Source of the DNA: a gamma proteobacterium HIMB30
Lineage (GTDB): Bacteria; Pseudomonadota; Gammaproteobacteria; Pseudomonadales; Litorivicinaceae
DNA length: 64,000 bases
Direction: 5' to 3'
Assembly (NCBI GenBank): GCA_000227525.2
Contig: AGIG01000002.1
Span: 62,001 to 126,000, forward strand
A model generated the notes under the pieces. It was not told where the DNA came from and made no database searches. It was given only the letters and a program-made list of their open reading frames with translations. Below are positions 1 through 64,000 of the stretch, in pieces (the first letter of the stretch is position 1; each line of letters begins with the position of its first letter). The position numbers and the translations under genes are program-made.

Positions 1-912
1 TCCATCACGCGACAACCGCAGTGATAGCCAGCGCATGGGCTGATCAATCGCCGGAAGTTCAGTGAGTAATCGTCGCACATAAACCCAATATGCAATACCG
101 ATAAGACCTCCTGAAAAGATCAGCGAGATGGCAAGTGTTGGGGCTTCGAAAAGAAGGATCAATATCATCATTGCTAAGGCAGCTGCTAAACCAACAAGTG
201 ATACGTCGCGATAATACTGGGCGAACAGATGAATGATCCAAACAGCCAACGCAACAATACCCAGGCTTCCAAGCGCAACAGTGAAATAGTGATAACTCAG
301 CACAAAACCTGGTGCTTCGAGAGTCACTAACGCGCAAAGCCAACTCACAACAGCAACAATCGAGACAATCGATGCAGTCACCAAGACAGGTAGCGCGCGA
401 CGTTCCTCGGGCAGCGAATCCTGCTCCAACATTGTTCGCGGCACATGATCAGCGATCAGCGGTGTCATAATATCGGGCGACATTGGTTGAGCGAATCTGA
501 TCGACTGATCCAATGACTCCCCGAACCAAGACCGGAAGGTGGGTTGCGCTAACTTCACGCTCCAGTCGATGAGGCCATCATCGACGCCTGCGACCGACAT
601 CATCTGACGAATGGGTTGAATCAACTGGTGACGTCCAAGATCACCAAGTCGCGGGATCAGACTGAGTGGGAGCCGACTTTCAAATGAGATCGCTGTGTCT
701 GCGATTAACTGAATACGTAAATACTCTGACTCAGGAACCAGGAACCAACCTGATTCAGGAACTGGCATGGTTCCAATTTCATCGTCTGAAATCAGAAGAC
801 GAAGTCTCGCCTCGCCTTCTTTGACTTGCCATAACCGGTCTCTAGCAAGGCCTGCTGAAATATTGCCGGCTGCGAGCTCGAAGACCTGTGTTTCAGTCGA
901 GCTCAATGACAT
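1..912 (-). CDS. Partial membrane protein, NHLM-type ABC-exporter-like N-terminal part
   Basis: This is the N-terminal ~304 codons of a protein whose 3' end lies beyond the left edge. I read it directly on the minus strand from ATG at 910-912. The start overlaps the end of the preceding gene by 20 bases. Residues 1-70 hold a small beta-rich segment (LWQVKEGEARLRLLI) that resembles the cyclic-nucleotide-fold-like N-terminus of ABC proteins in NHLM-type peptide export systems. A charged linker follows, then about four hydrophobic helices in the last 130 codons. No ATPase domain is visible, but it could lie off the edge. The assignment to an export ABC family is inference. The open frame and coupling to its neighbours are seen directly. 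Confidence 0.6.
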   Translation of the reverse strand, partial: MSLSSTETQVFELAAGNISAGLARDRLWQVKEGEARLRLLISDDEIGTMPVPESGWFLVPESEYLRIQLIADTAISFESRLPLSLIPRLGDLGRHQLIQPIRQMMSVAGVDDGLIDWSVKLAQPTFRSWFGESLDQSIRFAQPMSPDIMTPLIADHVPRTMLEQDSLPEERRALPVLVTASIVSIVAVVSWLCALVTLEAPGFVLSYHYFTVALGSLGIVALAVWIIHLFAQYYRDVSLVGLAAALAMMILILLFEAPTLAISLIFSGGLIGIAYWVYVRRLLTELPAIDQPMRWLSLRLSRDG

Positions 913-2122
913 CACCCTCCCACAAGTCAGACACGCTGGAAAATACAAAAATACGACAATTCGCAAACCCTAATCGATTCAGTAGTTCCATTTGCCGATC
1001 AGCCGACAAAGGCGCTAACGCATCAACCAAAATTAGAGTGTCCGCACCTTGTGCCAGTGCTCGAGCGACTGCCAATGCCGCTGCCTCTGAGGATGAGAGT
1101 CCTTGATTGTCAGGTCCGATTTGATAGTCGAGTGAATCACCGAAACGCACTCGCCAATGAGTCATGCCGATCAATTCCATCAAATTAGCGAAATGGTATT
1201 CACCCTCGTCACTCGCATCCCAAGCAAAGTTACTCCTTAAAGTGCCTGGCAAAAACTCAGATTCTGGACCTAGAACAGTAATTGGTTGGCCTTGACGAAC
1301 CAGTTCTTCGCTCGCGCGCAGGAGTATCTCTGGAACCTGTGTCCGTAAGACATGTACTCCCGAGCCTTTGATGTGAAGTAGCTCGAGCAACTCATCCATC
1401 ATTTTTCTTGGCTCTCGTTCGATCCGGACCCGAGGTTTCTGTGTAATCGCTCGCGCTTGTTTGAAATGACGTGTTGGCATCAGATCAAGAAATAAGAAAC
1501 CAAGCCCTACCACCCAAATTGATGCCGACAAGTGCAGGACACTATCAAGCATCAACATGCCAAGAACCGTGCAACATGCGAGGATACGGCCACCAACATC
1601 TCTGGACAGTCTCGGAATCCAATCAGGCGCCATCGCATCTAAAGCTGCTTCAAGGTCTCGCCACTGCGATCTGTGAATTAATGTGATTGACGTGTACGTT
1701 GTCGAAGCCAAAATGAGAGCTGTTAAAATCCAAAGCGGAGTCAACGACAAATCATTCACCTGACCGAGAATGCTAACCAGCAGCACAAGCAGTAATCGTG
1801 CGAGGACCACTAACGTCAGGGCGAGCCATTGTATGGTCAGTCGATAATCAGCGACCTCAGGCTCAAGCACGTATCCGCCGACCGCAAACGCCTTTCGCCA
1901 CCGAATGAGATGGATTTTTGAGTCGCCATCAATACTCATCACCCATCCAAAGAGCTGATAACGTACACGTTGCAAGAGGCCATGTTGATCGACAAAGATA
2001 GATCCAGAGACTGGCGGCTTTAAACGACGTTCTCTCAACTGGTATCCGAGTGATTCAGCTTCATCGGCGACCGCTTCAAAAGTCGCTCCGGTTGCAATAA
2101 AGCCATCCAAGGTCGCTGTCAT
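893..2122 (-). CDS. ABC half-transporter-like protein with degenerate ATPase domain
   Basis: This 409-residue protein has a soluble N-terminus (1-95), four hydrophobic helices (about 96-120, 126-149, 180-199, 200-217) and a C-terminal segment that aligns by eye with the second half of an ABC ATPase. The FPGTIxEN-like stretch reads FLPGTLRSN (about 290-298). The signature LSGGQ is LSSSE (342-346) and is followed by an ARAL motif. Walker B reads LILVDAL (363-369), so the catalytic Glu is Ala. The H-loop His is missing, and no Walker A exists. It should therefore not hydrolyse ATP. Its start overlaps the upstream stop as ATGA. It may be the inactive half of a heterodimer or a scaffold in peptide export; that role is inference. 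Confidence 0.6.
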   Translation of the reverse strand: MTATLDGFIATGATFEAVADEAESLGYQLRERRLKPPVSGSIFVDQHGLLQRVRYQLFGWVMSIDGDSKIHLIRWRKAFAVGGYVLEPEVADYRLTIQWLALTLVVLARLLLVLLVSILGQVNDLSLTPLWILTALILASTTYTSITLIHRSQWRDLEAALDAMAPDWIPRLSRDVGGRILACCTVLGMLMLDSVLHLSASIWVVGLGFLFLDLMPTRHFKQARAITQKPRVRIEREPRKMMDELLELLHIKGSGVHVLRTQVPEILLRASEELVRQGQPITVLGPESEFLPGTLRSNFAWDASDEGEYHFANLMELIGMTHWRVRFGDSLDYQIGPDNQGLSSSEAAALAVARALAQGADTLILVDALAPLSADRQMELLNRLGFANCRIFVFSSVSDLWEGDVIELD

Positions 2123-2625
2123 GGGTTTAAGCTACGGCCTAGCAGATCAATGAGACGAACACGCCCGCTAATCAACGTCACGTCACAATGTTCACCTGGC
2201 GCCGGGATATTCACATCTGACTCGGTGACAACCTGTTGTAATCGAACACCTTGATTAAACAACCGCTCTGCCAATAATCGGCTTCCAACCCAGTCGCGAA
2301 TATCTTGAACAGACAACATATCGCCTGACTCAGTAAACACTTGACCGATGAGTGTCACGTCTTGGCATGTCACATCAACACGCTCACCCAGTACACGTGA
2401 GCGAATAGTCGAGGGGACGAAGAGTGCGACTTCAGCCTGTGCGGTATTGCCAAGCCCACGGTGTGAGGTCACAACACCAAGCGTGGTTTGCGTATCTGCG
2501 ACCCGAACTGCCCACAGACTGATTGCCCAGATCACAATCAATAGAACAACAAATGGCCATAACCACCACATCCGGCGAGGTAATCCTAAACTGTCTGTCG
2601 CCGATTGGCGCGTTTCTTCAGCCAC
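2119..2625 (-). CDS. Short membrane-anchored protein resembling a truncated HlyD-type adaptor
   Basis: This 168-residue protein starts at GTG (2623-2625), with GAGGGA as ribosome-binding site. A single hydrophobic helix (about residues 20-42, WLWPFVVLLIVIWAISLW) follows a short cytoplasmic N-terminus; the rest would lie in the periplasm. Its size and C-terminus (CDVTLISGRVRLIDLL) recall the ends of membrane-fusion proteins of NHLM-type exporters. However, the long coiled-coil hairpin of HlyD proteins is absent, so it is much shorter than that family. It sits between a cyclic-nucleotide-like gene and an ABC-like gene and overlaps the latter as ATGA. The adaptor role is inference. Confidence 0.5.
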   Translation of the reverse strand: MAEETRQSATDSLGLPRRMWWLWPFVVLLIVIWAISLWAVRVADTQTTLGVVTSHRGLGNTAQAEVALFVPSTIRSRVLGERVDVTCQDVTLIGQVFTESGDMLSVQDIRDWVGSRLLAERLFNQGVRLQQVVTESDVNIPAPGEHCDVTLISGRVRLIDLLGRSLNP

Positions 2626-2634
2626 TTTGGTCCC

Positions 2635-3045
2635 TCATAAAGTGGTCTCTAACTGACTCACAACATACCGGAATTTCAAACGGGCCGCTTCCACATCAGC
2701 GAGGCCACGGGCATCAGGTTGTGCAAGCCGAATTTCAGCGGACATGGCAACAGCAATCGCAACGCTCCAGGCCGTTCGATGTTGACGGGTCAGTGGTAAC
2801 TCGAGTGCCCAAACGGGTGTCATGAGACTCCAAAGCGCACCTCGCTCGACCTCAAGATACCATTCTGAAATCCCCAGTAATGCACCACTACCCCGAACAT
2901 GACCTCGACACTCGAGTTGTCCGTCAAGGATCAAGGTCGGCTTCGGGAAATACACATCGATCCCCGGATCCAAATAGACTCCTTGACCATGGTCTACGAT
3001 CCATTTCAAATCCTGATTTTCAAGATGTGCGATCCACGGATTCAT
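2635..3045 (-). CDS. Small protein with possible cyclic-nucleotide-binding-like fold
   Basis: This ~136-residue protein is the first gene of the four-gene left-edge cluster. I start it at ATG 3043-3045; an adjacent TTG at 3046-3048 is the alternative. The stretch with VYLDPGID and LILDGQLECRG resembles the beta-roll of cyclic-nucleotide-binding domains (a G-containing turn followed by ILxGxLE). The usual phosphate-binding cassette (GE..L plus R.A) is not evident, so ligand binding is doubtful. The second half is alanine-rich and probably helical. No membrane segment or signal peptide is seen. It lies 65 bases downstream of lysS and 9 bases upstream of the next gene. Its function is not recognised. 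Confidence 0.5.
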   Translation of the reverse strand: MNPWIAHLENQDLKWIVDHGQGVYLDPGIDVYFPKPTLILDGQLECRGHVRGSGALLGISEWYLEVERGALWSLMTPVWALELPLTRQHRTAWSVAIAVAMSAEIRLAQPDARGLADVEAARLKFRYVVSQLETTL

Positions 3046-3110
3046 CAATTCACCATCGAGAAAAAAGCGAACAAATCAACAGCGATGGTTCGCCGATGAC
3101 CAGCCCCTGG

Positions 3111-4625
3111 TTATCCCTGCGGACGCATCGCTGGGAAAAGAATGACATCACGAATCGAATGCTGCTCAGCTAAAAACATGACAAGTCGGTCAATACCAAT
3201 GCCCTCTCCAGCCGTTGGCGGCAACCCATATTCAAGCGCTCGCACATAATCATCGTCATAGAACATTGCTTCATCATCGCCATCGGCTTTTTGCGCAACT
3301 TGTTCGCGGAAACGTTGCGCCTGATCTTCCGCATCATTGAGCTCACTAAACCCATTCGCAAGTTCCCGTCCACCGATGAAAAATTCAAATCGATCGGTGA
3401 CAAACGGATTCTCGTCATTGCGTCGTGCAAGCGGGCTCACTTCAGCTGGATATTCGGTGATAAACGTTGGATGCATCAATTGTTCTTCAGCGACCGCTTC
3501 AAAAATCTCAATCTGTACTTTGCCGAGACCCCACGACGATTCAACTTTCAGTCCTAATGATTGAGCGAGCATTGTCGCCTGTGCCAGATCATCGAGGACG
3601 GCATCTGTCGCTTGATCGCAATACTTCAAAATTGCTTCTTTGACCGTCAACGTATGGAATGACTCTTCCAAGTCGACTTGTGAGCCATCCTCCAGCGTGA
3701 ATACGGTTTTACCACACACATTGTGTGCGACTTCGCGTAGTAGCGCTTCAGTGGTCGCGATCAAATCACGATAATCCGCATAGGCCCAATAAAATTCGAG
3801 CATCGTGAATTCTGGGTTATGACGAGTTGACAGACCTTCATTGCGAAAGTTTCGGTTAATCTCAAATACCCGCTCGAATCCACCAACAACCAGTCGCTTC
3901 AAATACAATTCCGGCGCAATGCGAAGGTACATATCGATATCAAGTGCATTGTGATGGGTAACAAAAGGGCGCGCCGTCGCCCCACCGGGAATCACTTGCA
4001 ACATCGGTGTTTCGACTTCCAAGAAATCGCGTGATTCAAAAAAATGACGGATCGCTGCGATCACCTTTGAACGCAAGGTAAACACGTGACGTGTCTCATC
4101 GTTGGTCATGAGATCAACGTAGCGCTGTCGATAACGCTGCTCTGTATCCGTGAGGCCTTTATGTTTATCTGGCAGAGGACGCAATGATTTGGTGAGTAAC
4201 CGAATCTCGGTCAAGTGAACCGATAACTCTCCGGTATTGGTTTTAAATAAGGTCCCCCGGCCACCGACAATGTCGCCCAGATCCCAGGTCTTAAAGTCGT
4301 CATAAACACCGTCAGGAAGATCGGCTTTTCGAGCGTAAAGTTGGATACGCCCACTGGCATCCTGAATCGTTAAGAAGCTCGCTTTTCCCATGATTCGACG
4401 TAACATCACACGACCACAGACAGCGACTTCCACCCCTTTCTCAGCCAAGGTCTCTTTCTCGTCAGACCCGTACATTTGTGCAAGATCAAGTGCTAAGTGG
4501 CTCCGTCTGAAGTCGTTCGGAAAGGTGGGTCCCTCGGCATCGCGAATCAGAGAGAGTTTTTTCTGTCTCTCAGCGATCAGTTGATTCTCATCGACTTCGA
4601 TCTCTGGGGTGGTGTGATCAGTCAT
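3111..4625 (-). CDS. lysS: Lysyl-tRNA synthetase, class II
   Basis: This 504-residue enzyme charges tRNA-Lys with lysine in the cytoplasm. It shows the N-terminal OB-fold anticodon-binding domain (about 60-150) and the class II catalytic core. Motif 2 lies around [20 protein letters not shown], and motif 3 is the C-terminal [10 protein letters not shown]. Length matches bacterial class II LysRS (about 500). The start codon overlaps the prfB stop by one base (TAATG), so the two are translationally coupled, as in the prfB-lysS pair of Escherichia coli. Nothing unusual is seen. Confidence 0.97.
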
Positions 4626-5696
4626 TACAGTCCCTGCTTCAAACTTGCTTCAATAAATGGATCTAACGCACCATCCAACACGGATTGCGTGTTGGAGGTC
4701 TCAACGCCTGTTCTCAAATCCTTAATTCGACTTGAATCCAAGACATAAGAACGAATCTGACTACCCCAGCCAATATCTGCTTTTGAGTCCTCAAGGGCTT
4801 GGGCTTCAGCACGTCTCGCATCCATCTCACGTTCATACAACTTAGCGCGTAGTTGTTTCATCGCGAAATCCTTATTCTGGTGCTGCGAACGCTGACTTTG
4901 GCATTGCACCACAATTCCACTCGGTTCATGCGTAATCCGAACCGCAGAATCCGTTCTATTGACGTGCTGACCACCGGCTCCCGACGCCCGGTAGGTATCA
5001 ATGCGAAGGTCAGATGGATCGATTTCAATTTCTACGTTGTCATCGATTTCAGGCGAGGCGAAAACTGAAGAAAACGACGTATGGCGGCGTGCACCAGAGT
5101 CAAAAGGACTCTTACGAACCAAACGGTGGACACCTGTCTCTGTCCGCAGCCAGCCGAAGGCATATTCACCTTGCACATGAATGGTCGCACTCTTGATTCC
5201 TGCGACCTCACCCTCTGAAACCTCGACGACCTCAACCTTAAACCCTTTTTTCTCCGACCAGCGGAGATACATGCGAAGTAACATATTCGCCCAGTCTTGC
5301 GCTTCAGTGCCTCCTGAACCCGCCTGAATATCGAGATAACAATTATTGCTGTCAGCTTCACCCGAAAACATTCGGCGGAACTCAAGTCCAGCAACCAAGG
5401 TTTCTAAATGCTCAAGTTCTTCATCGACTTCGGCGAGTCCATCTTGGTCGCCTTCTTCAAGTAACATTTCAGTTAGCTCGGTCTGGTCGGCAAGACTTTG
5501 ATCCAACTCATCAATCGTCTCGACGACAGCTTCTAAGCTTGCGCGCTCGCGACCAAGTGCTTGTGCTTTAGCCGGATCATTCCAAACGTTTGGATCTTCG
5601 AGCTCTAAATTGACTTCGTCGAGTCGTTCGCGCTTCGCTGTATAGTCAAAGATACCCCCTCAGCACGTCGGTACGCGCTTTGAGGTCTGCCATCAT
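4625..5696 (-). CDS. prfB: Peptide chain release factor 2, with programmed +1 frameshift
   Basis: RF2 recognises UGA and UAA stops and triggers peptide release. The gene is split over two frames. A short frame from ATG at 5694-5696 encodes [16 protein letters not shown] and stops at an in-frame TGA (5646-5648). Slippage past one base continues as [12 protein letters not shown] and joins the long frame ending at 4625, giving about 356 residues, close to the usual 365. The peptidyl-hydrolase motif [13 protein letters not shown] is present, as is the RF2 recognition region. The start could equally be the second ATG (5691-5693). lysS follows with a one-base overlap. An annotation starting at 5506 would lose the N-terminal domain. 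Confidence 0.95.
5645..5660 (-). promoter_or_regulatory. prfB: RF2 programmed +1 frameshift site
   Basis: On the minus strand the bases read AGGGGGTATCTTTGAC. This contains an internal Shine-Dalgarno-like AGGGGG, the slippery CTT and the UGA stop followed by C. It matches the known E. coli prfB recoding site. When RF2 is scarce the ribosome pauses at UGA, slips forward by one and makes full-length RF2, which gives autoregulation. Confidence 0.95.
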
Positions 5697-5739
5697 TGTA
5701 TTACGGGCATTTATTTCCATGCATGGTCTCGGTGAGATT

Positions 5740-5770
5740 GAAAAGCTCGAGATTCTATCGAATCTCGAGC
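5740..5770 (-). terminator. Intrinsic terminator after the first RND operon
   Basis: An 11-base perfect inverted repeat has arms GCTCGAGATTC (5745-5755) and GAATCTCGAGC (5760-5770), with a four-base loop. On the minus strand it is followed by a short T run (TTTTC). It lies just past the stop of the RND permease (5777) and ahead of prfB, so it should end the efflux transcript. The T run is short, so efficiency is uncertain. Confidence 0.7.
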
Positions 5771-5776
5771 GTCCCG

Positions 5777-8700
5777 TCAGGCAGTTTGCGAAAGAGGTGC
5801 TGTCATCTCTTCGGTCATATCACCGATCGGTGAGCCTGGTTTGTATCGTTTCATCAAAACAGCCATCAATGGTGGAATGAAAAACAGCGCCAAAACGGTC
5901 GATAACAGCAGACCACCAAACACCACAATCCCAATTCCTCGATACAATTCAGAACCTGCACCTGGGAAAACAATCAACGGCAATAAACCAAACAGGCTGG
6001 TGAGTGTCGACATGAATATTGGACGAATTCGATTACTGGTCGCTTCCAGTATTGCGGCAGCTGAATCCATTGCATCATGTTGGATATGCCATAGCGTTTG
6101 CTCAACCATCAAAATCGCATTGTTGACGACCACACCCGTGAGAATAATAAAGCCGAGCATCGTCAACATATCCAATGGCTGATCCATATAGAGGTTCAAT
6201 AAGGCTAAGCCAAGAATTCCGCCGGTTGCTGCGATTGGCACAGTGACGAGAATGACGAGCGGCAAGGCGAAACTTTTTAACAAAATCACCAATAGTAGGT
6301 AAATCACAGCGACCGCCAAAACAACGTTCGTTTGCATCGCGGTCCAGGCTTTTGATAGCTCATCAGCAGCTCCTGACAGCGCAAGTCTGACACCATTTTT
6401 CGAATTGATATTGAATGGAGTCACAACTTTTTCATTGATTTCAGCAATCGCTGTTTCCAATGGAATCGACTCATGCAGGCGTAATTCAATCGTTACAGCA
6501 CGACGACCGGCTTTTCGTAATAATTGATTCGGCGCCGACTCGATCGATACCTCGGCAACTTGACCGACCTTCACCAAAGATCCGTCTCGAGCGATCACTG
6601 GAATATCCGCAATATCTTCGATTTTCGAAGTCTCTCGAGTCTTGGTTGTTAAGACTAATTCAACCAACTCTCCACCCAGTGGTATCTCTCGAACCAGAAT
6701 GCCATCGTTGTAGACATCGAGAGCTTGTGCAAAATCTCGTGCAGAAACGCCGGCACGAGCCAGTGCATCGCGATCTGGCCTGACAACTAACTCGGGACCC
6801 ACCGCATTTGCTGACGGTCGAACACGGATCTGGTGACCGGCTTTCCTCGGAAATAACTCGCTGACTTGTCGTCTAATACTGCGGAAGGCAGGTTCAACTG
6901 TTTCATAGTCGGGTCCGAGTACATCAATCAAAATACCACGTGACCCTCCAACTGACCGACCAAACAACGATGCTTGGGTCACAAAGGCACGGGCTCCTGG
7001 CGCTTTGGCCACTGGTTCAGATAACACTGGAATCAGCTCACGAATTCGTCCTGCATCTTCTGTCGCAGCACCAGCAAAGGCACCTCCGTTATAGGCGACG
7101 AAGAAAAAGCGATCGATATGCGGAAGCTTTTCTGGATTGGGATTTTCCCAGAGTGGGCGGGCGACATCTTCCATCGACTGCGCAAAATTGACGGTGGCTT
7201 CGCGCGTGTAGCCAGGTGGAACTGAGATGCGTCCAAATACAAAGTTTCTGTTGCCATCGGGCAAATAATCCAACGGCGGCATCATTATCATGAGGGTCGC
7301 GACTGAGCCTGCGATCAGGGCAAAGACAACCACTAACCCTCCAGCCGTTGATTGCACAACAATCCGACAATACGACATCACCAAATGCTTAAATCCTCGG
7401 GCTAGCGTATCGATCACTGGAATGCGAGTTTGCTGATCAAAACGTCGCACATCTTTAATCAACCAAGACGCCAGCGCTGGAATCACGGTCACTGAAACAA
7501 TCACAGACACAATGACCGATGCACTGATAGCGACTGCAATATCTCTAAAAAGCTGACCGACAGGGAGGTCTAATATCAAGATGGGGATAAAGACAACAAC
7601 CGTCGTCAGTGCTGAACCCAAGATTGGCGCCCAAACCTGGCGCGCTCCCCAGTAAGCGGCCTTCAAAGTCGGAAAACCAGACTGCTTCAGTCGGTAAATG
7701 TTCTCAAGGCTCACGATGGACGCATCGACAACCATCCCAACAGCGAATGCGAGCCCGGCAAGCGAGATCACATTTATTGATAAACCAAGTCCTGCGATCA
7801 CCACAAAGGTCGAGATGATCGACACCGGGATCGCGATCATCACAATGGCTGTTGGCGCTAACGAACGTAAAAAAGTCAAGAGAACCACGATCGCCAAAAT
7901 ACCGCCAATCATGATGTTGTTTTGCACCAGATCCAGCGCTGATCCGATATACACCGTTTCATCATAAACAATACGTAAATCGAGCCCTTGCTCAGCAAGT
8001 ACGCCCGCGTTTAATGCATCGACTTCGTTTTTAAGTCGTTCGAGTGTCGTGACAACATTCGAGGCAGGTTCTCTGAGCACCGCAAAGGTAATTGCTGGCT
8101 TGCCATTCAGCCGACGGAAACTACTTGGCGTCTTATATCCCAGCTCAATATCAGCAATGTCTGACAACTTAACATTGAAGATGCGACCATCGCGAAGATC
8201 AGTCCGAACAACAAGCTCTCGAGCAGTGTCTGGTGTGTAACTGATTGCCTCCGTCCTCAGTGTAAAACTGCGGTTACCCTCTGTGATCTCTCCCGCTGTC
8301 ACCTCAGCGGACGAGGCGCGAATGGCATCCGCCACTTCAGCAATCGACAGTCCAAATTCAGCAACACGATCGATATCAAGTGCAATCCGTATTTCGCGAG
8401 CTGCGCCACCTCTTGAAGTCACTTCAGCGATGCCGCTGATTCGACTGAGCGGCTCAAGAATGACGGTATCAACAAATTGACCCAGTGTATCGATGTCAAT
8501 CTCAACACCATCTTGAGCAACCAGCGCCATTCTCGCGATCGGTGAGTCATCCGAATTCGATGTCCGAACTTCAGGTTGCTTTGCGTCACTTGGTAGACCA
8601 GAGACTCGGGCCAATTGACCGATAAGCTTTACTAAAGCTGCATCCATATCCTGACCGACGCCATAGGTCAAAGTAACCCGAGCCTGGCCACGACGGCTGT

Positions 8701-8950
8701 CGCTTTGAACACTCTGTACGCCCGAAAGTCCAGTCAATTCGCGCTCGAGCCGAAGAACGACTTCCTGCTCCACATCTTTAGGTGATGCGCCAGGCCAACT
8801 CACACGCACTTGGAGAATCGGTTTATCGATATCGGGCGTCATTTGAATTGGGATTGTTTGAAACGATGCGACGCCAAATAAAATCATCGATAGCACAACC
8901 GCCAATACCCCGATCGGGTGTGCGATAGCACTACGTATCAGACCGTTCAC
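5777..8950 (-). CDS. RND family efflux permease
   Basis: This 1057-residue inner-membrane pump subunit has the AcrB-like layout. TM1 lies at the N-terminus (HPIGVLAVVLSMILFG), a large periplasmic domain follows, a TM2-TM6 block surrounds residue 400, then a second half repeats this arrangement. The first porter-domain motif (WPGASPKDVEQEV) is typical. TM4 carries GMVVDASIVSLENIY, so only one acidic residue of the usual adjacent pair is kept, as in several divergent RND clades. It would export small molecules using the proton gradient together with the adaptor gene just upstream. No outer-membrane channel gene is nearby. Substrate cannot be told from sequence. Confidence 0.92.
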   Translation of the reverse strand: MNGLIRSAIAHPIGVLAVVLSMILFGVASFQTIPIQMTPDIDKPILQVRVSWPGASPKDVEQEVVLRLERELTGLSGVQSVQSDSRRGQARVTLTYGVGQDMDAALVKLIGQLARVSGLPSDAKQPEVRTSNSDDSPIARMALVAQDGVEIDIDTLGQFVDTVILEPLSRISGIAEVTSRGGAAREIRIALDIDRVAEFGLSIAEVADAIRASSAEVTAGEITEGNRSFTLRTEAISYTPDTARELVVRTDLRDGRIFNVKLSDIADIELGYKTPSSFRRLNGKPAITFAVLREPASNVVTTLERLKNEVDALNAGVLAEQGLDLRIVYDETVYIGSALDLVQNNIMIGGILAIVVLLTFLRSLAPTAIVMIAIPVSIISTFVVIAGLGLSINVISLAGLAFAVGMVVDASIVSLENIYRLKQSGFPTLKAAYWGARQVWAPILGSALTTVVVFIPILILDLPVGQLFRDIAVAISASVIVSVIVSVTVIPALASWLIKDVRRFDQQTRIPVIDTLARGFKHLVMSYCRIVVQSTAGGLVVVFALIAGSVATLMIMMPPLDYLPDGNRNFVFGRISVPPGYTREATVNFAQSMEDVARPLWENPNPEKLPHIDRFFFVAYNGGAFAGAATEDAGRIRELIPVLSEPVAKAPGARAFVTQASLFGRSVGGSRGILIDVLGPDYETVEPAFRSIRRQVSELFPRKAGHQIRVRPSANAVGPELVVRPDRDALARAGVSARDFAQALDVYNDGILVREIPLGGELVELVLTTKTRETSKIEDIADIPVIARDGSLVKVGQVAEVSIESAPNQLLRKAGRRAVTIELRLHESIPLETAIAEINEKVVTPFNINSKNGVRLALSGAADELSKAWTAMQTNVVLAVAVIYLLLVILLKSFALPLVILVTVPIAATGGILGLALLNLYMDQPLDMLTMLGFIILTGVVVNNAILMVEQTLWHIQHDAMDSAAAILEATSNRIRPIFMSTLTSLFGLLPLIVFPGAGSELYRGIGIVVFGGLLLSTVLALFFIPPLMAVLMKRYKPGSPIGDMTEEMTAPLSQTA

Positions 8951-10026
8951 GATTGGTCTCCAACGATACTGACGTCTTGTCCTTTGCGTAAGCCATCTTG
9001 GCCTTGCGTTACGACAAGATCACCCGCTTCAATACCTTTTGTAACAACAATCCGGTCGCCAAAACCCGCGCCAAGTTCAACCCGGCGTGGATCCGCTTTG
9101 CCATCAACGATCACCACAACTTGATGCCCGCCTCGACTGGGAATCACAGCATCTTTCGATATCGTGATCCTTTCTGAGGTCTTGCCGATCGGCAAAGTGA
9201 GGTCAATGGATTCTCCGAGCACAAAATCGCCCTTGGGTGGGGTCACAAACTGCAAGCGAATTAATCGCGAGCCAGTTCGTTGATTTTGCTCTGCAATTAA
9301 TGCGCGAACTTTCAAATCATAAGAGGCGTCGCGTAGGGTCCCGGAAATAATCTGTCCAATTGACATCGAGTTATAAGCCTCAGGTCTGACTTCAGCTTCA
9401 ACTTCAATCCCCAAATCAGGCAATAATCGAAACAATTGATCACCTGGTTTTACATACTGGCCCTCGGTCACGTTGATCGTAATCACGCGACCAGCAGTTT
9501 TAGCCGCGATGCGAGTTTGTCTCAGCTGACGTTCAACGTCCGTTATTTGGATATTCACTTCATCCAGTTCATAACGCGTTTTTACGAGATCGCTTTCCGT
9601 CTGGATCACATTGAGTTCCGCTTGCTCGGTCACGTCGCGTGTCAGTAAATCTCTGGTGTTCAAGCTCTCGGCACGAGTCAGTTGTTGCCCACGAACTATT
9701 TTTCGCTGTTCCAATAAAGCGAGATGAGCCGCCAGATAGGTTTTCCGTGCCTTAAGACTTTTCAACTGGTTACGAATTTCAGTGTCATCGAGACGCGCGA
9801 GTTCCTCATTCGCGTTCACCGAGTCTCCAACGAGGACGTTCATGGTCGAAACCGTTTCTGCCACTTCAGCGGACAACGTATGAATCACACCAGCAACCAT
9901 ACGACCAGAGACGTTTGTTCCAGTTTTTACCTCGCTCGTTGTTGCTTGATCGACGTAAACGGGGATACCGGCGGCCCATAACGATTGCGCCGACATCAAT
10001 AATAAAACGGGAAATATAATACGCAT
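8947..10026 (-). CDS. RND efflux periplasmic adaptor (membrane-fusion) subunit
   Basis: This 359-residue adaptor links an RND permease to an outer-membrane channel. A cleavable signal peptide (MRIIFPVLLLMSAQSLWAAG) lacks a lipobox Cys, so the protein is probably not a lipoprotein. It is followed by a biotinyl-lipoyl-like half-motif, a coiled-coil hairpin (about 90-170, rich in Leu/Gln/Arg), the returning lipoyl half (AAKTAGRVITINVTEGQYV) and a beta-barrel domain. Its stop overlaps the permease start (8947-8950), so the pair is co-translated. It is divergent from gloA across an 89-base gap. Confidence 0.9.
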   Translation of the reverse strand: MRIIFPVLLLMSAQSLWAAGIPVYVDQATTSEVKTGTNVSGRMVAGVIHTLSAEVAETVSTMNVLVGDSVNANEELARLDDTEIRNQLKSLKARKTYLAAHLALLEQRKIVRGQQLTRAESLNTRDLLTRDVTEQAELNVIQTESDLVKTRYELDEVNIQITDVERQLRQTRIAAKTAGRVITINVTEGQYVKPGDQLFRLLPDLGIEVEAEVRPEAYNSMSIGQIISGTLRDASYDLKVRALIAEQNQRTGSRLIRLQFVTPPKGDFVLGESIDLTLPIGKTSERITISKDAVIPSRGGHQVVVIVDGKADPRRVELGAGFGDRIVVTKGIEAGDLVVTQGQDGLRKGQDVSIVGDQS

Positions 10027-10045
10027 GGCATTCGACTTCTGTAGT

Positions 10046-10056
10046 AACCTGAGGTT
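10046..10056. promoter_or_regulatory. Small palindrome between RND operon and gloA
   Basis: The 11-base palindrome AACCTGAGGTT lies in the divergent intergenic region, 20 bases from the adaptor start. It could be an operator for the efflux operon. No regulator gene is adjacent, and short palindromes arise by chance. Confidence 0.25.
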
Positions 10057-10115
10057 GCTTTATGCGCTTTATCTTGAACAAATAAAAGTGATTTTTAAAA
10101 AAATTTGGAGGCTTT

Positions 10116-10556
10116 GTGCAATACCTTCACACCATGATCCGAGTCACCGATCTTGACGCCTCATTACGGTTCTACTGTGATGGCTTGGGATTAGTAGAAA
10201 CCCGCCGTTATGACAATGACCGGGGGCGATTTACGCTGGTGTTCTTAGCGGCACCCGATGATTTGAGTAATGTGCAACAGCACAAAGCGCCACTCCTTGA
10301 GTTGACCTACAACTGGGATCCGGAGGACTACACCGGTGGGCGGAAATTTGGTCATCTGGCGTACCGGGTCAACGATATTTACGGACTCTGTGACCACTTA
10401 CAGACGCTCGGAGTCACCATCAATCGGCCGCCTCGTGATGGACATATGGCGTTTGTTCGAAGTCCCGACGGAATTTCGGTTGAACTGTTACAAGCGGGCG
10501 ATGCACTTCCACCGGCCGAACCATGGATTTCAATGGCCAACACAGGCACTTGGTGA
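10116..10556 (+). CDS. gloA: Lactoylglutathione lyase (glyoxalase I)
   Basis: This 146-residue metalloenzyme isomerises the methylglyoxal-glutathione hemithioacetal to S-lactoylglutathione. The start is GTG at 10116, supported by TTGGAGG five to eleven bases upstream and by the family N-terminus LHTMIRVTDLDASLRFY. Metal ligands are visible: His in LHTMIRV, Glu in APLLELTYNW, His in FGHLAYRV and Glu in GISVELLQ. Length is slightly above E. coli GloA (135). It is read away from the RND operon and is followed 41 bases later by an amino-acid-binding protein gene. Confidence 0.93.
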   Translation: MQYLHTMIRVTDLDASLRFYCDGLGLVETRRYDNDRGRFTLVFLAAPDDLSNVQQHKAPLLELTYNWDPEDYTGGRKFGHLAYRVNDIYGLCDHLQTLGVTINRPPRDGHMAFVRSPDGISVELLQAGDALPPAEPWISMANTGTW

Positions 10557-10597
10557 AATCTGATACCATCCGAGTCGTTACAATTAAGGAGCACACC

Positions 10598-11341
10598 ATG
10601 ATCAAAAAACTTCTTACATCTGTCGTATTCAGCGCAGTCGCGTCGGCATCACTGGCAGCAGGGATCCCTGATCCGTTACGCATTGCGACCGAAGGTGCCT
10701 ATCCTCCGTTTAACGGTGTTGATGCCAATGGCAATCTCATCGGTTTCGATGTCGATATCGCAATGGCGCTTTGCGAAGAGATGAAAGCAAATTGTGAATT
10801 AGTTGCCCAAGACTGGGATGGGATCATTCCGGCACTCGTCGCAAACAAATACGACGCAATCATTGCATCAATGTCGATCACTGATGAGCGTAAACAGACA
10901 ATTGATTTCACCAATCGGTACTATTCTAATTATCTGGCCGTCATTGGACCCAAAGGTCAGGTCGCTGGTCCTCAGGATATGGCCGGTAAAACTGTTGGGG
11001 CACAGCGTTCAACCCTGGCCTCTCAATGGGCTGAAGATAATTTGATGGGGCAAGCAGATGTCAAGTTGTATGATACGCAAACTGCTGCCTACGCTGACCT
11101 TTCAGCGGGTCGATTGGATGCGATGGTGTCTGATATCTATCCTGCGATGGATTGGCTCAAAGAGAATTCAGGTTACGAGCTTGCAGGCGACAAAATTGAT
11201 ATCAATGACCAAATCGGCATTGGAATCCGCCAAGGTGAGGGCGATCTGAAAGCGGCACTGAACAAGGCAATCGATGCAATCCGTGCGAACGGTAAGTATG
11301 CAGAGATCAACGCCAAGTATTTTTCTGCTGATATCTATTGA
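10598..11341 (+). CDS. Polar amino-acid ABC transporter, periplasmic binding protein
   Basis: This 247-residue protein belongs to the HisJ/ArtJ/OccT-type binding proteins (solute-binding family 3). I start at ATG 10598 because AAGGAG lies just upstream and a signal peptide follows at once (MIKKLLTSVVFSAVASASLA). Family motifs are present: LRIATEGAYPPFN, LIGFDVDIAMALCEE and the WDGIIPAL block. It probably binds a basic or polar amino acid and delivers it to the two permeases downstream. Exact ligand is not readable. Confidence 0.93.
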   Translation: MIKKLLTSVVFSAVASASLAAGIPDPLRIATEGAYPPFNGVDANGNLIGFDVDIAMALCEEMKANCELVAQDWDGIIPALVANKYDAIIASMSITDERKQTIDFTNRYYSNYLAVIGPKGQVAGPQDMAGKTVGAQRSTLASQWAEDNLMGQADVKLYDTQTAAYADLSAGRLDAMVSDIYPAMDWLKENSGYELAGDKIDINDQIGIGIRQGEGDLKAALNKAIDAIRANGKYAEINAKYFSADIY

Positions 11342-11347
11342 TACCGT

Positions 11348-12082
11348 GTGGGGATGCAAGTCCCCACCGCTTTCGTGGAGACTCTGAGTAAACTCACAAT
11401 CGGCACCTCTGGCTGGGGAGATGAACTGCTCCTCGGCGCACTAATGACGGTCAGCTTAGCGGTTGCTTCAGTGCTCGTTGGTCTCCTGATCGGGGGCAAA
11501 CTGGCCATCTTAAAGATTCAGCCGAACCCGGTATTACGCAGTGTTGCTAATGGATTAACGCTCCTATTTAGAGGTACACCAGAGTTTCTGGTGATCTTAA
11601 TCGTCTTTTTTAGCCTTGATCTTGTGCTCAATGCACTATTCAGTGCGCTCCAAATCCCTCTGACCGTTTCGACACCAAAATTCTGGGCAGGTGCGCTTGG
11701 TCTGGGTCTGATTTTCGGAGTCTATGCGTCCGAAGTATTCAAAGGCGCTTATTGGGCAGTGCCTCGAGGATTGATTGAAGCATCGCGTGCACTCGGACTG
11801 TCTCAATGGCAAACCATCAGACGAGTCCACCTTCCACTGATGTGGCGCTATGCATTACCTGGTTTGACAAACCTGTGGCTTGTCCTACTCAAAGATACGT
11901 CATTGGTCGCAGTCATTGCTTTTGACGAACTCCTACGAACCGCAAAAGTCGCCGGCGAGACTGAACGCGAACCCTTCATTTTCTTCCTGGCTGCCGCCGT
12001 TCTGTACCTGGTCATGACTTGGGTGAGTAATCGAGTGAAAGATCGTCTTGAAAGGCGTGTGGCGATCGTAGGACTGAACTGA
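11348..12082 (+). CDS. Polar amino-acid ABC transporter permease (OccQ/HisQ-like)
   Basis: This 244-residue inner-membrane permease has about five hydrophobic helices and the EAA loop of His/Glu/Gln-type importers (SRALGLSQWQTIRRVHLPL) near residue 155, which would contact the ATPase. The start is GTG at 11348, with ATG at 11354 as alternative. It begins six bases after the binding protein and overlaps the next permease as ATGA. No ATP-binding subunit gene is present in the cluster. Confidence 0.9.
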   Translation: MGMQVPTAFVETLSKLTIGTSGWGDELLLGALMTVSLAVASVLVGLLIGGKLAILKIQPNPVLRSVANGLTLLFRGTPEFLVILIVFFSLDLVLNALFSALQIPLTVSTPKFWAGALGLGLIFGVYASEVFKGAYWAVPRGLIEASRALGLSQWQTIRRVHLPLMWRYALPGLTNLWLVLLKDTSLVAVIAFDELLRTAKVAGETEREPFIFFLAAAVLYLVMTWVSNRVKDRLERRVAIVGLN

Positions 12083-12879
12083 TGATCGAAAGCTTATTGA
12101 AATCCACATATTTTTGGTTCAAAGGATGGCACTACCACATCGGTAAATCAGTTTGTGGACCCATGGAGCCCCTGCTTCCGAATTCGATCGGACCTCATTG
12201 TCCTCGTTTCGTTGATGGCTTATTTACGACCTTTGAGTTGGTCGTCTTGGCGCTCATCCTAGCTTTCCTGTTGGCCAGATCACTTGCCAAACTGCTAACA
12301 CTTGGCCCTCGATTCATCCAAGCACCCATCACCGGCTATGTTTATGTCTTTCAGGGAACGCCGATCCTGATTCAGTTATGGCTCGTCTATTATGGGCTTG
12401 CTCAATTCGAGTTCGTTCGTGATTCAGCCGCTTGGCTGTTCCTCGGTAGCGGATGGTGGGTTGGACTCATCGTTCTCACGCTTAATTCAGCGGCTTACCA
12501 AACCAATATTTTAATTGGCGCAATCCGAAACTTGCCGCAAGGACAACTTGAGGGCGCACAGTCCATCGGACTCAGTGCTCGACAGGCCTTCTTCAAAATT
12601 TTGTTTCCGCAGGCGCTTCGGGCATCTTGGCCTGCTCTGGCCAATGAGGGCATCCTGCTGCTGAAGGCCAGTGCACTTGTTAGCACCATCACGGTGTTAG
12701 ATTTGATGGGGCATGCGAGGACTGTCTTTTCGAGAAGTTATGATTTGTGGGTCTATGGCGGAGCCGCGATTCTTTATATTTTATTAACCGCAGTGCTGAC
12801 ATTGATGGCCTTTGTCATCAGGCGATACTGGTTCCAAAGTTTGCCGTCAGACCCCTGGTTCAAAGGGCTCTCACGTTAG
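12082..12879 (+). CDS. Polar amino-acid ABC transporter permease (OccM/HisM-like)
   Basis: This 265-residue partner permease has a longer N-terminus than HisM, with about 45 residues before the first clear helix (FTTFELVVLALILAFLL). The EAA loop is at GAQSIGLSARQAFFKILFPQ. It would pair with the preceding permease in an amino-acid importer. Its stop is only four bases from the stop of the convergent phosphoribosyltransferase gene, with no visible terminator between. The importer's ATPase must be supplied from elsewhere. Confidence 0.9.
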   Translation: MIESLLKSTYFWFKGWHYHIGKSVCGPMEPLLPNSIGPHCPRFVDGLFTTFELVVLALILAFLLARSLAKLLTLGPRFIQAPITGYVYVFQGTPILIQLWLVYYGLAQFEFVRDSAAWLFLGSGWWVGLIVLTLNSAAYQTNILIGAIRNLPQGQLEGAQSIGLSARQAFFKILFPQALRASWPALANEGILLLKASALVSTITVLDLMGHARTVFSRSYDLWVYGGAAILYILLTAVLTLMAFVIRRYWFQSLPSDPWFKGLSR

Positions 12880-12882
12880 CCG

Positions 12883-13449
12883 TTAGTTGCGATACGCAGC
12901 CTTTGCTTCGGCTTCATCAACCTCAAGCACGCCACCCTTGGCGGCATCACGTTCATGTTGAACGATATCGCGTGCATCCCAGGGATAATCGACCCAAACA
13001 TCTTCGATATCTTTGCCAACGAATACGTGTTGAACGGCGTCTGGAAACTCAGCTTTTTTCGTTTTTAGCTTATTGTGCATCACGAACACGCCGATCTCCG
13101 TCGGATTCTCTGCCAGCAGTTCTCCAATCGCAAAAGCAAGCGTCGTACGCTCGTCATCGACCTCGTCAACTAGCAACACCCGTTTACCAGTGATCATATT
13201 GTTGACGCCCTCAACCCATTGAATTTTATGCGGGACATCAGATGGCGGTTCATCTGGATGATAGCGAGCGAGTGAAATGGCAATCAGCGGTTTTTCAATA
13301 TAGGTGCGAAGAATACGCGCTGGAATAAAACCACCACCACCGATCGCCAGAATGACATCGAACTGGAAGTCGCTTGCAATGATTTTCTGGACGCCATCAG
13401 CAATGGTTTGGTGAAGGTCTGAATACGAAAAACGAAGACGAGCACTCAT
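12883..13449 (-). CDS. Purine phosphoribosyltransferase, yeast Hpt1-like
   Basis: This 188-residue type I phosphoribosyltransferase transfers the phosphoribosyl group of PRPP to a purine base. The PRPP loop reads VLLVDEVDDERTTL, and the later YPWDARDIVQHER segment is also present. Both are typical of the fungal Hpt1/Xpt1 branch rather than of bacterial Hpt or Gpt, where DDxxTTG is usual. The N-terminal base-side loop contains ILAIGGGGFIPARIL. Hypoxanthine, guanine or xanthine is the likely substrate; which one is not visible. It is convergent with the importer genes and follows a small membrane-protein gene. Confidence 0.82.
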   Translation of the reverse strand: MSARLRFSYSDLHQTIADGVQKIIASDFQFDVILAIGGGGFIPARILRTYIEKPLIAISLARYHPDEPPSDVPHKIQWVEGVNNMITGKRVLLVDEVDDERTTLAFAIGELLAENPTEIGVFVMHNKLKTKKAEFPDAVQHVFVGKDIEDVWVDYPWDARDIVQHERDAAKGGVLEVDEAEAKAAYRN

Positions 13450-13478
13450 GGGATCTATCCTGCCAAAATACTAGTTTA

Positions 13479-13859
13479 TCACTGAGTCGATGAGAGATTC
13501 GACTGAGAAATCGAATCCCGAACCTTGCTGAGTTTCGTGACAAGTTCGGTCACGTCATCACGTTGCCGCATCAGGTACGCCTTGCGGTGCTCATGGGTGT
13601 CTCCGCTTGGCTGAAAGCTAACGAGCCATTCGGCAGCCTGTTGCAAATGATCATCAATCTGTTGCTGCATCGTTCCTGAGACGGTCTCTCGACTATGGAC
13701 CAGATGATCAGTGACATCTTTGAGCTCACTCATTTGGTAGGTAATTTCCGAAAAGAGCCGTTCTTCAATTGTCGACTCACTCTCGGGCAAAAACGTCGAC
13801 AGGATGGATCCAACGATCAGCGCTAGGCCAAAAACAATCCCCATTTGGCGTATCGACAT
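13479..13859 (-). CDS. Small single-helix membrane protein of unknown function
   Basis: This 126-residue protein is not recognised. It has an N-terminal hydrophobic helix (IRQMGIVFGLALIVGSIL, residues 3-20) that could be a membrane anchor or uncleaved signal. A polar, Glu/Gln/Ser-rich and probably helical or coiled-coil body follows, with no Cys and no obvious catalytic motif. It lies 29 bases upstream of the phosphoribosyltransferase gene on the same strand and is divergent from maeB across 78 bases. The open frame without rare features suggests a real gene, but no function can be given. Confidence 0.6.
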   Translation of the reverse strand: MSIRQMGIVFGLALIVGSILSTFLPESESTIEERLFSEITYQMSELKDVTDHLVHSRETVSGTMQQQIDDHLQQAAEWLVSFQPSGDTHEHRKAYLMRQRDDVTELVTKLSKVRDSISQSNLSSTQ

Positions 13860-13937
13860 CCATGGTCCTCTTAACTAATTGGCCAAGTGCGTTACACTAC
13901 CGCAAAACCACCCCACTACAAATTGGAAATCATTTCT

Positions 13938-16211
13938 ATGTCGAATGACCTTCGTGAAGCAGCGTTGCGGTATCACCGTGCGGAGCCTGCCGGAAAATTA
14001 GAGATCGCAGCAACTAAACCGATGGCGACACAACGGGATTTAGCACTGGCATACAGCCCCGGCGTTGCGTATGCATGTACAGAAATCGCAGAGGATCCCA
14101 GTAAGGCTGCTGAATTGACCGCTCGAGGCAATATGGTTGCCGTGATTACGAATGGAACAGCAGTTCTAGGACTTGGTGCTATCGGACCGCTCGCCTCCAA
14201 GCCAGTGATGGAAGGTAAATCAGTACTTTTTAAGAAATTTGCCAACATTAATTCGATCGATATTGAAGTTGACACAACTGATGTGGATCGATTCTGCGAT
14301 GTGGTGTCAGCGCTGGAACCGTCGTTCGGCGGAATCAACCTGGAAGACATCAAAGCGCCAGAATGCTTTGAAATTGAAACTCGTCTACGGGAACAAATGA
14401 ACATCCCTGTATTCCACGATGATCAGCACGGAACTGCAATCGTCGTTGGTGCTGGCATGCTCAACGCGATGCGATACCTCGGCAAAGAAATGGGTGAAAT
14501 CAAACTCGTTTGTTCAGGTGCGGGTGCGGCGGCTCTGGCTTGCCTCAATATGTTAAAAACCCTCGGCGTAAAACAAGAAAATATTACGGTCTGTGACCAA
14601 CATGGTGTGCTGCGTACTGGGCGTGAAAAACCGATGGATAAGTACAAAACGCAATACGCCAGAGAAACGGATCTGAAGACACTCAAAGAAGCGCTGGTTG
14701 GAGCGGATGCATTCCTTGGATTATCCGTACCTGGGGTCATCGACCAAGACGATATCAAGAATATGGCGGATCGGCCTGTCATCTTTGCACTGGCAAATCC
14801 AACACCAGAGATTATGCCCGAGGTTGTCAAAGAAGTGCGTCCAGACGCGCTCATTGCGACCGGTCGGTCAGACTACCCGAACCAAGTCAATAACGTACTG
14901 TGCTTCCCATTTTTGTTCCGTGGTGCATTGGATTGTGGCGCGACAGTCATCAACGAAGAGATGAAGGCAGCATGTGCTGAAGCGATTGCAGCGATGGTTC
15001 ATTCGCCACCATCAGACGAAGTATTAAATACCTATCAAGGCGAACAGCTGACATTTGGTCCAGAGTATCTGATTCCAAAGCCGTTCGATCCGCGTTTGAT
15101 CATGGAGATTCCACCCGGCGTTGCTCTGGCTGCGGAGAAATCGGGTGTCGCAATGCGCCCGATTCAGGATTTAGATGCGTACCGTGACGATTTAAGTCGG
15201 TTCGTCTTCCGCTCAGGAATGCTCATGAAGCCCATGTTCGAGGCAGCACGAGCGACCAAACGTCGCTTAGTGCTGGCTGAAGGCGAAGGCGGAAAAATGC
15301 TGCAAGCCTGCCAGTTAATCGTCTCCGAAAACCTTGCTGACGTGACACTCGTTGGTCGTCGCAAAGTGATTGAAGAGAAAATTCAATCAATGAGTCTTTC
15401 AATCCAAGCGGGCAAGGATTTTCAAATCGTCGATAACCTTGACGACGCGGTGATCACCCCAATCGGCGAGGAATATCATGCGCTGATGGCCCGCCAAGGA
15501 ATGACCCCCAAGGCTGCACAGACACGTGTCAGAGCAAATACTACGGTCGTCGCTTCAATGTTACTCCGTCGAGGTGATGCAGACGCCATGCTGTGCGGGA
15601 CCTTTGGCACTTACGGCAAACACCTTCGGCTTGCCGAAGAAATCATCGGGCGCAGAGATGGATCGCCAGTGGTTGGCGCAATGACTGTGTTGATACTGCC
15701 ACAGGGAACAATTTTCCTGACAGATACGCATGTCAATTTTGACCCAACAGCCGAGCAGTTGTGTGAACTTGGTAAGCTTGCGGCAGATGAGATTCGCCGA
15801 TTTGGTATTCAACCAAAGGCAGCGTTCTTATCACATTCAAACTTTGGCTCATCCGACACCACGTCAGCCAAGAAAGTTCGCGAAGCCACGACCATGTTTA
15901 TGGATCGTTATCCAGATGTTGAAGCTGACGGCGAAATGCATGCAGATGCGGCGTTGGATGAGAAAGTTCGTCTCGATCTGCTTCCTGACAGTAAGTTGAC
16001 AGGCAAAGCCAATTTATTGATTTGTCCAAATCTGGACTCGGCCAACATCGCGAGAAATCTGCTCAAAGTGTTGGGTAACGGCGTGACCGTCGGGCCACTA
16101 TTATTGGGTCTTGAAAAGGAAGCGCACGTCGCTACTGCGTCCAATTCTCCGCGGGGTATCTTTAATATGGCTGCGGTTGCTCTTGCCAACGTCAATCGTA
16201 ACGACGACTAA
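13938..16211 (+). CDS. maeB: NADP-dependent malic enzyme with phosphotransacetylase-like domain
   Basis: This 757-residue MaeB-type enzyme decarboxylates malate to pyruvate with NADPH production. The N-terminal malic domain (about 1-420) has YSPGVAYAC, the metal-site FHDDQHGTA and the nucleotide-binding [10 protein letters not shown]. The C-terminal third resembles phosphotransacetylase ([13 protein letters not shown] onward), a regulatory domain in this family. I start at ATG 13938, where homology begins; an upstream in-frame ATG at 13887 would add an unconserved tail. A strong hairpin follows the stop. Confidence 0.95.
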
Positions 16212-16230
16212 ACCCCTGTCTTCGCGACCA

Positions 16231-16263
16231 AAAACCCGAGCCGTAGCTGTTCGGGTTTTTTTA
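16231..16263 (+). terminator. Intrinsic terminator of maeB
   Basis: Arms AACCCGA (16233-16239) and TCGGGTT (16251-16257), with further A/T pairs outside, are followed by a T run on the plus strand. The T run reaches the stop codon of the convergent LysR gene. The A run on the other side (AAAAA before the stem) means it may also work on the minus strand. Confidence 0.85.
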
Positions 16264-17151
16264 TGCAAGTTCGTCCACTAAAAAATCAATCAACGCACGC
16301 GTTTTCAGAGGTAAGTGCCGACCATGAGGGAAGACGGCATACAGCTTTCGTTCTGGAAATAACCGATACTCAGGTAATACTTCACGTAATCGCCCATCCT
16401 CCAATTCGGTCTCAACCATAAACTGAGGGAGCAAAATGAGCCCTTGGCCCGCTCGCGCAAACGACACCATCATTTGATCATTGTTTGTTGATAGCTTCGC
16501 TTGCGTGATCACTTGTACTGGCTCCTCATGACCACGTTGAAGCTTCAACCGTTGGATCACGCGTTCCGATGCATAGTGAATAAAAGGAATATCAACCAGA
16601 TCTTCAGGAGTCGTTGGTGTCCCATACTCAGCCAACAAAATCGGTGCACCAACAAGAACCATCGGAACATCCGATAGCCGACGAGCGACCAAGGAGGAAT
16701 CCTCGAGGTGACCAATACGAATCGCTAAGTCGAACCCTTCACCGACCAAATCAACAAATCGATCGGATAGCTCGACATGCAAATTAATTCCTGGATGATG
16801 CGAGACAAATGAGGTTAGTGGCTCTTTGAGTACGCGCTGAGCGAGCGCGACCGGAGCAGAAATCCGAAGCGAGCCCTCTGGCTTCGCCTTCCGACCAGCG
16901 AGCATTTCACCCACTTCTTCGATTCCTTCAACCAAGGGTGCTGAGCGCTCAAAAAGGAACGAGCCTTCGTCAGTGAGACTCAACTGACGGGTGGTTCGGT
17001 GGAACAGTCGAACACCAAGATCATTTTCTAAGCGCTGTACTTGTTTGCTGACGGCTGACCCAGTCATTCCCAATCGACGAGCCGCCTCCGCAAAACTTCC
17101 ATGACGGGCCACAGCAACAAAAATTGGTACCCGCGACAAACGATCCATCAT
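16261..17151 (-). CDS. LysR family transcriptional regulator
   Basis: This 296-residue regulator has the N-terminal winged helix-turn-helix (residues 5-60: FVAVARHGSFAEAARRLGMT followed by SAVSKQVQRLE) and the effector-binding domain (about 90-295). GGAGAG precedes a double ATG at 17146-17151. It is divergent from a DoxX-family gene over 132 bases, the usual arrangement for a LysR protein that controls its neighbour. The effector is unknown. The sequence resembles the branch that often sits beside quinone- or pirin-related genes, which is only suggestive. Confidence 0.92.
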   Translation of the reverse strand: MMDRLSRVPIFVAVARHGSFAEAARRLGMTGSAVSKQVQRLENDLGVRLFHRTTRQLSLTDEGSFLFERSAPLVEGIEEVGEMLAGRKAKPEGSLRISAPVALAQRVLKEPLTSFVSHHPGINLHVELSDRFVDLVGEGFDLAIRIGHLEDSSLVARRLSDVPMVLVGAPILLAEYGTPTTPEDLVDIPFIHYASERVIQRLKLQRGHEEPVQVITQAKLSTNNDQMMVSFARAGQGLILLPQFMVETELEDGRLREVLPEYRLFPERKLYAVFPHGRHLPLKTRALIDFLVDELA

Positions 17152-17198
17152 CTCTCCTTCAAAGCATTGGTCTTCACTCAGTTATTAGTTCCAAAATA

Positions 17199-17233
17199 GA
17201 ATTAAACAAGTGCAGTTACTCATCATTTAATTC
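17199..17233. promoter_or_regulatory. Inverted repeat between lysR-type gene and doxX
   Basis: Arms GAATTAAA (17199-17206) and TTTAATTC (17226-17233) form a perfect 8-base inverted repeat with a 19-base gap. It is centred between the two divergent starts and is AT-rich, as LysR sites often are. It is a candidate operator for the adjacent regulator, not demonstrated. Confidence 0.4.
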
Positions 17234-17283
17234 CATCAATTTGGTAGTCATCATTTGCTCAACATGAAACACAGGAGACGACC

Positions 17284-17724
17284 ATGTTAAATCAAGCACT
17301 TGGACTCACGATGACGCGTATTGCCCTCGGGATAATTTTGTTTGCACACGGCTACTTTTTAAAAGTCGAAACCTTCACGATCGAAGGCACCATCGGATTT
17401 TTTGAGAGTATTGGACTTCCCGCTATCGCTGCATACCTGGTGATCGCCGGTGAGATCCTTGGAGGCATTGCCTTAATCCTTGGCGCCTTCACACGCCTAG
17501 CGGCATGGCTCTCACTCCCAATCCTTCTCGGTGCGACTTGGATGCACCTCGGAAACAACTGGGTCTTTTCAGCCGAAGGTGGTGGTTGGGAATTTCCCAT
17601 CCTACTGGTCGCGTTGGCGATTGCTGTTGGATTGGGTGGTGCCGGGAAGTATGCAATCGATAATCTTGAGTGGATGAAACATGTTCATTTCACTCAGTCG
17701 ACCGCAGAACAAGCGACCACATAA
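17284..17724 (+). CDS. DoxX family membrane protein
   Basis: This 146-residue protein has four predicted membrane helices (about 8-25, 50-70, 75-95, 108-128). The DoxX-type motifs ARHGYFL-like (ILFAHGYFLKVETF) and GEILGGIALILGAFTRLAA are visible. Family members are inner-membrane proteins linked to redox or thiosulfate metabolism or detoxification, but most have no proven activity. AGGAGACG precedes the ATG. It is divergent from the LysR gene, which probably regulates it. It ends two bases before the convergent SDR gene. Confidence 0.88.
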   Translation: MLNQALGLTMTRIALGIILFAHGYFLKVETFTIEGTIGFFESIGLPAIAAYLVIAGEILGGIALILGAFTRLAAWLSLPILLGATWMHLGNNWVFSAEGGGWEFPILLVALAIAVGLGGAGKYAIDNLEWMKHVHFTQSTAEQATT

Positions 17725-17726
17725 CC

Positions 17727-18461
17727 CTATGGTGTGATCGTCTGGCCATCCCAGGCGATCACTTCACCTGATCGTTCGGGTGTGAGCGCACTCAGAACAT
17801 CCCAAAGATATCCGGCCGATTGTTCCGCGGTGAATAATCGATCGGGATCAACCCCAGCCTGAAACGGTTTTGAGAGATCCGTATCAACAGTCCCCGGATG
17901 CAGACCAACGACGATCGCATGTGGATTGGTTCTCGAAAGCTCCAAACTCAAATTCTTTGTCAGCATATTTTGTGCGGTTTTACTTGCACGATAACTATGC
18001 CAACCACCCAATCGGTTATCGCCAATAGAAGCGACTCGAGCTGATAAAGTCGCAATGGTGATTGGCTCTCGATGACGAATCAAACGACCAAGCGCTGCAT
18101 ACCAAAGAAATGGTCCAAAGCAATTCACGGAAAACACCGTTTGCAAATTCGACCGACTGAGATCTGTGAGTTTTTTTTCGGGCTTTAAACCAAGCGATTC
18201 ATCTTGCAAGATCCCTGCAGTGGTCACGACTAGATTGAGTTTATCGATCTGTGATGCAACGGCTGTCGACGCATCGACAACTGATTGATCAGATAACAGA
18301 TCAAGTTCGATCGGTATGATGCGTGGATCTCTTGAGTCGATTGTCTGGATATTACGCCCTGTGACGACGACTTGATCAAATTGATTAGACTGAAGAATCC
18401 GATTCACTAAGGCTCGTCCTAAGCCACCTGAGCCTCCTTGGATCAACGCAGACTGTGTCAT
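17727..18461 (-). CDS. Short-chain dehydrogenase/reductase (C-factor-like)
   Basis: This 244-residue Rossmann protein has the cofactor motif GGSGGLGRAL (residues 9-18). The NxG position is TAGIL and the catalytic YRASK gives Tyr and Lys, with Ser upstream in TLSARVASIG. The C-terminal LHPGTVDTDLSKPF is typical of the C-factor/CsgA-like SDR branch. The substrate is unknown. It is the last gene of a long minus-strand run, four bases after the ABC-2 permease. Confidence 0.9.
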   Translation of the reverse strand: MTQSALIQGGSGGLGRALVNRILQSNQFDQVVVTGRNIQTIDSRDPRIIPIELDLLSDQSVVDASTAVASQIDKLNLVVTTAGILQDESLGLKPEKKLTDLSRSNLQTVFSVNCFGPFLWYAALGRLIRHREPITIATLSARVASIGDNRLGGWHSYRASKTAQNMLTKNLSLELSRTNPHAIVVGLHPGTVDTDLSKPFQAGVDPDRLFTAEQSAGYLWDVLSALTPERSGEVIAWDGQTITP

Positions 18462-18465
18462 CTCA

Positions 18466-19476
18466 TTACCATTTAAACAGTTTAATACTCAGCCCCATAC
18501 CAACAGCACAGAACCCGATAAGGATTGCGAGATGAATCGCAATATCAGTCACTCCGGCGTCGTCTAGCATCACAGCACGTGCAGCCTCCAACACATGGGT
18601 TAAAGGAAGAACTTGTGCGATCATCTGGACCCAATTAGGTGATCCATCGAGCGAAAACCAAACACCCGATAAGAGCAGCATCGGAAATGTAATGGCATTA
18701 AGTAATCCGTCAGCAAACTCTTTACTCTCAGTTCGACATGCAATCGCAAGTCCCAAAGTAATCATTGCCAAGCCACCTACCAAAGCGATTAAAAATAGGA
18801 GTCCAAGACTCCCAACCATTTTGTAATCTAAAATCAGATTCGTCCCAACAAAGACGATCGTGCTTGCAGTCAGAGTGACTAATAATCGGGAAAGGACCTG
18901 AGCCGAGAGGAATTCGAATTTTGTCAGGGGTGTTGCCCTCAAGCGTCGTAGATACCCTGATTGTCGATAACGAACAACCACATAGCCAACGCCCCATAAT
19001 GCGCTATACATCATATTCATTCCGAGAATACCAGGTACAACCCAATCCACATATCGAATTGCTTCACCGTCAGTTTCGCCACGCTCGAGTGATCTTGCTT
19101 CGGTATATTTGAGAAGAAGCTCCAAAATCGCACCTGACGCAGAATTTCCGTTCACCCAATAACGGACAGAATCCCCAACCACCTCGACTACCAAATCTGT
19201 CTGTTGTCGAGACAATCGATCAAGTGCTTTGCTGCGGTCTGAACTGATGGTCTCAATGCCTGGGAACTCGAGAAGCTCTGGGAGACTATCTGACGCGACC
19301 GCGGTGACGGTAAATAATGCTCTTGGTGGTCCGGAAAAAACCACAGCCAGCGCAAACACAATCAACACTGGGAAGACAAGATTCCAGCCAAAACTTGCTC
19401 GATCTCTCAAATATTCGAGGTTTCTCGCAAAAAAAACTGCCTTCATTCGTCGCACTGACCGCATGATTGATGTCAT
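18466..19476 (-). CDS. ABC-2 type transporter permease
   Basis: This 336-residue permease has one N-terminal helix (FGWNLVFPVLIVFALAVVF), a periplasmic loop of about 110 residues and five C-terminal helices, the DrrB/YhhJ-like ABC-2 exporter layout. Its start overlaps the ATPase stop as ATGA. With the ATPase it would form an exporter, perhaps of a lipid, drug or other hydrophobic compound. The substrate is not visible. Confidence 0.9.
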   Translation of the reverse strand: MTSIMRSVRRMKAVFFARNLEYLRDRASFGWNLVFPVLIVFALAVVFSGPPRALFTVTAVASDSLPELLEFPGIETISSDRSKALDRLSRQQTDLVVEVVGDSVRYWVNGNSASGAILELLLKYTEARSLERGETDGEAIRYVDWVVPGILGMNMMYSALWGVGYVVVRYRQSGYLRRLRATPLTKFEFLSAQVLSRLLVTLTASTIVFVGTNLILDYKMVGSLGLLFLIALVGGLAMITLGLAIACRTESKEFADGLLNAITFPMLLLSGVWFSLDGSPNWVQMIAQVLPLTHVLEAARAVMLDDAGVTDIAIHLAILIGFCAVGMGLSIKLFKW

Positions 19477-20207
19477 TCAATCACCTCTTGCGTTTTCACC
19501 AGCGTCTCGCCAGTCAATGACAAGAAGAGTGTATCCAAGTCTGAAACACCGGCATCGGCAATGAGTTGTTTCGGTGGACCTTGAAGCAGCGTTTTGCCAT
19601 GAGACAAAATCACCAGTTCGTCACATAGAATTTCAGCTTCTTCCATATAATGTGTTGTCAAAATCAGAGTGCGGCCGTCCGCTTTCAAAGCTGATACCAC
19701 ATCCCACAAGTCACGACGAGATCGGGGGTCCAGACCCGTTGTTGGCTCATCCAAAAACACAATTTCCGGGTTATGTACAAGAGCTAAAGCAAGTAGTAAT
19801 CGTTGTCTTTGCCCACCTGAGAGACGTCGTGAGTCTCGATACAAAAATTCTTGCAACCGGAACTGATCGATCAATTGATCCATCGGGATCGGGTCATCGT
19901 AAAAACTTGAGAACAACTTCAAATTATCAAAGGGTGTTAAAAAATCTTGAAGGGCTGTGGCCTGGAACTGGATACCAACCCGGGTTTGATAATCCGACGG
20001 GAGCGGACAGCCGTAATATTGAACAGTTCCTCGCGTGGGATCTTCCATGCCTTCGAGCATCGCAAGAGTGGTACTTTTGCCCGCACCATTGGGTCCGAGT
20101 AATCCAAAACACGCACCTTTCGCGATCTCAAAATCAAGACCAGCGACTGCCACCACTTCATCATAGGACTTCTCAAGACCGCTGACCGAAAGAATGACTT
20201 CAGGCAT
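19473..20207 (-). CDS. ABC-2 type transporter ATP-binding protein
   Basis: This ~244-residue ATPase has Walker A GPNGAGKSTT, Q-loop IQFQATALQDFLTP, signature LSGGQRQRL, Walker [13 protein letters not shown] and H-loop THYMEEAE, all intact. I prefer ATG at 20205-20207 (MPEVILSVSGL), because family similarity starts there. An ATG at 20232-20234 would lie deep in iclR. It overlaps the iclR stop by eight bases. Its partner permease follows. Confidence 0.92.
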   Translation of the reverse strand: MPEVILSVSGLEKSYDEVVAVAGLDFEIAKGACFGLLGPNGAGKSTTLAMLEGMEDPTRGTVQYYGCPLPSDYQTRVGIQFQATALQDFLTPFDNLKLFSSFYDDPIPMDQLIDQFRLQEFLYRDSRRLSGGQRQRLLLALALVHNPEIVFLDEPTTGLDPRSRRDLWDVVSALKADGRTLILTTHYMEEAEILCDELVILSHGKTLLQGPPKQLIADAGVSDLDTLFLSLTGETLVKTQEVIE

Positions 20208-20997
20208 CACTCGACCAATGTTTAGGAACAACACCGCCTAAAAGTTGTGTTGCCATCTGTGCCGTTTTTGACACCGCATCGCCGTGACCAACCAAAACCG
20301 GTTCTGTCACGCGGACACTCGGTCCACTGACACTCAGTGCGCATATCGGCGCACCAAGTTCTCCAAATACGGGAGCCGCCACACACTGCATTCCATCGAC
20401 ATGCTCCTCGCGATCATACGACCGGCCTTCAGCGATAATACGATCGATCTCTTCAGACAGCGCTGCGCATGACCCGAGTGTCTTTTGTGTCATTGCATCA
20501 AAGTTCAATTGATCCATAAGCTCAGCACGCTCCTCTTGCTCGAGCGCAGCTAACAACGCTTTACCGGCGCCTGACGCGTGAAGTGGTGACAAGCTTCCGA
20601 GCGGTGCGACCATACGCATCATATTCGCACTCTCAATTTGAGCCACGAAAAGCGCTTTGCTACCTGAGAGAATCGCGAGGTTGACAGTCTCGCCAGTTCG
20701 ATCCGAGAGTTCGATCATCAGTGGTCTGAGTTGCGCAACATAATCACGCGAACGCACAAACGCGTTACCCATCCGAAAACCAGCAACACCAATTCGCCAG
20801 CGACCAGTTTCGTGATCGACCGATAAAAATGCCTGTGCCTCAAGTGTTGCCAGCAGTCGATGGACTGTTGAAGGGGCAAGATCTGTCGCATCCGCTATTT
20901 CAACCAGAGTCAGCCCCGAACGTGAACTTGAACACGCATTCAAGATCGATAAACCACGGACCAGTGTTTTTGACTGCCCACTAGTCTCTTCAGACAT
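20200..20997 (-). CDS. IclR family transcriptional regulator
   Basis: This 265-residue regulator has the N-terminal winged helix (LSILNACSSSRSGLTLVEIA followed by STVHRLLATLE) and the C-terminal GAF-like effector domain (SPLHASGAGKALLA, CVAAPVFGELGAPICALSVSG). It overlaps recJ upstream by eight bases and the ABC ATPase downstream by eight. It is therefore embedded in the transcript that it may partly control. Regulation of the exporter genes behind it is the simplest guess. The effector is unknown. Confidence 0.9.
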   Translation of the reverse strand: MSEETSGQSKTLVRGLSILNACSSSRSGLTLVEIADATDLAPSTVHRLLATLEAQAFLSVDHETGRWRIGVAGFRMGNAFVRSRDYVAQLRPLMIELSDRTGETVNLAILSGSKALFVAQIESANMMRMVAPLGSLSPLHASGAGKALLAALEQEERAELMDQLNFDAMTQKTLGSCAALSEEIDRIIAEGRSYDREEHVDGMQCVAAPVFGELGAPICALSVSGPSVRVTEPVLVGHGDAVSKTAQMATQLLGGVVPKHWSSDA

Positions 20998-22756
20998 GCA
21001 TTGTTCCTTCTTGTTTCAGCTCACCATGACGAATCGTCAATGAGACTTCCTGACCACGGAATGTGTTGATTGAAAGGCTGTAAATACACTCAATCCAATC
21101 ACCGGATTTGAAAGGTGCTGGTTGATGCGGTTCGAGAGCTGAAAACCAAATCGCCCGAACTTGGCGACCTTCAATCAGCAACGATAAGCTGAGGTGCGTT
21201 TTCTCTTGCCCAACGGGGCGCACTGCGACAATTTGAAAAACTCCGACAAAGACAGGTTGATCAAAGCCTCGTCCGAATGGTCCGAGCGCCTCCATTTGTT
21301 CGATCCACGTAACGCTGAGTTGCTCCGGGAGTAGCTCTCCATCAATCATAAATCGAGGTTTTGGCCCGATATGCGAATAGGTCGTTCGATAAGCTTCTTG
21401 TAATTTCCGACTGAAATCAGGCAGCGCATCCTTACTGACAGTCAGACCACAAGCCCCGGTATGCCCACCATATCGCGACAAAGCCCCTGGTAACTTGGCA
21501 TTCACCACATCGAGCAAAGCTTTGGCATCGACACCAGGTATTGAGCGCATTGAACCCGTCAACATTGCCGGCTCATTTCCGGGCGTCAACACGATCGACG
21601 GTCGACCTTCTGCCTCCACCAATCGGCTCGCAACAATCCCTTGAACACCAGCATGCCCAGTTTCCAGAACGACGCATAATACGAATCCACCATGCGAATG
21701 TTGCCGATGAGCCAGTGGCTTGGCTTGTTCAATCATCTGTTTCTCAATCATACGACGGGTTTGATTATCTGCATCCAAATCAAGGAATGCATTGGTCGCT
21801 TCGGCAAGCGATTCTGCCACCAGATATTCATAACCTCGAAGTGAATGACCAATCCGGCCACGGGCATTCAACCGGGGCGCCAACTGAAACGCCAACAGTT
21901 CCGCGTTGATATCTCGGGATGACCGAGTCAATTGTGATGTGGCGACCTGCCAACATGGACGTTGTTGCTTTCGAATTAATGACAGACCGGCTTTCACAAT
22001 CGCTCGATTGGTTTCGCTCGAACCGAGTGAAACACAATCAGCCACAGTGCCAAGAGCCACATAGTCGAGGAGATCACCCAGCTTTGGCGTATCCGCAGCA
22101 ATCGCTTGCTGATCAATGAGTCCTTGGCGAACATGGCTCATCACCAGCCATGACACCATGCATCCGGCAATTGCCTTGTCAGGGTAGTGACAATCCGCGC
22201 GATTTGGATTGACAACAGCATAGGCGCTAGCAGGTGGGCCATGAGCAGAGACTTGATGATGATCTGTCACAATGACGTCGATCCCTGACGCTTGAAGTCG
22301 GGCGATCTGTGCCTCATCAGATGATCCGCAATCTGCCGAGATCAGAACCTGCGGTAATGGTGTACTGTCCAATAAACGATCCACTAAGGCTTCTGATATG
22401 CCATATCCATCTTCGAGCCGATGCCCAATCCAATGCGTGAGCTTTTGTCTTGACACACCAAAGCGTAGCAATGATTCGGTGATCACAGCATGACTTGTTA
22501 AACCATCTGCATCGTAATCCGTTAACACACCGATTCGCTCGTTTTGACCGATGGCCTGTTGCAATCGGTCTGCGGCACGATGGATATCGGTCAGTAATGA
22601 CGGCGGAGCAATATGTTGAAGTTGAGGAGCGAGAATCGCCTCTAACGGAGTGTCACTCGTGATCCGGCCAGCAACAATCCGAGCAATCACAGGGTCAAGG
22701 CCACAAGAACGTGCCTCGGCGAAAACCGAGGCGTCAATTGATCGCGCCTCGCGCAC
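20990..22756 (-). CDS. recJ: Single-stranded-DNA-specific exonuclease RecJ
   Basis: This 588-residue DHH-family 5'-3' exonuclease acts in recombination and mismatch repair. Motifs are visible: VLTDYDADGLTS (motif I), ISADCGSSD (motif II), VTDHHQ (the DHH itself), and GGHTGACGLTV in the DHHA1 domain. The C-terminal OB-like domain is present and the length is normal. The start is GTG, overlapping the thrC stop by one base. Position after hom-thrC matches pseudomonad gene order. Confidence 0.96.
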   Translation of the reverse strand: MREARSIDASVFAEARSCGLDPVIARIVAGRITSDTPLEAILAPQLQHIAPPSLLTDIHRAADRLQQAIGQNERIGVLTDYDADGLTSHAVITESLLRFGVSRQKLTHWIGHRLEDGYGISEALVDRLLDSTPLPQVLISADCGSSDEAQIARLQASGIDVIVTDHHQVSAHGPPASAYAVVNPNRADCHYPDKAIAGCMVSWLVMSHVRQGLIDQQAIAADTPKLGDLLDYVALGTVADCVSLGSSETNRAIVKAGLSLIRKQQRPCWQVATSQLTRSSRDINAELLAFQLAPRLNARGRIGHSLRGYEYLVAESLAEATNAFLDLDADNQTRRMIEKQMIEQAKPLAHRQHSHGGFVLCVVLETGHAGVQGIVASRLVEAEGRPSIVLTPGNEPAMLTGSMRSIPGVDAKALLDVVNAKLPGALSRYGGHTGACGLTVSKDALPDFSRKLQEAYRTTYSHIGPKPRFMIDGELLPEQLSVTWIEQMEALGPFGRGFDQPVFVGVFQIVAVRPVGQEKTHLSLSLLIEGRQVRAIWFSALEPHQPAPFKSGDWIECIYSLSINTFRGQEVSLTIRHGELKQEGTMHV

Positions 22757-24135
22757 TACCCCATCACAGAACGAACGAATGATTGAACATCATTCAGATC
22801 GTTCTCGAGAACTGTATAGCGCTCTTCGCGCAGGAGTAAATCTGTCATGTCAGAAGGGAGTGGCACCTCGTCAAAACCTGCTTTTTCCACCGCTTCAGCA
22901 AATTTTGCTGGATGCGCTGTCGCCAGGACAACTTTAGTCATTCCGGTTGGCGTGACTCTTAGGGCATCAACGCCTGTGGCTGTATGCGGATCAATTAATT
23001 CACCCGTCTCTTCAAAGATTCGAGAAATGGTGGCGCAAGTTTGCTCATCATCGACAGCATGCGCTGAAAACAGTGCTTTGGCCTGATCGACGACTGAGTC
23101 TTCCAACTGCACCGCACCAGTCTGGAATGAGTCCATCACCTGCGCCATTTTCAAACCATCACGTCCATGAAGATCGAACAATAACCGTTCGAAATTTGAA
23201 CTCACAACAATATCCATCGAAGGAGACAATGTCTTTTCCAATGACTTTCTGGATAAATCGCCGCTTAACCCTCTCACCAAGGCATCGTTTGCGTTAGTAG
23301 CGACTGTGAAGTGTGCGATTGGGAATCCCATTTGTTTCGCGAGATAACCGCCAAATACGTCACCAAAGTTTGCCGATGGAACACTGTATGCGATCTCATG
23401 ATCAAGGGCGCCTAATCGCAGTCCGGAGTAAATGTAATACACCGTCTGCGCCATGATTCTTGCAAGGTTGATTGAGTTGACTGCCAATAGACGATTTGGA
23501 CTCACGAACGCTTGATCCATGAACGATGCCTTGACGATCGCCTGGCAATCATCGAAGTTCCCTCGGACAGCCACGTTGTGTACGTTATCTGACAACACGG
23601 TTGTCATCTGTCGCCGCTGGACTTCACTCACGCGTTGGTATGGATGCAGGATAACCACATCAAGGTGCTCCGAATGCCGAGCACCTTCAATGGCAGCAGA
23701 TCCAGTATCACCAGATGTTGCCCCCATCACGACGCCACGCTCGCCACGCTCAGCCAGGAAATAATCGAGTAATCGCCCTAGCAATTGGAGTGCAAAATCT
23801 TTAAAGGCCAGCGTTGGTCCATGGAATAGTTCGAGGAGCCAGGTGTCATGGCTGAGTTGTTTTGTTGGCGCAATGGCTGAGTGCCGAAACGAACCGTAGG
23901 CATCTTTCACCATCGACTCAAACGTCTCTCGCGGCATGGATCCTTCAACGAATGGCCACATCACTTCGATCGCAAGCTCGTCATACGGAAGTGATTGCCA
24001 ATGTCTCAGGGTTGCTTCAGAAATTGTTGGCAACGATTCAGGTACATAAAGTCCACCATCAGAAGCAAGGCCAGTCAGTACAACATCATCAAAACCTAAG
24101 ACAGGAGCTTGGCCTCGAGTCGAAACGAACTTCAC
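22756..24135 (-). CDS. thrC: Threonine synthase
   Basis: This 459-residue PLP enzyme converts O-phosphohomoserine to threonine. The start is GTG at 24133-24135 (MKFVSTRGQAPVLGFDDVVL), overlapping the hom stop. The PLP-lysine motif is in GPTLAFKDFALQLL, and the phosphate-binding motif is ATSGDTGSAAIEG. The length fits the long (E. coli/yeast-type) class. It forms an operon with hom, the enzyme two steps earlier in the same pathway. Confidence 0.97.
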   Translation of the reverse strand: MKFVSTRGQAPVLGFDDVVLTGLASDGGLYVPESLPTISEATLRHWQSLPYDELAIEVMWPFVEGSMPRETFESMVKDAYGSFRHSAIAPTKQLSHDTWLLELFHGPTLAFKDFALQLLGRLLDYFLAERGERGVVMGATSGDTGSAAIEGARHSEHLDVVILHPYQRVSEVQRRQMTTVLSDNVHNVAVRGNFDDCQAIVKASFMDQAFVSPNRLLAVNSINLARIMAQTVYYIYSGLRLGALDHEIAYSVPSANFGDVFGGYLAKQMGFPIAHFTVATNANDALVRGLSGDLSRKSLEKTLSPSMDIVVSSNFERLLFDLHGRDGLKMAQVMDSFQTGAVQLEDSVVDQAKALFSAHAVDDEQTCATISRIFEETGELIDPHTATGVDALRVTPTGMTKVVLATAHPAKFAEAVEKAGFDEVPLPSDMTDLLLREERYTVLENDLNDVQSFVRSVMG

Positions 24136-25442
24136 GCAGCACCCCCTAAAGCCTCACAGCGGAGAACAACAGGGCTGCCATCAACGAACATTTGTTGTTC
24201 AATCAAACGCAAGGCTGCCAAAACATCTTTCTCACGAACAGCGTGAGTTAAAAGAATCAAGGCAACAGGCTCACCTTCGACCCCATCTTTCTGGATGACA
24301 CTTTCCAATGACACATTGTGATCAGCGAGCATCCGTGTGATGTGCGCGAGGACTCCAATCTCATCACGAACCGAGAGCCTCACATAGAACGGACAGACCG
24401 TCTCTTCAATCGCCAAGATCGGCAAGTCGTTGAGATGTCTCGGCTGGAATGCCAAATGCGGAACACGATTGGTCGGATCTGCTGTCAAGACTCGCGCCAC
24501 ATCGACCAAATCTGCGACCACAGCACTGGCAGTCGGCAGTGATCCTGCCCCTGGTCCATAGTGCAATGTTGACCCCACCGCATCACCATGAATCTGGACT
24601 GCATTCATCACCCCATTCACATTCGCAAGTAACTGTGACTCAGGAATCAATGTCGGGTGAACTCGCATCTCAACGCCCTGTTCAGTGCGGCGTGCGATAC
24701 CCAAGTGCTTGATGCGATAACCAAGCTCTTCAGCATAATCAAGATCCATTAAGTCGATGGTAGAGATTCCTTGCGTATACACAGCATCAAAATTGAGCGG
24801 AATCCCAAATGCGATCGACGCGAGAATACTCAGCTTATGCGCGGCATCAATACCCTCAACATCGAATGTCGGATCTGCTTCAGCGTAGCCAAGTTCTTGT
24901 GCCTCAGCCAAAACGTCCGAAAAATCACGCCCTTTGTCGCGCATCTCAGTCAGGATAAAGTTGCCGGTGCCGTTGATAATTCCAGCAAGCCAATGAATTT
25001 GGTTCGCTGCTAAACCTTCACGCAACGCCTTAATGACAGGGATACCACCGGCAACAGATGCTTCAAACGCAATTGTCACACCCTTGGCCTGTGCCTTCTC
25101 AAACAACGCATTCCCACACTCTGCGATCAACGCTTTGTTCGCTGTCACAACATGCTTGCCTGATTCGATCGCTACCTCAATCAATTCACGGGCGTAATCA
25201 CACCCACCAATTAGCTCGACAAACACTTCAACATCAGGATCTCGGGCAACATCCATTAAATCGCGAGAGACTTTGATCCCTGACAAATTCACGCCGTCTC
25301 GGTCTCTCCGTGCACCGACATGCGTGATTTGAATTTCGCGATCAATCCGACGCGCCAGTTCATCACGATTATTGGCGAGTACATTCAGGGTACCCTGTGC
25401 TACGGTGCCGAGGCCTACAAGGCCAACAGAAATAGGTTTCAA
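24132..25442 (-). CDS. hom: Homoserine dehydrogenase
   Basis: This 436-residue monofunctional enzyme reduces aspartate semialdehyde to homoserine. The N-terminal Rossmann motif VGLGTVAQGTL is followed by the catalytic domain (GTGNFILTEM, EADPTFDVEGIDAAHKL). A C-terminal ACT domain (about 350-430, YVRLSVRDEIGVLAHITRML) probably mediates feedback by threonine. No aspartokinase domain is fused. It precedes thrC with a four-base overlap. Confidence 0.97.
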   Translation of the reverse strand: MKPISVGLVGLGTVAQGTLNVLANNRDELARRIDREIQITHVGARRDRDGVNLSGIKVSRDLMDVARDPDVEVFVELIGGCDYARELIEVAIESGKHVVTANKALIAECGNALFEKAQAKGVTIAFEASVAGGIPVIKALREGLAANQIHWLAGIINGTGNFILTEMRDKGRDFSDVLAEAQELGYAEADPTFDVEGIDAAHKLSILASIAFGIPLNFDAVYTQGISTIDLMDLDYAEELGYRIKHLGIARRTEQGVEMRVHPTLIPESQLLANVNGVMNAVQIHGDAVGSTLHYGPGAGSLPTASAVVADLVDVARVLTADPTNRVPHLAFQPRHLNDLPILAIEETVCPFYVRLSVRDEIGVLAHITRMLADHNVSLESVIQKDGVEGEPVALILLTHAVREKDVLAALRLIEQQMFVDGSPVVLRCEALGGAA

Positions 25443-25451
25443 AATCTATCC

Positions 25452-26651
25452 TTAGAAAGTTTCTGTCATTGTCGATTCAACGCGGAATAGGCGTTTGATA
25501 TTACGAAGTGCCTGACGTGTTCGATGTTCATTTTCAATCAAGGCAAAGCGCACATGGTCGTCACCATATTGGCCAAAACCAATCCCTGGACTCACCGCGA
25601 CGTTGGCATCTCGAATTAATTTCTTGGAAAACTCAAGTGATCCCATCTCACGGTACTGTTCTGGAATTTTTGCCCATACGAACATGGTTGCTTTCGGCTT
25701 TTCGACCGGCCATCCGAGTGCATTCAAGCCTTCGCAAAGCACATCGCGACGCGCCTGATACATATCGCGGATTTCATGCACACACGTTTGATCACCCTCA
25801 AGCGCCGCAATAGCAGCCACCTGAATCGGCGTGAATGTTCCATAATCGAGGTATGACTTGATTCGAGCCAGAGCGCCAATTAACTCTTTATTCCCGGCGG
25901 CAAAGCCGACTCGCCATCCAGGCATGTTGTAGCTTTTCGAAAGCGAGAAGAATTCCACAGCAATCTCTTTGGCACCACCAACTTGCAAAATTGACGGAGC
26001 GATATAGCCGTCGAATACGATGTCAGCGTAGGCCAGATCCTGAACAACCCAAATATTATGTTCGCGAGCGATCTCGACCACTTTTTCGAAGAAATCAATG
26101 TCGACACACATTGCCGTCGGATTGGCCGGAAAATTCAAAACCAACATTTTCGGTCGAGGCCAAGAGGTCTCGATTGCTTTCACCAACTCTGCAAAGAAAT
26201 CTTGGCCTGGTAGCAGTGGGACGTGGCGGATATCAGCGCCTGCAATCACAAATCCATAAGGGTGGATCGGGTAGGCTGGATTTGGTACGAGCACTGCGTC
26301 ACCCGGGCCCAAGGTTGCCATGGCAAGATGCGCAAGACCCTCTTTCGATCCGATGGTCGTGATGACCTCAGTCTCAGCATCGAGGTCCACGTCATAACGT
26401 GTCCGATACCAGTTCGCCATTGCGCGACGCAGGCGCGGGATTCCTTTGGATTGAGAATAGCGATGCGTGTCTTCACGATTCGCCGTTTCGACTAACTTTT
26501 TGACGATATGATCCGGAGTCGGCTGATCCGGATTTCCCATCGAAAAATCAATGACATCTTCACCTGCTGCCCTTGCTTTCTGACGCATTTCACCAATGAC
26601 GTTGAAAACATAGGGAGGCAGGCGCTCAATGCGCGGAAATTGTGTGTCCAC
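25452..26651 (-). CDS. alaC: Alanine-type aminotransferase (AlaC-like)
   Basis: This 399-residue class I aminotransferase of the AlaC/YfdZ group makes alanine from pyruvate and glutamate. The N-terminal [20 protein letters not shown] is characteristic. The PLP-lysine lies in [20 protein letters not shown], and the substrate Arg in [14 protein letters not shown]. The start is GTG at 26649-26651. It sits ten bases upstream of hom, between dsbC and the threonine genes. An aspartate-type specificity is possible but less likely. Confidence 0.9.
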
Positions 26652-26690
26652 TTATTCGTACTCAGTCGGTCCAAAGCCCGCGATTGTAGC

Positions 26691-27404
26691 TCAAGAACCC
26701 TGTTGATTCATACGCTTTAAGAGCTCATTCCATGGTGCATAGCCAGGCTGCATGTCCCCACTTTCAAAAATGAGCGTGGGAGTGCCAGTGATTCCGAGCT
26801 TTTGTCCCAACTGATATTGATCGGCAACTGGATTGTCACACGTTGCCACTTCCGGCGTTTCACCAGCCTTTGCCAGCGTCATCGTCGCATTTTGATCTTT
26901 TGCGCAATAAACGGACACATACTTGTGATATGAATCGGAGCCAACTCCCGCACGTGGGAACGCTGCATATCGTACTTCGACACCATTCTCTTGCAATTGT
27001 TCGATTTCACTGTGCATGCGTCGGCAGTAACCACAATCAATGTCGGTAAAAACAAGAAGACGATGTTTGACTTCGCCTTTTGCGGAAAATGTCACAAGCG
27101 TCGACTCGTCAAGTTGAGCCAGCAGTTCCTGACGATCAGCACGACGACCAATATCTGTGAGATTTTTTACGCCACCACTACCGACTTGATACAAATCACC
27201 TGCAACAAAATGTGATCCTTTTGAGTCGGTATAAATTCGCTCACCAGTTTTTAATGTCACCTCGAAGAATGGCGTGTCGTCGACTGGCTTAACCGATTCG
27301 ATTTGGATCATCGGATTGATGCCTGTAATGGCTTTTTCAATCTCTGCTTGATCGGCGATCGCAGCCACAGAAACCAGTGCAACAATTGATAGAATCCAAC
27401 GCAT
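26691..27404 (-). CDS. dsbC: Periplasmic disulfide isomerase DsbC
   Basis: This 237-residue protein isomerises wrong disulfides in the periplasm. The signal peptide is MRWILSIVALVSVAAIADQA. An N-terminal dimerisation domain and a thioredoxin-fold domain with the active site CGYC (FTDIDCGYCRRMH) follow, and the cis-Pro loop is GITGTPTLIF. A second Cys pair (VYCAKDQ, VATCDNPV) matches E. coli DsbC. GAGGG lies eight bases upstream of the ATG. It follows xerD as in E. coli and Pseudomonas. Confidence 0.95.
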   Translation of the reverse strand: MRWILSIVALVSVAAIADQAEIEKAITGINPMIQIESVKPVDDTPFFEVTLKTGERIYTDSKGSHFVAGDLYQVGSGGVKNLTDIGRRADRQELLAQLDESTLVTFSAKGEVKHRLLVFTDIDCGYCRRMHSEIEQLQENGVEVRYAAFPRAGVGSDSYHKYVSVYCAKDQNATMTLAKAGETPEVATCDNPVADQYQLGQKLGITGTPTLIFESGDMQPGYAPWNELLKRMNQQGS

Positions 27405-27439
27405 AGTTTGCCCTCATTCAATGAATCCGAAAGTGTAAC

Positions 27440-28327
27440 TCAAGCGCGCGGATGATGTGCGGAATGCAACTGCTTTAGTCGCTCTCGTGCAACGTGAGTA
27501 TAAATCTGTGTTGTTGATAGATCCTCATGGCCCAACAACAACTGAACAACGCGGAGATCGGCACCATGATTGACTAAATGGGTCGCGAAGGCGTGGCGTA
27601 ATGTATGCGGACTCAACTCAGTTGTAATTCCCGCAATTTGAGCGATGTGCCTCAATCGATGCCAAAAGGTCTGCCGCGTCATGGGTGATCCGGATCGCCC
27701 CGGAAAGACCGCAGGGCCTCTCGGATCCGGAAATTCTGGGCGCGCCTCGAGAAAATATCGTTGCAACCAATCTCTTGCGGCATCACCCAAAGGAACCAAT
27801 CGTTCTTTGCTACCCTTTCCGAGAACGCGGACGACACCTTGCTCCAAACTAATACTTGATCGTTCAAGACCGCAGAGTTCGCTAACACGCAGGCCAGATG
27901 CATAGAGAACCTCTAACATCGTTCGATCTCTCAATCCAATCAATGTGTCTGTGTTTGGAGCTTTGAGAAGCTTCGACACATCGCTTTCGGAAAGAGTCTT
28001 TGGTAAAGGCCGACCCTTAGATGGTCTGTGTATTCGCGCCATTGGGTCATCGTCGCGACGCCCATGCCGGATTTGATATTTATAAAATCCATGCAATGCG
28101 GACAGTTTGCGCTGAATAGACGTTACTTTTAGACCCTCGGCAAAGAGTGATCCGATAAAGTCATTGATCTGCGCATCTGACAACTCATCGATGGTTTTCT
28201 TCAGCGATCTTGCGTAACTATCCGCGCCTTCAAGATCAACTCGGTAAGCGCGTAATGTCGGTTCAGATAAACCCCGCTCAAGATAAAGCGCGTCCAAGTA
28301 AGCATCAAGATCTGAACGAATTGCCAT
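27440..28327 (-). CDS. xerD: Site-specific tyrosine recombinase XerD
   Basis: This ~295-residue recombinase resolves chromosome dimers at dif together with XerC and FtsK. I place the start at ATG 28325-28327 (MAIRSDLDAYLDALYLERGL); the in-frame extension upstream to 28402 is not conserved. Catalytic residues are visible: Arg in ASGLRVSELCGL, Lys in GKGSKERLVPL, HxxR in HTLRHAFATHL, the later His in LGHEDLSTTQ and Tyr in IYTHV. Position beside dsbC argues for XerD over XerC. Confidence 0.94.
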   Translation of the reverse strand: MAIRSDLDAYLDALYLERGLSEPTLRAYRVDLEGADSYARSLKKTIDELSDAQINDFIGSLFAEGLKVTSIQRKLSALHGFYKYQIRHGRRDDDPMARIHRPSKGRPLPKTLSESDVSKLLKAPNTDTLIGLRDRTMLEVLYASGLRVSELCGLERSSISLEQGVVRVLGKGSKERLVPLGDAARDWLQRYFLEARPEFPDPRGPAVFPGRSGSPMTRQTFWHRLRHIAQIAGITTELSPHTLRHAFATHLVNHGADLRVVQLLLGHEDLSTTQIYTHVARERLKQLHSAHHPRA

Positions 28328-28410
28328 GCGTCTAGAGTAACATGCTCTGAAAGGCCGATTTGATTCTGCAAATAAAGGCCTGCCGAACCAAATGAACGTC
28401 AATCACCTCA

Positions 28411-28440
28411 ACAAAAAAACCGGCGAGTAGGCCGGTTTTC
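28411..28440 (-). terminator. Intrinsic terminator of the rpsP-rimM-trmD-rplS operon
   Basis: Arms ACCGGC (28419-28424) and GCCGGT (28431-28436), with flanking A/T pairs, form a stem. It is followed on the minus strand by a run of seven T. It lies about 80 bases past the rplS stop and upstream of xerD. Confidence 0.88.
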
Positions 28441-28515
28441 TTGAATGCATTCAAAAATCAGAGCGGTTGCATGAGGACTGAGCTTTCCAACTCTGCCCTC
28501 GAATTCTCAACCGAA

Positions 28516-28875
28516 CTATTTTGTATCCAACTTTTCCTTGATACGCGCTGCCTTACCAGACAATTCACGAAGATGATAAAGCTTGGCTTTGCGAACATCC
28601 CCGCGACGCTTCACTTGGATCGAATCGATAAGCGGCGAGTGCAGTTGGAAAGTCCGCTCAACGCCAACGCCGTGCGAGATTTTCCGCACAATGCAGCTCG
28701 AATGCAAACCACGATTCGATTTCGCAATCACAACGCCTTCGTAGGCCTGAAGACGCTCACGCGTTCCTTCTTTCACCTTGACCTGAATCACCACCGTGTC
28801 ACCGGGCGCGAACGCAGGTAAGTCTGTCTTCATTTGCTCATTATTGAGCGCTTCGATGATCGGATTCATGCTCAC
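28516..28875 (-). CDS. rplS: 50S ribosomal protein L19
   Basis: This 119-residue protein sits at the 30S-50S interface of the ribosome. Typical sequence includes [20 protein letters not shown] and [18 protein letters not shown]. It is the last gene of the rpsP-rimM-trmD-rplS operon. Its start overlaps the trmD stop (28872-28875), and it is followed by a clear terminator. Confidence 0.98.
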
Positions 28876-29609
28876 GGCTTTGACTCCCTAATAAATTCAT
28901 CCAGCAGTAACTGATCCTCATCAGACAGTTCCTGCTTCTCCAATATCTCAGACCGACGTAACCACGTCCGTCCCAAGGCCTGCTTTCGACGCCATCTTGC
29001 GATGTCGCCATGATGTCCGCTTAAAAGAACATCCGGCACCTTCAAGCCCGCTATTTCCTCGGGCCGCGTGTAGTGCGGACAATCCAGTAACCCATCACTG
29101 AATGAGTCCTCGACAGCACTACTCGCGTGACCAAGTACCCCAGGAACCAATCGGCCCACTGCATCTAGTACAGCGATGGCTGCTGGTTCCCCTCCCGAGA
29201 GAACAAAGTCCCCAAGAGAAATTTCGTAATCAACGTCGAGCTCAATCACTCGTTCATCGATTCCCTCATACCGGCCACACACCAAGATCACTTCTGGTCG
29301 TTCAGCCAATTCCTTGACCACTGATTGTGTCAGCGGTTCGCCCTGAGGGCTCAAATAAATAACCAACGCTTCGGGTAGTGTCTGCCTGGCTTCAGCAATC
29401 GAGGCTCTCAGCGTCTCGACTTTCATCAGCATGCCAGGGCCACCACCATAGGGCCTGTCATCCACGGTTTGGTGCAGATCAGTGGCGTGTGCCCTTGGAT
29501 TGAAAGTGATAATATTCACCAACCCACGCTGCATCGCTCTGCCGATCACACCATGTGCCAACGCGTCGGCCACCATGGTCGGAAATAGGGTGATCACGCC
29601 CCACTTCAT
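28872..29609 (-). CDS. trmD: tRNA (guanine-37-N1)-methyltransferase
   Basis: This 245-residue SPOUT enzyme methylates G37 next to the anticodon using S-adenosylmethionine, which prevents frameshifting. I start at ATG 29607-29609 ([13 protein letters not shown]), overlapping the rimM stop as TAATG; the frame runs open a little further upstream. The trefoil-knot motifs are seen: [26 protein letters not shown] and [15 protein letters not shown]. Confidence 0.97.
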
Positions 29610-30151
29610 TAAAACTCTGGGTCCCAATCAACCCGGATTGCACCCTCAGCCAAATTAACTTCCAAAACAGTTTGGCTGATGAACGGAATCAACCGTTCCT
29701 TCCGATCAATACTTTCAGCATCTCCGCCGACCACCAACACATCGTTAGCACCTGTCGGCAATACTGTTTTTACAACGCCCAATACCACATCATTGAGCGT
29801 TTTAACGCGACACCCTTCGAGGTCACGCCAATAAAATTCGTCATTACTGAGTTGAGGAAGATGGTTTTTATCCACTTCAATCAAACAGTTCACCAGCGAC
29901 TCGACGCTGGTACGATCGGGAAAACCGACCAATCTCGCGACGTACCCTTTGTCGCGCAGCTTCCACACTTCGGGAGCTGTCTCAATACGCTCTATCGCAG
30001 GTCGCCCACTGACACGATCAGGTGCCCGCTTTAAGACCCAGGGTGTCCACTCGAACACCGAGGCTGGGTCGTTGGTAAAACTGTCCATCCAAACCCAGCC
30101 CTGTACGCCATAGGGAGATCGAATCCGCCCTACGACCATTCGATCAGCCAT
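29609..30151 (-). CDS. rimM: 16S rRNA processing protein RimM
   Basis: This 180-residue factor binds S19 and helps mature the 30S head. The N-terminal RimM domain begins MVVGRIRSPYGVQGWVWMDS, and a C-terminal PRC-barrel contains FYWRDLEGCRV and LIPFISQTVLEVNL. One-base overlaps join it to rpsP upstream and trmD downstream. Confidence 0.96.
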   Translation of the reverse strand: MADRMVVGRIRSPYGVQGWVWMDSFTNDPASVFEWTPWVLKRAPDRVSGRPAIERIETAPEVWKLRDKGYVARLVGFPDRTSVESLVNCLIEVDKNHLPQLSNDEFYWRDLEGCRVKTLNDVVLGVVKTVLPTGANDVLVVGGDAESIDRKERLIPFISQTVLEVNLAEGAIRVDWDPEF

Positions 30152-30399
30152 TAAGCTGCCTGACGCGCGTCCTTAAGTAAGCGCTTCACGCGATCAGAAG
30201 TCTTTGCACCCAAACCGATCCAATGATCGACTCGCTCAAGGTCAACGCGCAGCCGTTCAGCTTGCCCTTGCGCCATTGGGTTAAAGAAACCGACACGCTC
30301 AATGAAGCGACCATCACGCGCATTTCTGTGATCCGTCACCGTGAGGTGATAGAAAGGACGCTTCTTAGAACCGCCGCGCGAAAGACGAATCGTTACCAT
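30151..30399 (-). CDS. rpsP: 30S ribosomal protein S16
   Basis: This 82-residue protein shows the family N-terminus [19 protein letters not shown] and the motif [14 protein letters not shown]. It is the first gene of the S16-RimM-TrmD-L19 operon. It lies 75 bases after the ffh stop, where the operon promoter would be expected. Confidence 0.98.
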
Positions 30400-30474
30400 G
30401 TTCTCTCAATCCTGTGTTTGCTCCGAAGAGCCGAAAATTCAAAGGCGCGCAATGATAATGACTTTGTACGCAAC

Positions 30475-31842
30475 TTACAACCGCGGCATGCCGCCGGGCG
30501 GCATCATTCCAGAGATTCCACGCATCATTTTCTGCATACCGCCTTTTTTGCCGACTTTTTTCATCATCTTCGACATTTGTTTGTGCTGCTTCAGTACCTT
30601 ATTCACTTCCTGTACATCAGTCCCTGATCCGGCGGCAATTCGCTGTTTACGGGAACCATTGATCACCTCAGGATCACGCCGCTCAATCGGTGTCATCGAA
30701 TTAATGACCGCCTCCATCCGCACGAATTGTTTGTCGTCCACCTGATTTTGCATCTGTGCGCCCATCTGCCCCATCCCGGGCATCTTCTCCAGAAGGGCTT
30801 TCATTCCTCCCATGTTGCGCATTTGTTGCAACTGGTCGCGGAAGTCTTCCAGATCAAAACCTTTTCCTTTCAAGACTTTTTTGGCGACTTTTTCTGCTTT
30901 TTCTTTGTCGAGTTTTTGCTCAGCTTGTTCGATCAAGCCGAGGATATCGCCCATGCCAAGAATTCTTGATGCAAGTCGATCCGGATGAAACGCTTCTAGT
31001 CCGTCGACAGTCTCGCCGACACCCATAAACTTAATCGGCTGACCTGTGATGGTTTTCACAGACAGCGCAGCACCACCACGTGCGTCACCGTCGGCCTTGG
31101 TTAAAACCACACCGGTTAATGGCAGAACATCCGAAAAAGCCTTTGCTGTATTGGCCGCGTCTTGACCCGTCATTGCATCAACAACGAATAATGTTTCGAC
31201 TGGATTCAGCGCTTGATGAAGGCCTGATATCTCTTTCATCATGTCTTCATCGATACCCAATCGACCCGCTGTATCCACCAGTAGGACATCGTAGGCAGCA
31301 GACTCAGCTTTTTGTAGAGCAGCTTGCGCAAGTGCGATGGGATTCTGATCCGGTGTTGATGGGAACACATCAACTTCAATCTGTGCACCGAGTGTGGCCA
31401 GCTGCTCCATCGCAGCGGGGCGGTAGACGTCGACGCTAACCAATAACACTTTTTTCTTGTCTCGATTGGTCAGAAATTTAGCCAGTTTGGCGGCCGTTGT
31501 GGTTTTACCCGCACCCTGAAGACCAGCCAGTAAAACGATTGCGGGCGGACGTTGAGCGAGGTTCAACGATTCAGATGGACCACCAAGTACAGTCTCGAGT
31601 TCGCTTTGGACAACCTTTAGAAACTGCTGCCCAGGCGTCAGGCTTGCGCGCACCTCGCGACCTAAAGCACGGGTACGCACTTGAGAGATAAATTGTTTCA
31701 CAACAGGTAACGCAACATCCGCTTCCAATAGCGCTTTGCGGACTTCTTTCAGCGTACTCGCTATATTGTCTTCCGTGAGACGGGCCTTTTTACCCATCGA
31801 CTGCAATGTCTTCGAAAGACGTTCACTTAATGAATTAAACAT
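30475..31842 (-). CDS. ffh: Signal recognition particle protein Ffh
   Basis: This 455-residue GTPase targets nascent membrane proteins to SecYEG together with 4.5S RNA and FtsY. The N domain is followed by the G domain with GLQGAGKTTTAAKLA, DTAGRLGID and TKADGDARGG. The C-terminal M domain is Met- and Gly-rich (GMQKMMRGISGMMPPGGMPR). Length is normal. It is divergent from ypjD across 61 bases. Confidence 0.97.
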   Translation of the reverse strand: MFNSLSERLSKTLQSMGKKARLTEDNIASTLKEVRKALLEADVALPVVKQFISQVRTRALGREVRASLTPGQQFLKVVQSELETVLGGPSESLNLAQRPPAIVLLAGLQGAGKTTTAAKLAKFLTNRDKKKVLLVSVDVYRPAAMEQLATLGAQIEVDVFPSTPDQNPIALAQAALQKAESAAYDVLLVDTAGRLGIDEDMMKEISGLHQALNPVETLFVVDAMTGQDAANTAKAFSDVLPLTGVVLTKADGDARGGAALSVKTITGQPIKFMGVGETVDGLEAFHPDRLASRILGMGDILGLIEQAEQKLDKEKAEKVAKKVLKGKGFDLEDFRDQLQQMRNMGGMKALLEKMPGMGQMGAQMQNQVDDKQFVRMEAVINSMTPIERRDPEVINGSRKQRIAAGSGTDVQEVNKVLKQHKQMSKMMKKVGKKGGMQKMMRGISGMMPPGGMPRL

Positions 31843-31903
31843 GTGATCTCTTTAGCATGGCGTTCGAACACACTATGATAACGAAAAATCGACTCAGAGT
31901 AGG

Positions 31904-32695
31904 ATGATGTCTTTATTAGTTCCGGGATTACTTGCGACATCAGTACTGTTTGCATCGGGAATCCGCCAATTTAGCGTATTCAAGAAAGGCGAAGTGCACG
32001 ATGCAGCCGCTCTTTTATTGGGCATTACTGGGTGCGTCTTATCAGTTGTTCTTGTCATCCAGGGTCTGGGTGATAACGGCGGGAGACCCACGACGGGGCT
32101 TATGGGGACATTACTGGGTGCGCTTTTGTTGCTTCTAGTCCTCGGTACCAGCTCCAAACACCCCGTCAATGCCCTACTCATTGGTGTCGCACCACTGACG
32201 GGACTCTTTACACTGATTGCGTCAGTATTGAATCCGACCTCGAACCATCTCAATCCGTTAAATTTTGAAACCGCCGTGCACGTCGCAACATCAATTGTCG
32301 CCTATGGCGCCATTGCCTACGCGGGAACACTGGCGATTTTGTTGTCTTGGCAACATTTGAAACTCAAAGAGAAGCCATTATCGCCCCTGATCTCTGCGCT
32401 TCCCCCGTTGGATGCGATGGAGTACCTCTTTTTACGCACCGTTCAAACGGCGTGGGTTGTTCTGACTATCGCGCTCGTTACAGGCATCATCTACGTCGAG
32501 GACTTTTGGGCACAGCAACTTGCACACAAAACGGCATTATCAGTACTGGCCTGGTGTGGAATGGCCCTCGCGTTGTGGCAACATTTTCAAAATGGTGGTG
32601 TGACTCGTACGATGCGGAAAACAGCCATTGCCGCTGCCGCTCTTCTGTGTATTGGCTATCTCGGTAGCAAAGCGGTTCTGGAATTTATTCTGTGA
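31904..32695 (+). CDS. ypjD: Inner-membrane cytochrome c assembly-like protein (YpjD family)
   Basis: This 263-residue protein has about eight membrane helices and belongs to the CcsA/CcmC-related YpjD group. The conserved VHVATSIVAYGAIAYAG, YLFLRTVQTAWVVLT and TGIIYVEDFW segments are recognisable, and His residues suited to haem contact are present (VHVATS, AHKTAL). Its biochemical role is not settled. Position divergent from ffh and upstream of a CorB-like gene is common in gammaproteobacteria. The start may be the second ATG at 31907, which is better spaced from AGAGTAGG. Confidence 0.88.
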   Translation: MMSLLVPGLLATSVLFASGIRQFSVFKKGEVHDAAALLLGITGCVLSVVLVIQGLGDNGGRPTTGLMGTLLGALLLLLVLGTSSKHPVNALLIGVAPLTGLFTLIASVLNPTSNHLNPLNFETAVHVATSIVAYGAIAYAGTLAILLSWQHLKLKEKPLSPLISALPPLDAMEYLFLRTVQTAWVVLTIALVTGIIYVEDFWAQQLAHKTALSVLAWCGMALALWQHFQNGGVTRTMRKTAIAAAALLCIGYLGSKAVLEFIL

Positions 32696-32707
32696 TGGGC
32701 CCTGCCT

Positions 32708-34033
32708 TTGAGTGATATCTCCAACGAAGTCCTATTCGGTATTCTCGTTCTGCTGATTTTTTTATCAGGATTCTTCTCAAGCTCGGAAACCGGCCTGATG
32801 GCCATCAATCGTGTACGACTTCAGCATCAAGCTGAGGAAGGTTCAAAGACAGCGAACAGAATTTTGTCGCTCCTCGAACGACCCGATCGGTTAATCGGAC
32901 TGATTTTAATTGGTAATAACTTCGTCAATATTTTGGCGTCGGCCATCGCCACCGTGCTCGCTGTGCGTATTTTTGGTGACGCTGGTGTGGCGATCGCAAC
33001 CGGTGTCTTAACTCTCGTCATCTTGATCTTTGCCGAAGTCACACCGAAAACATTCGCTGCACTTCATCCGGAACGAATTGCTCGTCCAGCCAGTTTTATC
33101 TTGCTCCCGCTATTACGCATTACCTATCCACTCGTTTGGACTACGAATCTTCTGTCAAACGGCTTACTGCGGCTTCTTGGGATCAATCCAGAAAACTCCC
33201 AGCGAGATCGACTAACGAAAGAGGAGCTACGCACATTAATGATGCAAAGCGGGCATCGAATTCCAGCGCGGCGCCACGGGATGCTGCTCTCCATTCTTGA
33301 TCTGGAAAAAGTCCAAGTCGATGAAATCATGGTGCCGCGCGGGGAAATCATTGGACTCGACTTAACTGATGAAGTCGATGAATTAGTCAGCCAACTCCGA
33401 TCAACACAACATACGCGCCTCCCTGTGTTTAACGAAGACATTGAGCAATTGGTTGGTATTTTGCATGCGCGAACGGCACTCAAACTTCTCGACAATGCCG
33501 AGCTCTTAGAGGACGAGCCAGAGTTCAAAAATCGCATCGTCGAATTGTGCGAAGAACCCTATTTTGTCCCGCAGAGTGCTGCCCTTCACACGCAGCTCTA
33601 CAATTTTCAGAAGGAACGTGAGCGTTTGGCTGTGGTTGTCGATGAATACGGCGAGATCGAAGGGATGGTCACGCTTGACGATATTTTGGAAGAAATCGTC
33701 GGTGAATTCACCACAGATCACATCCAAGAAACATCCCCAGATGTGCATCCACAGGATGATGGAACATTTATTATCGATGGATCAGCAACAGTCCGTGACT
33801 TAAATCGCATCCTTGAATGGGAACTACCGACAGACGGACCACGAACAGTGAGCGGAGTCATTGTTGAATTACTGGAATTTATTCCTGAGAACAGCCTTGG
33901 CGTCCAATACCGCGAGTACCGATTGGAAGTGTTGGCAATTCAAGATAATCGCGTTCGCTCCATTAAGGCATGGAAGGTCGATTCAGAATCATCGGATCAG
34001 CCGCGACTGTCTGAAAAAAATCGCGGACAATAA
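32708..34033 (+). CDS. CNNM/CorB family transporter with CBS domains
   Basis: This 441-residue protein starts at TTG (32708). The N-terminal DUF21 domain has about four helices (LFGILVLLIFLSGFFSSSET, GLILIGNNFVNILASA). A CBS pair follows (IMVPRGEIIGLDL, RLPVFNEDIEQLVGILHAR), and the C-terminal CorC/HlyC domain contains VVDEYGEIEGMVTLDDILEE. Such proteins are implicated in Mg2+ or Co2+ export. It follows ypjD closely. Its 3' end overlaps the convergent NUDIX gene by 71 bases. Confidence 0.92.
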   Translation: MSDISNEVLFGILVLLIFLSGFFSSSETGLMAINRVRLQHQAEEGSKTANRILSLLERPDRLIGLILIGNNFVNILASAIATVLAVRIFGDAGVAIATGVLTLVILIFAEVTPKTFAALHPERIARPASFILLPLLRITYPLVWTTNLLSNGLLRLLGINPENSQRDRLTKEELRTLMMQSGHRIPARRHGMLLSILDLEKVQVDEIMVPRGEIIGLDLTDEVDELVSQLRSTQHTRLPVFNEDIEQLVGILHARTALKLLDNAELLEDEPEFKNRIVELCEEPYFVPQSAALHTQLYNFQKERERLAVVVDEYGEIEGMVTLDDILEEIVGEFTTDHIQETSPDVHPQDDGTFIIDGSATVRDLNRILEWELPTDGPRTVSGVIVELLEFIPENSLGVQYREYRLEVLAIQDNRVRSIKAWKVDSESSDQPRLSEKNRGQ

Positions 34034-34550
34034 GTGCTGTCAAGCCCCAAATTTCCTCGTTGTGATAGTGCCAGCGCGGCATCCATACCGCGGGCGAACG
34101 ATACTGACTGACTTCAAATGTCGGTGGCTGGGACAAAAACTCCTTCATAGGCATCGAAAAAACGCGAGCAATCTCCTGTTCTCGAGGCTTGCCGATCAAC
34201 AGATCGTCCGACCAGAACACACAAGGAGTCACCGACAGCTGATACAAACTTTCAATCGGGTTTAAATAACCCAGACTGTGCTCTGCTGTCAGTCTCAGAC
34301 CGGTTTCTTCCTCAAGCTCTCTCAATGCCGCAGACATGACTGAGTTATCCGATAACTCAACTTTACCCCCAGGTAACGACACCTCACCTGCATGTTTTCT
34401 CAGATGAGGCGCCTTGACGCAAAGGGTCAAGCTTGGACTGTTCCTATCCGAGATCACAAAGGCGACTGCGGCTTGACCACGGCACATTGCAAGGGGTGCT
34501 GGTTCTCTGTCTAATAAGTTGCTTCGAACACGCTGTTTCGTCACTTGCAT
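33963..34550 (-). CDS. NUDIX hydrolase, CoA pyrophosphatase-like
   Basis: This ~195-residue enzyme is of the NudL/CoAse type. The NUDIX box reads GKVELSDNSVMSAALRELEEETGL. Just before it, LRKHAGEVSLPGG matches the CoA-specific extension found ahead of the box in this group. I place the start at ATG 34548-34550 (MQVTKQRVRSNLL), since the upstream in-frame extension would cover the divergent gene. It probably splits CoA or its derivatives into phosphopantetheine and 3',5'-ADP. The C-terminal 71 bases overlap the convergent CNNM gene. Confidence 0.88.
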   Translation of the reverse strand: MQVTKQRVRSNLLDREPAPLAMCRGQAAVAFVISDRNSPSLTLCVKAPHLRKHAGEVSLPGGKVELSDNSVMSAALRELEEETGLRLTAEHSLGYLNPIESLYQLSVTPCVFWSDDLLIGKPREQEIARVFSMPMKEFLSQPPTFEVSQYRSPAVWMPRWHYHNEEIWGLTALIVRDFFQTVAADPMILNRPSMP

Positions 34551-34584
34551 TTCGTTAGTATAAGAATAAACACGGGAGAGCCCT

Positions 34585-35136
34585 ATGAACTTTTGCTCAA
34601 ATTGTGGTTCAGCAACCATCCGGCGCGTTCCAGAGGGCGATAACCGGCCGCGAGATGTCTGTGACCAGTGCGGCACGATCCACTATCAAAATCCAAATAT
34701 CATTGCTGGATGCGTTGTCCTTCAGAGCGATAAAGTACTGCTGTGTCGACGAGCCATTGAGCCACGATATGGACTCTGGACATTACCTGCAGGCTTCATG
34801 GAAAACGGTGAAACTGTTGCTCAGGCTGCACTCAGAGAAACTTGGGAGGAAGCCCGCGCAACGCCTGATCTTGATCAGCTATACGTCGTCACTTCGATCC
34901 CAACGATCAGCCAGGTTTATATGCTGTATTTGGCATTTTTGACAAATGATCAATATGGTTCAGGTCCAGAGAGTCTGGAAACAAAACTCTTCAGCATGGA
35001 TGAAATTCCATGGGATGAGCTGGCCTTTCATACCGTGCGCGACGCATTAACGCAGTTAAAACAGGATCTTGCGACTGGTACATTTTCCCTACACTGTATC
35101 GATCGTGACGAGGCGTCCATCTCAGCGCGCGTTTAA
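34585..35136 (+). CDS. NUDIX hydrolase with N-terminal zinc ribbon
   Basis: This 183-residue protein has a four-cysteine zinc ribbon at the N-terminus (CSNCG at 4-8, CDQCG near residue 30). A NUDIX domain follows with the box GFMENGETVAQAALRETWEEA. The ribbon plus NUDIX arrangement is that of a widespread group distinct from NudC, which is longer. The substrate, probably a nucleoside diphosphate derivative, is not visible. Only 34 bases separate it from the divergent CoAse-like gene. Its end overlaps the convergent NIF3-like gene by four bases. Confidence 0.9.
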   Translation: MNFCSNCGSATIRRVPEGDNRPRDVCDQCGTIHYQNPNIIAGCVVLQSDKVLLCRRAIEPRYGLWTLPAGFMENGETVAQAALRETWEEARATPDLDQLYVVTSIPTISQVYMLYLAFLTNDQYGSGPESLETKLFSMDEIPWDELAFHTVRDALTQLKQDLATGTFSLHCIDRDEASISARV

Positions 35137-35456
35137 GTGCGCGGAACTGGTTCAACCACACGAATCAGATCAAAAGCGGGCTCCTCGTACGGATGGCTGG
35201 CGTATAACGCGTCAATAACTGCATCAAGTACGGTATCCGGCACCAGTAGTTCCACTCGCCATTCCTGGACTTGTTCAACAACCCCTGGTTGGCCGATGTG
35301 CGGATTTGCCGTCGGTTGCGGTAAAAACTGTCCAACACCGAGGCACTCCCAGGAACAGCGACTGTAGGCACCGAGCCGAGCCGCACCTGCTTCAAACAAG
35401 GCATCTTTCACGCGTTCCTTTGCGTTTTCCGGAATAAATACGATGAGCTTGTACAT
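35133..35456 (-). CDS. NIF3/YqfO-like small protein
   Basis: This ~107-residue protein corresponds to the CutA-like inserted module of YqfO/NIF3 proteins as a stand-alone domain. The motifs MYKLIVFIPENAKERVKDAL and SHPYEEPAFDLI are typical. I start at ATG 35454-35456 because AGGAGGA lies six bases upstream; the longer frame to 35489 has no such site. Full-length NIF3 metal-binding domains are absent. Function is unknown. Confidence 0.85.
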   Translation of the reverse strand: MYKLIVFIPENAKERVKDALFEAGAARLGAYSRCSWECLGVGQFLPQPTANPHIGQPGVVEQVQEWRVELLVPDTVLDAVIDALYASHPYEEPAFDLIRVVEPVPRT

Positions 35457-35680
35457 ATATTTCCTCCTACGGGATCTGATTGATGCCAAGTTGTCTAGCT
35501 TTTACCACTCACAGATGGACAAAAATGAAACAAAACAACATAACCAACAGAGAGTTTCAAAAATTTTTTCGAAATTTCACTCATTTAAGCCAAAAACAGT
35601 TGACGCGTACAGAAAATCGTAGCAATGTTCAGGACAATACTTGGACAAAAAACCTACGGATAGAGATAAGAGGTGATCCC
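35457..35680 (+). other. csrA upstream region
   Basis: This 224-base stretch between the NIF3-like start and csrA holds no gene I can support. It is AT-rich in the middle (35521-35600). A TTGACG at 35600-35605 resembles a -35 box, but no convincing -10 element sits at the right distance. It presumably carries the csrA promoter and leader. Confidence 0.4.
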
Positions 35681-35884
35681 ATGTTGGTATTAACCCGAAA
35701 AATTGGTGAAAAAGTGATGATTGGTGACGATGTGTCGGTCACCATCCTCGGACTATTTGGTAATCACGTGAGGCTTGGTATTAATGCGCCAAAGTCAGTC
35801 GAGATTCATCGCGAAGAAATCTACGTCAAGATCCAGAATGAGAGCCAGGATTCTGACACCCCGAAAATCGCAATCGGTCAGTAA
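35681..35884 (+). CDS. csrA: Carbon storage regulator CsrA
   Basis: This 67-residue homodimeric RNA-binding protein binds GGA motifs in leaders and controls translation and stability of many mRNAs. The sequence begins [20 protein letters not shown], and the RNA-binding beta-5 segment is IHREEIY. The start is ATG 35681, with AGAGGTGA upstream; the in-frame extension back to 35480 has no resemblance to CsrA. The C-terminal tail is slightly longer than in E. coli (61 residues). Confidence 0.96.
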
Positions 35885-35899
35885 TACTCTGGTTTCACT

Positions 35900-35944
35900 G
35901 GGGAGCCGCGTGTAGTCTTACACGAAATGAACAAAAGGCTCCCC
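35900..35944 (+). promoter_or_regulatory. Nested hairpin in front of the second RND operon
   Basis: An inner perfect hairpin (arms CGTGTA 35909-35914 and TACACG 35919-35924, loop GTCT) lies inside an outer inverted repeat (arms GGGGAGCC 35900-35907 and GGCTCCCC 35937-35944). The outer 3' arm overlaps the AAAGG ribosome-binding site and abuts ATG 35945. No T run follows, so termination is unlikely. Occlusion of the adaptor start is possible. Confidence 0.45.
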
Positions 35945-37174
35945 ATGAGACGTTTTCCAATCAAGTCATTCGTCATTGGTCTCGCCATTTTTGGTGGAGG
36001 CATCGGTGGTTTTCTTTCGTTGACCAAATCAAAGCCTGTTGCGGCGGTACGCGAGGCGCCCGCTGCTGTTTGGCGGGTCTCGGTTGCGCGTATCGATCTC
36101 GAAACGGTGGCCCCAGTTTTCAACGGATTCGGTACGATCGAGAACCCCGACACGCAGACGATGAAGGCTCGCATCGCAACTGACGTCTCCAAACTTCTCG
36201 TCAGAGAAGGCGACAGGGTTCGAACGAACGATGTCTTGGTTGAACTCGATGCAGTCGATGCAGAAATCCAACTTTCGCAAGCGAAAGCCAACCTGGCCGA
36301 CGCCAAAGCAAATCTCATTGCACTTGATGCGACCGAAACAAAAGATCTGGAAGCATTGACGCTCGACCAACAAGCGCTGGATATTCTCGATGGTAAACTC
36401 GCACGTGTACGGGATCTGAAACGACGTAATCTTGCAAGCGAACAAGATCTCGATACCGCGAAACAAGGGGTGGTGAATCAAAAACTACAAATCAATCGTC
36501 GTGAATTGGCACTGGCCACTGTCGCATCCAAACGAACGCAGTTAAGAACCGCAATCCAGCGGTTTGAAGCCGAGGTTCGGGCAGCAAACCGCGACTTCGA
36601 ATCAACAGCTGTCAAAGCACCTGCTGACGGGCAAGTCATTGAAGTGAACGTGGTTGCGGGTGATCGCGTCCAGTCCACTCAGAACTTAATCGTATTTGCT
36701 CCAGATTCTGGCCGTGAAGTCCGAGTTCAGGTACCTGCAACAGTTGGACAGACACTGACACAAGCACTCAAGAACTCGACGCCAGTCAGCGCGTCGACCG
36801 ACAGGGGCCATCCATTAACACTGACGCGAGTAAGTGGCTCAGTGCGTGATAACACAGGATCCATCGATGCCTTTTTCACATCGACTGACCCGCTACCGCC
36901 CACAGGGACCGTCATTTCTGTCTCGATTCAACTGATTGCAGAATCGAATGTCGTGGTGTTACCGACCGATGCACTCTATGGTGGAAATCTGATTTATCGA
37001 GTCACCGAAACCAGCACTCTGGAGGCGATCACCGTTGAACGTCTTGGCCAGCGTCCCGGCCCGGAGAAGACTGAAGTGCTCGTCCGAGCACCGGACCTTG
37101 CTACTGGCAACCAGATCCTTGTGTCGCGACTTCCAGCAGCTGTGACAGGCTTACAAGTTGAGGTCATTCAGTGA
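35945..37174 (+). CDS. RND efflux periplasmic adaptor subunit (second system)
   Basis: This ~409-residue membrane-fusion protein has an N-terminal anchor helix (FVIGLAIFGGGIGGFLSL). Lipoyl halves and a long coiled-coil hairpin follow (about 110-210, rich in Ala/Gln/Leu/Arg), then beta-barrel domains. I favour ATG 35945, which has AAAGG upstream; ATG 35927 is in frame and also possible. Its stop overlaps the permease start (GTGA at 37171-37174). The substrate is unknown. Confidence 0.9.
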   Translation: MRRFPIKSFVIGLAIFGGGIGGFLSLTKSKPVAAVREAPAAVWRVSVARIDLETVAPVFNGFGTIENPDTQTMKARIATDVSKLLVREGDRVRTNDVLVELDAVDAEIQLSQAKANLADAKANLIALDATETKDLEALTLDQQALDILDGKLARVRDLKRRNLASEQDLDTAKQGVVNQKLQINRRELALATVASKRTQLRTAIQRFEAEVRAANRDFESTAVKAPADGQVIEVNVVAGDRVQSTQNLIVFAPDSGREVRVQVPATVGQTLTQALKNSTPVSASTDRGHPLTLTRVSGSVRDNTGSIDAFFTSTDPLPPTGTVISVSIQLIAESNVVVLPTDALYGGNLIYRVTETSTLEAITVERLGQRPGPEKTEVLVRAPDLATGNQILVSRLPAAVTGLQVEVIQ

Positions 37175-40100
37175 TTGGATTTGTGCACATGTTTGCCAAA
37201 CATCGTGTTGCAGCCAACCTTCTGATGGTCATCATGATCATCGCCGGAGCGATCGGTGTTGATCGCCTCCGGACGCAATTCTTTCCCACATTCGAACTCG
37301 ACATCATCACGGTCTCAGTCGCTTGGTCCGGGGCGACTGCAGAAGACGTACAAGAAGGACTGACCATACCGATCGAAAATGCGATCGAAGAGTTAGCGTT
37401 CATTGAATCAATCGACGCGACCAGTCAGTTTGGATCAGCAAGTTTTCGCATCGAGCTTGTTGAGGGAACCAATCTCCCGCAAGCACTCGACGATATCAGC
37501 CAACGAATCGACCAGAACCTGGCGCTACCCGAGGGTGCCGAAGACCCAATGGTTTCATCGCTCACGCGTTATGAAGACATTACCAACCTTCTTATTACTG
37601 GCCCACTGACACCGTTCGAACTGCAAAAATTGGCGCTACAAGCGGAACAGGAACTGTTGGCCCGTGGCATCCGGAAGGTTGACTTTCGGGGTCTACCTAC
37701 CCGCGAGATGCAGATCGAAACGACGGCTGAAACGCTTGCATCCCTTGGGCTAACGCTAGATACCCTCGCTGATCGCATCCTCACCCAAGCGCGCGATTTA
37801 CCTGCTGGCACCGCTGGTCGTGATGATGGTGAACGACAACTGAGAAGCCTTGAGCAAGGACGAACTCAGACAGACATCTCGAACACACTCATTGCACTCA
37901 ATGGCACACGCATCGGCACTCGGCTCGGCGACATCGCAACAGTTCGTGATCGCGTCGATCCCAAAGCGCCCTACCTCACCTTTCGAGGACAACCGGCTGT
38001 CGAAATTATTCCTCAACGAACAGAGAATGATTCGACCTTGACCATGGCTGAAGTCACGAATCAATGGATCGCTGAAACGCAGCCACAACTCCCCAGTGGA
38101 ACGCAGCTCATCGTCTTGAATGAGCGTTGGCAATATCTCAACGACCGAATCAATCTACTACTTGAGAATGGACTCACAGGTCTTCTGTTTGTTGTCATCA
38201 TCCTGTATCTCTTCCTGAATCAACGCGTGGCATTCTGGGTGACGCTGGGAATCCCTGTTTCATTTCTCGCAACGCTCGCGATCCTTTGGATGATTGGCGG
38301 AACCATCAACATGATTAGTCTGTTTGGCATGATCATGGCTCTTGGTGTCATTGTGGATGATGCAATTGTCGTTGCCGAAGATACCCTCTCGCTCTACCAA
38401 TCGGGTCAAACGCCAGTCAACGCGGCGTTGAATGGCTCAGAGAGAATGCTCGCACCGGTTGTCTCATCGAGTCTCACCACCATCGCCGCGTTTTCGCCAC
38501 TTCTGATTGTTGGTGGAGTGATCGGTTCCATCCTGAAGGATATTCCGATCATTGTCATTTGCGTGATTGTGGCTTCACTCATCGAGTGTTTCCTGATCCT
38601 TCCAGGGCACTTACAGCAGAGCCTCAATCGAGGACACCGTCACGAAGAAGGGAAGATTCGACAGGCACTGGATCGCGGATTTATCAATTTCCGCGACAAC
38701 GTATTTAAACCATTTGTGGGAGTGATTCTAAGAGCACCGGCGCTCACACTGGTCACTGCCCTGACACTGTTTATTTTGTCTGTTGGCTTGATTTCCGGCG
38801 GTCGAGTCAAATTCACATTTTTCCCTTCAATTGACGGCACCACGCTGTGGGCAGGTACACAATTCACGACCGGAACGACCCCTCACGAAGTCGATCAATT
38901 TCTCAATCATCTTGAGGACACCGCACAAGCGGTGAACGAAGAGCTGGGCGGCCAGGTCATCCGTTACACAGTACAACAACACCGACAACTCTCCGCACCG
39001 GGAGTTCGTGGTGGAACTGGTGATCATTATGGAACGCTCAAAGTGATCCTCACAGGCGAGCTTGAAGGACCACCGAATGACGTCATCATTGATGCCTGGC
39101 GAGATAAGATTCAATTACCAGGCGGAATCGAGAAGTTCTCAATTCGACAAGCACAGGGTGGACCACCATCGAAGCCGATCGAAATCAAACTCACAGGTGG
39201 TAATGCGGAGACGCTCAAAGCGGCCTCTCTTGAGGTGCAAAATGCCTTACGACGATATCCAGGTGTCTCAAATATCGACGATGACCTCCCATTTGGTGCT
39301 GAACAACTCGTTGTTCAACTCACCCCCCAGGGGCGCCAATTAAATCTCAGCTCTCAGCAACTTGCACGTCAGTTGCGTGGTGCTTTTGAAGGACGAACAC
39401 TGCAGACCTTTTATGAAGATGGAATTGAAGTCGATGTTCTACTCTCATTATCTGAAATCGAACGGAATCGACTCGCCACACTCGATCAACTACCGATTGT
39501 GACGCCAAGCGGTGCAATCGTGCCATTGCCGGTCGTCGCAGCCTTCGAAGCAAGACGTGGTCTTGATAAATTACGCCGAACTGATGGGCAAATGAGTATC
39601 GTCGTCAGTGCCGATGTCAATAATCTCACAGCAAATGCGGCTGAAATCTTGACCGATGTGCGGGCAAACGCGTTGCCCGAGGTCACTGCAAAATATGGAT
39701 TAAAGTCAAATATCCAGGGTCGAGCCCAGGACCGTGAAGAAACTTTCGCAGACATGAAAGTGGGCGTGCTGGTGGCACTCACCATGATCTATATTATTCT
39801 GGCATGGGTGTTCTCAAGCTACTCGTGGCCGTTTGCAGTTCTTATCGCTATCCCGCTGGGCTTGACAGGGGCAATAGGCGGCCATTGGCTGATGGGGCTC
39901 GACCTCACAGTCCTCTCATTATTCGGCTTCTTTGGTCTTTCTGGCATTGTGATTAACGATTCCATCGTGTTGGTCGATACTTATCGCCGCCTGATCCAAG
40001 CAGGTGAAGATCATATTGAGGCAATCGTTAAAGCCAGTTGCCTGAGATTTCGGGCGGTCTTGGTCACGTCGCTCACGACCATTGCAGGCCTGACACCCAT

Positions 40101-40290
40101 TTTGTTTGAAACATCACCACAGGCACAGTTCCTAATACCGATGGCGACAACCATTGTCTTCGGACTTGCTTATGGAACGGTTTTAGTTTTGATGATCGTT
40201 CCGTCGGTACTCAGTTTGATTGAAAGAAATCGTAACCGAACAAGCGCTGCGCGTTCTGAGTACTCAGTTGCTGAAGAGCCGACTCACTAG
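37171..40290 (+). CDS. RND family efflux permease (second system)
   Basis: This 1039-residue inner-membrane transporter starts at GTG. It opens with VAANLLMVIMIIAGAIGVDR, and the porter motif WSGATAEDVQEGLTIPIE is typical of the AcrB-like HAE group. TM4 keeps the paired aspartates (GVIVDDAIVVAEDTL). The second half repeats the fold (SLFGFFGLSGIVINDSIVLVD). It works with the adaptor just upstream. No outer-membrane channel gene is present. The last 80 bases overlap the convergent TatD-like gene. Confidence 0.92.
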   Translation: MIGFVHMFAKHRVAANLLMVIMIIAGAIGVDRLRTQFFPTFELDIITVSVAWSGATAEDVQEGLTIPIENAIEELAFIESIDATSQFGSASFRIELVEGTNLPQALDDISQRIDQNLALPEGAEDPMVSSLTRYEDITNLLITGPLTPFELQKLALQAEQELLARGIRKVDFRGLPTREMQIETTAETLASLGLTLDTLADRILTQARDLPAGTAGRDDGERQLRSLEQGRTQTDISNTLIALNGTRIGTRLGDIATVRDRVDPKAPYLTFRGQPAVEIIPQRTENDSTLTMAEVTNQWIAETQPQLPSGTQLIVLNERWQYLNDRINLLLENGLTGLLFVVIILYLFLNQRVAFWVTLGIPVSFLATLAILWMIGGTINMISLFGMIMALGVIVDDAIVVAEDTLSLYQSGQTPVNAALNGSERMLAPVVSSSLTTIAAFSPLLIVGGVIGSILKDIPIIVICVIVASLIECFLILPGHLQQSLNRGHRHEEGKIRQALDRGFINFRDNVFKPFVGVILRAPALTLVTALTLFILSVGLISGGRVKFTFFPSIDGTTLWAGTQFTTGTTPHEVDQFLNHLEDTAQAVNEELGGQVIRYTVQQHRQLSAPGVRGGTGDHYGTLKVILTGELEGPPNDVIIDAWRDKIQLPGGIEKFSIRQAQGGPPSKPIEIKLTGGNAETLKAASLEVQNALRRYPGVSNIDDDLPFGAEQLVVQLTPQGRQLNLSSQQLARQLRGAFEGRTLQTFYEDGIEVDVLLSLSEIERNRLATLDQLPIVTPSGAIVPLPVVAAFEARRGLDKLRRTDGQMSIVVSADVNNLTANAAEILTDVRANALPEVTAKYGLKSNIQGRAQDREETFADMKVGVLVALTMIYIILAWVFSSYSWPFAVLIAIPLGLTGAIGGHWLMGLDLTVLSLFGFFGLSGIVINDSIVLVDTYRRLIQAGEDHIEAIVKASCLRFRAVLVTSLTTIAGLTPILFETSPQAQFLIPMATTIVFGLAYGTVLVLMIVPSVLSLIERNRNRTSAARSEYSVAEEPTH

Positions 40291-40954
40291 ACCCCAAAAC
40301 TTCAGCTAAAGCCCTCCCGATTTGTGGTAAATGTGTGGGCGATCCAGAGCGTTGGCCCGCGATCGGTAAATCCGGTGCGTCCGTTTCCAGTAATATTCGT
40401 TCTTTGGGAATTGATTGAAAAACCGAGACCACACGCGGCTGGGGCTCCCTCGTGATTAACCCTCCAGCACTCAAATATCCGCCCAGTGACAAATATGTTT
40501 GAGCAATGTCTCTGGATCCGGTAAATGCGTGGATAACAAATCGTTCACATCGCACTCTCTTTAATGAAGCGATGACTTCGTGATGAGATTTGACGGCGTG
40601 AATAATCACCGCTCGATTGAGCGAATGAGCGAGTGACAGTTGATTTTCAAATACACGAATTTGGCGTTCCGATTCGGGCATCCCATGTCGAAAATCAAGA
40701 CCAATTTCACCCACCGCACGTTGCTTATCTCGATGCAGCAGGTCTTCAAGGGTCACAAGCCAATCGGACTGGTCAGTCAGGTAGTGCGGATGTAGCCCAA
40801 ACGCAACATGTGGGGCTCGGCCCTCGAGCCAACGCCACTGCTCTGGATGCGTACCTGTCGCTATATAAGTGACATTGGCAGCGTGAGCATCTTTAAGCAC
40901 TTGATCAGCAGGGGTAGACATCAATTCGAGGTGCACATTGATATCAACCCACAT
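40211..40954 (-). CDS. TatD family hydrolase with altered first metal motif
   Basis: This ~247-residue TIM-barrel protein is of the TatD DNase/metallohydrolase family. Family motifs remain: GEIGLDF, VIIHAVKSH, FVIHAFTG and LLETDAPDLP. The N-terminal HxH that binds the first metal reads NVH (VDINVHLEL), so one His is Asn. I start at ATG 40952-40954, with an adjacent TTG as alternative. It directly follows prfC. The 3' end overlaps the RND permease by 80 bases on the opposite strand. Activity is therefore uncertain. Confidence 0.85.
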   Translation of the reverse strand: MWVDINVHLELMSTPADQVLKDAHAANVTYIATGTHPEQWRWLEGRAPHVAFGLHPHYLTDQSDWLVTLEDLLHRDKQRAVGEIGLDFRHGMPESERQIRVFENQLSLAHSLNRAVIIHAVKSHHEVIASLKRVRCERFVIHAFTGSRDIAQTYLSLGGYLSAGGLITREPQPRVVSVFQSIPKERILLETDAPDLPIAGQRSGSPTHLPQIGRALAEVLGSSESALQQLSTQNAQRLFGYDFFQSN

Positions 40955-40957
40955 CAA

Positions 40958-42538
40958 TCAATGCTCTCGTGTCTCTAAAAACTGAACATCCGGCCAACGT
41001 TCTTGCATTAATTGCAAATTGGCTCTTGAAGGTGCGAGATAAGTCAAATACCCGCCGCCATCATCGGCTAAATGCTCATAAGCCTTTTTCTTGAAATCAA
41101 TAAGTATCTTTGGATCATCACACTTGATCCAACGTGCGGTATACACACTGATCTGGTCATACACCGCTTCGGCCTTATATTCATCGAGTAGGCGAAAAGC
41201 GACCACGTCAAATTGCAACACGCCCACCGCGCCGACGATCAAATCGTTATTTTTATGCGGCATGAATACCTGAGTTGCGCCCTCCTCTGATAATTGAGTG
41301 AGGCCTTTTTGAAGCTGCTTTGTCTTCAGAGGGTCTTTGAGTCGCACCCGACGAAATAATTCAGGAGCGAAGTGAGGAATTCCGGTGAACTGTAAATCTT
41401 CACCTTCAGTAAACGTATCACCAATCTGAATCGTGCCATGATTATGAAGACCCAAGATATCTCCTGGGTAAGCTTCTTCCGCAGAAGCACGATCGCCCGC
41501 CAAAAATGTCACCGCATCCGAAATACGCACATCTTTGCCAATTCGGGTGTGCTTAATCTTCATGCCTTTCTTGTAGGCACCAGAGCAAACACGCAGAAAC
41601 GCGATTCGGTCTCGATGCTTAGGATCCATGTTGGCCTGAATCTTAAATACAAAACCTGAAAATTTTTGTTCGGACGGATCAACAGTCCGCGTTTCTGTCT
41701 CGCGAACAATTGGCTTTGGGGCGTGTTCAACAAAGTCATCTAACATCTCACGAACACCGAAGTTCCCCATGGCTGTGCCAAAAAATACTGGGGTTAATTC
41801 ACCCGCCAGGAATCGTTCGGTCTCAAATTCGGGAGTGGCTTCACGAACAAGCTCAACCTGATCTGCGAAGTCCTGCCACTCAGATCCGAGCAATTCACGC
41901 GCCTCGTCTGAATTCAGTCCGTGGATCTTCACATCATCAGGAATGCGATCACCCTGCCCTTTAACATAGACATGAATCGTATCAGTCCTTAGGTGATAGA
42001 CACCCTTAAAGTGCGGACCCATTCCAATCGGCCAGGTCACAGGGGTCGCCTGAATTTTTAAAACATCTTCAACTTCATCCATTAATTCAATCGGATCACG
42101 AATATCACGGTCCAACTTATTAACGAAAGAAACGATCGGCGTGGTCCGCAGACGGCAAACTTGCATTAATTTGATGGTACGGTCCTCAACACCCTTTGCA
42201 CCATCAAGTACCATCAGCGCTGAATCGACCGCGGTCAATGTTCGATAGGTGTCCTCAGAAAAGTCCTCGTGACCGGGCGTATCCAGCAGATTGACCACTC
42301 GATCCTTGTAGGGAAATTGCATCACTGAGGTTGTCACCGAGATCCCTCGCTCCTGCTCCATCTGCATCCAATCTGATGTCGCATGGCGCGCCGCTTTGCG
42401 CGCCTTGACCGTTCCGGCGACAGAAATAGCATTTCCGAACAACAACAACTTCTCTGTCATCGTGGTTTTACCCGCATCGGGGTGGGAGATGATTGCAAAT
42501 GTGCGGCGGACCGCACCTTCCCGTTCAATTTGATTCAC
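40958..42538 (-). CDS. prfC: Peptide chain release factor 3
   Basis: This 526-residue GTPase recycles RF1 and RF2 after peptide release. The G domain has [30 protein letters not shown] and [12 protein letters not shown]. The translation-factor beta-barrel and C-terminal domain follow ([16 protein letters not shown]). The start is GTG at 42536-42538. Length equals E. coli RF3 (529) within a few residues. Confidence 0.97.
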
Positions 42539-42600
42539 AGTGATTCTCGATCAGCAGTTAGTGCGCGCGAAGTGTATAGAACTGTCGCAAAAAGACCAAA

Positions 42601-44199
42601 CTAAGGCTGTTTGACATACCGTCCAGGGGCAACTTCAATCACAGGTCGCAGTCCGCCACCCGGTTGGGGTGGCGGTACATTGGCTCCTGCTTGAGGTAGG
42701 AGAAACTGATTCCACGACACCCACCAACTGCCTTTGCGCCTTTCAGCTGTTTGCTTATTCGATGGGTTCGCTGCACTTAACATGTAATGGTCATGACGAT
42801 TATTGGCCGGTGGCGTAATGACGCCGGCATTATGGCCACCCTCACCAAGCACACAGATCGGTGGATTCGAAAACTGTCTGGCTGCCATCATGACACTTTG
42901 CCATGGACTAATATCGTCGCTCTCTGCGCCAAAAAGAAAGATGGGGCAGTTGATGGATGCGACATCAATCGACTGGCCGGCGAGCTCTATTGGGGTCCCA
43001 CCGACCAGACGATTGTTCAGGTACAACTCCTCTAGAATCCACAACACCAGTGAAGCAGGTGTCCGTGTTCCATCGCCTAACCAATGCAATAGCGGAAATG
43101 GCTTTTCACGCTGACCCAAGACATAGGAATTCAGTACCCGACCAAACAACAGATCATGAGGGCGCAAGCTTGCAAAGGTTCTCAGCATCAGTTCAGCGGG
43201 CAAATAGCCCAAATTCGTGAGTGGCTGACGAATCGCATCGATGCTGTTTTCAGAGACCAAATGTCCCAATGGTCCTGGTTCTTGGTAATCGAGCAACGTA
43301 GTCAACAAAGACAGTGATGCGATGCGATTCTCGCCACGTGCTTCTAACCATGCAGCGAGGATCGTCGCAATAATCCCACCTGCACAATATCCCATCACCT
43401 GTGTCTTTACTCGAGGTAGCATGCGGTCGATCTGATCAAGTGCAGCGAGCGCCCCATCCAAGACGTAATGCGTCATCTCATAAGGCGCAAGCATTTCGGT
43501 TGGATTGATCCAACTGATCAAGAAAACGGTATGGCCCTGATCGACCAGCCAGCGCACCATCGAATACTCACCCGACAGATCAAGGATATAGAAACGATTG
43601 ACGAAAGCTGGAATCAATAGCACGGGGTTTTCGTGCACGGTATCTGTACGCGGCCGATATTGAATCAACTGGAACAACTGATTCTCAAACACCACATCGC
43701 CGGGAGTTGCTGCCAGATTTTGCCCGAGAGAAAACGCATCAGGTCGAATGGTGTCAGGAAGTATCGCCCCGGCAAGGATATCTTGACGCCAATTATCGAG
43801 ACCTTGCTCTAGATTGATTTGTCCTGATTCGATGGTTACCCTCAATTTAGCGATGAGTTCATCAGTCGCTTGCACCTGCCGGATCAACCACAAGATTTGC
43901 GAGCGATCAAAGCCCTCAACCTCAGGAAAAGAGACAGTGACCTCATCGAACAATTCGGCCCAGGATAAGTCATCAGATTCAGTATCAAGGAGTGCTTGAA
44001 TCAGCTTAGGCAACAAATCCGTTGCAAAAACACGGAAACGGTCGGGATCCTCAGCTGATAGCGAAGTCAAAAAATGACCAAGTTCATTGATGCCAGTCGG
44101 CTCAAAGAAATTGAGTAACTGGCTCTCGGCATTGAGCCGAGAAAGCCATGCTTGAATCCATTCACGTTGTGACGGGTCTAAGCCCTGTAATCCCTGCAA
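42601..44199 (-). CDS. phaC: Polyhydroxyalkanoate synthase, class I-like
   Basis: This 532-residue synthase polymerises 3-hydroxyacyl-CoA into PHA granules. The lipase-like box VMGYCAGG gives the nucleophile Cys at about residue 272. The catalytic Asp is near FLFGAESDDISPW, and the His is in GEGGHNAG. Class I size is about 590, so it is slightly short at the N-terminus. The start is TTG (44197-44199), with GAGAGG upstream; no nearby ATG fits. It is divergent from phaR. Confidence 0.94.
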   Translation of the reverse strand: MQGLQGLDPSQREWIQAWLSRLNAESQLLNFFEPTGINELGHFLTSLSAEDPDRFRVFATDLLPKLIQALLDTESDDLSWAELFDEVTVSFPEVEGFDRSQILWLIRQVQATDELIAKLRVTIESGQINLEQGLDNWRQDILAGAILPDTIRPDAFSLGQNLAATPGDVVFENQLFQLIQYRPRTDTVHENPVLLIPAFVNRFYILDLSGEYSMVRWLVDQGHTVFLISWINPTEMLAPYEMTHYVLDGALAALDQIDRMLPRVKTQVMGYCAGGIIATILAAWLEARGENRIASLSLLTTLLDYQEPGPLGHLVSENSIDAIRQPLTNLGYLPAELMLRTFASLRPHDLLFGRVLNSYVLGQREKPFPLLHWLGDGTRTPASLVLWILEELYLNNRLVGGTPIELAGQSIDVASINCPIFLFGAESDDISPWQSVMMAARQFSNPPICVLGEGGHNAGVITPPANNRHDHYMLSAANPSNKQTAERRKGSWWVSWNQFLLPQAGANVPPPQPGGGLRPVIEVAPGRYVKQP

Positions 44200-44280
44200 A
44201 CAAAGCCTCTCAAACTTTTTGCGCTCGCATCAATTTGTGAGTATGGTTCGTAATAATAATTCACGAAAGCAGGCATTCCC

Positions 44281-44736
44281 ATGCGCACACTGAAAAAATA
44301 TCCCAACCGCCGTCTCTATGATACGTCTCAGAGCTGTTACGTTACCATTGATAACGTCAGGGATTTAGTCCTTGGGCATGAGCGCTTTCGTGTGGTCGAC
44401 TCTAAATCAGGTGAAGATCTCACTCGCTCGATTTTATTGCAGATCATCATGGAGCAAGAAAACGACTCCGGCGAACATGTGTTGACTAATGAAGTGCTTC
44501 AACACCTGATTCGTTTCTACGGATCAGGCATGCAAACCAACATGGCCCACTTTCTTGAGCAATCGATTTCATTTTTCTTGAATCAACAAGAAGCAATGCA
44601 AGACCAAGTGCGATCTGTCATTGGTGCAAACTCGCCGATTGGCGTTTTCCAGAAAATGACTGAAGACAACATGAAACTGTGGGAATCAATGTCTCAAACG
44701 ATGCTCGGTCGAAAGCCTTCAACCAAAGACGAATAA
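44281..44736 (+). CDS. phaR: PHA synthesis repressor PhaR
   Basis: This 151-residue regulator has the PHB accumulation DNA-binding domain at its N-terminus (LKKYPNRRLYDTSQSCYVTI) and a central domain with LLQIIMEQE. PhaR proteins bind both DNA and PHA granules and repress phasin genes until polymer appears. Divergence from phaC and position just ahead of the phasin gene support the call. Operator-like dyads lie right downstream of it. Confidence 0.94.
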   Translation: MRTLKKYPNRRLYDTSQSCYVTIDNVRDLVLGHERFRVVDSKSGEDLTRSILLQIIMEQENDSGEHVLTNEVLQHLIRFYGSGMQTNMAHFLEQSISFFLNQQEAMQDQVRSVIGANSPIGVFQKMTEDNMKLWESMSQTMLGRKPSTKDE

Positions 44737-44764
44737 CTTTTTTGATGCAACGCACAAAAAACTG

Positions 44765-44792
44765 TTGACGTTGCACTGCAACATGGTATCTT
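44765..44792 (+). promoter_or_regulatory. Phasin gene promoter
   Basis: TTGACG (44765-44770) and TATCTT (44787-44792) are separated by 16 bases and resemble a sigma-70 promoter. The predicted start of transcription is near 44799, about 40 bases before the phasin start codon. A perfect dyad sits in the spacer (separate entry). Confidence 0.65.
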
Positions 44793-44820
44793 TTCATCAA
44801 ATCTTGTGCGACGCACAAAA
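44771..44820. promoter_or_regulatory. Two operator-like dyads, probable PhaR sites
   Basis: TTGCACTGCAA (44771-44781) is a perfect dyad inside the promoter spacer. TTGTGCGACGCACAA (44804-44818) is a perfect 7+1+7 dyad just past the expected transcription start. A 13-base segment GCGACGCACAAAA (44808-44820) recurs with one mismatch at 44747-44759. Placement fits repression of the phasin gene. PhaR as binder is inference from context. Confidence 0.6.
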
Positions 44821-44840
44821 CCATTGAAAGGGGAATGACT

Positions 44841-45206
44841 ATGTACGCAAAAATGATCGAAGATATGCAGGCGAATATGAAGCAAGCGTTTGATGTGAAG
44901 TCATACGAAGTTGCAATGAAGCCGATGACTGACTTGTTCGAAGTCAACAAGGCGACTGTTGAAGCGTTAGCTGAACAGCAAACTGCACTTGTTAAGGAAC
45001 TTGTTGAAGGTGCGATGGAGCAAGCTAAAGCACTATCAACTGAAAAAGATATGGCTGCTGTTGTTGAATCACAGAAGTCTTACCTCCAAGGCCTTCAAGC
45101 TCGTCTAATCGACGCAGCTAAAGCGTCACAGGAAACGCTTGTAAAGAGCCGTGACGAAGCGACTAACATCGTTAAGGGCGCGATCGAGACAGCAACTAAG
45201 CACTAA
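44841..45206 (+). CDS. Phasin family protein
   Basis: This ~121-residue protein is helical, Ala/Lys/Glu-rich and lacks Cys and Trp, with the phasin_2-like stretch YEVAMKPMTDLFEVNKATVE. It would coat PHA granules and control their number and size. I prefer ATG 44841, which is well spaced from GAAAGGGG; ATG 44835 is in frame but very close to it. Its codon use is biased to a few abundant codons, consistent with high expression. A strong terminator follows. Confidence 0.92.
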   Translation: MYAKMIEDMQANMKQAFDVKSYEVAMKPMTDLFEVNKATVEALAEQQTALVKELVEGAMEQAKALSTEKDMAAVVESQKSYLQGLQARLIDAAKASQETLVKSRDEATNIVKGAIETATKH

Positions 45207-45227
45207 TTGCTCGACTTCTCGAGAAAG

Positions 45228-45255
45228 AGAGGAACTTCGGTTCCTCTTTTTTTTT
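45228..45255 (+). terminator. Intrinsic terminator after the phasin gene
   Basis: Arms AGAGGAAC (45228-45235) and GTTCCTCT (45240-45247) close a TTCG tetraloop and are followed by an uninterrupted run of T to 45255. This is a textbook terminator. Confidence 0.95.
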
Positions 45256-45301
45256 GCGTGAAACTCTCTACCATTACGGGGTTAAAACAAGGAAATGCCC
45301 C

Positions 45302-46294
45302 ATGACAGACTTCCGCGCGTTGCGCCTCCACAAAACCGACACTTCCGCTCCAGACATTGCCATCGAACGATTGACCACAGACGAACTGTCAACTGGCAAT
45401 GTTGTAATAGCCAACGAATTCAGCTCTCTCAATTACAAAGACGCGCTCGCGGTCACAGGCAAGGGTAAAATCATCCGCGACTTTCCGATGATTCCAGGCA
45501 TTGACGCAGCCGGCACCGTACTTGAGTCAAGCGATCCAAATTTCCGAGAAGGCGAACATGTCATTCTCACAGGGCATGGAGTCGGTGAGACACACACCGG
45601 GGGCATGTCGGAACAAGTCAGAGTCCCTGGGTCATACTTGGTCAAAACACCGAAAGCGCTGGACAGTCGTCAAGCGATGCAATTCGGTACAGGTGGACTG
45701 ACTGGAATGCTTTGTGTCCTCGCACTTCTCGATTCAGGCTTGAAACCTGCTGATGGTCCAATCGCCGTCTCTGGTGCTGGGGGCGGCGTTGGTGGCATCG
45801 CAACGACTGTGCTATCGACACTCGGATATGAAGTCCACGCAATCACAGGTCGAGAATCAGAGCACGCGAGATTGAAAGCGCTCGGCGCGGCCGAGATCCT
45901 GAATCGGACAGACTTCGCTCGTGATCCAAAGCCGCTGGAGAGTACTCGTTTTGCTGGGGCGATCGACACAGTTGGCGGCCAAGTGCTTGCGACCCTTATT
46001 CCACAAATCATGTATAACGGCGTGATTGCAGCGACCGGCAACGCCGGTGGATTCCAGTTCTCAACAACAGTGTTCCCGTTTATTTTGAGAAATATCCGCC
46101 TGCAAGGCGTTGATTCTGTTCATGCACCATCTGAAACCAGGGATCGCGCCTGGCAATTACTGTCAGAGAACGTCACCACCGATCAGCTAGAAGCAAGCAC
46201 ACGGACAATCGGCTTAGAGCAGGTACTCGATACAGCCGAGAAGCTGATCAATAATGAAGTCTCTGGACGCATCCTGATTGACGTGCACGCCTAA
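45302..46294 (+). CDS. acuI: Acrylyl-CoA reductase-like quinone oxidoreductase (AcuI/YhdH)
   Basis: This 330-residue medium-chain reductase of the YhdH/YhfP/AcuI group reduces acrylyl-CoA to propionyl-CoA with NADPH. The N-terminal SSLNYKDALAVTGKGKIIRD and the cofactor motif VSGAGGGVGGIATTVL are typical, and no zinc-site cysteines are seen. I start at ATG 45302, where family similarity begins. The gene follows the phasin terminator, so it has its own transcription. A generic quinone reductase role cannot be excluded. Confidence 0.87.
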   Translation: MTDFRALRLHKTDTSAPDIAIERLTTDELSTGNVVIANEFSSLNYKDALAVTGKGKIIRDFPMIPGIDAAGTVLESSDPNFREGEHVILTGHGVGETHTGGMSEQVRVPGSYLVKTPKALDSRQAMQFGTGGLTGMLCVLALLDSGLKPADGPIAVSGAGGGVGGIATTVLSTLGYEVHAITGRESEHARLKALGAAEILNRTDFARDPKPLESTRFAGAIDTVGGQVLATLIPQIMYNGVIAATGNAGGFQFSTTVFPFILRNIRLQGVDSVHAPSETRDRAWQLLSENVTTDQLEASTRTIGLEQVLDTAEKLINNEVSGRILIDVHA

Positions 46295-46309
46295 CATTTC
46301 GATAGCGAA

Positions 46310-46331
46310 GACTCGCGCGACCGCGCGAGTC
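46310..46331. repeat. GC-rich perfect inverted repeat after acuI
   Basis: Arms GACTCGCGCG (46310-46319) and CGCGCGAGTC (46322-46331) flank two bases, 16 bases past the acuI stop. There is no T run on either side, so intrinsic termination is doubtful. It may instead protect the mRNA 3' end. Confidence 0.5.
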
Positions 46332-46396
46332 ATTCAGCAGCAAGACCGTCGGCCAGTCTGTTTACAGAATCTCGATCAAACGAGCTTTTCGCTAGG

Positions 46397-46660
46397 CTAC
46401 GAATATAGTCGTGTTGTCGTTTCAGCCAGCGAAATATCGCGTGCAGTGACACCTTTTGCGTCGTGCGACCACCAGTCAACGCGAACCCGACCCCAACTCA
46501 CCGTAATTTCCGGATGGTGGTCTGCTGCATCCGCCGCCTCGCCAACACGCGAAGCAAACGCCATTGCTTGAGTAAAATCATCAAATTGAAAGGTTCGAGT
46601 CAATACATACACTCCATTCTTGAGTTCCCGACTCCAACCTTGAGGGGCGCGCTCCATCAT
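46397..46660 (-). CDS. phhB: 4a-hydroxytetrahydrobiopterin (pterin-4a-carbinolamine) dehydratase
   Basis: This ~87-residue enzyme dehydrates the pterin carbinolamine formed by aromatic amino-acid hydroxylases. The motif ADAADHHPEITVSWGRVRV carries the catalytic His pair, and WSHDAKGVTARD gives the third His. I start at the double ATG 46655-46660, just after GAGAGG; the in-frame extension to 46744 is not conserved. No phenylalanine hydroxylase gene is nearby in the window. Confidence 0.9.
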   Translation of the reverse strand: MMERAPQGWSRELKNGVYVLTRTFQFDDFTQAMAFASRVGEAADAADHHPEITVSWGRVRVDWWSHDAKGVTARDISLAETTTRLYS

Positions 46661-46756
46661 CACCTCTCTACGCGTTTTTATTGAATTTGCCTCAGCATAC
46701 CATGGCAATCCCTGTCTTGAAACGACAGCCAAGGACCAAGCCAAACAAGCTCACGA

Positions 46757-48271
46757 TCAGCCGAGGTTCTTCGCCAAGATTTTTTGCGCCCATTCCTGAG
46801 GACCCGTCTGATGCACACTCGTTCCTTGTGAATCTACTGCAACTGTTACCGGCATGTCCTCAACAACAAACTCATGAATCGCCTCCATCCCCAGGTCATC
46901 AAAAGCGATGATCCGTGACGACTTGATCGCTTGAGCAACCAAATACGCAGCACCCCCGACAGCCATCAGATAAGCGGCTTGGTGCTTTTTAATTGCTTCG
47001 ATCGCAATTGGACCACGCTCGGCTTTACCAACCATGGCAAACAAGCCGGTTTGCTCGAGCACCTGATCCGTGAACTTATCCATTCGCGTCGATGTTGTCG
47101 GGCCTGCTGGTCCAACAACTTCATCTCGAACAGGATCTACAGGTCCGACATAGTAGATAACTTTACCCTTGAGATTGACGGGTAATTCCTCACCTTGATT
47201 CAGCATATCTACAATTCGTTTATGCGCGGCATCGCGACCGGTTAGCATCACACCATTCAATAATAGGGTTTCACCCGGTTGCCATGATTTGACCTCGTCA
47301 TGCGTCAACGTATCTAAATTCACTCGGCGGGCACTTGGACCGACATCCCAGGTAATTTCCGGCCAATCAGACAATGACGGAGCCTTTTGAAGCGCTGGGC
47401 CTGATCCATCCAGAACGAAATGAGCATGACGTGTCGCTGCGCAATTTGGAATCATCGCGACAGGTTTTGATGCGGCATGCGTCGGGTAGTCTTTCACCTT
47501 AACATCCAATACTGTCGTTAAACCACCAAGTCCCTGAGCACCAATGCCCAGATTATTGACTGCATCAAAAATCTCGAGTCTTAACTCTTCAGCTCGTGTT
47601 TGTGGACCTCGATCTTGCAACTCGTGAATATTGATTGGATCCATTAACGATTCTTTGGCCATCACAGCGGCTTTTTCGGCAGTACCGCCAACACCGATAC
47701 CGAGCATCCCTGGAGGGCACCAGCCTGCACCCATTGTGGGTACCGTTTTAACGACCCAATCCACAATGGAGTCTGACGGATTTAACATCACCATCTTCGA
47801 TTTGTTCTCAGAACCACCGCCTTTGGCTGCAACTTGAACATCGACGGTATCACCCTCGACAATTTCATAGTGAATGACAGCTGGCGTATTATCCTTTGAG
47901 TTCTTCCGAGCACCATCTGGATCTTCGAGAATTGAAGCCCGTAGAACATTATCAGGGTGGGTATATGCGCGACGCACACCCTCATTGATCATGTCAGAAA
48001 CCGACATGGTGGAGCCTTCCCAAGACACCTCCATTCCGATTTTAACGAACACCGTCACGATCCCAGTATCCTGGCAAAGCGGGCGCCGGCCAGTCGCGGA
48101 CATCCTCGAATTGATCAAGATTTGCGCCAGCGCATCTTTCGCGGCCGGTGACTCCTCACGCTCATAGGCTTGATTCACCGCCTGAATAAAATCCACGGGG
48201 TGATAATAGGAGATAAACTGGAGTGCATCTGCGACACTCTCGATCAAATCATCCTGACGAATCACTGTCAT
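46757..48271 (-). CDS. Fumarate hydratase, class I (iron-sulfur)
   Basis: This 504-residue enzyme hydrates fumarate to malate in the citric acid cycle. It is the FumA/FumB-type single-chain form with an oxygen-sensitive 4Fe-4S cluster. Candidate ligand cysteines lie in PLCQDTGIV and PNCAATRHAHF, and the C-terminal beta domain has GPAGPTTSTRMDKF. Length is slightly below E. coli FumA (548). It is transcribed toward phhB, 96 bases away. Confidence 0.93.
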   Translation of the reverse strand: MTVIRQDDLIESVADALQFISYYHPVDFIQAVNQAYEREESPAAKDALAQILINSRMSATGRRPLCQDTGIVTVFVKIGMEVSWEGSTMSVSDMINEGVRRAYTHPDNVLRASILEDPDGARKNSKDNTPAVIHYEIVEGDTVDVQVAAKGGGSENKSKMVMLNPSDSIVDWVVKTVPTMGAGWCPPGMLGIGVGGTAEKAAVMAKESLMDPINIHELQDRGPQTRAEELRLEIFDAVNNLGIGAQGLGGLTTVLDVKVKDYPTHAASKPVAMIPNCAATRHAHFVLDGSGPALQKAPSLSDWPEITWDVGPSARRVNLDTLTHDEVKSWQPGETLLLNGVMLTGRDAAHKRIVDMLNQGEELPVNLKGKVIYYVGPVDPVRDEVVGPAGPTTSTRMDKFTDQVLEQTGLFAMVGKAERGPIAIEAIKKHQAAYLMAVGGAAYLVAQAIKSSRIIAFDDLGMEAIHEFVVEDMPVTVAVDSQGTSVHQTGPQEWAQKILAKNLG

Positions 48272-48380
48272 CGCATCATCCTCTGCTGTTGAGATGGGGC
48301 CGAAGCCTACCAGAAGTACCTCAAAAACGTATGCCCATTAAGGCGTAAGTCGATCTGGTTCATGCAAAATATGCACTTCA

Positions 48381-48410
48381 TTCAGACTCAAGCGCTGTTT
48401 CTGGTACACT
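48381..48410 (+). promoter_or_regulatory. Candidate fabA promoter
   Basis: An extended -10 element TGGTACACT (48402-48410) lies 18 bases after a weak -35 TTCAGA (48381-48386). It sits about 40 bases ahead of the fabA start. A 5-base inverted repeat (CTGGT/ACCAG) spans the -10. No clear FabR or FadR site is recognised. Confidence 0.4.
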
Positions 48411-48451
48411 CGCGGTTTGAACCAGTACTGCCCCCGAGGCTACGAGGATTA

Positions 48452-48961
48452 ATGCAAAACCAGTACAACCGAGATGAACTACTTGCCTGCGCCCACGGTG
48501 AATTATTTGGCGAGGGCAACGCGAAGCTTCCAGCGCCTAATATGCTCATGATGGATCGCATCCTGACAATCACCGAAGACGGCGGACAATTCGGCAAAGG
48601 ACATATGCTCGCTGAACTCGATATCGATCCGAGCCTTTGGTTTTTCGGTTGCCATTTCCCAGGTGACCCGGTGATGCCAGGATGTCTCGGTCTTGATGCG
48701 ATGTGGCAACTGGTTGGATTTTTCTTAGGATGGAGTGGACATCCTGGGAAAGGACGCGCACTTGGTGTCGGCGAAGTGAAATTTACCGGACAGATTTTGC
48801 CCACCTCCACCAAAGTGACATATGAAATCGACATGAAACGTGTCATTGCCCGATCATTAGTGATGGGACTAGGGGATGGGGTCGTCCGAGTCGATGGTCG
48901 AGCGATCTATCATGCCACTGACCTGAAGGTTGGTTTATTTACGTCGACCGACGGGTTTTAA
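48452..48961 (+). CDS. fabA: 3-hydroxydecanoyl-ACP dehydratase/isomerase
   Basis: This 169-residue enzyme introduces the cis double bond at the C10 stage of fatty-acid synthesis. The catalytic His is in [20 protein letters not shown], and the Asp in the same helix (LGLDAMW). I start at ATG 48452, with GAGGA upstream; the frame continues open further back without similarity. It precedes fabB by 28 bases, the standard unsaturated fatty-acid pair. Confidence 0.97.
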
Positions 48962-48989
48962 TCAAACGCACGACAAGAAAGGAGTCGGT

Positions 48990-50201
48990 ATGCGTAGAGT
49001 AGTGATCACCGGTCTGGGCATTACATCTTGCTTGGGTCTCAATGCAGCATCAGTCACTGACAGCCTAAGGCAGGGTCGCTCGGGCATCTCATCAAATCCG
49101 ACGTACGCCGAACTGGGTATGCGCAGTCAGGTTTCAGGATCGATTGATCTTGATCTCTCCGAACACATCGATCGTAAGTTGCTCCGCTTTATGGGTAACG
49201 CCGCTGCATATGCCTATCTGTCATTACAACAAGCAATTAATGATGCCGGTCTCGAAGCATCCGATGTGAGCAATCCGAGAACTGGTCTGGTGATGGGTTC
49301 AGGTGGTGCATCATCACAGAGCCAAGTCGAAGCAGCAGATATCCTGAGAGAGCGTGGCGTAAAACGCGTTGGTCCTTATCGGGTCACGCAAACGATGGGC
49401 TCGACAGTCTCAGCGAATCTCGCGACAGCATTCCAAATCAAAGGGATTAACTACTCGATGTCATCTGCATGCTCGACGAGCTTGCATTGCATGGGTAATG
49501 CCATGGAGCAAATCCAGCTTGGAAAACAAGATATTGTTTTCGCAGGGGGTGGTGAGGAAGAACATTGGACCCTGTCATGTCTATTCGACGCGATGGGTGC
49601 TCTTTCCTCGAAATATAACGAGACCCCTGACAAAGCATCTCGTGCATATGATGCAAATCGCGATGGCTTTGTCATCGCCGGAGGTGGTGGTGCACTCGTC
49701 CTCGAAGAATATGAACATGCGAAAGCACGGGGCGCTAAAATTTATGCTGAAATCGTGGGCTATGGCGCAACAAGTGACGGCGCTGACATGGTCGCTCCGT
49801 CAGGGGAAGGCGCAGTTCGCTGCATGCAACTCGCAACTGAAGGAGTTGAAGGCCCTATCGACTACATCAATGCTCACGGCACATCCACACCTGCTGGCGA
49901 TATCGTTGAGCTCAACGCGATCAAAACTGTGTTTGGTCAAAATGCGCCAATCATTGGCTCAACCAAATCACTATCCGGTCACTCACTGGGGGCGGCTGGA
50001 GTTCAAGAAGCGATCTATTCAATATTGATGATGCAACATGATTTTATTGCCGCATCAGCTAATATTGAAACGCTTGACCCGGGCGCTGATGGAATGCCGA
50101 TTGCGCTTCAACGAATCGATCAACCGATCAATACCATCTTGTCGAATTCATTTGGATTTGGCGGAACGAATGCGTGCATGACGTTCCAGAAAGTCAGCTG
50201 A
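48990..50201 (+). CDS. fabB: 3-oxoacyl-ACP synthase I
   Basis: This 403-residue condensing enzyme elongates the unsaturated intermediate made by FabA. The active-site Cys lies in [12 protein letters not shown]. The two His are in [11 protein letters not shown] and [10 protein letters not shown]. The start ATG at 48990 has AAAGGAG upstream and begins [11 protein letters not shown]. It overlaps the next gene's start as TGATG. Confidence 0.97.
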
Positions 50202-50806
50202 TGAAGCTCTATTCATCAGCGCCCTCTCCGTTTGGTCGAAAAGTAAAAATCACAGCCCATCTGACAGGGCTGTTTGATCAGATTGATGTGGTGAATATCG
50301 ACGGAAACGATCCTCAAAGTGCAGCGCTGAATCCAAATCCACTGAACAAAATACCGGCGCTCGAACTCGATTCCGGACAGCTTATTGTTGATTCCAAAGT
50401 GATCTGCGAATACTTGATCAAACAATCAGGACGACTTGAGCTCTTACCGGAACACCTGCGTGTTGATTTATTAAGCCGAGCAGCATTGGCTGATGGAATC
50501 ACTGAAGCGGCGCTTTTGATGGTTTACGAGCGTCGGTTTCGAGAAGAATCACAAATCAATACAGACTGGCTAACACGCCAAAATCAAAAAGTACTTGGTG
50601 GTCTCCAGTGGTTTACAGACAACCTCACCGAAATCGTTGCCACACCGACGATTGATCAAGTGGGCTTGGCTGTTACCCTTGGCTATCTCGATTTTCGTTT
50701 CTCTGGTGAATGGCGAACTCGATTTACCGATCTTGCCCTGTGGTTGACCCAGTTCCAGCAGATGGTTCCTGGATATCAACTGACTGATCCTCAAGCGCAT
50801 GCTTAG
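50201..50806 (+). CDS. Glutathione S-transferase family protein
   Basis: This 201-residue protein has an N-terminal thioredoxin-like domain ([20 protein letters not shown], with Ser and the later cis-Pro in NKIPALEL and the ESxxIxxY-like DSKVICEYLI) and a helical C-terminal domain. The start ATG overlaps the fabB stop. The substrate is unknown and the link with fatty-acid genes may be only positional. Its 3' end overlaps a small convergent open frame by 83 bases. Confidence 0.88.
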   Translation: MKLYSSAPSPFGRKVKITAHLTGLFDQIDVVNIDGNDPQSAALNPNPLNKIPALELDSGQLIVDSKVICEYLIKQSGRLELLPEHLRVDLLSRAALADGITEAALLMVYERRFREESQINTDWLTRQNQKVLGGLQWFTDNLTEIVATPTIDQVGLAVTLGYLDFRFSGEWRTRFTDLALWLTQFQQMVPGYQLTDPQAHA

Positions 50807-50915
50807 CTTGTAACATCTTTTCGCGTAAGCTCTGTTGGCGTCGCAAAACGGTTTTTCGCTTTTTCAGCCGCAACATCCGCTGACGGACCACAGAACCTGA
50901 ATCAAACCGCCGCAT
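50724..50915 (-). CDS. Possible small basic protein (unrecognised)
   Basis: This 63-residue frame starts at ATG 50913-50915, with AAGGAG spaced seven bases upstream. It overlaps the end of the RmlD-like gene by 14 bases, as in a translationally coupled gene. The first half is very basic and leucine/glutamine-rich (RMLRLKKRKTVLRRQQSL), suggesting a helix or RNA/DNA contact; the tail is polar. Its end overlaps the convergent GST gene by 83 bases. No family is recognised, and chance coding cannot be excluded. Confidence 0.4.
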   Translation of the reverse strand: MRRFDSGSVVRQRMLRLKKRKTVLRRQQSLREKMLQAKHALEDQSVDIQEPSAGTGSTTGQDR

Positions 50916-51858
50916 ATTTCGCTCCTTCTCTTGCATAGTGGCGTTCAACTGTTTCCGCCAACTCTTGCCTCCATGGCCTGGATTTGATGCCGAAGGTATA
51001 CAGAAGCTTACGTGTCGACAATACCAATCGGCGAGGCCGCTCTGCACGGCCATTAATCGACTGACCCGATATTCCAACGATCTCCTCGACAGCCAAGTCT
51101 TCAAATTGACGCGCTTGTGCAATGATACATTCGCCGAGTTCCATCCAAGATGCATCACCCTGGCATCCGACATGAAAGACACCGTAAGCACCCGCATGCA
51201 ATTGATCAATCACAGCACTAATCACTCGGCCAATATCATAAATGGACGTCGGGCAACCTCGCTCATCCTGAATCATTGGTAACTCTGACTCAATCCGTGC
51301 GCGATCCAAAAGATTGGTCACAAAACTATTGCCGCTGGGAGCGAAGAGATGAGACACACGCAAAATGATGTGCTGGTCCAACAAATTCTCAATATCACGC
51401 TCTGCCTCGAGACGAGTTTGCCCGAAAAGATTTAGTGGATTGGGGGCATCATCTTCGAAATAGGCAATATCTTTTTGGCCATCGAAAATGTAGTCGGTCG
51501 ACAATTGGATCAGCGTTGCATCAAACTCACGACAAGCGATTGCGAGGCTAACGGGTAAATCATGGTTGATTTGTCGGCATTCTGTCGGATCACTTTCCGC
51601 GCGATCGACACCTGACTCGACCATGCAATTCACAACGAAATCAGGTCGACGCATTCGAATCGCTTCAAAAATCTCTCGGTCATCAGCCAAGTTCGTTGAG
51701 GTCGGCAGACTAATTCGTTGCTGTCCGCCGCTTGCATCTGTCTCTAAGAATGCTGCGGCGAGACTGGTATCCTCACCAACGACTAAAACACGAGCTCGAG
51801 GAAAACGATGATCGGACTCATCGTAGAAGCTCGCGACCTTAGAACGGGATTTCGTCAT
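50902..51858 (-). CDS. RmlD-like sugar-nucleotide reductase paralogue, probably non-catalytic
   Basis: This 318-residue protein has the RmlD substrate-binding/Rossmann layout, with [20 protein letters not shown] and [11 protein letters not shown] as clear family segments. The catalytic YxxxK motif reads FGQTR (residues 145-149), so Tyr is Phe and Lys is Arg. The cofactor glycine motif is degenerate too ([10 protein letters not shown] from residue 28). It may be a regulatory or structural relative of dTDP-4-dehydrorhamnose reductase. No other dTDP-rhamnose gene is nearby. Its start lies inside the 3' end of ssb, overlapping by 20 bases. Confidence 0.75.
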
Positions 51859-52309
51859 CGATATTTGGATCAGGCATTGGCTGACTCACAGGTTGCGGAG
51901 CCGCCTGTTGCTGAGGAGCTGGAGCACTTTGAGGGCGCGACTGCATCGGAGCCTGCGTGCCCATGTCACTGTCACCTCGACCGTCTAGCATCATCATCTC
52001 ACGACCAACAATTTCTGTTGCATACCGCTTTTGACCATCCTGCTCCCACGAACGAGTTCGCAGACTGCCCTCAATATAAATGCGTGATCCTTTACGCAGA
52101 TACTGCCCACAAATCTCAGCCAAGCGATCAAAACAAACCACTCGATGCCACTCGGTACGTTCCTGCATTTCACCACTATTACGATCGCGCCAAGAGTCAG
52201 TCGTTGCGATGCTCAAGTTCGCAACCTGGCTGCCTGACGGCAGTGCTTTCATTTCCGGATCGTTACCGAGATTTCCAATCAATGTGACTTTGTTGACCGA
52301 ACGCGCCAT
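51839..52309 (-). CDS. ssb: Single-stranded DNA-binding protein
   Basis: This 156-residue tetrameric protein coats single-stranded DNA in replication and repair. The OB-fold occupies about 1-110 ([30 protein letters not shown]). A Gln/Pro-rich linker follows, and the protein-interaction tip ends DDEIPF. It is divergent from uvrA, as in E. coli. It overlaps the RmlD-like gene by 20 bases. Confidence 0.97.
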
Positions 52310-52486
52310 GAATTCTTCCTATGTGAAAAGTACCATTACCAGATCGTAATGTAGCATGGACACCCATCTGTCAGCGACCACCGCACCTCTCTGTGCGAGT
52401 GTTCCGGTTTTTCGCATTGAATCGATACATTAAAACCCTATCAAAAGGTACACTGGTTCTTTTGTCACAAATAAAGACGGACCGCT
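52310..52486. other. ssb/uvrA divergent intergenic region
   Basis: This 177-base region must hold the promoters for ssb and uvrA. I looked for a LexA box of the CTGT-N8-ACAG type, which controls uvrA in E. coli, and did not see one. CTGT occurs twice (in 52361-52420) without a matching half. No small gene is supported here. Confidence 0.5.
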
Positions 52487-55321
52487 GTGGACTCGATACA
52501 AATTCGTGGGGCGCGAACCCACAACTTAAAGAATATTCATCTGGATCTCCCGCGCGATCAACTGATTGTCATCACCGGTCTGTCTGGTTCAGGTAAGTCT
52601 TCACTTGCCTTTGATACACTCTACGCTGAGGGCCAACGGCGCTATGTTGAATCGCTGTCTGCATATGCTAGACAGTTCTTATCAATGATGGAAAAGCCCG
52701 ACGTTGACCATATCGAAGGCCTTTCTCCAGCGATTTCAATTGAACAGAAATCAACGAGTCATAATCCCCGCTCGACAGTTGGAACGATCACGGAAATCTA
52801 TGATTATCTTAGACTGCTCTACGCGAGAGCTGGTGAACCTCGATGTCCAGATCATGATTTAAGTCTTGAGGCACAAACGGTCAGCCAAATGGTTGATCAG
52901 GTACTCGCTCTCCCCGAAGGTTCAAAAATCTTAGTGCTTGCACCGATGATTAGTGACCGTAAAGGAGAGCATCTTCACATTTTTCAAGAGCTCAAATCTC
53001 AAGGATTTATTCGCGTTCGGGTAGACGGGCTAGTCGTCGATTTAGATGAAGCGCCAGCACTCGATAAAAAGAAAAAACACTCGATCGACGCTGTGGTTGA
53101 CCGGTTAAAGGTAGACGAATCACAACGCCTTCGTTTAGCCGAATCCATCGAAACAGGTCTGACCTTGTCCGACGGTCAAATAATCATCCAGTCAATGGAC
53201 GACGCTTTCGAGCCTTTGATGTTTTCATCGAAGTTTGCCTGCTCAGTCTGTGGATACTCGATACCTGAACTAGAACCACGAATCTTTTCATTCAATAGTC
53301 CATTCGGAGCCTGTCAGACCTGCGACGGTTTGGGTGTGCACCAATATTTTGATCCTGATCGATTAATTGTCGACCCTGAACTTTCCTTGTCGTCGGGCGC
53401 AATCAAGGGATGGGATCGGCGCAGCATGTACTACTATCACTTGCTCAAGTGCATCGCGCGACACTACGGATTCAGCGTCGACACCGAATGGCAAGATTTA
53501 TCTGAATATCACCAACACAAAGTCCTTTACGGCTCGGATTCTGAGTCGATCGATTTCAGCTACGTATCGGACCGTGGTCGTGAAGTGACCAAGAATCATC
53601 CATTTGAGGGTGTGATTCGTAATCTCGAGCGTCGTTACAAAGAAACAGACAGCCAATCGCAACGCGACGAGCTCGCAAAACTCATGACACACGCTCCTTG
53701 CCCTGATTGTGGAGGCTCTCGCCTCAATATTGCGGCGCGTAATGTGTTTATTGATGAGACTCGACTACCAGAACTCGTCAAACTACCCATCGGTGAGTGC
53801 TATACATTTTTTGATTCCCTGAACCTTCCGGGAAGACGTCAAGAAATTGCGGATAAGATTCTGAAAGAGATACAGGCTCGCCTTGGCTTTTTGGTCAATG
53901 TCGGGCTCGATTATTTATCGCTGGATCGAAGCGCTGAGACACTATCCGGAGGAGAAGCCCAACGTATTCGGCTAGCCAGTCAAATTGGTGCTGGACTCGT
54001 TGGCGTCATGTATATCCTAGACGAGCCATCGATTGGACTTCATCAGCGAGACAATGAGCGTCTGCTGAACACACTGTTTCACTTAAGAGATCTGGGTAAC
54101 ACGGTCATTGTGGTTGAACACGATGAAGACGCAATGAGAAGCGCTGACTACCTTGTTGATATTGGTCCTGGCGCCGGGGTCCATGGTGGAGAGATCGTTG
54201 CTGCTGGAACACCTCAAGAGGTAATCAAGAATCAGCAGTCGGTGACAGGGCAATACCTGTCTGGCCGCAAGGAAATTGCGATACCCGTCAAGCGTCATAC
54301 GAAAGGTATTCATCATCTGACGATTGAAGGATGTACCGGAAATAACCTACAGCGTGTCACATTAAATCTTCCCTTAGGCCTATTAACCTGCGTCACAGGA
54401 GTCTCTGGCTCTGGAAAATCGACATTAATCAATCGCACCCTTTACCCGCACACCGCAAAGGTATTGAACAAAGCCAATACGCTGAAATCGGCCCCGTTTG
54501 AACATTGCCATGGGATTCATGAACTCGACAAAGTCGTCGATATCGATCAAAGCCCAATTGGACGAACACCACGCTCTAACCCAGCAACTTATACCGGGCT
54601 GTTTACGCCAATTCGTGAAATCTTTGCCGAAACTCAAGAGGCACGCTCTCGGGGTTACAGCCCGGGCCGTTTCTCTTTTAACGTCAAGGGCGGTCGCTGT
54701 GAAACTTGCCAGGGTGATGGGCTGATAAAAGTCGAGATGCACTTTCTCCCAGATATTTATGTCCCATGTGATACCTGTAAAGGTCTCCGGTATAACCGGG
54801 AGACTCTTGATATTCTCTATAAGGGCAAATCAATTCACGACATTCTCGAAATGACAGTTGAAGATGCTCGGGAGTTCTTTGATGCCATTCCAACGCTCGC
54901 TCGCAAATTACAAACGCTAGTTGATGTTGGACTGTCATACCTGAAACTCGGACAGTCCGCGACCACATTGTCAGGTGGCGAAGCACAGCGCGTTAAACTC
55001 GCTCGCGAACTGTCAAAGCGAGATACCGGTCGGACACTGTATATCCTGGATGAGCCGACCACGGGACTTCATTTCGAAGACATCAAGCAACTACTCGCTG
55101 TCCTGCACCGACTTCGTGATCATGGCAACACGGTTGTCGTAATTGAACACAACCTTGACGTCATCAAAACCGCAGACTGGATTATCGATTTAGGTCCTGA
55201 AGGTGGCTCCGGAGGTGGGCATATTATTGCTGAAGGGACCCCTGAGGAAGTGGCTCAATCACCCAGCTCGCACACGGGGCGATTCCTCAAACCTCTCTTG
55301 GAACGAAAAAAGAGCGCCTAA
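52487..55321 (+). CDS. uvrA: Excinuclease ABC subunit A
   Basis: This 944-residue damage-recognition ATPase of nucleotide excision repair starts at GTG ([20 protein letters not shown]). It has two ABC modules: Walker [13 protein letters not shown] and [10 protein letters not shown], and two signatures in [14 protein letters not shown] and [14 protein letters not shown]. Zinc-finger cysteines appear in CSVCGYS and CQTCDG, and again in CETCQGDG and CDTCKG. Length matches E. coli UvrA (940). A hairpin covers its stop codon. Confidence 0.97.
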
Positions 55322-55330
55322 GCGCTCTTT
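55309..55330. terminator. Bidirectional terminator between uvrA and rplQ
   Basis: Arms AAAGAGCGC (55309-55317) and GCGCTCTTT (55322-55330) flank a CTAA loop that includes the uvrA stop. On the plus strand the stem runs into TTTC. On the minus strand it runs into TTTTTTCG, so it should end the rplQ transcript well and the uvrA transcript moderately. Confidence 0.85.
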
Positions 55331-55378
55331 CTATCGATTGAAACGCGCAGCGACTAACGCTGGCCTTCAAGTCTGGGG

Positions 55379-55759
55379 TCACTCTGCGTCAGCAGCGATC
55401 TCAGGACGGTCGACAAGCTCGACAATCGCCATTGGGGCAGCATCACCAGCGCGGAATCCACACTTCAAAATACGCATGTATCCACCAGGACGTTCCTGAT
55501 AACGAGGACCGAGCTCCGCGAACAATTTACCAACAGCTGAATCGTTACGTAACCGGCTGAATGCTAGACGACGGTTCGCTACTGAGTCGTTCTTCGCCAG
55601 TGTAATCAATGGCTCTGCAACACGACGGAGTTCCTTCGCTTTTGGCAATGTCGTCTTGATGACCTCATGCTCAATCAACGAAGCTGTCATGTTCGAAAAC
55701 ATTGCCTTCCGATGGCTACTTGTACGATTCAGTTTTCTTCCGCTTTTCAAATGACGCAT
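55379..55759 (-). CDS. rplQ: 50S ribosomal protein L17
   Basis: This 126-residue 50S protein lies near the exit tunnel. The N-terminal [20 protein letters not shown] is typical. It is the last gene of the alpha operon, 50 bases after rpoA, and is followed by a bidirectional terminator. The short acidic C-terminal tail (EIAADAE) is ordinary. Confidence 0.98.
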
Positions 55760-55809
55760 GGTCTATTCTCGCTTCTCAAAGACACCGTCTCACGACGGGT
55801 CGGTCTAAC

Positions 55810-56799
55810 TTAGGCGCTTTCTTCGCGCGCAAATCCTGCTGGTGGCCAGTTCTCAAGACGGGAGCCAAGCGACAATCCGCGCGAAGCCAACACATCTTTA
55901 ATCTCTGTTAATGATTTCTTACCGAGGTTCGGAGTTTTCAGTAACTCAACTTCAGTCCGCTGAACAAGATCACCAATGTAATAAATGTTTTCCGCTTTTA
56001 AGCAGTTCGCCGAACGGACAGTCAACTCGAGATCATCCACTGGACGCAATAAGATCGGATCGATTTCGTCCTTCTGCTCGTCTTCAGGAGTCGCCTGAGG
56101 TCCTTCGAATTCAACGAAGACAGAGAGCTGCTGTTGCAACAAAGTTGCAGCGCGACGGATCGCCTCTTCGGCATCCAACGTACCATCGGTTTCAAGGTCG
56201 ATCACCAATTTGTCAAGATCAGTACGCTGTTCAACTCGGGCGCTTTCAACCACATACGAGACACGACGCACAGGACTGTATGTTGCGTCTAAACGTAACG
56301 CTCCAATCGTACGAGTCTCTTCGTCTTCTTCACGCTCGCTTGCCGGCTCATAGCCGAGGCCACGTGCCACGATCGCCTCAATCTGCAAAGACCCACGCCC
56401 CGAAACTGTTGCGATATGCTGTTCTGGATTTGCGATCTCAACATTCTGTGGCAATTCAAAGTCGCCAGCGGTAACAACACCTTCACCTGAATGATTCAGG
56501 CGTATTGTTGCCACACCATCGCGGCCTTCCAGCGCGACTGCTACTTTTTTCAAATTCAAAAGAATCTCGATGACATCTTCTTTAATGCCCTCGATTTCTG
56601 AGTACTCGTGGGCAACGCCGTCGATTTTTGCTTCGATAATCGCGCATCCTGGCATTGACGACAGCAAAATGCGGCGGAGCGCATTACCTAAGGTGTGGCC
56701 GTAGCCGCGCTCAAGAGGCTCAAGAATAATTTTTGAGCGTCCGGGAGCTACCTCCTGGACCTGAATCTGACGCGGTGTCAGCAGTTCCAATGACGACAT
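55810..56799 (-). CDS. rpoA: RNA polymerase subunit alpha
   Basis: This 329-residue subunit dimerises to nucleate RNA polymerase. The N-terminal domain has [20 protein letters not shown]. The C-terminal domain (about 250-320) has [20 protein letters not shown] and [15 protein letters not shown] for DNA and activator contact. Length equals E. coli alpha exactly (329). Confidence 0.98.
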
Positions 56800-56820
56800 A
56801 CCGTCTCCTAATAATGTGGT

Positions 56821-57441
56821 TTACTTCGAGTACAACTCGACGATCAGGTTTTCGTTGATGTCCTGCGACAGATCTTGACGCTCCGGAAGCGTCTTGAATG
56901 TTCCTTCCATCTTCGATGAGTCAACATCAACCCAAGGAACGTCTGCACGCTGACCAGCGAGTTCGAGCGCAGCGCGGACACGCAATTGGCCCTTCGCCTT
57001 TTCGCGAACACTGATCACATCACCCGGTCTCACCTGATAAGACGGGATATTCAATACTTTGCCATTCACCATGATCGACCGATGGCTAACAATCTGACGC
57101 GCTTCCGCACGTGTTGAGCCAAAGCCCATCCGGTAAACAACATTGTCTAAACGACATTCAAGAAGCTTCAGCAAGTTTTCACCTGTTGAACCACGCAGAC
57201 GCGATGCTTCTTTGTAATAGTTACGGAATTGCTTCTCAAGCACGCCGTAAATCCGACGTACCTTCTGCTTTTCGCGTAACTGCAGACCGTAGTCCGACAA
57301 GCGACCACGTGCTGCACCATGCATTCCTGGTTTAGTTTCCAGATTGCACTTTGAATCCATTGAACGGACGCCGCTCTTCAGGAACAAATCAGTTCCTTCG
57401 CGACGTGCTAACTTACAAGTTGGTCCGATATAACGTGCCAT
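56821..57441 (-). CDS. rpsD: 30S ribosomal protein S4
   Basis: This 206-residue primary 16S rRNA-binding protein begins [20 protein letters not shown] and contains the S4 RNA-binding domain ([20 protein letters not shown]). In E. coli S4 represses this operon by binding its leader; no pseudoknot is identified here. It lies between rpsK and rpoA. Confidence 0.98.
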
Positions 57442-57455
57442 TCCTCTAACTCTCC

Positions 57456-57845
57456 TTAGACGCGGCGCTTTTTCGGCGGACGACAGCCGTTATGAGGAAT
57501 CGGCGTGACGTCAGTGATGTTTGTTACCTTGAGGCCTACAGCGTTTAGAGCGCGTACTGCACTCTCGCGTCCAGGTCCAGGACCTTTCACCATTACATCA
57601 ACTGATTTCAGACCGAATTCCTGCGCAGCGGTAGCCGCACGCTCACTTGCTACCTGCGCAGCAAATGGTGTTGATTTACGTGAACCACGGAACCCAGATC
57701 CGCCAGCCGTCGCCCATGAAAGCGCGTTACCCTGACGATCAGTGATTGTGATAATGGTGTTGTTGAACGAGGCGTGAATGTGAACAACGCCCTCAGCAAC
57801 CTGCTTTTTGACCTTCTTACGCGATGCGTTACGCTGTGTCGCCAT
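57456..57845 (-). CDS. rpsK: 30S ribosomal protein S11
   Basis: This 129-residue platform protein of the 30S subunit contains [20 protein letters not shown] and [15 protein letters not shown]. It sits in the standard alpha operon order rpsM-rpsK-rpsD, nine bases after rpsM. Confidence 0.98.
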
Positions 57846-57854
57846 CAGAATTCC

Positions 57855-58211
57855 TTACTTACGAATCGGCTTACGTGGGCCCTTACGAGTCCGCGCGTTT
57901 GTCTTGGTACGCTGTCCACGAACTGGCAGACTGCGGCGATGACGAATACCACGGAAACAACCGAGGTCCATCAGACGCTTAATATTCATTGACACTTCAC
58001 GACGAAGGTCACCTTCTACGTCAAATTTGCCAACCTCTGTACGAAGCATTTCCAATTGCTCTTCAGATAACGAAGAAACTTTGGCTGACTCTGCGATCCC
58101 TGTTGCTTTACAGATCGCTTGAGCGCGAGTTTGACCAATCCCGAAAACATACTGCAGTGAAATCACTGTGTGCTTGTTGTCTGGGATGTTAACGCCGGCA
58201 ATACGTGCCAT
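57855..58211 (-). CDS. rpsM: 30S ribosomal protein S13
   Basis: This 118-residue 30S head protein contacts tRNA and the 50S subunit. It begins [19 protein letters not shown] and ends with the basic tail [16 protein letters not shown]. It is the first gene of the alpha operon, 102 bases after rpmJ, and those bases hold no other gene. Confidence 0.98.
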
Positions 58212-58313
58212 TCTTAACTCTCCAAATTCATGAACCGGTCGAACCGACTCTCGAAAATTACAAGGCGCGAAATTCTATTGATTTCAACAGAAAATCTCAA
58301 CCCCTTTCTCACA

Positions 58314-58427
58314 TTAACCTTGGCGCTGCTTGTGCCGAGGATCCGTACAAATCACGCGTACTGAGCCGTTACGACGAATAATTCGACAATTCCGACAGAT
58401 CTTTTTTACTGATGCACGTACTTTCAT
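58314..58427 (-). CDS. rpmJ: 50S ribosomal protein L36
   Basis: This 37-residue protein, read directly on the minus strand, begins [19 protein letters not shown] and ends DPRHKQRQG. The zinc-binding residues Cys11, Cys14, Cys27 and His32 are all present, so this is the zinc-containing form. It lies between secY (21 bases away) and rpsM, its usual place at the end of the spc operon. Confidence 0.97.
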
Positions 58428-58448
58428 TTCAAAGCTCCCAATGCCCGT

Positions 58449-59768
58449 CTAACGGAGTAACCCGCCCGAGCCATACCCTTTCAAATTCGATTTTTTCATC
58501 AAAGACTCATATTGCCGACTCATAAGATGCGATTGCACTTGCGACATAAAATCCATGACAACAACAACAACGATCAACAGTGATGTGCCGCCGAAATAGA
58601 ATGGCGCGTTGAAACTGACGACCAAACTTTGCGGTAGTAGCGACACTGCTGCGATATAAGCCGCGCCCCAAAACGTCAATCGGCTCATTACTTTATCGAT
58701 GTAATTGGCTGACTGCTCACCCGGACGGATCCCTGGAATGAACGCACCAGACTTTTTCAGATTGTCTGCTACATCGCGTGGATTAAAGACCAACGCAGTG
58801 TAGAAGTAACAGAAGAACACAATACCCACTGTGAACAGCAGATAATACAGTGGTTGCCCGGGACCCAATGCCAGACTCACATCTTGCAACCATTCCATCC
58901 CTTCACCTTGACCGAACCACTGCCCGATCGAGGCTGGGAACAGCAACAAGCTTGAAGCAAAGATCGGTGGGATTACCCCGGCCATATTGATCTTCAATGG
59001 CAAATGCGACTGCTGAGCCGCAAACACTTTATTACCTTGCTGACGACGCGCGTAATTCACGGTAATCCGGCGTTGTGCGCGCTCCATAAAGACGACAAAT
59101 GCAACCACCCCAACCGCAATGATCGCGATCGCTAACAGGCCGAGAATATTCAAGTCACCCTGCCGAGCCGCTTCAGCCGATTGCCCAATCGCTCCCGGTA
59201 GACCGGCCACAATGCCGGCAAAAATCAACAAACTAATTCCGTTACCAATCCCTTTTTCCGTCACTTGCTCGCCAAGCCACATCAAAAAGACTGATCCAGA
59301 AACGAAGGTCACGACAGCCACGAAATGGAAATGGAAATCGTTCGTGAAAGCGATGCCTTGGCCAGCAAGGCCCATCGCAACACCAATTGACTGAACAGTT
59401 GCCAGGAACACTGTCCCATAGCGCGTGTATTGCGTGATTTTCCGACGCCCAGCTTCACCTTCTTTTTTCAACGCCTCGAGTGTTGGCACAACCGCAGTCA
59501 GCAGTTGCATCACAATCGACGCTGAAATGTAAGGCATGATTCCGAGTGCGAGAATCGACATCCGCTCCAACGCACCACCAGAGAACATATTGAACAGACT
59601 CAGGATTGTGCCTTGAGACTGCTCAAATAAATCCGCTAGTCGATCAGGATTGATACCTGGGACCGGAATGTGTGCACCAATTCGATACACAACAACTGCG
59701 ATCACAACGAAGCGAAGACGAGCCCAAAGCTCTGTCAGTCCGCCTCCCGATGCACCTGGTGTCGCCAT
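58449..59768 (-). CDS. secY: Protein translocase channel subunit SecY
   Basis: This 439-residue channel of the Sec translocon has ten membrane helices. The plug and lateral-gate region is [15 protein letters not shown]. The C-terminal loops contain [20 protein letters not shown] and [17 protein letters not shown]. Length is close to E. coli SecY (443). It follows rplO by two bases. Confidence 0.98.
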
Positions 59769-59770
59769 GC

Positions 59771-60205
59771 TTATGCTTCGACCTTGCCGCCAGCCGCTTC
59801 AACTGCAGCTTGAGCACCTTTAGTGATCTTCAGACCTTTCACAGTCATCGCGCGAGTGATTTCACCAGCCAAAATGATTTTCACATCCTTGATGTTTTCA
59901 CCGATCAGACGTGCCTGACGCAATGTCTCCATAGTGACTTCATCACCTTGGATCTTGTTCAGTTCAGCCAAACGAATCTCGTCACGAGTGAGGCTCTTTC
60001 TTGAAGTGAAACCAAACTTCGGCAGACGACGCTGCAAAGGCATTTGACCGCCTTCGAAACCCGGCTTCACTGAACCACCCGAACGTGACTTCAAACCTTT
60101 ATGACCACGACCACCAGTCTTACCCAGACCAGAACCGATACCACGGCCAACGCGCTTCTTCGCAGTGCGTGAGCCTGGAGCCGGAGATAAGCCATTCAAA
60201 CGCAT
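59771..60205 (-). CDS. rplO: 50S ribosomal protein L15
   Basis: This 144-residue late-assembly 50S protein begins [20 protein letters not shown] and has the Gly-rich [18 protein letters not shown] segment. It overlaps rpmD by one base and precedes secY. Confidence 0.98.
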
Positions 60206-60396
60206 TATGCTTCTCCCTCTACGCGTACGAGGTAGTTGACCTTATTGATCATCCCGCGGACGCTCGGTGTATCTTCAACTTCAACAGTCTGATGCATCCG
60301 CTTCAGACCAAGACCTTGGACACACAACTTGTGCTTTGGATTTTGACGAATTGGGCTACGCACCAACGTCACTTTCAACATTTTCTTGTTCGCCAT
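60205..60396 (-). CDS. rpmD: 50S ribosomal protein L30
   Basis: This 63-residue protein contains [20 protein letters not shown] and [12 protein letters not shown], and its length is normal. It stands between rpsE and rplO in the usual spc order. Confidence 0.97.
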
Positions 60397-60407
60397 GCCT
60401 CTAATCC

Positions 60408-60914
60408 TTAGCCGAGAATTTCTTCGACAGATTTGCCACGACGAGCCGCAACGTCTTCAGGAGATTGCATCTCTGACAACGCTTTGATTGTTGCACGAAC
60501 TACGTTTGCTGGATTCGTCGAGCCGTAACACTTCGCCAATACGTTCTGGACACCGGCGATTTCAAGAACCGCACGCATCGCACCACCAGCAATCACACCA
60601 GTACCCTGTGAAGCTGGCTGCATATAAACCTTCGCAGATCCGTGCGCCGCCTTCGTTGGATATTGAATTGTGTCACCGTCGAGTTTCACAGAAACCATGT
60701 TACGACGCGCTGATTCCATTGCTTTTTGGATTGCAGCTGGAACTTCGCGTGCTTTACCACGGCCATATCCAACTTTGCCATTTCCATCACCCACAACAGT
60801 CAATGCTGTGAAGCTGAAAATCCGGCCACCCTTAACAACCTTGGCAACCCGATTCACCTGAACCAGCTTTTCCTGCAGATCACCCTGCTGCTGTGTTTCT
60901 ACTTTTGCGTTCAT
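60408..60914 (-). CDS. rpsE: 30S ribosomal protein S5
   Basis: This 168-residue accuracy-related 30S protein has the dsRBD-like N-terminal region ([20 protein letters not shown]) and the C-terminal domain with [15 protein letters not shown]. It lies between rplR and rpmD. Confidence 0.98.
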
Positions 60915-60923
60915 CGGATCCCC

Positions 60924-61274
60924 TTAAAACTCAAGTCCACCTTCACGTGCCGCATCAGCCAAAGCTTTAACACGACCGTGATAACGGAAACCGGAACGGT
61001 CGAAAGCAACCGCCTGAATTCCTTTTTCCTTCGCACGTTCAGCAATACGCTTGCCGACTTCCGCAGCCGCTTCCACATTGCCACCACTTTTTTCACGAAG
61101 GTCCTTATCGAGTGTTGATGCAGTACAAATCACATTCGATCCGTCGCCAGAAATAATCTGAGCGTAGATATGACGTGGCGTACGATGCACGCACAAACGA
61201 TTCGCGTTCAATTCGCGCATTTTGGCGCGTGCACGGCGAGCGCGACGCAACCGGGCTTTTTTCTTGTCCATCAT
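60924..61274 (-). CDS. rplR: 50S ribosomal protein L18
   Basis: This 116-residue 5S rRNA-binding protein contains [20 protein letters not shown] and [20 protein letters not shown]. The spacing to rplF and rpsE is about ten bases on each side. Confidence 0.98.
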
Positions 61275-61285
61275 GTCGGCTCTCC

Positions 61286-61819
61286 TTACTTCTTCTTCGC
61301 TTCTTTACGACGTACATACTCATCGGAGTAACGTACACCCTTGCCTTTGTAGGGCTCTGGTGGACGATATGCACGAATCTCTGCAGCAACCTGACCAAGC
61401 AACTGCTTATCTGCTGACTTCAGCACGATCTCAGTTTGACTTGGCGTTTCTGCAGTCACACCCTGTGGCAAGTTGTAAACGACTGGATGTGAGAAACCGA
61501 GGGTCAAGTTGATCGCTGATCCCTGAACCTGCGCACGATAACCAACACCGATGAGCGTCAACTTTTTCTCAAAGCCTGAAGCAACACCTGTCACCATGTT
61601 GTTGACGATTGCACGTGCTGTTCCAGCCTGCGCCCAACCATCTGACGCACCTTCACGTGGCTCAAACGTCAATACGTTTTCCGCTTGATTGACGGCGACT
61701 GCGTCGTTTAGGGAGATCGATAATGTGCCGTTCTTTCCTTTAACGGTTACATCCTGACCAGCAATGTTGACGTCAACACCAGATGGCAATTCAATCGGAG
61801 CTTTTGCAATACGAGACAT
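61286..61819 (-). CDS. rplF: 50S ribosomal protein L6
   Basis: This 177-residue protein sits near the factor-binding site. I start at ATG 61817-61819 ([20 protein letters not shown]), preceded by AGGAG; the longer frame to 61858 runs into rpsH. The C-terminal [20 protein letters not shown] is typical. Confidence 0.97.
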
Positions 61820-61829
61820 CAATAACTCC

Positions 61830-62225
61830 TTAGAATACGGTGCAGAGCACTTCGCCACCGATACCGGCTTTGCGCGCTTCGCGGTCAGTCATCAAGCCTT
61901 TTGAAGTCGATATGATCGCGACACCGAGACCGCCCTGTACTTTAGGAAGAGTCTCTTTACCTTCATAACGACGCAAACCAGGACGGCTTGAACGTTTAAT
62001 TTCACGAATTACTGGGCGTCCTTCGTAATAGCGAAGATCAACAGTCAGTGTTGATTTAACACCTGCTTCATCGACTTTGAAGCCACCCAAAAATCCTTCG
62101 TCAGCGAGTACCCGGGCGAGTGCAACCTTCTGTTTTGAAGAAGGCATAGAAACAGCAGTCTTACCTGCCATTTGCCCGTTGCGGATGCGAGTGAACATAT
62201 CCGCCAAAGTATCTTGCATGCTCAT
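61830..62225 (-). CDS. rpsH: 30S ribosomal protein S8
   Basis: This 131-residue primary rRNA-binding protein begins [20 protein letters not shown] and contains [20 protein letters not shown]. In E. coli S8 represses the spc operon by binding the L5 mRNA; that site was not examined here. Confidence 0.98.
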
Positions 62226-62240
62226 TTTCTAAATCACTCC

Positions 62241-62546
62241 TTACCAGCTGGCCTTCTTGAGACCAGGAACTTCACCGCGCATCATCGTTTCGCGCAGCTT
62301 GATCCGGGACAGGCCAAACTTGCGGTAAACCGCGTGTGGACGACCAGTCACACGACAACGACGCTGTAGACGAACAGCTGACGCGTCACGTGGCATTTTC
62401 TGCAGCTTCTGCTGCGCATCCCACACTTCTTCATCTGTCGCGTTTGGATTCGCGATTGTCGCTTTTAATTCCGCACGCTTTGCAGCGAACCGAGCGACAG
62501 TCTTCTGACGCTTCAGCTCACGCTCTTTCATTGATTTCTTAGCCAC
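62241..62546 (-). CDS. rpsN: 30S ribosomal protein S14
   Basis: This 101-residue long-form S14 lacks the zinc-binding CxxC pairs of the short form. It contains [20 protein letters not shown] and the C-terminal [11 protein letters not shown]. It lies between rplE and rpsH. Confidence 0.98.
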
Positions 62547-62556
62547 CTAACGCTCC

Positions 62557-63096
62557 TCAGTTACGGAATGGGAAGTTAAAGGCCTTCAAAAGCGCCTTAC
62601 CTTCCTCGTCAGTTTCAGCAGATGTGGTAATCGTGATATCGAGACCACGGATCGCATCCACTTTGTCATAATCGATTTCAGGGAACATGATCTGCTCACG
62701 CACACCCATTGAATAGTTTCCACGGCCATCAAACGATTTGCCGTTCATGCCGCGAAAATCACGAATCCGTGGAATCGAGATCGCAATCAAACGATCCAAG
62801 AATTCCCACATGTGCTCACCGCGCAGAGTGACCTTACAACCGATTGGCCAACCGTCACGGATCTTAAAGCCTGCAATTGATTTGCGCGCTTTCGTCACCA
62901 CCGGCTTCTGACCAGCGATCGCCGTCATGTCACGTACTGCGTTTTCGATCTGCTTCTTATCCGCAACTGCCTCACCAACACCCATGTTGAGGGTGATTTT
63001 CTTGATGCGTGGCACTTGCATCACGTTTTTGTACGCAAACTCTTTAAGGAGTTCTGGTACAACTTTCTCTTTGTAGACTTGTTGTAGTCTCGCCAT
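62557..63096 (-). CDS. rplE: 50S ribosomal protein L5
   Basis: This 179-residue 5S rRNA- and tRNA-contacting protein contains [20 protein letters not shown] and [18 protein letters not shown]. Length equals E. coli L5 (179). Confidence 0.98.
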
Positions 63097-63126
63097 GGCT
63101 TATATCTCGCTCCTAGGCGCAGGGGC

Positions 63127-63447
63127 TTATACCCCGACTTCCTTACCAGTGGATTTGAACACCCGTACTTTGGTGCCATCCTCGTTTACACGAAAACCAA
63201 CACGTTCTGCTTTGTCATTTTCAGGATTGAACAGTGCAACGTTAGAGATATGAAGCGGAGCCTCTTTCTCAACAATGCCGCCCTGCTTTCCAAGCATCGG
63301 ATTTGGTTTCATATGCTTTTTAATCAGGTTCACGCCTGATACCAACACACGGTTATCGGGGCGCACTTGCAATACTTTGCCGCGACGACCCTTATCTTTT
63401 CCCGCGATTACCACGACTTCATCGTCGCGACGAATCTTTGCTGCCAT
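63127..63447 (-). CDS. rplX: 50S ribosomal protein L24
   Basis: This 106-residue assembly initiator has the KOW motif in [20 protein letters not shown] and a following [13 protein letters not shown]. It lies eleven bases after rplN and 30 before rplE. Confidence 0.98.
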
Positions 63448-63458
63448 CGATTTGCCCC

Positions 63459-63827
63459 TTACAACACTTCAGGTGCAAGTGAGATGATTTTCATAAATCT
63501 CTCGCTTCGCAATTCGCGCGTCACTGGTCCGAAAATCCGGGTACCAATTGGCGCTAAGTTCGTGTTCAGAAGAACGGCCGCGTTACCGTCGAATTTGATC
63601 AATGAACCATCCTGGCGACGTACACCACTCCGGGTGCGAACGACCACGGCGTTCATGACCTGACCTTTCTTCACTTTACCGCGAGGAATCGCTTCTTTGA
63701 CCGTGACTTTGATGATGTCGCCGATCCGGGCATAGCGACGCTTCGAGCCACCGAGTACCTTGATACACATCACTCGACGCGCACCTGAGTTATCGGCTAC
63801 CTCAAGCATACTTTCTGCTTGAATCAT
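63459..63827 (-). CDS. rplN: 50S ribosomal protein L14
   Basis: This 122-residue protein, highly conserved, begins [20 protein letters not shown]. The length is standard. It follows rpsQ by twelve bases and shares the spc operon order. Confidence 0.98.
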
Positions 63828-63839
63828 GATTCCCCTCCG

Positions 63840-64000
63840 TTAAACCTGAACTGCACGCTCAGTGATCTCAACGAGCCGATACGCTTTCGATTTGGAAAGC
63901 GGACGACACTCAGAAATAGTGACTGTGTCACCGATCTGACAATCGTTGTTCTCATCATGAGCAGCAATCTTCGAGGAGCGCTTCACGTACTTACCGTACA
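63840..64000 (-). CDS. rpsQ: 30S ribosomal protein S17 (partial)
   Basis: These are the C-terminal ~52 codons of S17; the 5' end lies beyond the right edge. I read [20 protein letters not shown] and later [20 protein letters not shown], which is diagnostic. The stop is TAA at 63840-63842. It is the expected neighbour of rplN at the start of the spc operon. Confidence 0.95.

Follow-up and report, generated by a model that had tools for sequence, protein, structure and literature searches.

Results

A five-gene operon follows lysS

The left edge of the window (the whole analysed stretch of 64,000 nucleotides) carries most of a tightly packed operon of five genes, A to E, which comes after lysS; A to D lie on the minus strand. 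Gene A (2635..3048, minus strand) starts 62 bases after lysS and encodes 137 amino acids with no hydrophobic segment, and gene B (2119..2625, minus strand) encodes 168 amino acids with one predicted transmembrane helix at about residues 22-43. The product of gene C (893..2122, minus strand, 409 amino acids) combines an N-terminal domain, about four transmembrane helices and a shortened ABC NBD. Gene D occupies 1..912 (minus strand) with its first 304 codons, runs on to G000:C35:61074 and encodes 612 amino acids in full. The last gene, E (G000:C35:60617-61081, 154 amino acids), falls entirely beyond the window edge and shares 8 bp with the end of D.

A preliminary description had reported four minus-strand genes at this edge, separated by a 9-base gap (A/B), a 4-base overlap (B/C) and a 20-base overlap (C/D). 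The four frames and their spacing were confirmed, but the sequence past the left edge supplied the rest of D, including its NBD, and then the cNMP-like E as a fifth gene. The statement that every part is shortened applies to B and C, which are truly short, but not to D with its full length and C-terminal NBD. Both "four genes" and "every part shortened" thus owe something to the window edge, which cuts D, and are in part artefacts of it. A scan for promoters and terminators near A returned matches at chance level only.

Distribution and selection

In one marine genus (Litoricola/OM252), genes A to E were found in 21 of 22 genomes, the remaining one having a completeness of 60%; no genome sampled from outside the genus had them. 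Frames are open and junctions recur in orthologues down to about 43% identity, the only unreadable frame start being that of D in G002 (ambiguous bases). B and C overlap by 4 bp in 19/19 orthologous loci. D and E overlap by 8 bp in 17 of 19 loci and by 14 bp in the other two when the candidate E start closest to the end of D is taken by script. The A/B junction is more variable, anything between a gap of 10 bases and an overlap of 11, and C and D overlap by 10 to 26 bases. Rather than occurring once with disrupted relatives, the four open reading frames first noticed are found again, still open, in related genomes, and are thus not accidental.

The dN/dS values of the operon genes, taken from 12 hand-picked close genome pairs (11 usable for most genes owing to cut or missing genes, five for the neighbouring MFS gene), are mostly 0.02-0.18 and somewhat above those of lysS; the value for D in the pair G002-G009 (0.173) is inflated by an ambiguous stretch. 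Distances of A to E correlate with lysS distances (Spearman 0.88-0.96), at evolutionary rates about 1.7-2.3 times that of lysS. The operon is therefore inherited along with the chromosome, and it is under strong purifying selection in this genus.

Two neighbours were considered as further members and rejected. The MFS gene is near full length in nine, broken in two and not seen in nine of 20 stretches, of which some reach only a little past E. An M14 (AstE-like) gene separates A from lysS in G003 and G020. It also lies upstream of A in G007 and in G010, on whose stretches lysS is not included; as it is also present in three sister-genus genomes without A to E, it is a neighbour and not a part.

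C and D are ABC-exporter relatives with destroyed ATPase motifs

Alignments comprised 18 of 19 D sequences (including G002 with its unreadable start, excluding G019), 18 of 20 C sequences (excluding G019 and a G007 fragment) and 16 of 19 sequences each of B, A and E; further alignments had 17 (A6), 19 (A7) and 11 rows (each of A8-A10). Motifs were counted in 19 C sequences, leaving aside the G007 fragment, and in 18 D sequences, leaving aside G002.

By model and alignment, C consists of an N-terminal domain (1-95), about four transmembrane helices (96-214) and the shortened NBD (about 230-409), while D shows a predicted beta-roll (10-82), about six transmembrane helices (169-378) and an NBD at 395-612. 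In profile comparisons with ten peptide-exporter ABC proteins the NBDs of D and C matched with E values of 1.9e-18 and 8.3e-7, respectively, and MFS, M14 and FAH controls gave no match. NCBIfam ABC models matched 18/18 members of both families, with HlyB- and CydC/D-type models matching D as well as NHLM models did. The Pfam ABC model scored D at 23.8 and 27.3 bits in two runs (cut-off 25), and ABC_tran matched none of 18 C sequences. Compared as whole profiles, C and D did not match each other.

Structure models of moderate quality (mean pLDDT 69 for D and 70 for C, with most of the P-loop region of D below 50) also recovered ABC-type folds, so that both lines of evidence point to an ABC exporter fold with a C-terminal NBD. 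The D model (165-612) aligned to type IV exporters, best to PCAT1 (Z 14.5, rmsd 16.6 over 346 residues), its cytoplasmic loop between helices 2 and 3 being almost absent. Residues 231-409 of the C model superposed on NBDs in VIA-align with Z of about 12-13 and rmsd of 3.1-3.6 over about 147-170 residues, where values below about 13 can be common among helical bundles. PDB sequence searches with C 1-96 and D 1-161 gave nothing below E 0.1.

The residues for ATP use are replaced in both proteins, and none of the 18 D and 19 C sequences has an intact ATP site (Walker A, Q-loop, signature, Walker B Glu and H-loop). In D, the Walker A Lys is Leu444, the Q-loop Gln is His486, LSGGQ is mostly AGP[HL]G, the catalytic Glu is His/Asn566 and the H-loop His is Arg595, with L444, H486, G542, P543, G545 and R595 present in 18/18 sequences; D still has the Walker B Asp (Asp565) and, for the most part, the backbone of the P-loop (E-G-A-G-L-S/T-T). 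In C, the Q-loop Gln is Pro286, LSGGQ is LSSSE, the Walker B Asp is Val/Ile366, the catalytic Glu is Asp367 and the H-loop His is Ser395; P286, S344, S345, E346, D367 and S395 each occur in 19/19 sequences, and position 366 is V or I. The motif GxxxxGK[ST] is found in 0/18 D and 0/19 C. As a control, 54 PF00005 matches in this genome were considered, namely the 40 best-scoring ones, which are biased towards intact motifs, and the remaining 13, with D itself set apart, and 51 of these 53 keep GxxxxGK[ST]. One exception is a half of a 523-amino-acid protein with two NBDs whose other half (L184) is intact, the other a match in a 948-amino-acid frame that is only partial and leaves out Walker A. 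The earlier view of C as an ABC-like half-transporter that lacks a working ATPase thus holds, and D can be placed beside it as a second ABC-like protein, its NBD lying beyond the edge and its ATPase motifs being dead as well. That D would be a multi-helix protein with a cyclic-nucleotide-like start fits in part, namely as a predicted beta-roll in front of an ABC-exporter body, but the cNMP sequence signal resides in E and A and not in the D N-terminus, which did not match the A and E profiles.

The partner proteins A, B and E

In E, 12 of 16 members match Pfam cNMP_binding (PF00027) at E ≤1 (best 5.9e-5), this genome's E being unmatched; the two printed scores, 17.2 and 13.9 bits, are below the gathering cut-off of 27.5. 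The E family also weakly matches PKG, PKA and PycTIR chains, and E67 and R76 stand nine residues apart, which we take to be the spacing of the PKA phosphate-binding cassette. E thus resembles cNMP-binding domain proteins such as PKA regulatory subunits and PycTIR in these weak matches and this spacing, but differs from them in its sub-threshold scores and in the unmatched member of this genome. Gene A of this genome has no Pfam or NCBIfam match; judged by the profile match between A and E (E 1.6e-5, and 2.4e-4 in the other direction), A is probably a distant homologue of E and cNMP-like through it.

B has one hydrophobic segment, followed by about 120 presumably periplasmic residues with two cysteines, C87 and C147, that are invariant in 19/19 sequences. 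Family searches returned weak, unrelated matches only. The single helix of the proposed adaptor is there, and a putative adaptor role fits by topology only; the best match to HlyD adaptor profiles (E 0.042) is not significant.

Comparison with NHLM-type and other exporters

The preliminary description had likened the cluster to a reduced NHLM-type peptide exporter, a comparison that did not survive. D reaches 55.9 bits (2.7e-15) on TIGR03797, in the NBD region only and far below the cut-off of 709.4; all 18 D members match this model weakly (best 1e-15), and its cut-off is exceeded in 0/57 relatives as compared to 9/299 genomes of the phylum. TIGR03796, the C39-peptidase ABC model, matches four of 18 C members (best 2.4e-4, cut-off 853.3 bits), and TIGR03794 (HlyD-type) gave no match in 16 B proteins at E up to 10, a search in which HMMER filters drop most matches above 0.1. 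The leader model TIGR03793 stayed below cut-off in all 22 genomes of the genus; six of them have sub-threshold matches, which lie in open frames of 118-249 amino acids and are probably nitrile hydratase itself.

Real NHLM loci from the phylum carry HlyD and C39-ABC genes, both named by reading, and a large ABC2 gene with an N-terminal extension, named by TIGR03797. Compared part by part with these loci, only the NBDs match, and an NHLM origin was rejected. Resemblances seen by eye were dropped as not significant, namely those of the B C-terminus to NHLM adaptors (E 0.053 against five adaptors) and of the C N-terminus to C39 domains (E 0.23 against the C39 parts of three real ABC1 proteins). 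Relative to the NHLM/NHLP systems (PMC2887384), the locus shares the order of a one-helix protein and two ABC proteins, the second with an N-terminal extension, but differs in missed thresholds, the lack of a leader above cut-off, of a C39 peptidase signal and of detectable adaptor homology, and in its dead ATPase.

With the type IV (type I exporter) ABC proteins PCAT1, HlyB and CydDC, the likeness comprises the transmembrane body and C-terminal NBD of D, the NBD fold of C and matches to HlyB, CydC, CydD and NHLM profiles, whereas both ATP sites are destroyed here, C has about four helices and no P-loop motif, and A, B and E have no firm family. The CydDC models matched mainly the NBD regions of this genome's C and D, far below their cut-offs, with no full-length match above them; the best matches among 18 members each were CydD at 2e-9 for C and CydC at 1.3e-16 for D. 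CydD models match 18/18 C, and genes that by reading we take to be cydC/cydD-like are found near A to E in four genomes, G013 having a likely cydD as well. A CydDC origin was nevertheless rejected, as peptide-exporter ABC profiles are stronger and the transmembrane parts match neither.

In heterodimeric exporters with one degenerate site, such as TM287/288, TmrAB, TAP and the ABCC proteins, degenerate positions are conserved according to a review, with Glu to Asp among the named changes (PMC7756269). One consensus site in these exporters still hydrolyses ATP. The locus resembles these in its two different ABC subunits, its conserved degenerate positions and the Glu to Asp change in C; yet here both proteins are without a Walker A Lys and a Walker B Glu, and the signature is intact in neither. 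A narrow literature search found no description of an exporter-type pair with both ATP sites destroyed.

Discussion

The residues that use ATP are lost, yet selection on the operon is strong, and the transporter fold therefore seems to have acquired a new role, one independent of ATP hydrolysis. The earlier suggestion of a repurposed complex is in line with the dead motifs, the conservation and the selection. From our point of view, there is about an even chance that the locus encodes an ATPase-dead complex of the inner membrane with ABC-exporter ancestry, which together with cNMP-like partners acts as a ligand-responsive scaffold or sensor instead of a pump driven by ATP hydrolysis. Both assembly and function are what we infer here from the sequences. 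C and D would associate in the manner of type IV exporter halves, their dead NBDs forming a fixed cytoplasmic dimerisation platform, and B might join them via its single helix, with a disulfide-bonded domain reaching into the periplasm. On the cytoplasmic side, A, E and the beta-roll of D could interact among themselves or with a small ligand, so that the complex would regulate another envelope process.

Several other explanations can be imagined. The shortened transmembrane parts of C and D could retain a route for translocation, powered by an ion gradient or simply gated by A, E or the D beta-roll, with B as periplasmic outlet. The transmembrane helices kept in both models and the alignment of D to exporters over 165-612 agree with this, as does LmrA truncated by its NBD, which is described as a secondary-active translocator in PMC6155054. 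In the same paper, however, the ATP-started current was not seen with this truncated protein, and C has only about four helices, the loop between helices 2 and 3 of D is almost missing and no obvious substrate gene was seen beside the operon in 11 genomes, so that we regard an ATP-independent transporter as rather unlikely. We consider continued regulation of the complex by ATP distinctly improbable, be it through nucleotide binding by the NBDs or through a working ATPase supplied by another protein. Binding that is not followed by hydrolysis is conceivable since D keeps Asp565 and most of its P-loop backbone and the Asp-for-Glu change in C is known from degenerate sites, and the presumed cydC/cydD-like genes of the four genomes lie within a few kilobases. 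Against this stand the Leu in place of the Walker A Lys in every D, the missing Walker A motif in every C, the alteration of both signatures and of the C Walker B Asp, and the lack of a free-standing NBD gene between A and E.

The outline gene order and the weak similarity of the D NBD to TIGR03797 would also suit an NHLM-type peptide exporter that is reduced yet functional, but every NHLM model tested fails, HlyB- and CydC/D-type models fit D equally well, B, both N-termini and the transmembrane parts lack significant matches to real NHLM proteins and the ATPase motifs are dead, which leaves it very little probability. Lost motifs and the short B and C could also mark a decaying exporter remnant on its way to loss; the low dN/dS values, open frames and recurrent junctions, set against a broken or missing MFS neighbour, bring this explanation close to refuted.

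Returning to the ATPase-dead scaffold or sensor, one could speculate, more tentatively than for the complex as such, that it represents a new ABC-fold machine working without ATP, in which both cassettes became an inert platform before the radiation of the genus and the cNMP-like subunits provide the input for ligand-gated signalling or gating, in one marine lineage. Among the known heterodimeric ABC exporters the loss of one ATP site is tolerated, whereas here both are dead and the replacements are fixed across the sampled divergence of the genus. The operon is kept in small genomes, some of which are without former neighbour genes. As such, the system makes it testable whether an ABC exporter scaffold can operate without any ATPase, and what input replaces ATP. 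A cultured member of the OM252 clade, LSUCC0096, exists.

Structure and distribution of the operon

The locus is an operon of five co-inherited genes (A to E in order of transcription) under strong purifying selection, two of which encode ABC-related membrane proteins that lack the residues required for normal ATP hydrolysis. The preliminary description had reported four minus-strand genes joined by a 9-base gap and overlaps of 4 and 20 bases, and the open reading frames indeed lie in this way in the source genome (G000), namely A (window 2635-3048, minus strand, 137 aa), B (2119-2625, minus, 168 aa), which is separated from A by the 9 bases, C (893-2122, minus, 409 aa), which overlaps B by 4 bases, and D (minus), which overlaps C by 20 bases and runs leftwards from position 912. 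The window covers G000:C35:62001-126000, and the contig past its left edge yields the full D (612 aa, ending at G000:C35:61074) and a fifth gene, E (G000:C35:60617-61081, 154 aa), in an 8-base overlap with D. An MFS gene follows 3' of E in G000; it is no stable part of the operon.

Among the 22 genomes of the genus, C and D were each found in 20 (D with matches at 1e-100 or better) and, taken together, in 21, the exception being G004, which is 60% complete. All five genes lie on a single fetched stretch in 18 of the 22; the operon is split across two contigs in G007, the stretch of G017 stops at C, and in G006 one contig carries a fragment of D and a second breaks off after lysS and the M14 gene. 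In 18 of the 20 fetched stretches lysS accompanies the operon, adjoining A except in G003 and G020, where one gene lies between them. By its named records, LSUCC0096 among these, the genus falls in Litoricola/Litorivicinus; the authors who describe LSUCC0096 as an OM252-clade isolate regard OM252 as the sister genus of Litoricola (PMC8269220).

A-E are absent from the three genomes of the sister genus (G022-G024), where the best matches are the NBDs of other ABC proteins. With the C profile, no match outside the genus was obtained at E up to 1e-12 among 293 genomes of the order and 398 of the phylum, and all genus members in these samples (11 and 1, respectively) were matched. For the N-terminal part of D, G000 was the sole match in 274 genomes of the class, and for B a search of 274 genomes returned G000 and one weak place (6.9e-4). 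A pattern scan of genome contigs, which requires one of two short peptides so that distant relatives could escape it, gave 19 loci with genes identical to those of genus genomes already counted.

In G022 and G024, an M14 (AstE-like) gene precedes EamA-type, MFS and QueD-like genes, and in G023 the M14, MFS and QueD-like genes lie together (names assigned by reading, AstE_AspA_cat alone coming from Pfam). Since the operon sits between the M14 and the EamA-type gene in G020 and likewise, across two contigs, in G007, the block probably entered at the root of the genus or, alternatively, disappeared from the sister genus. Divergence of the A-E proteins between genomes goes in step with that of lysS (Spearman 0.88-0.96 for the distances; 120-153 pairs), at about 1.7-2.3 times its rate, so that from then on the operon has been inherited with the chromosome.

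Degenerate nucleotide-binding domains

Motif positions in C and D were set by alignment to working ABC proteins. In D, the Walker A lysine is replaced by Leu444, the Q-loop glutamine by His486 and the H-loop histidine by Arg595 (each 18/18), SGGQ reads Gly542-Pro543-His/Leu544-Gly545, and the catalytic glutamate is His566 (16) or Asn566 (2); Walker B Asp565 is retained. In C, GxxxxGK[ST] occurs in 0/19 members, Pro286, Asp367 and Ser395 stand for the Q-loop glutamine, the catalytic glutamate and the H-loop histidine, LSGGQ reads LSSSE (all 19/19), and the Walker B aspartate is Val366 (17) or Ile366 (2). As a control, G000 contains 54 PF00005 matches, D being one, and GxxxxGK[ST] is present in 51 of the 53 others, the exceptions being one of the halves of a protein with two NBDs and a partial match not reaching Walker A; with patterns written for this analysis, the signature and the Walker B glutamate were each found in 37 of the first 40 matches. 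If C and D pair, each composite site would join the Walker A of one protein to the signature of the other, and both combinations would be broken.

That D is ABC-related is indicated by NCBIfam models (HlyB, CydC, CydD, NHLM ABC2 and others), which match 18/18 members, mainly in the NBD in the member shown, and by the match of its NBD profile to ten peptide-exporter ABC proteins (E 1.9e-18); its transmembrane and N-terminal parts matched nothing tested by profile comparison. In the model of D (mean pLDDT 69), residues 10-82 form strands and 83-140 helices, transmembrane helices follow at about 169-283 and 306-378, and the NBD comes last, with low model quality in its P-loop half; hydropathy alone gives four segments in the G000 sequence. 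VIA-align of residues 165-612 returned type IV exporters, PCAT1 being best (Z 14.5, rmsd 16.6 over 346 residues), and the high rmsd is probably due to uncertain positions of the domains relative to each other.

The earlier reading of C as an ABC-like half-transporter without a working ATPase was borne out, the NBD being recognized by NCBIfam (CydD model, 18/18, best 2e-9), by profile match to peptide-exporter ABC proteins (8.3e-7) and by structural alignment (Z of about 12-13 and rmsd of 3.1-3.6 over about 147-170 residues), and its motif residues being replaced. Pfam ABC_tran gives no support for this NBD. C has about four transmembrane helices. RLSRD occurs at residues 171-175 of C (18/18) and, conserved in part with R299 and R302 invariant, at 299-303 of D, in a cytoplasmic loop ahead of the last helices in both; the stretch may be a shared coupling loop.

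B has one hydrophobic helix and two invariant cysteines (19/19), which probably form a periplasmic disulfide. E has a Pfam cNMP_binding match in 12/16 members, that of G000 not among these, and weakly matches PKG, PKA and PycTIR chains (best E 0.0052). Its Glu67 (19/19) and Arg76 (18/19) are 9 residues apart, the spacing of the PKA phosphate-binding cassette, and E may still bind cyclic nucleotide. Profile comparison relates A to E (E 1.6e-5, probability 79%; reverse direction 2.4e-4).

Possible function

By the Nei-Gojobori method in up to 12 close genome pairs chosen by hand, dN/dS was 0.012-0.205 for A, 0-0.157 for B, 0.025-0.179 for C, 0.033-0.183 for D and 0.014-0.136 for E (neighbours: lysS 0.012-0.091, MFS 0.036-0.219), and these values argue against simple decay of the operon. 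Within C and D, the NBDs belong to the more constrained regions (C codons 279-409, 0.006-0.179; D codons 396-612, 0.020-0.124 where computable). Membership in the NHLM peptide exporters, to which the preliminary description had likened the cluster, failed on every feature tested. The putative complex is ABC-derived but without the defining ATPase. Most likely, a C-D heterodimer would serve as a fixed scaffold, from which B would extend into the periplasm, with A, E and the beta-roll of D as putative parts for ligand binding or docking. The chief alternative to this reading is a transporter that works independently of ATP, for which LmrA without its NBD, described as a secondary-active translocator (PMC6155054), provides a precedent. 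In known heterodimeric exporters, degenerate sites are also conserved, but one site stays active (PMC7756269), whereas both would be broken in a C-D pair. A limited search of open-licence papers found no account of exporter-type pairs in which both sites have been lost, and there is a real chance that the A-E complex represents a new class.

Some further observations concern the surroundings. Matches to the NHLP leader model TIGR03793, all under the cut-off, occur patchily in the genus (G005, G007, G011, G012, G016 and G020; open frames of 118-249 aa) and probably represent the nitrile hydratase alpha subunit. An M14/AstE-like gene lies after lysS or before A in 5/22 genus genomes (L051:6991-8118 in G003, L053:49-912 in G010, L054:11818-12945 in G020, L140:1072-2199 in G007 and L139:2794-3780 in G006) and was not found in the remaining ones; the sister genus has M14 without the operon. 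In G019 (L038:11310-12431) and G021 (L039:11863-13007), the MFS gene is matched only in separate pieces beside an intact A-E. Finally, open frames that we take, by eye, to be cydC- and cydD-like lie a few kb past the operon, downstream of E on the opposite strand, in G020 (L054), G010 (L053), G007 (L055) and G001 (L042), and G013 also has a likely cydD.
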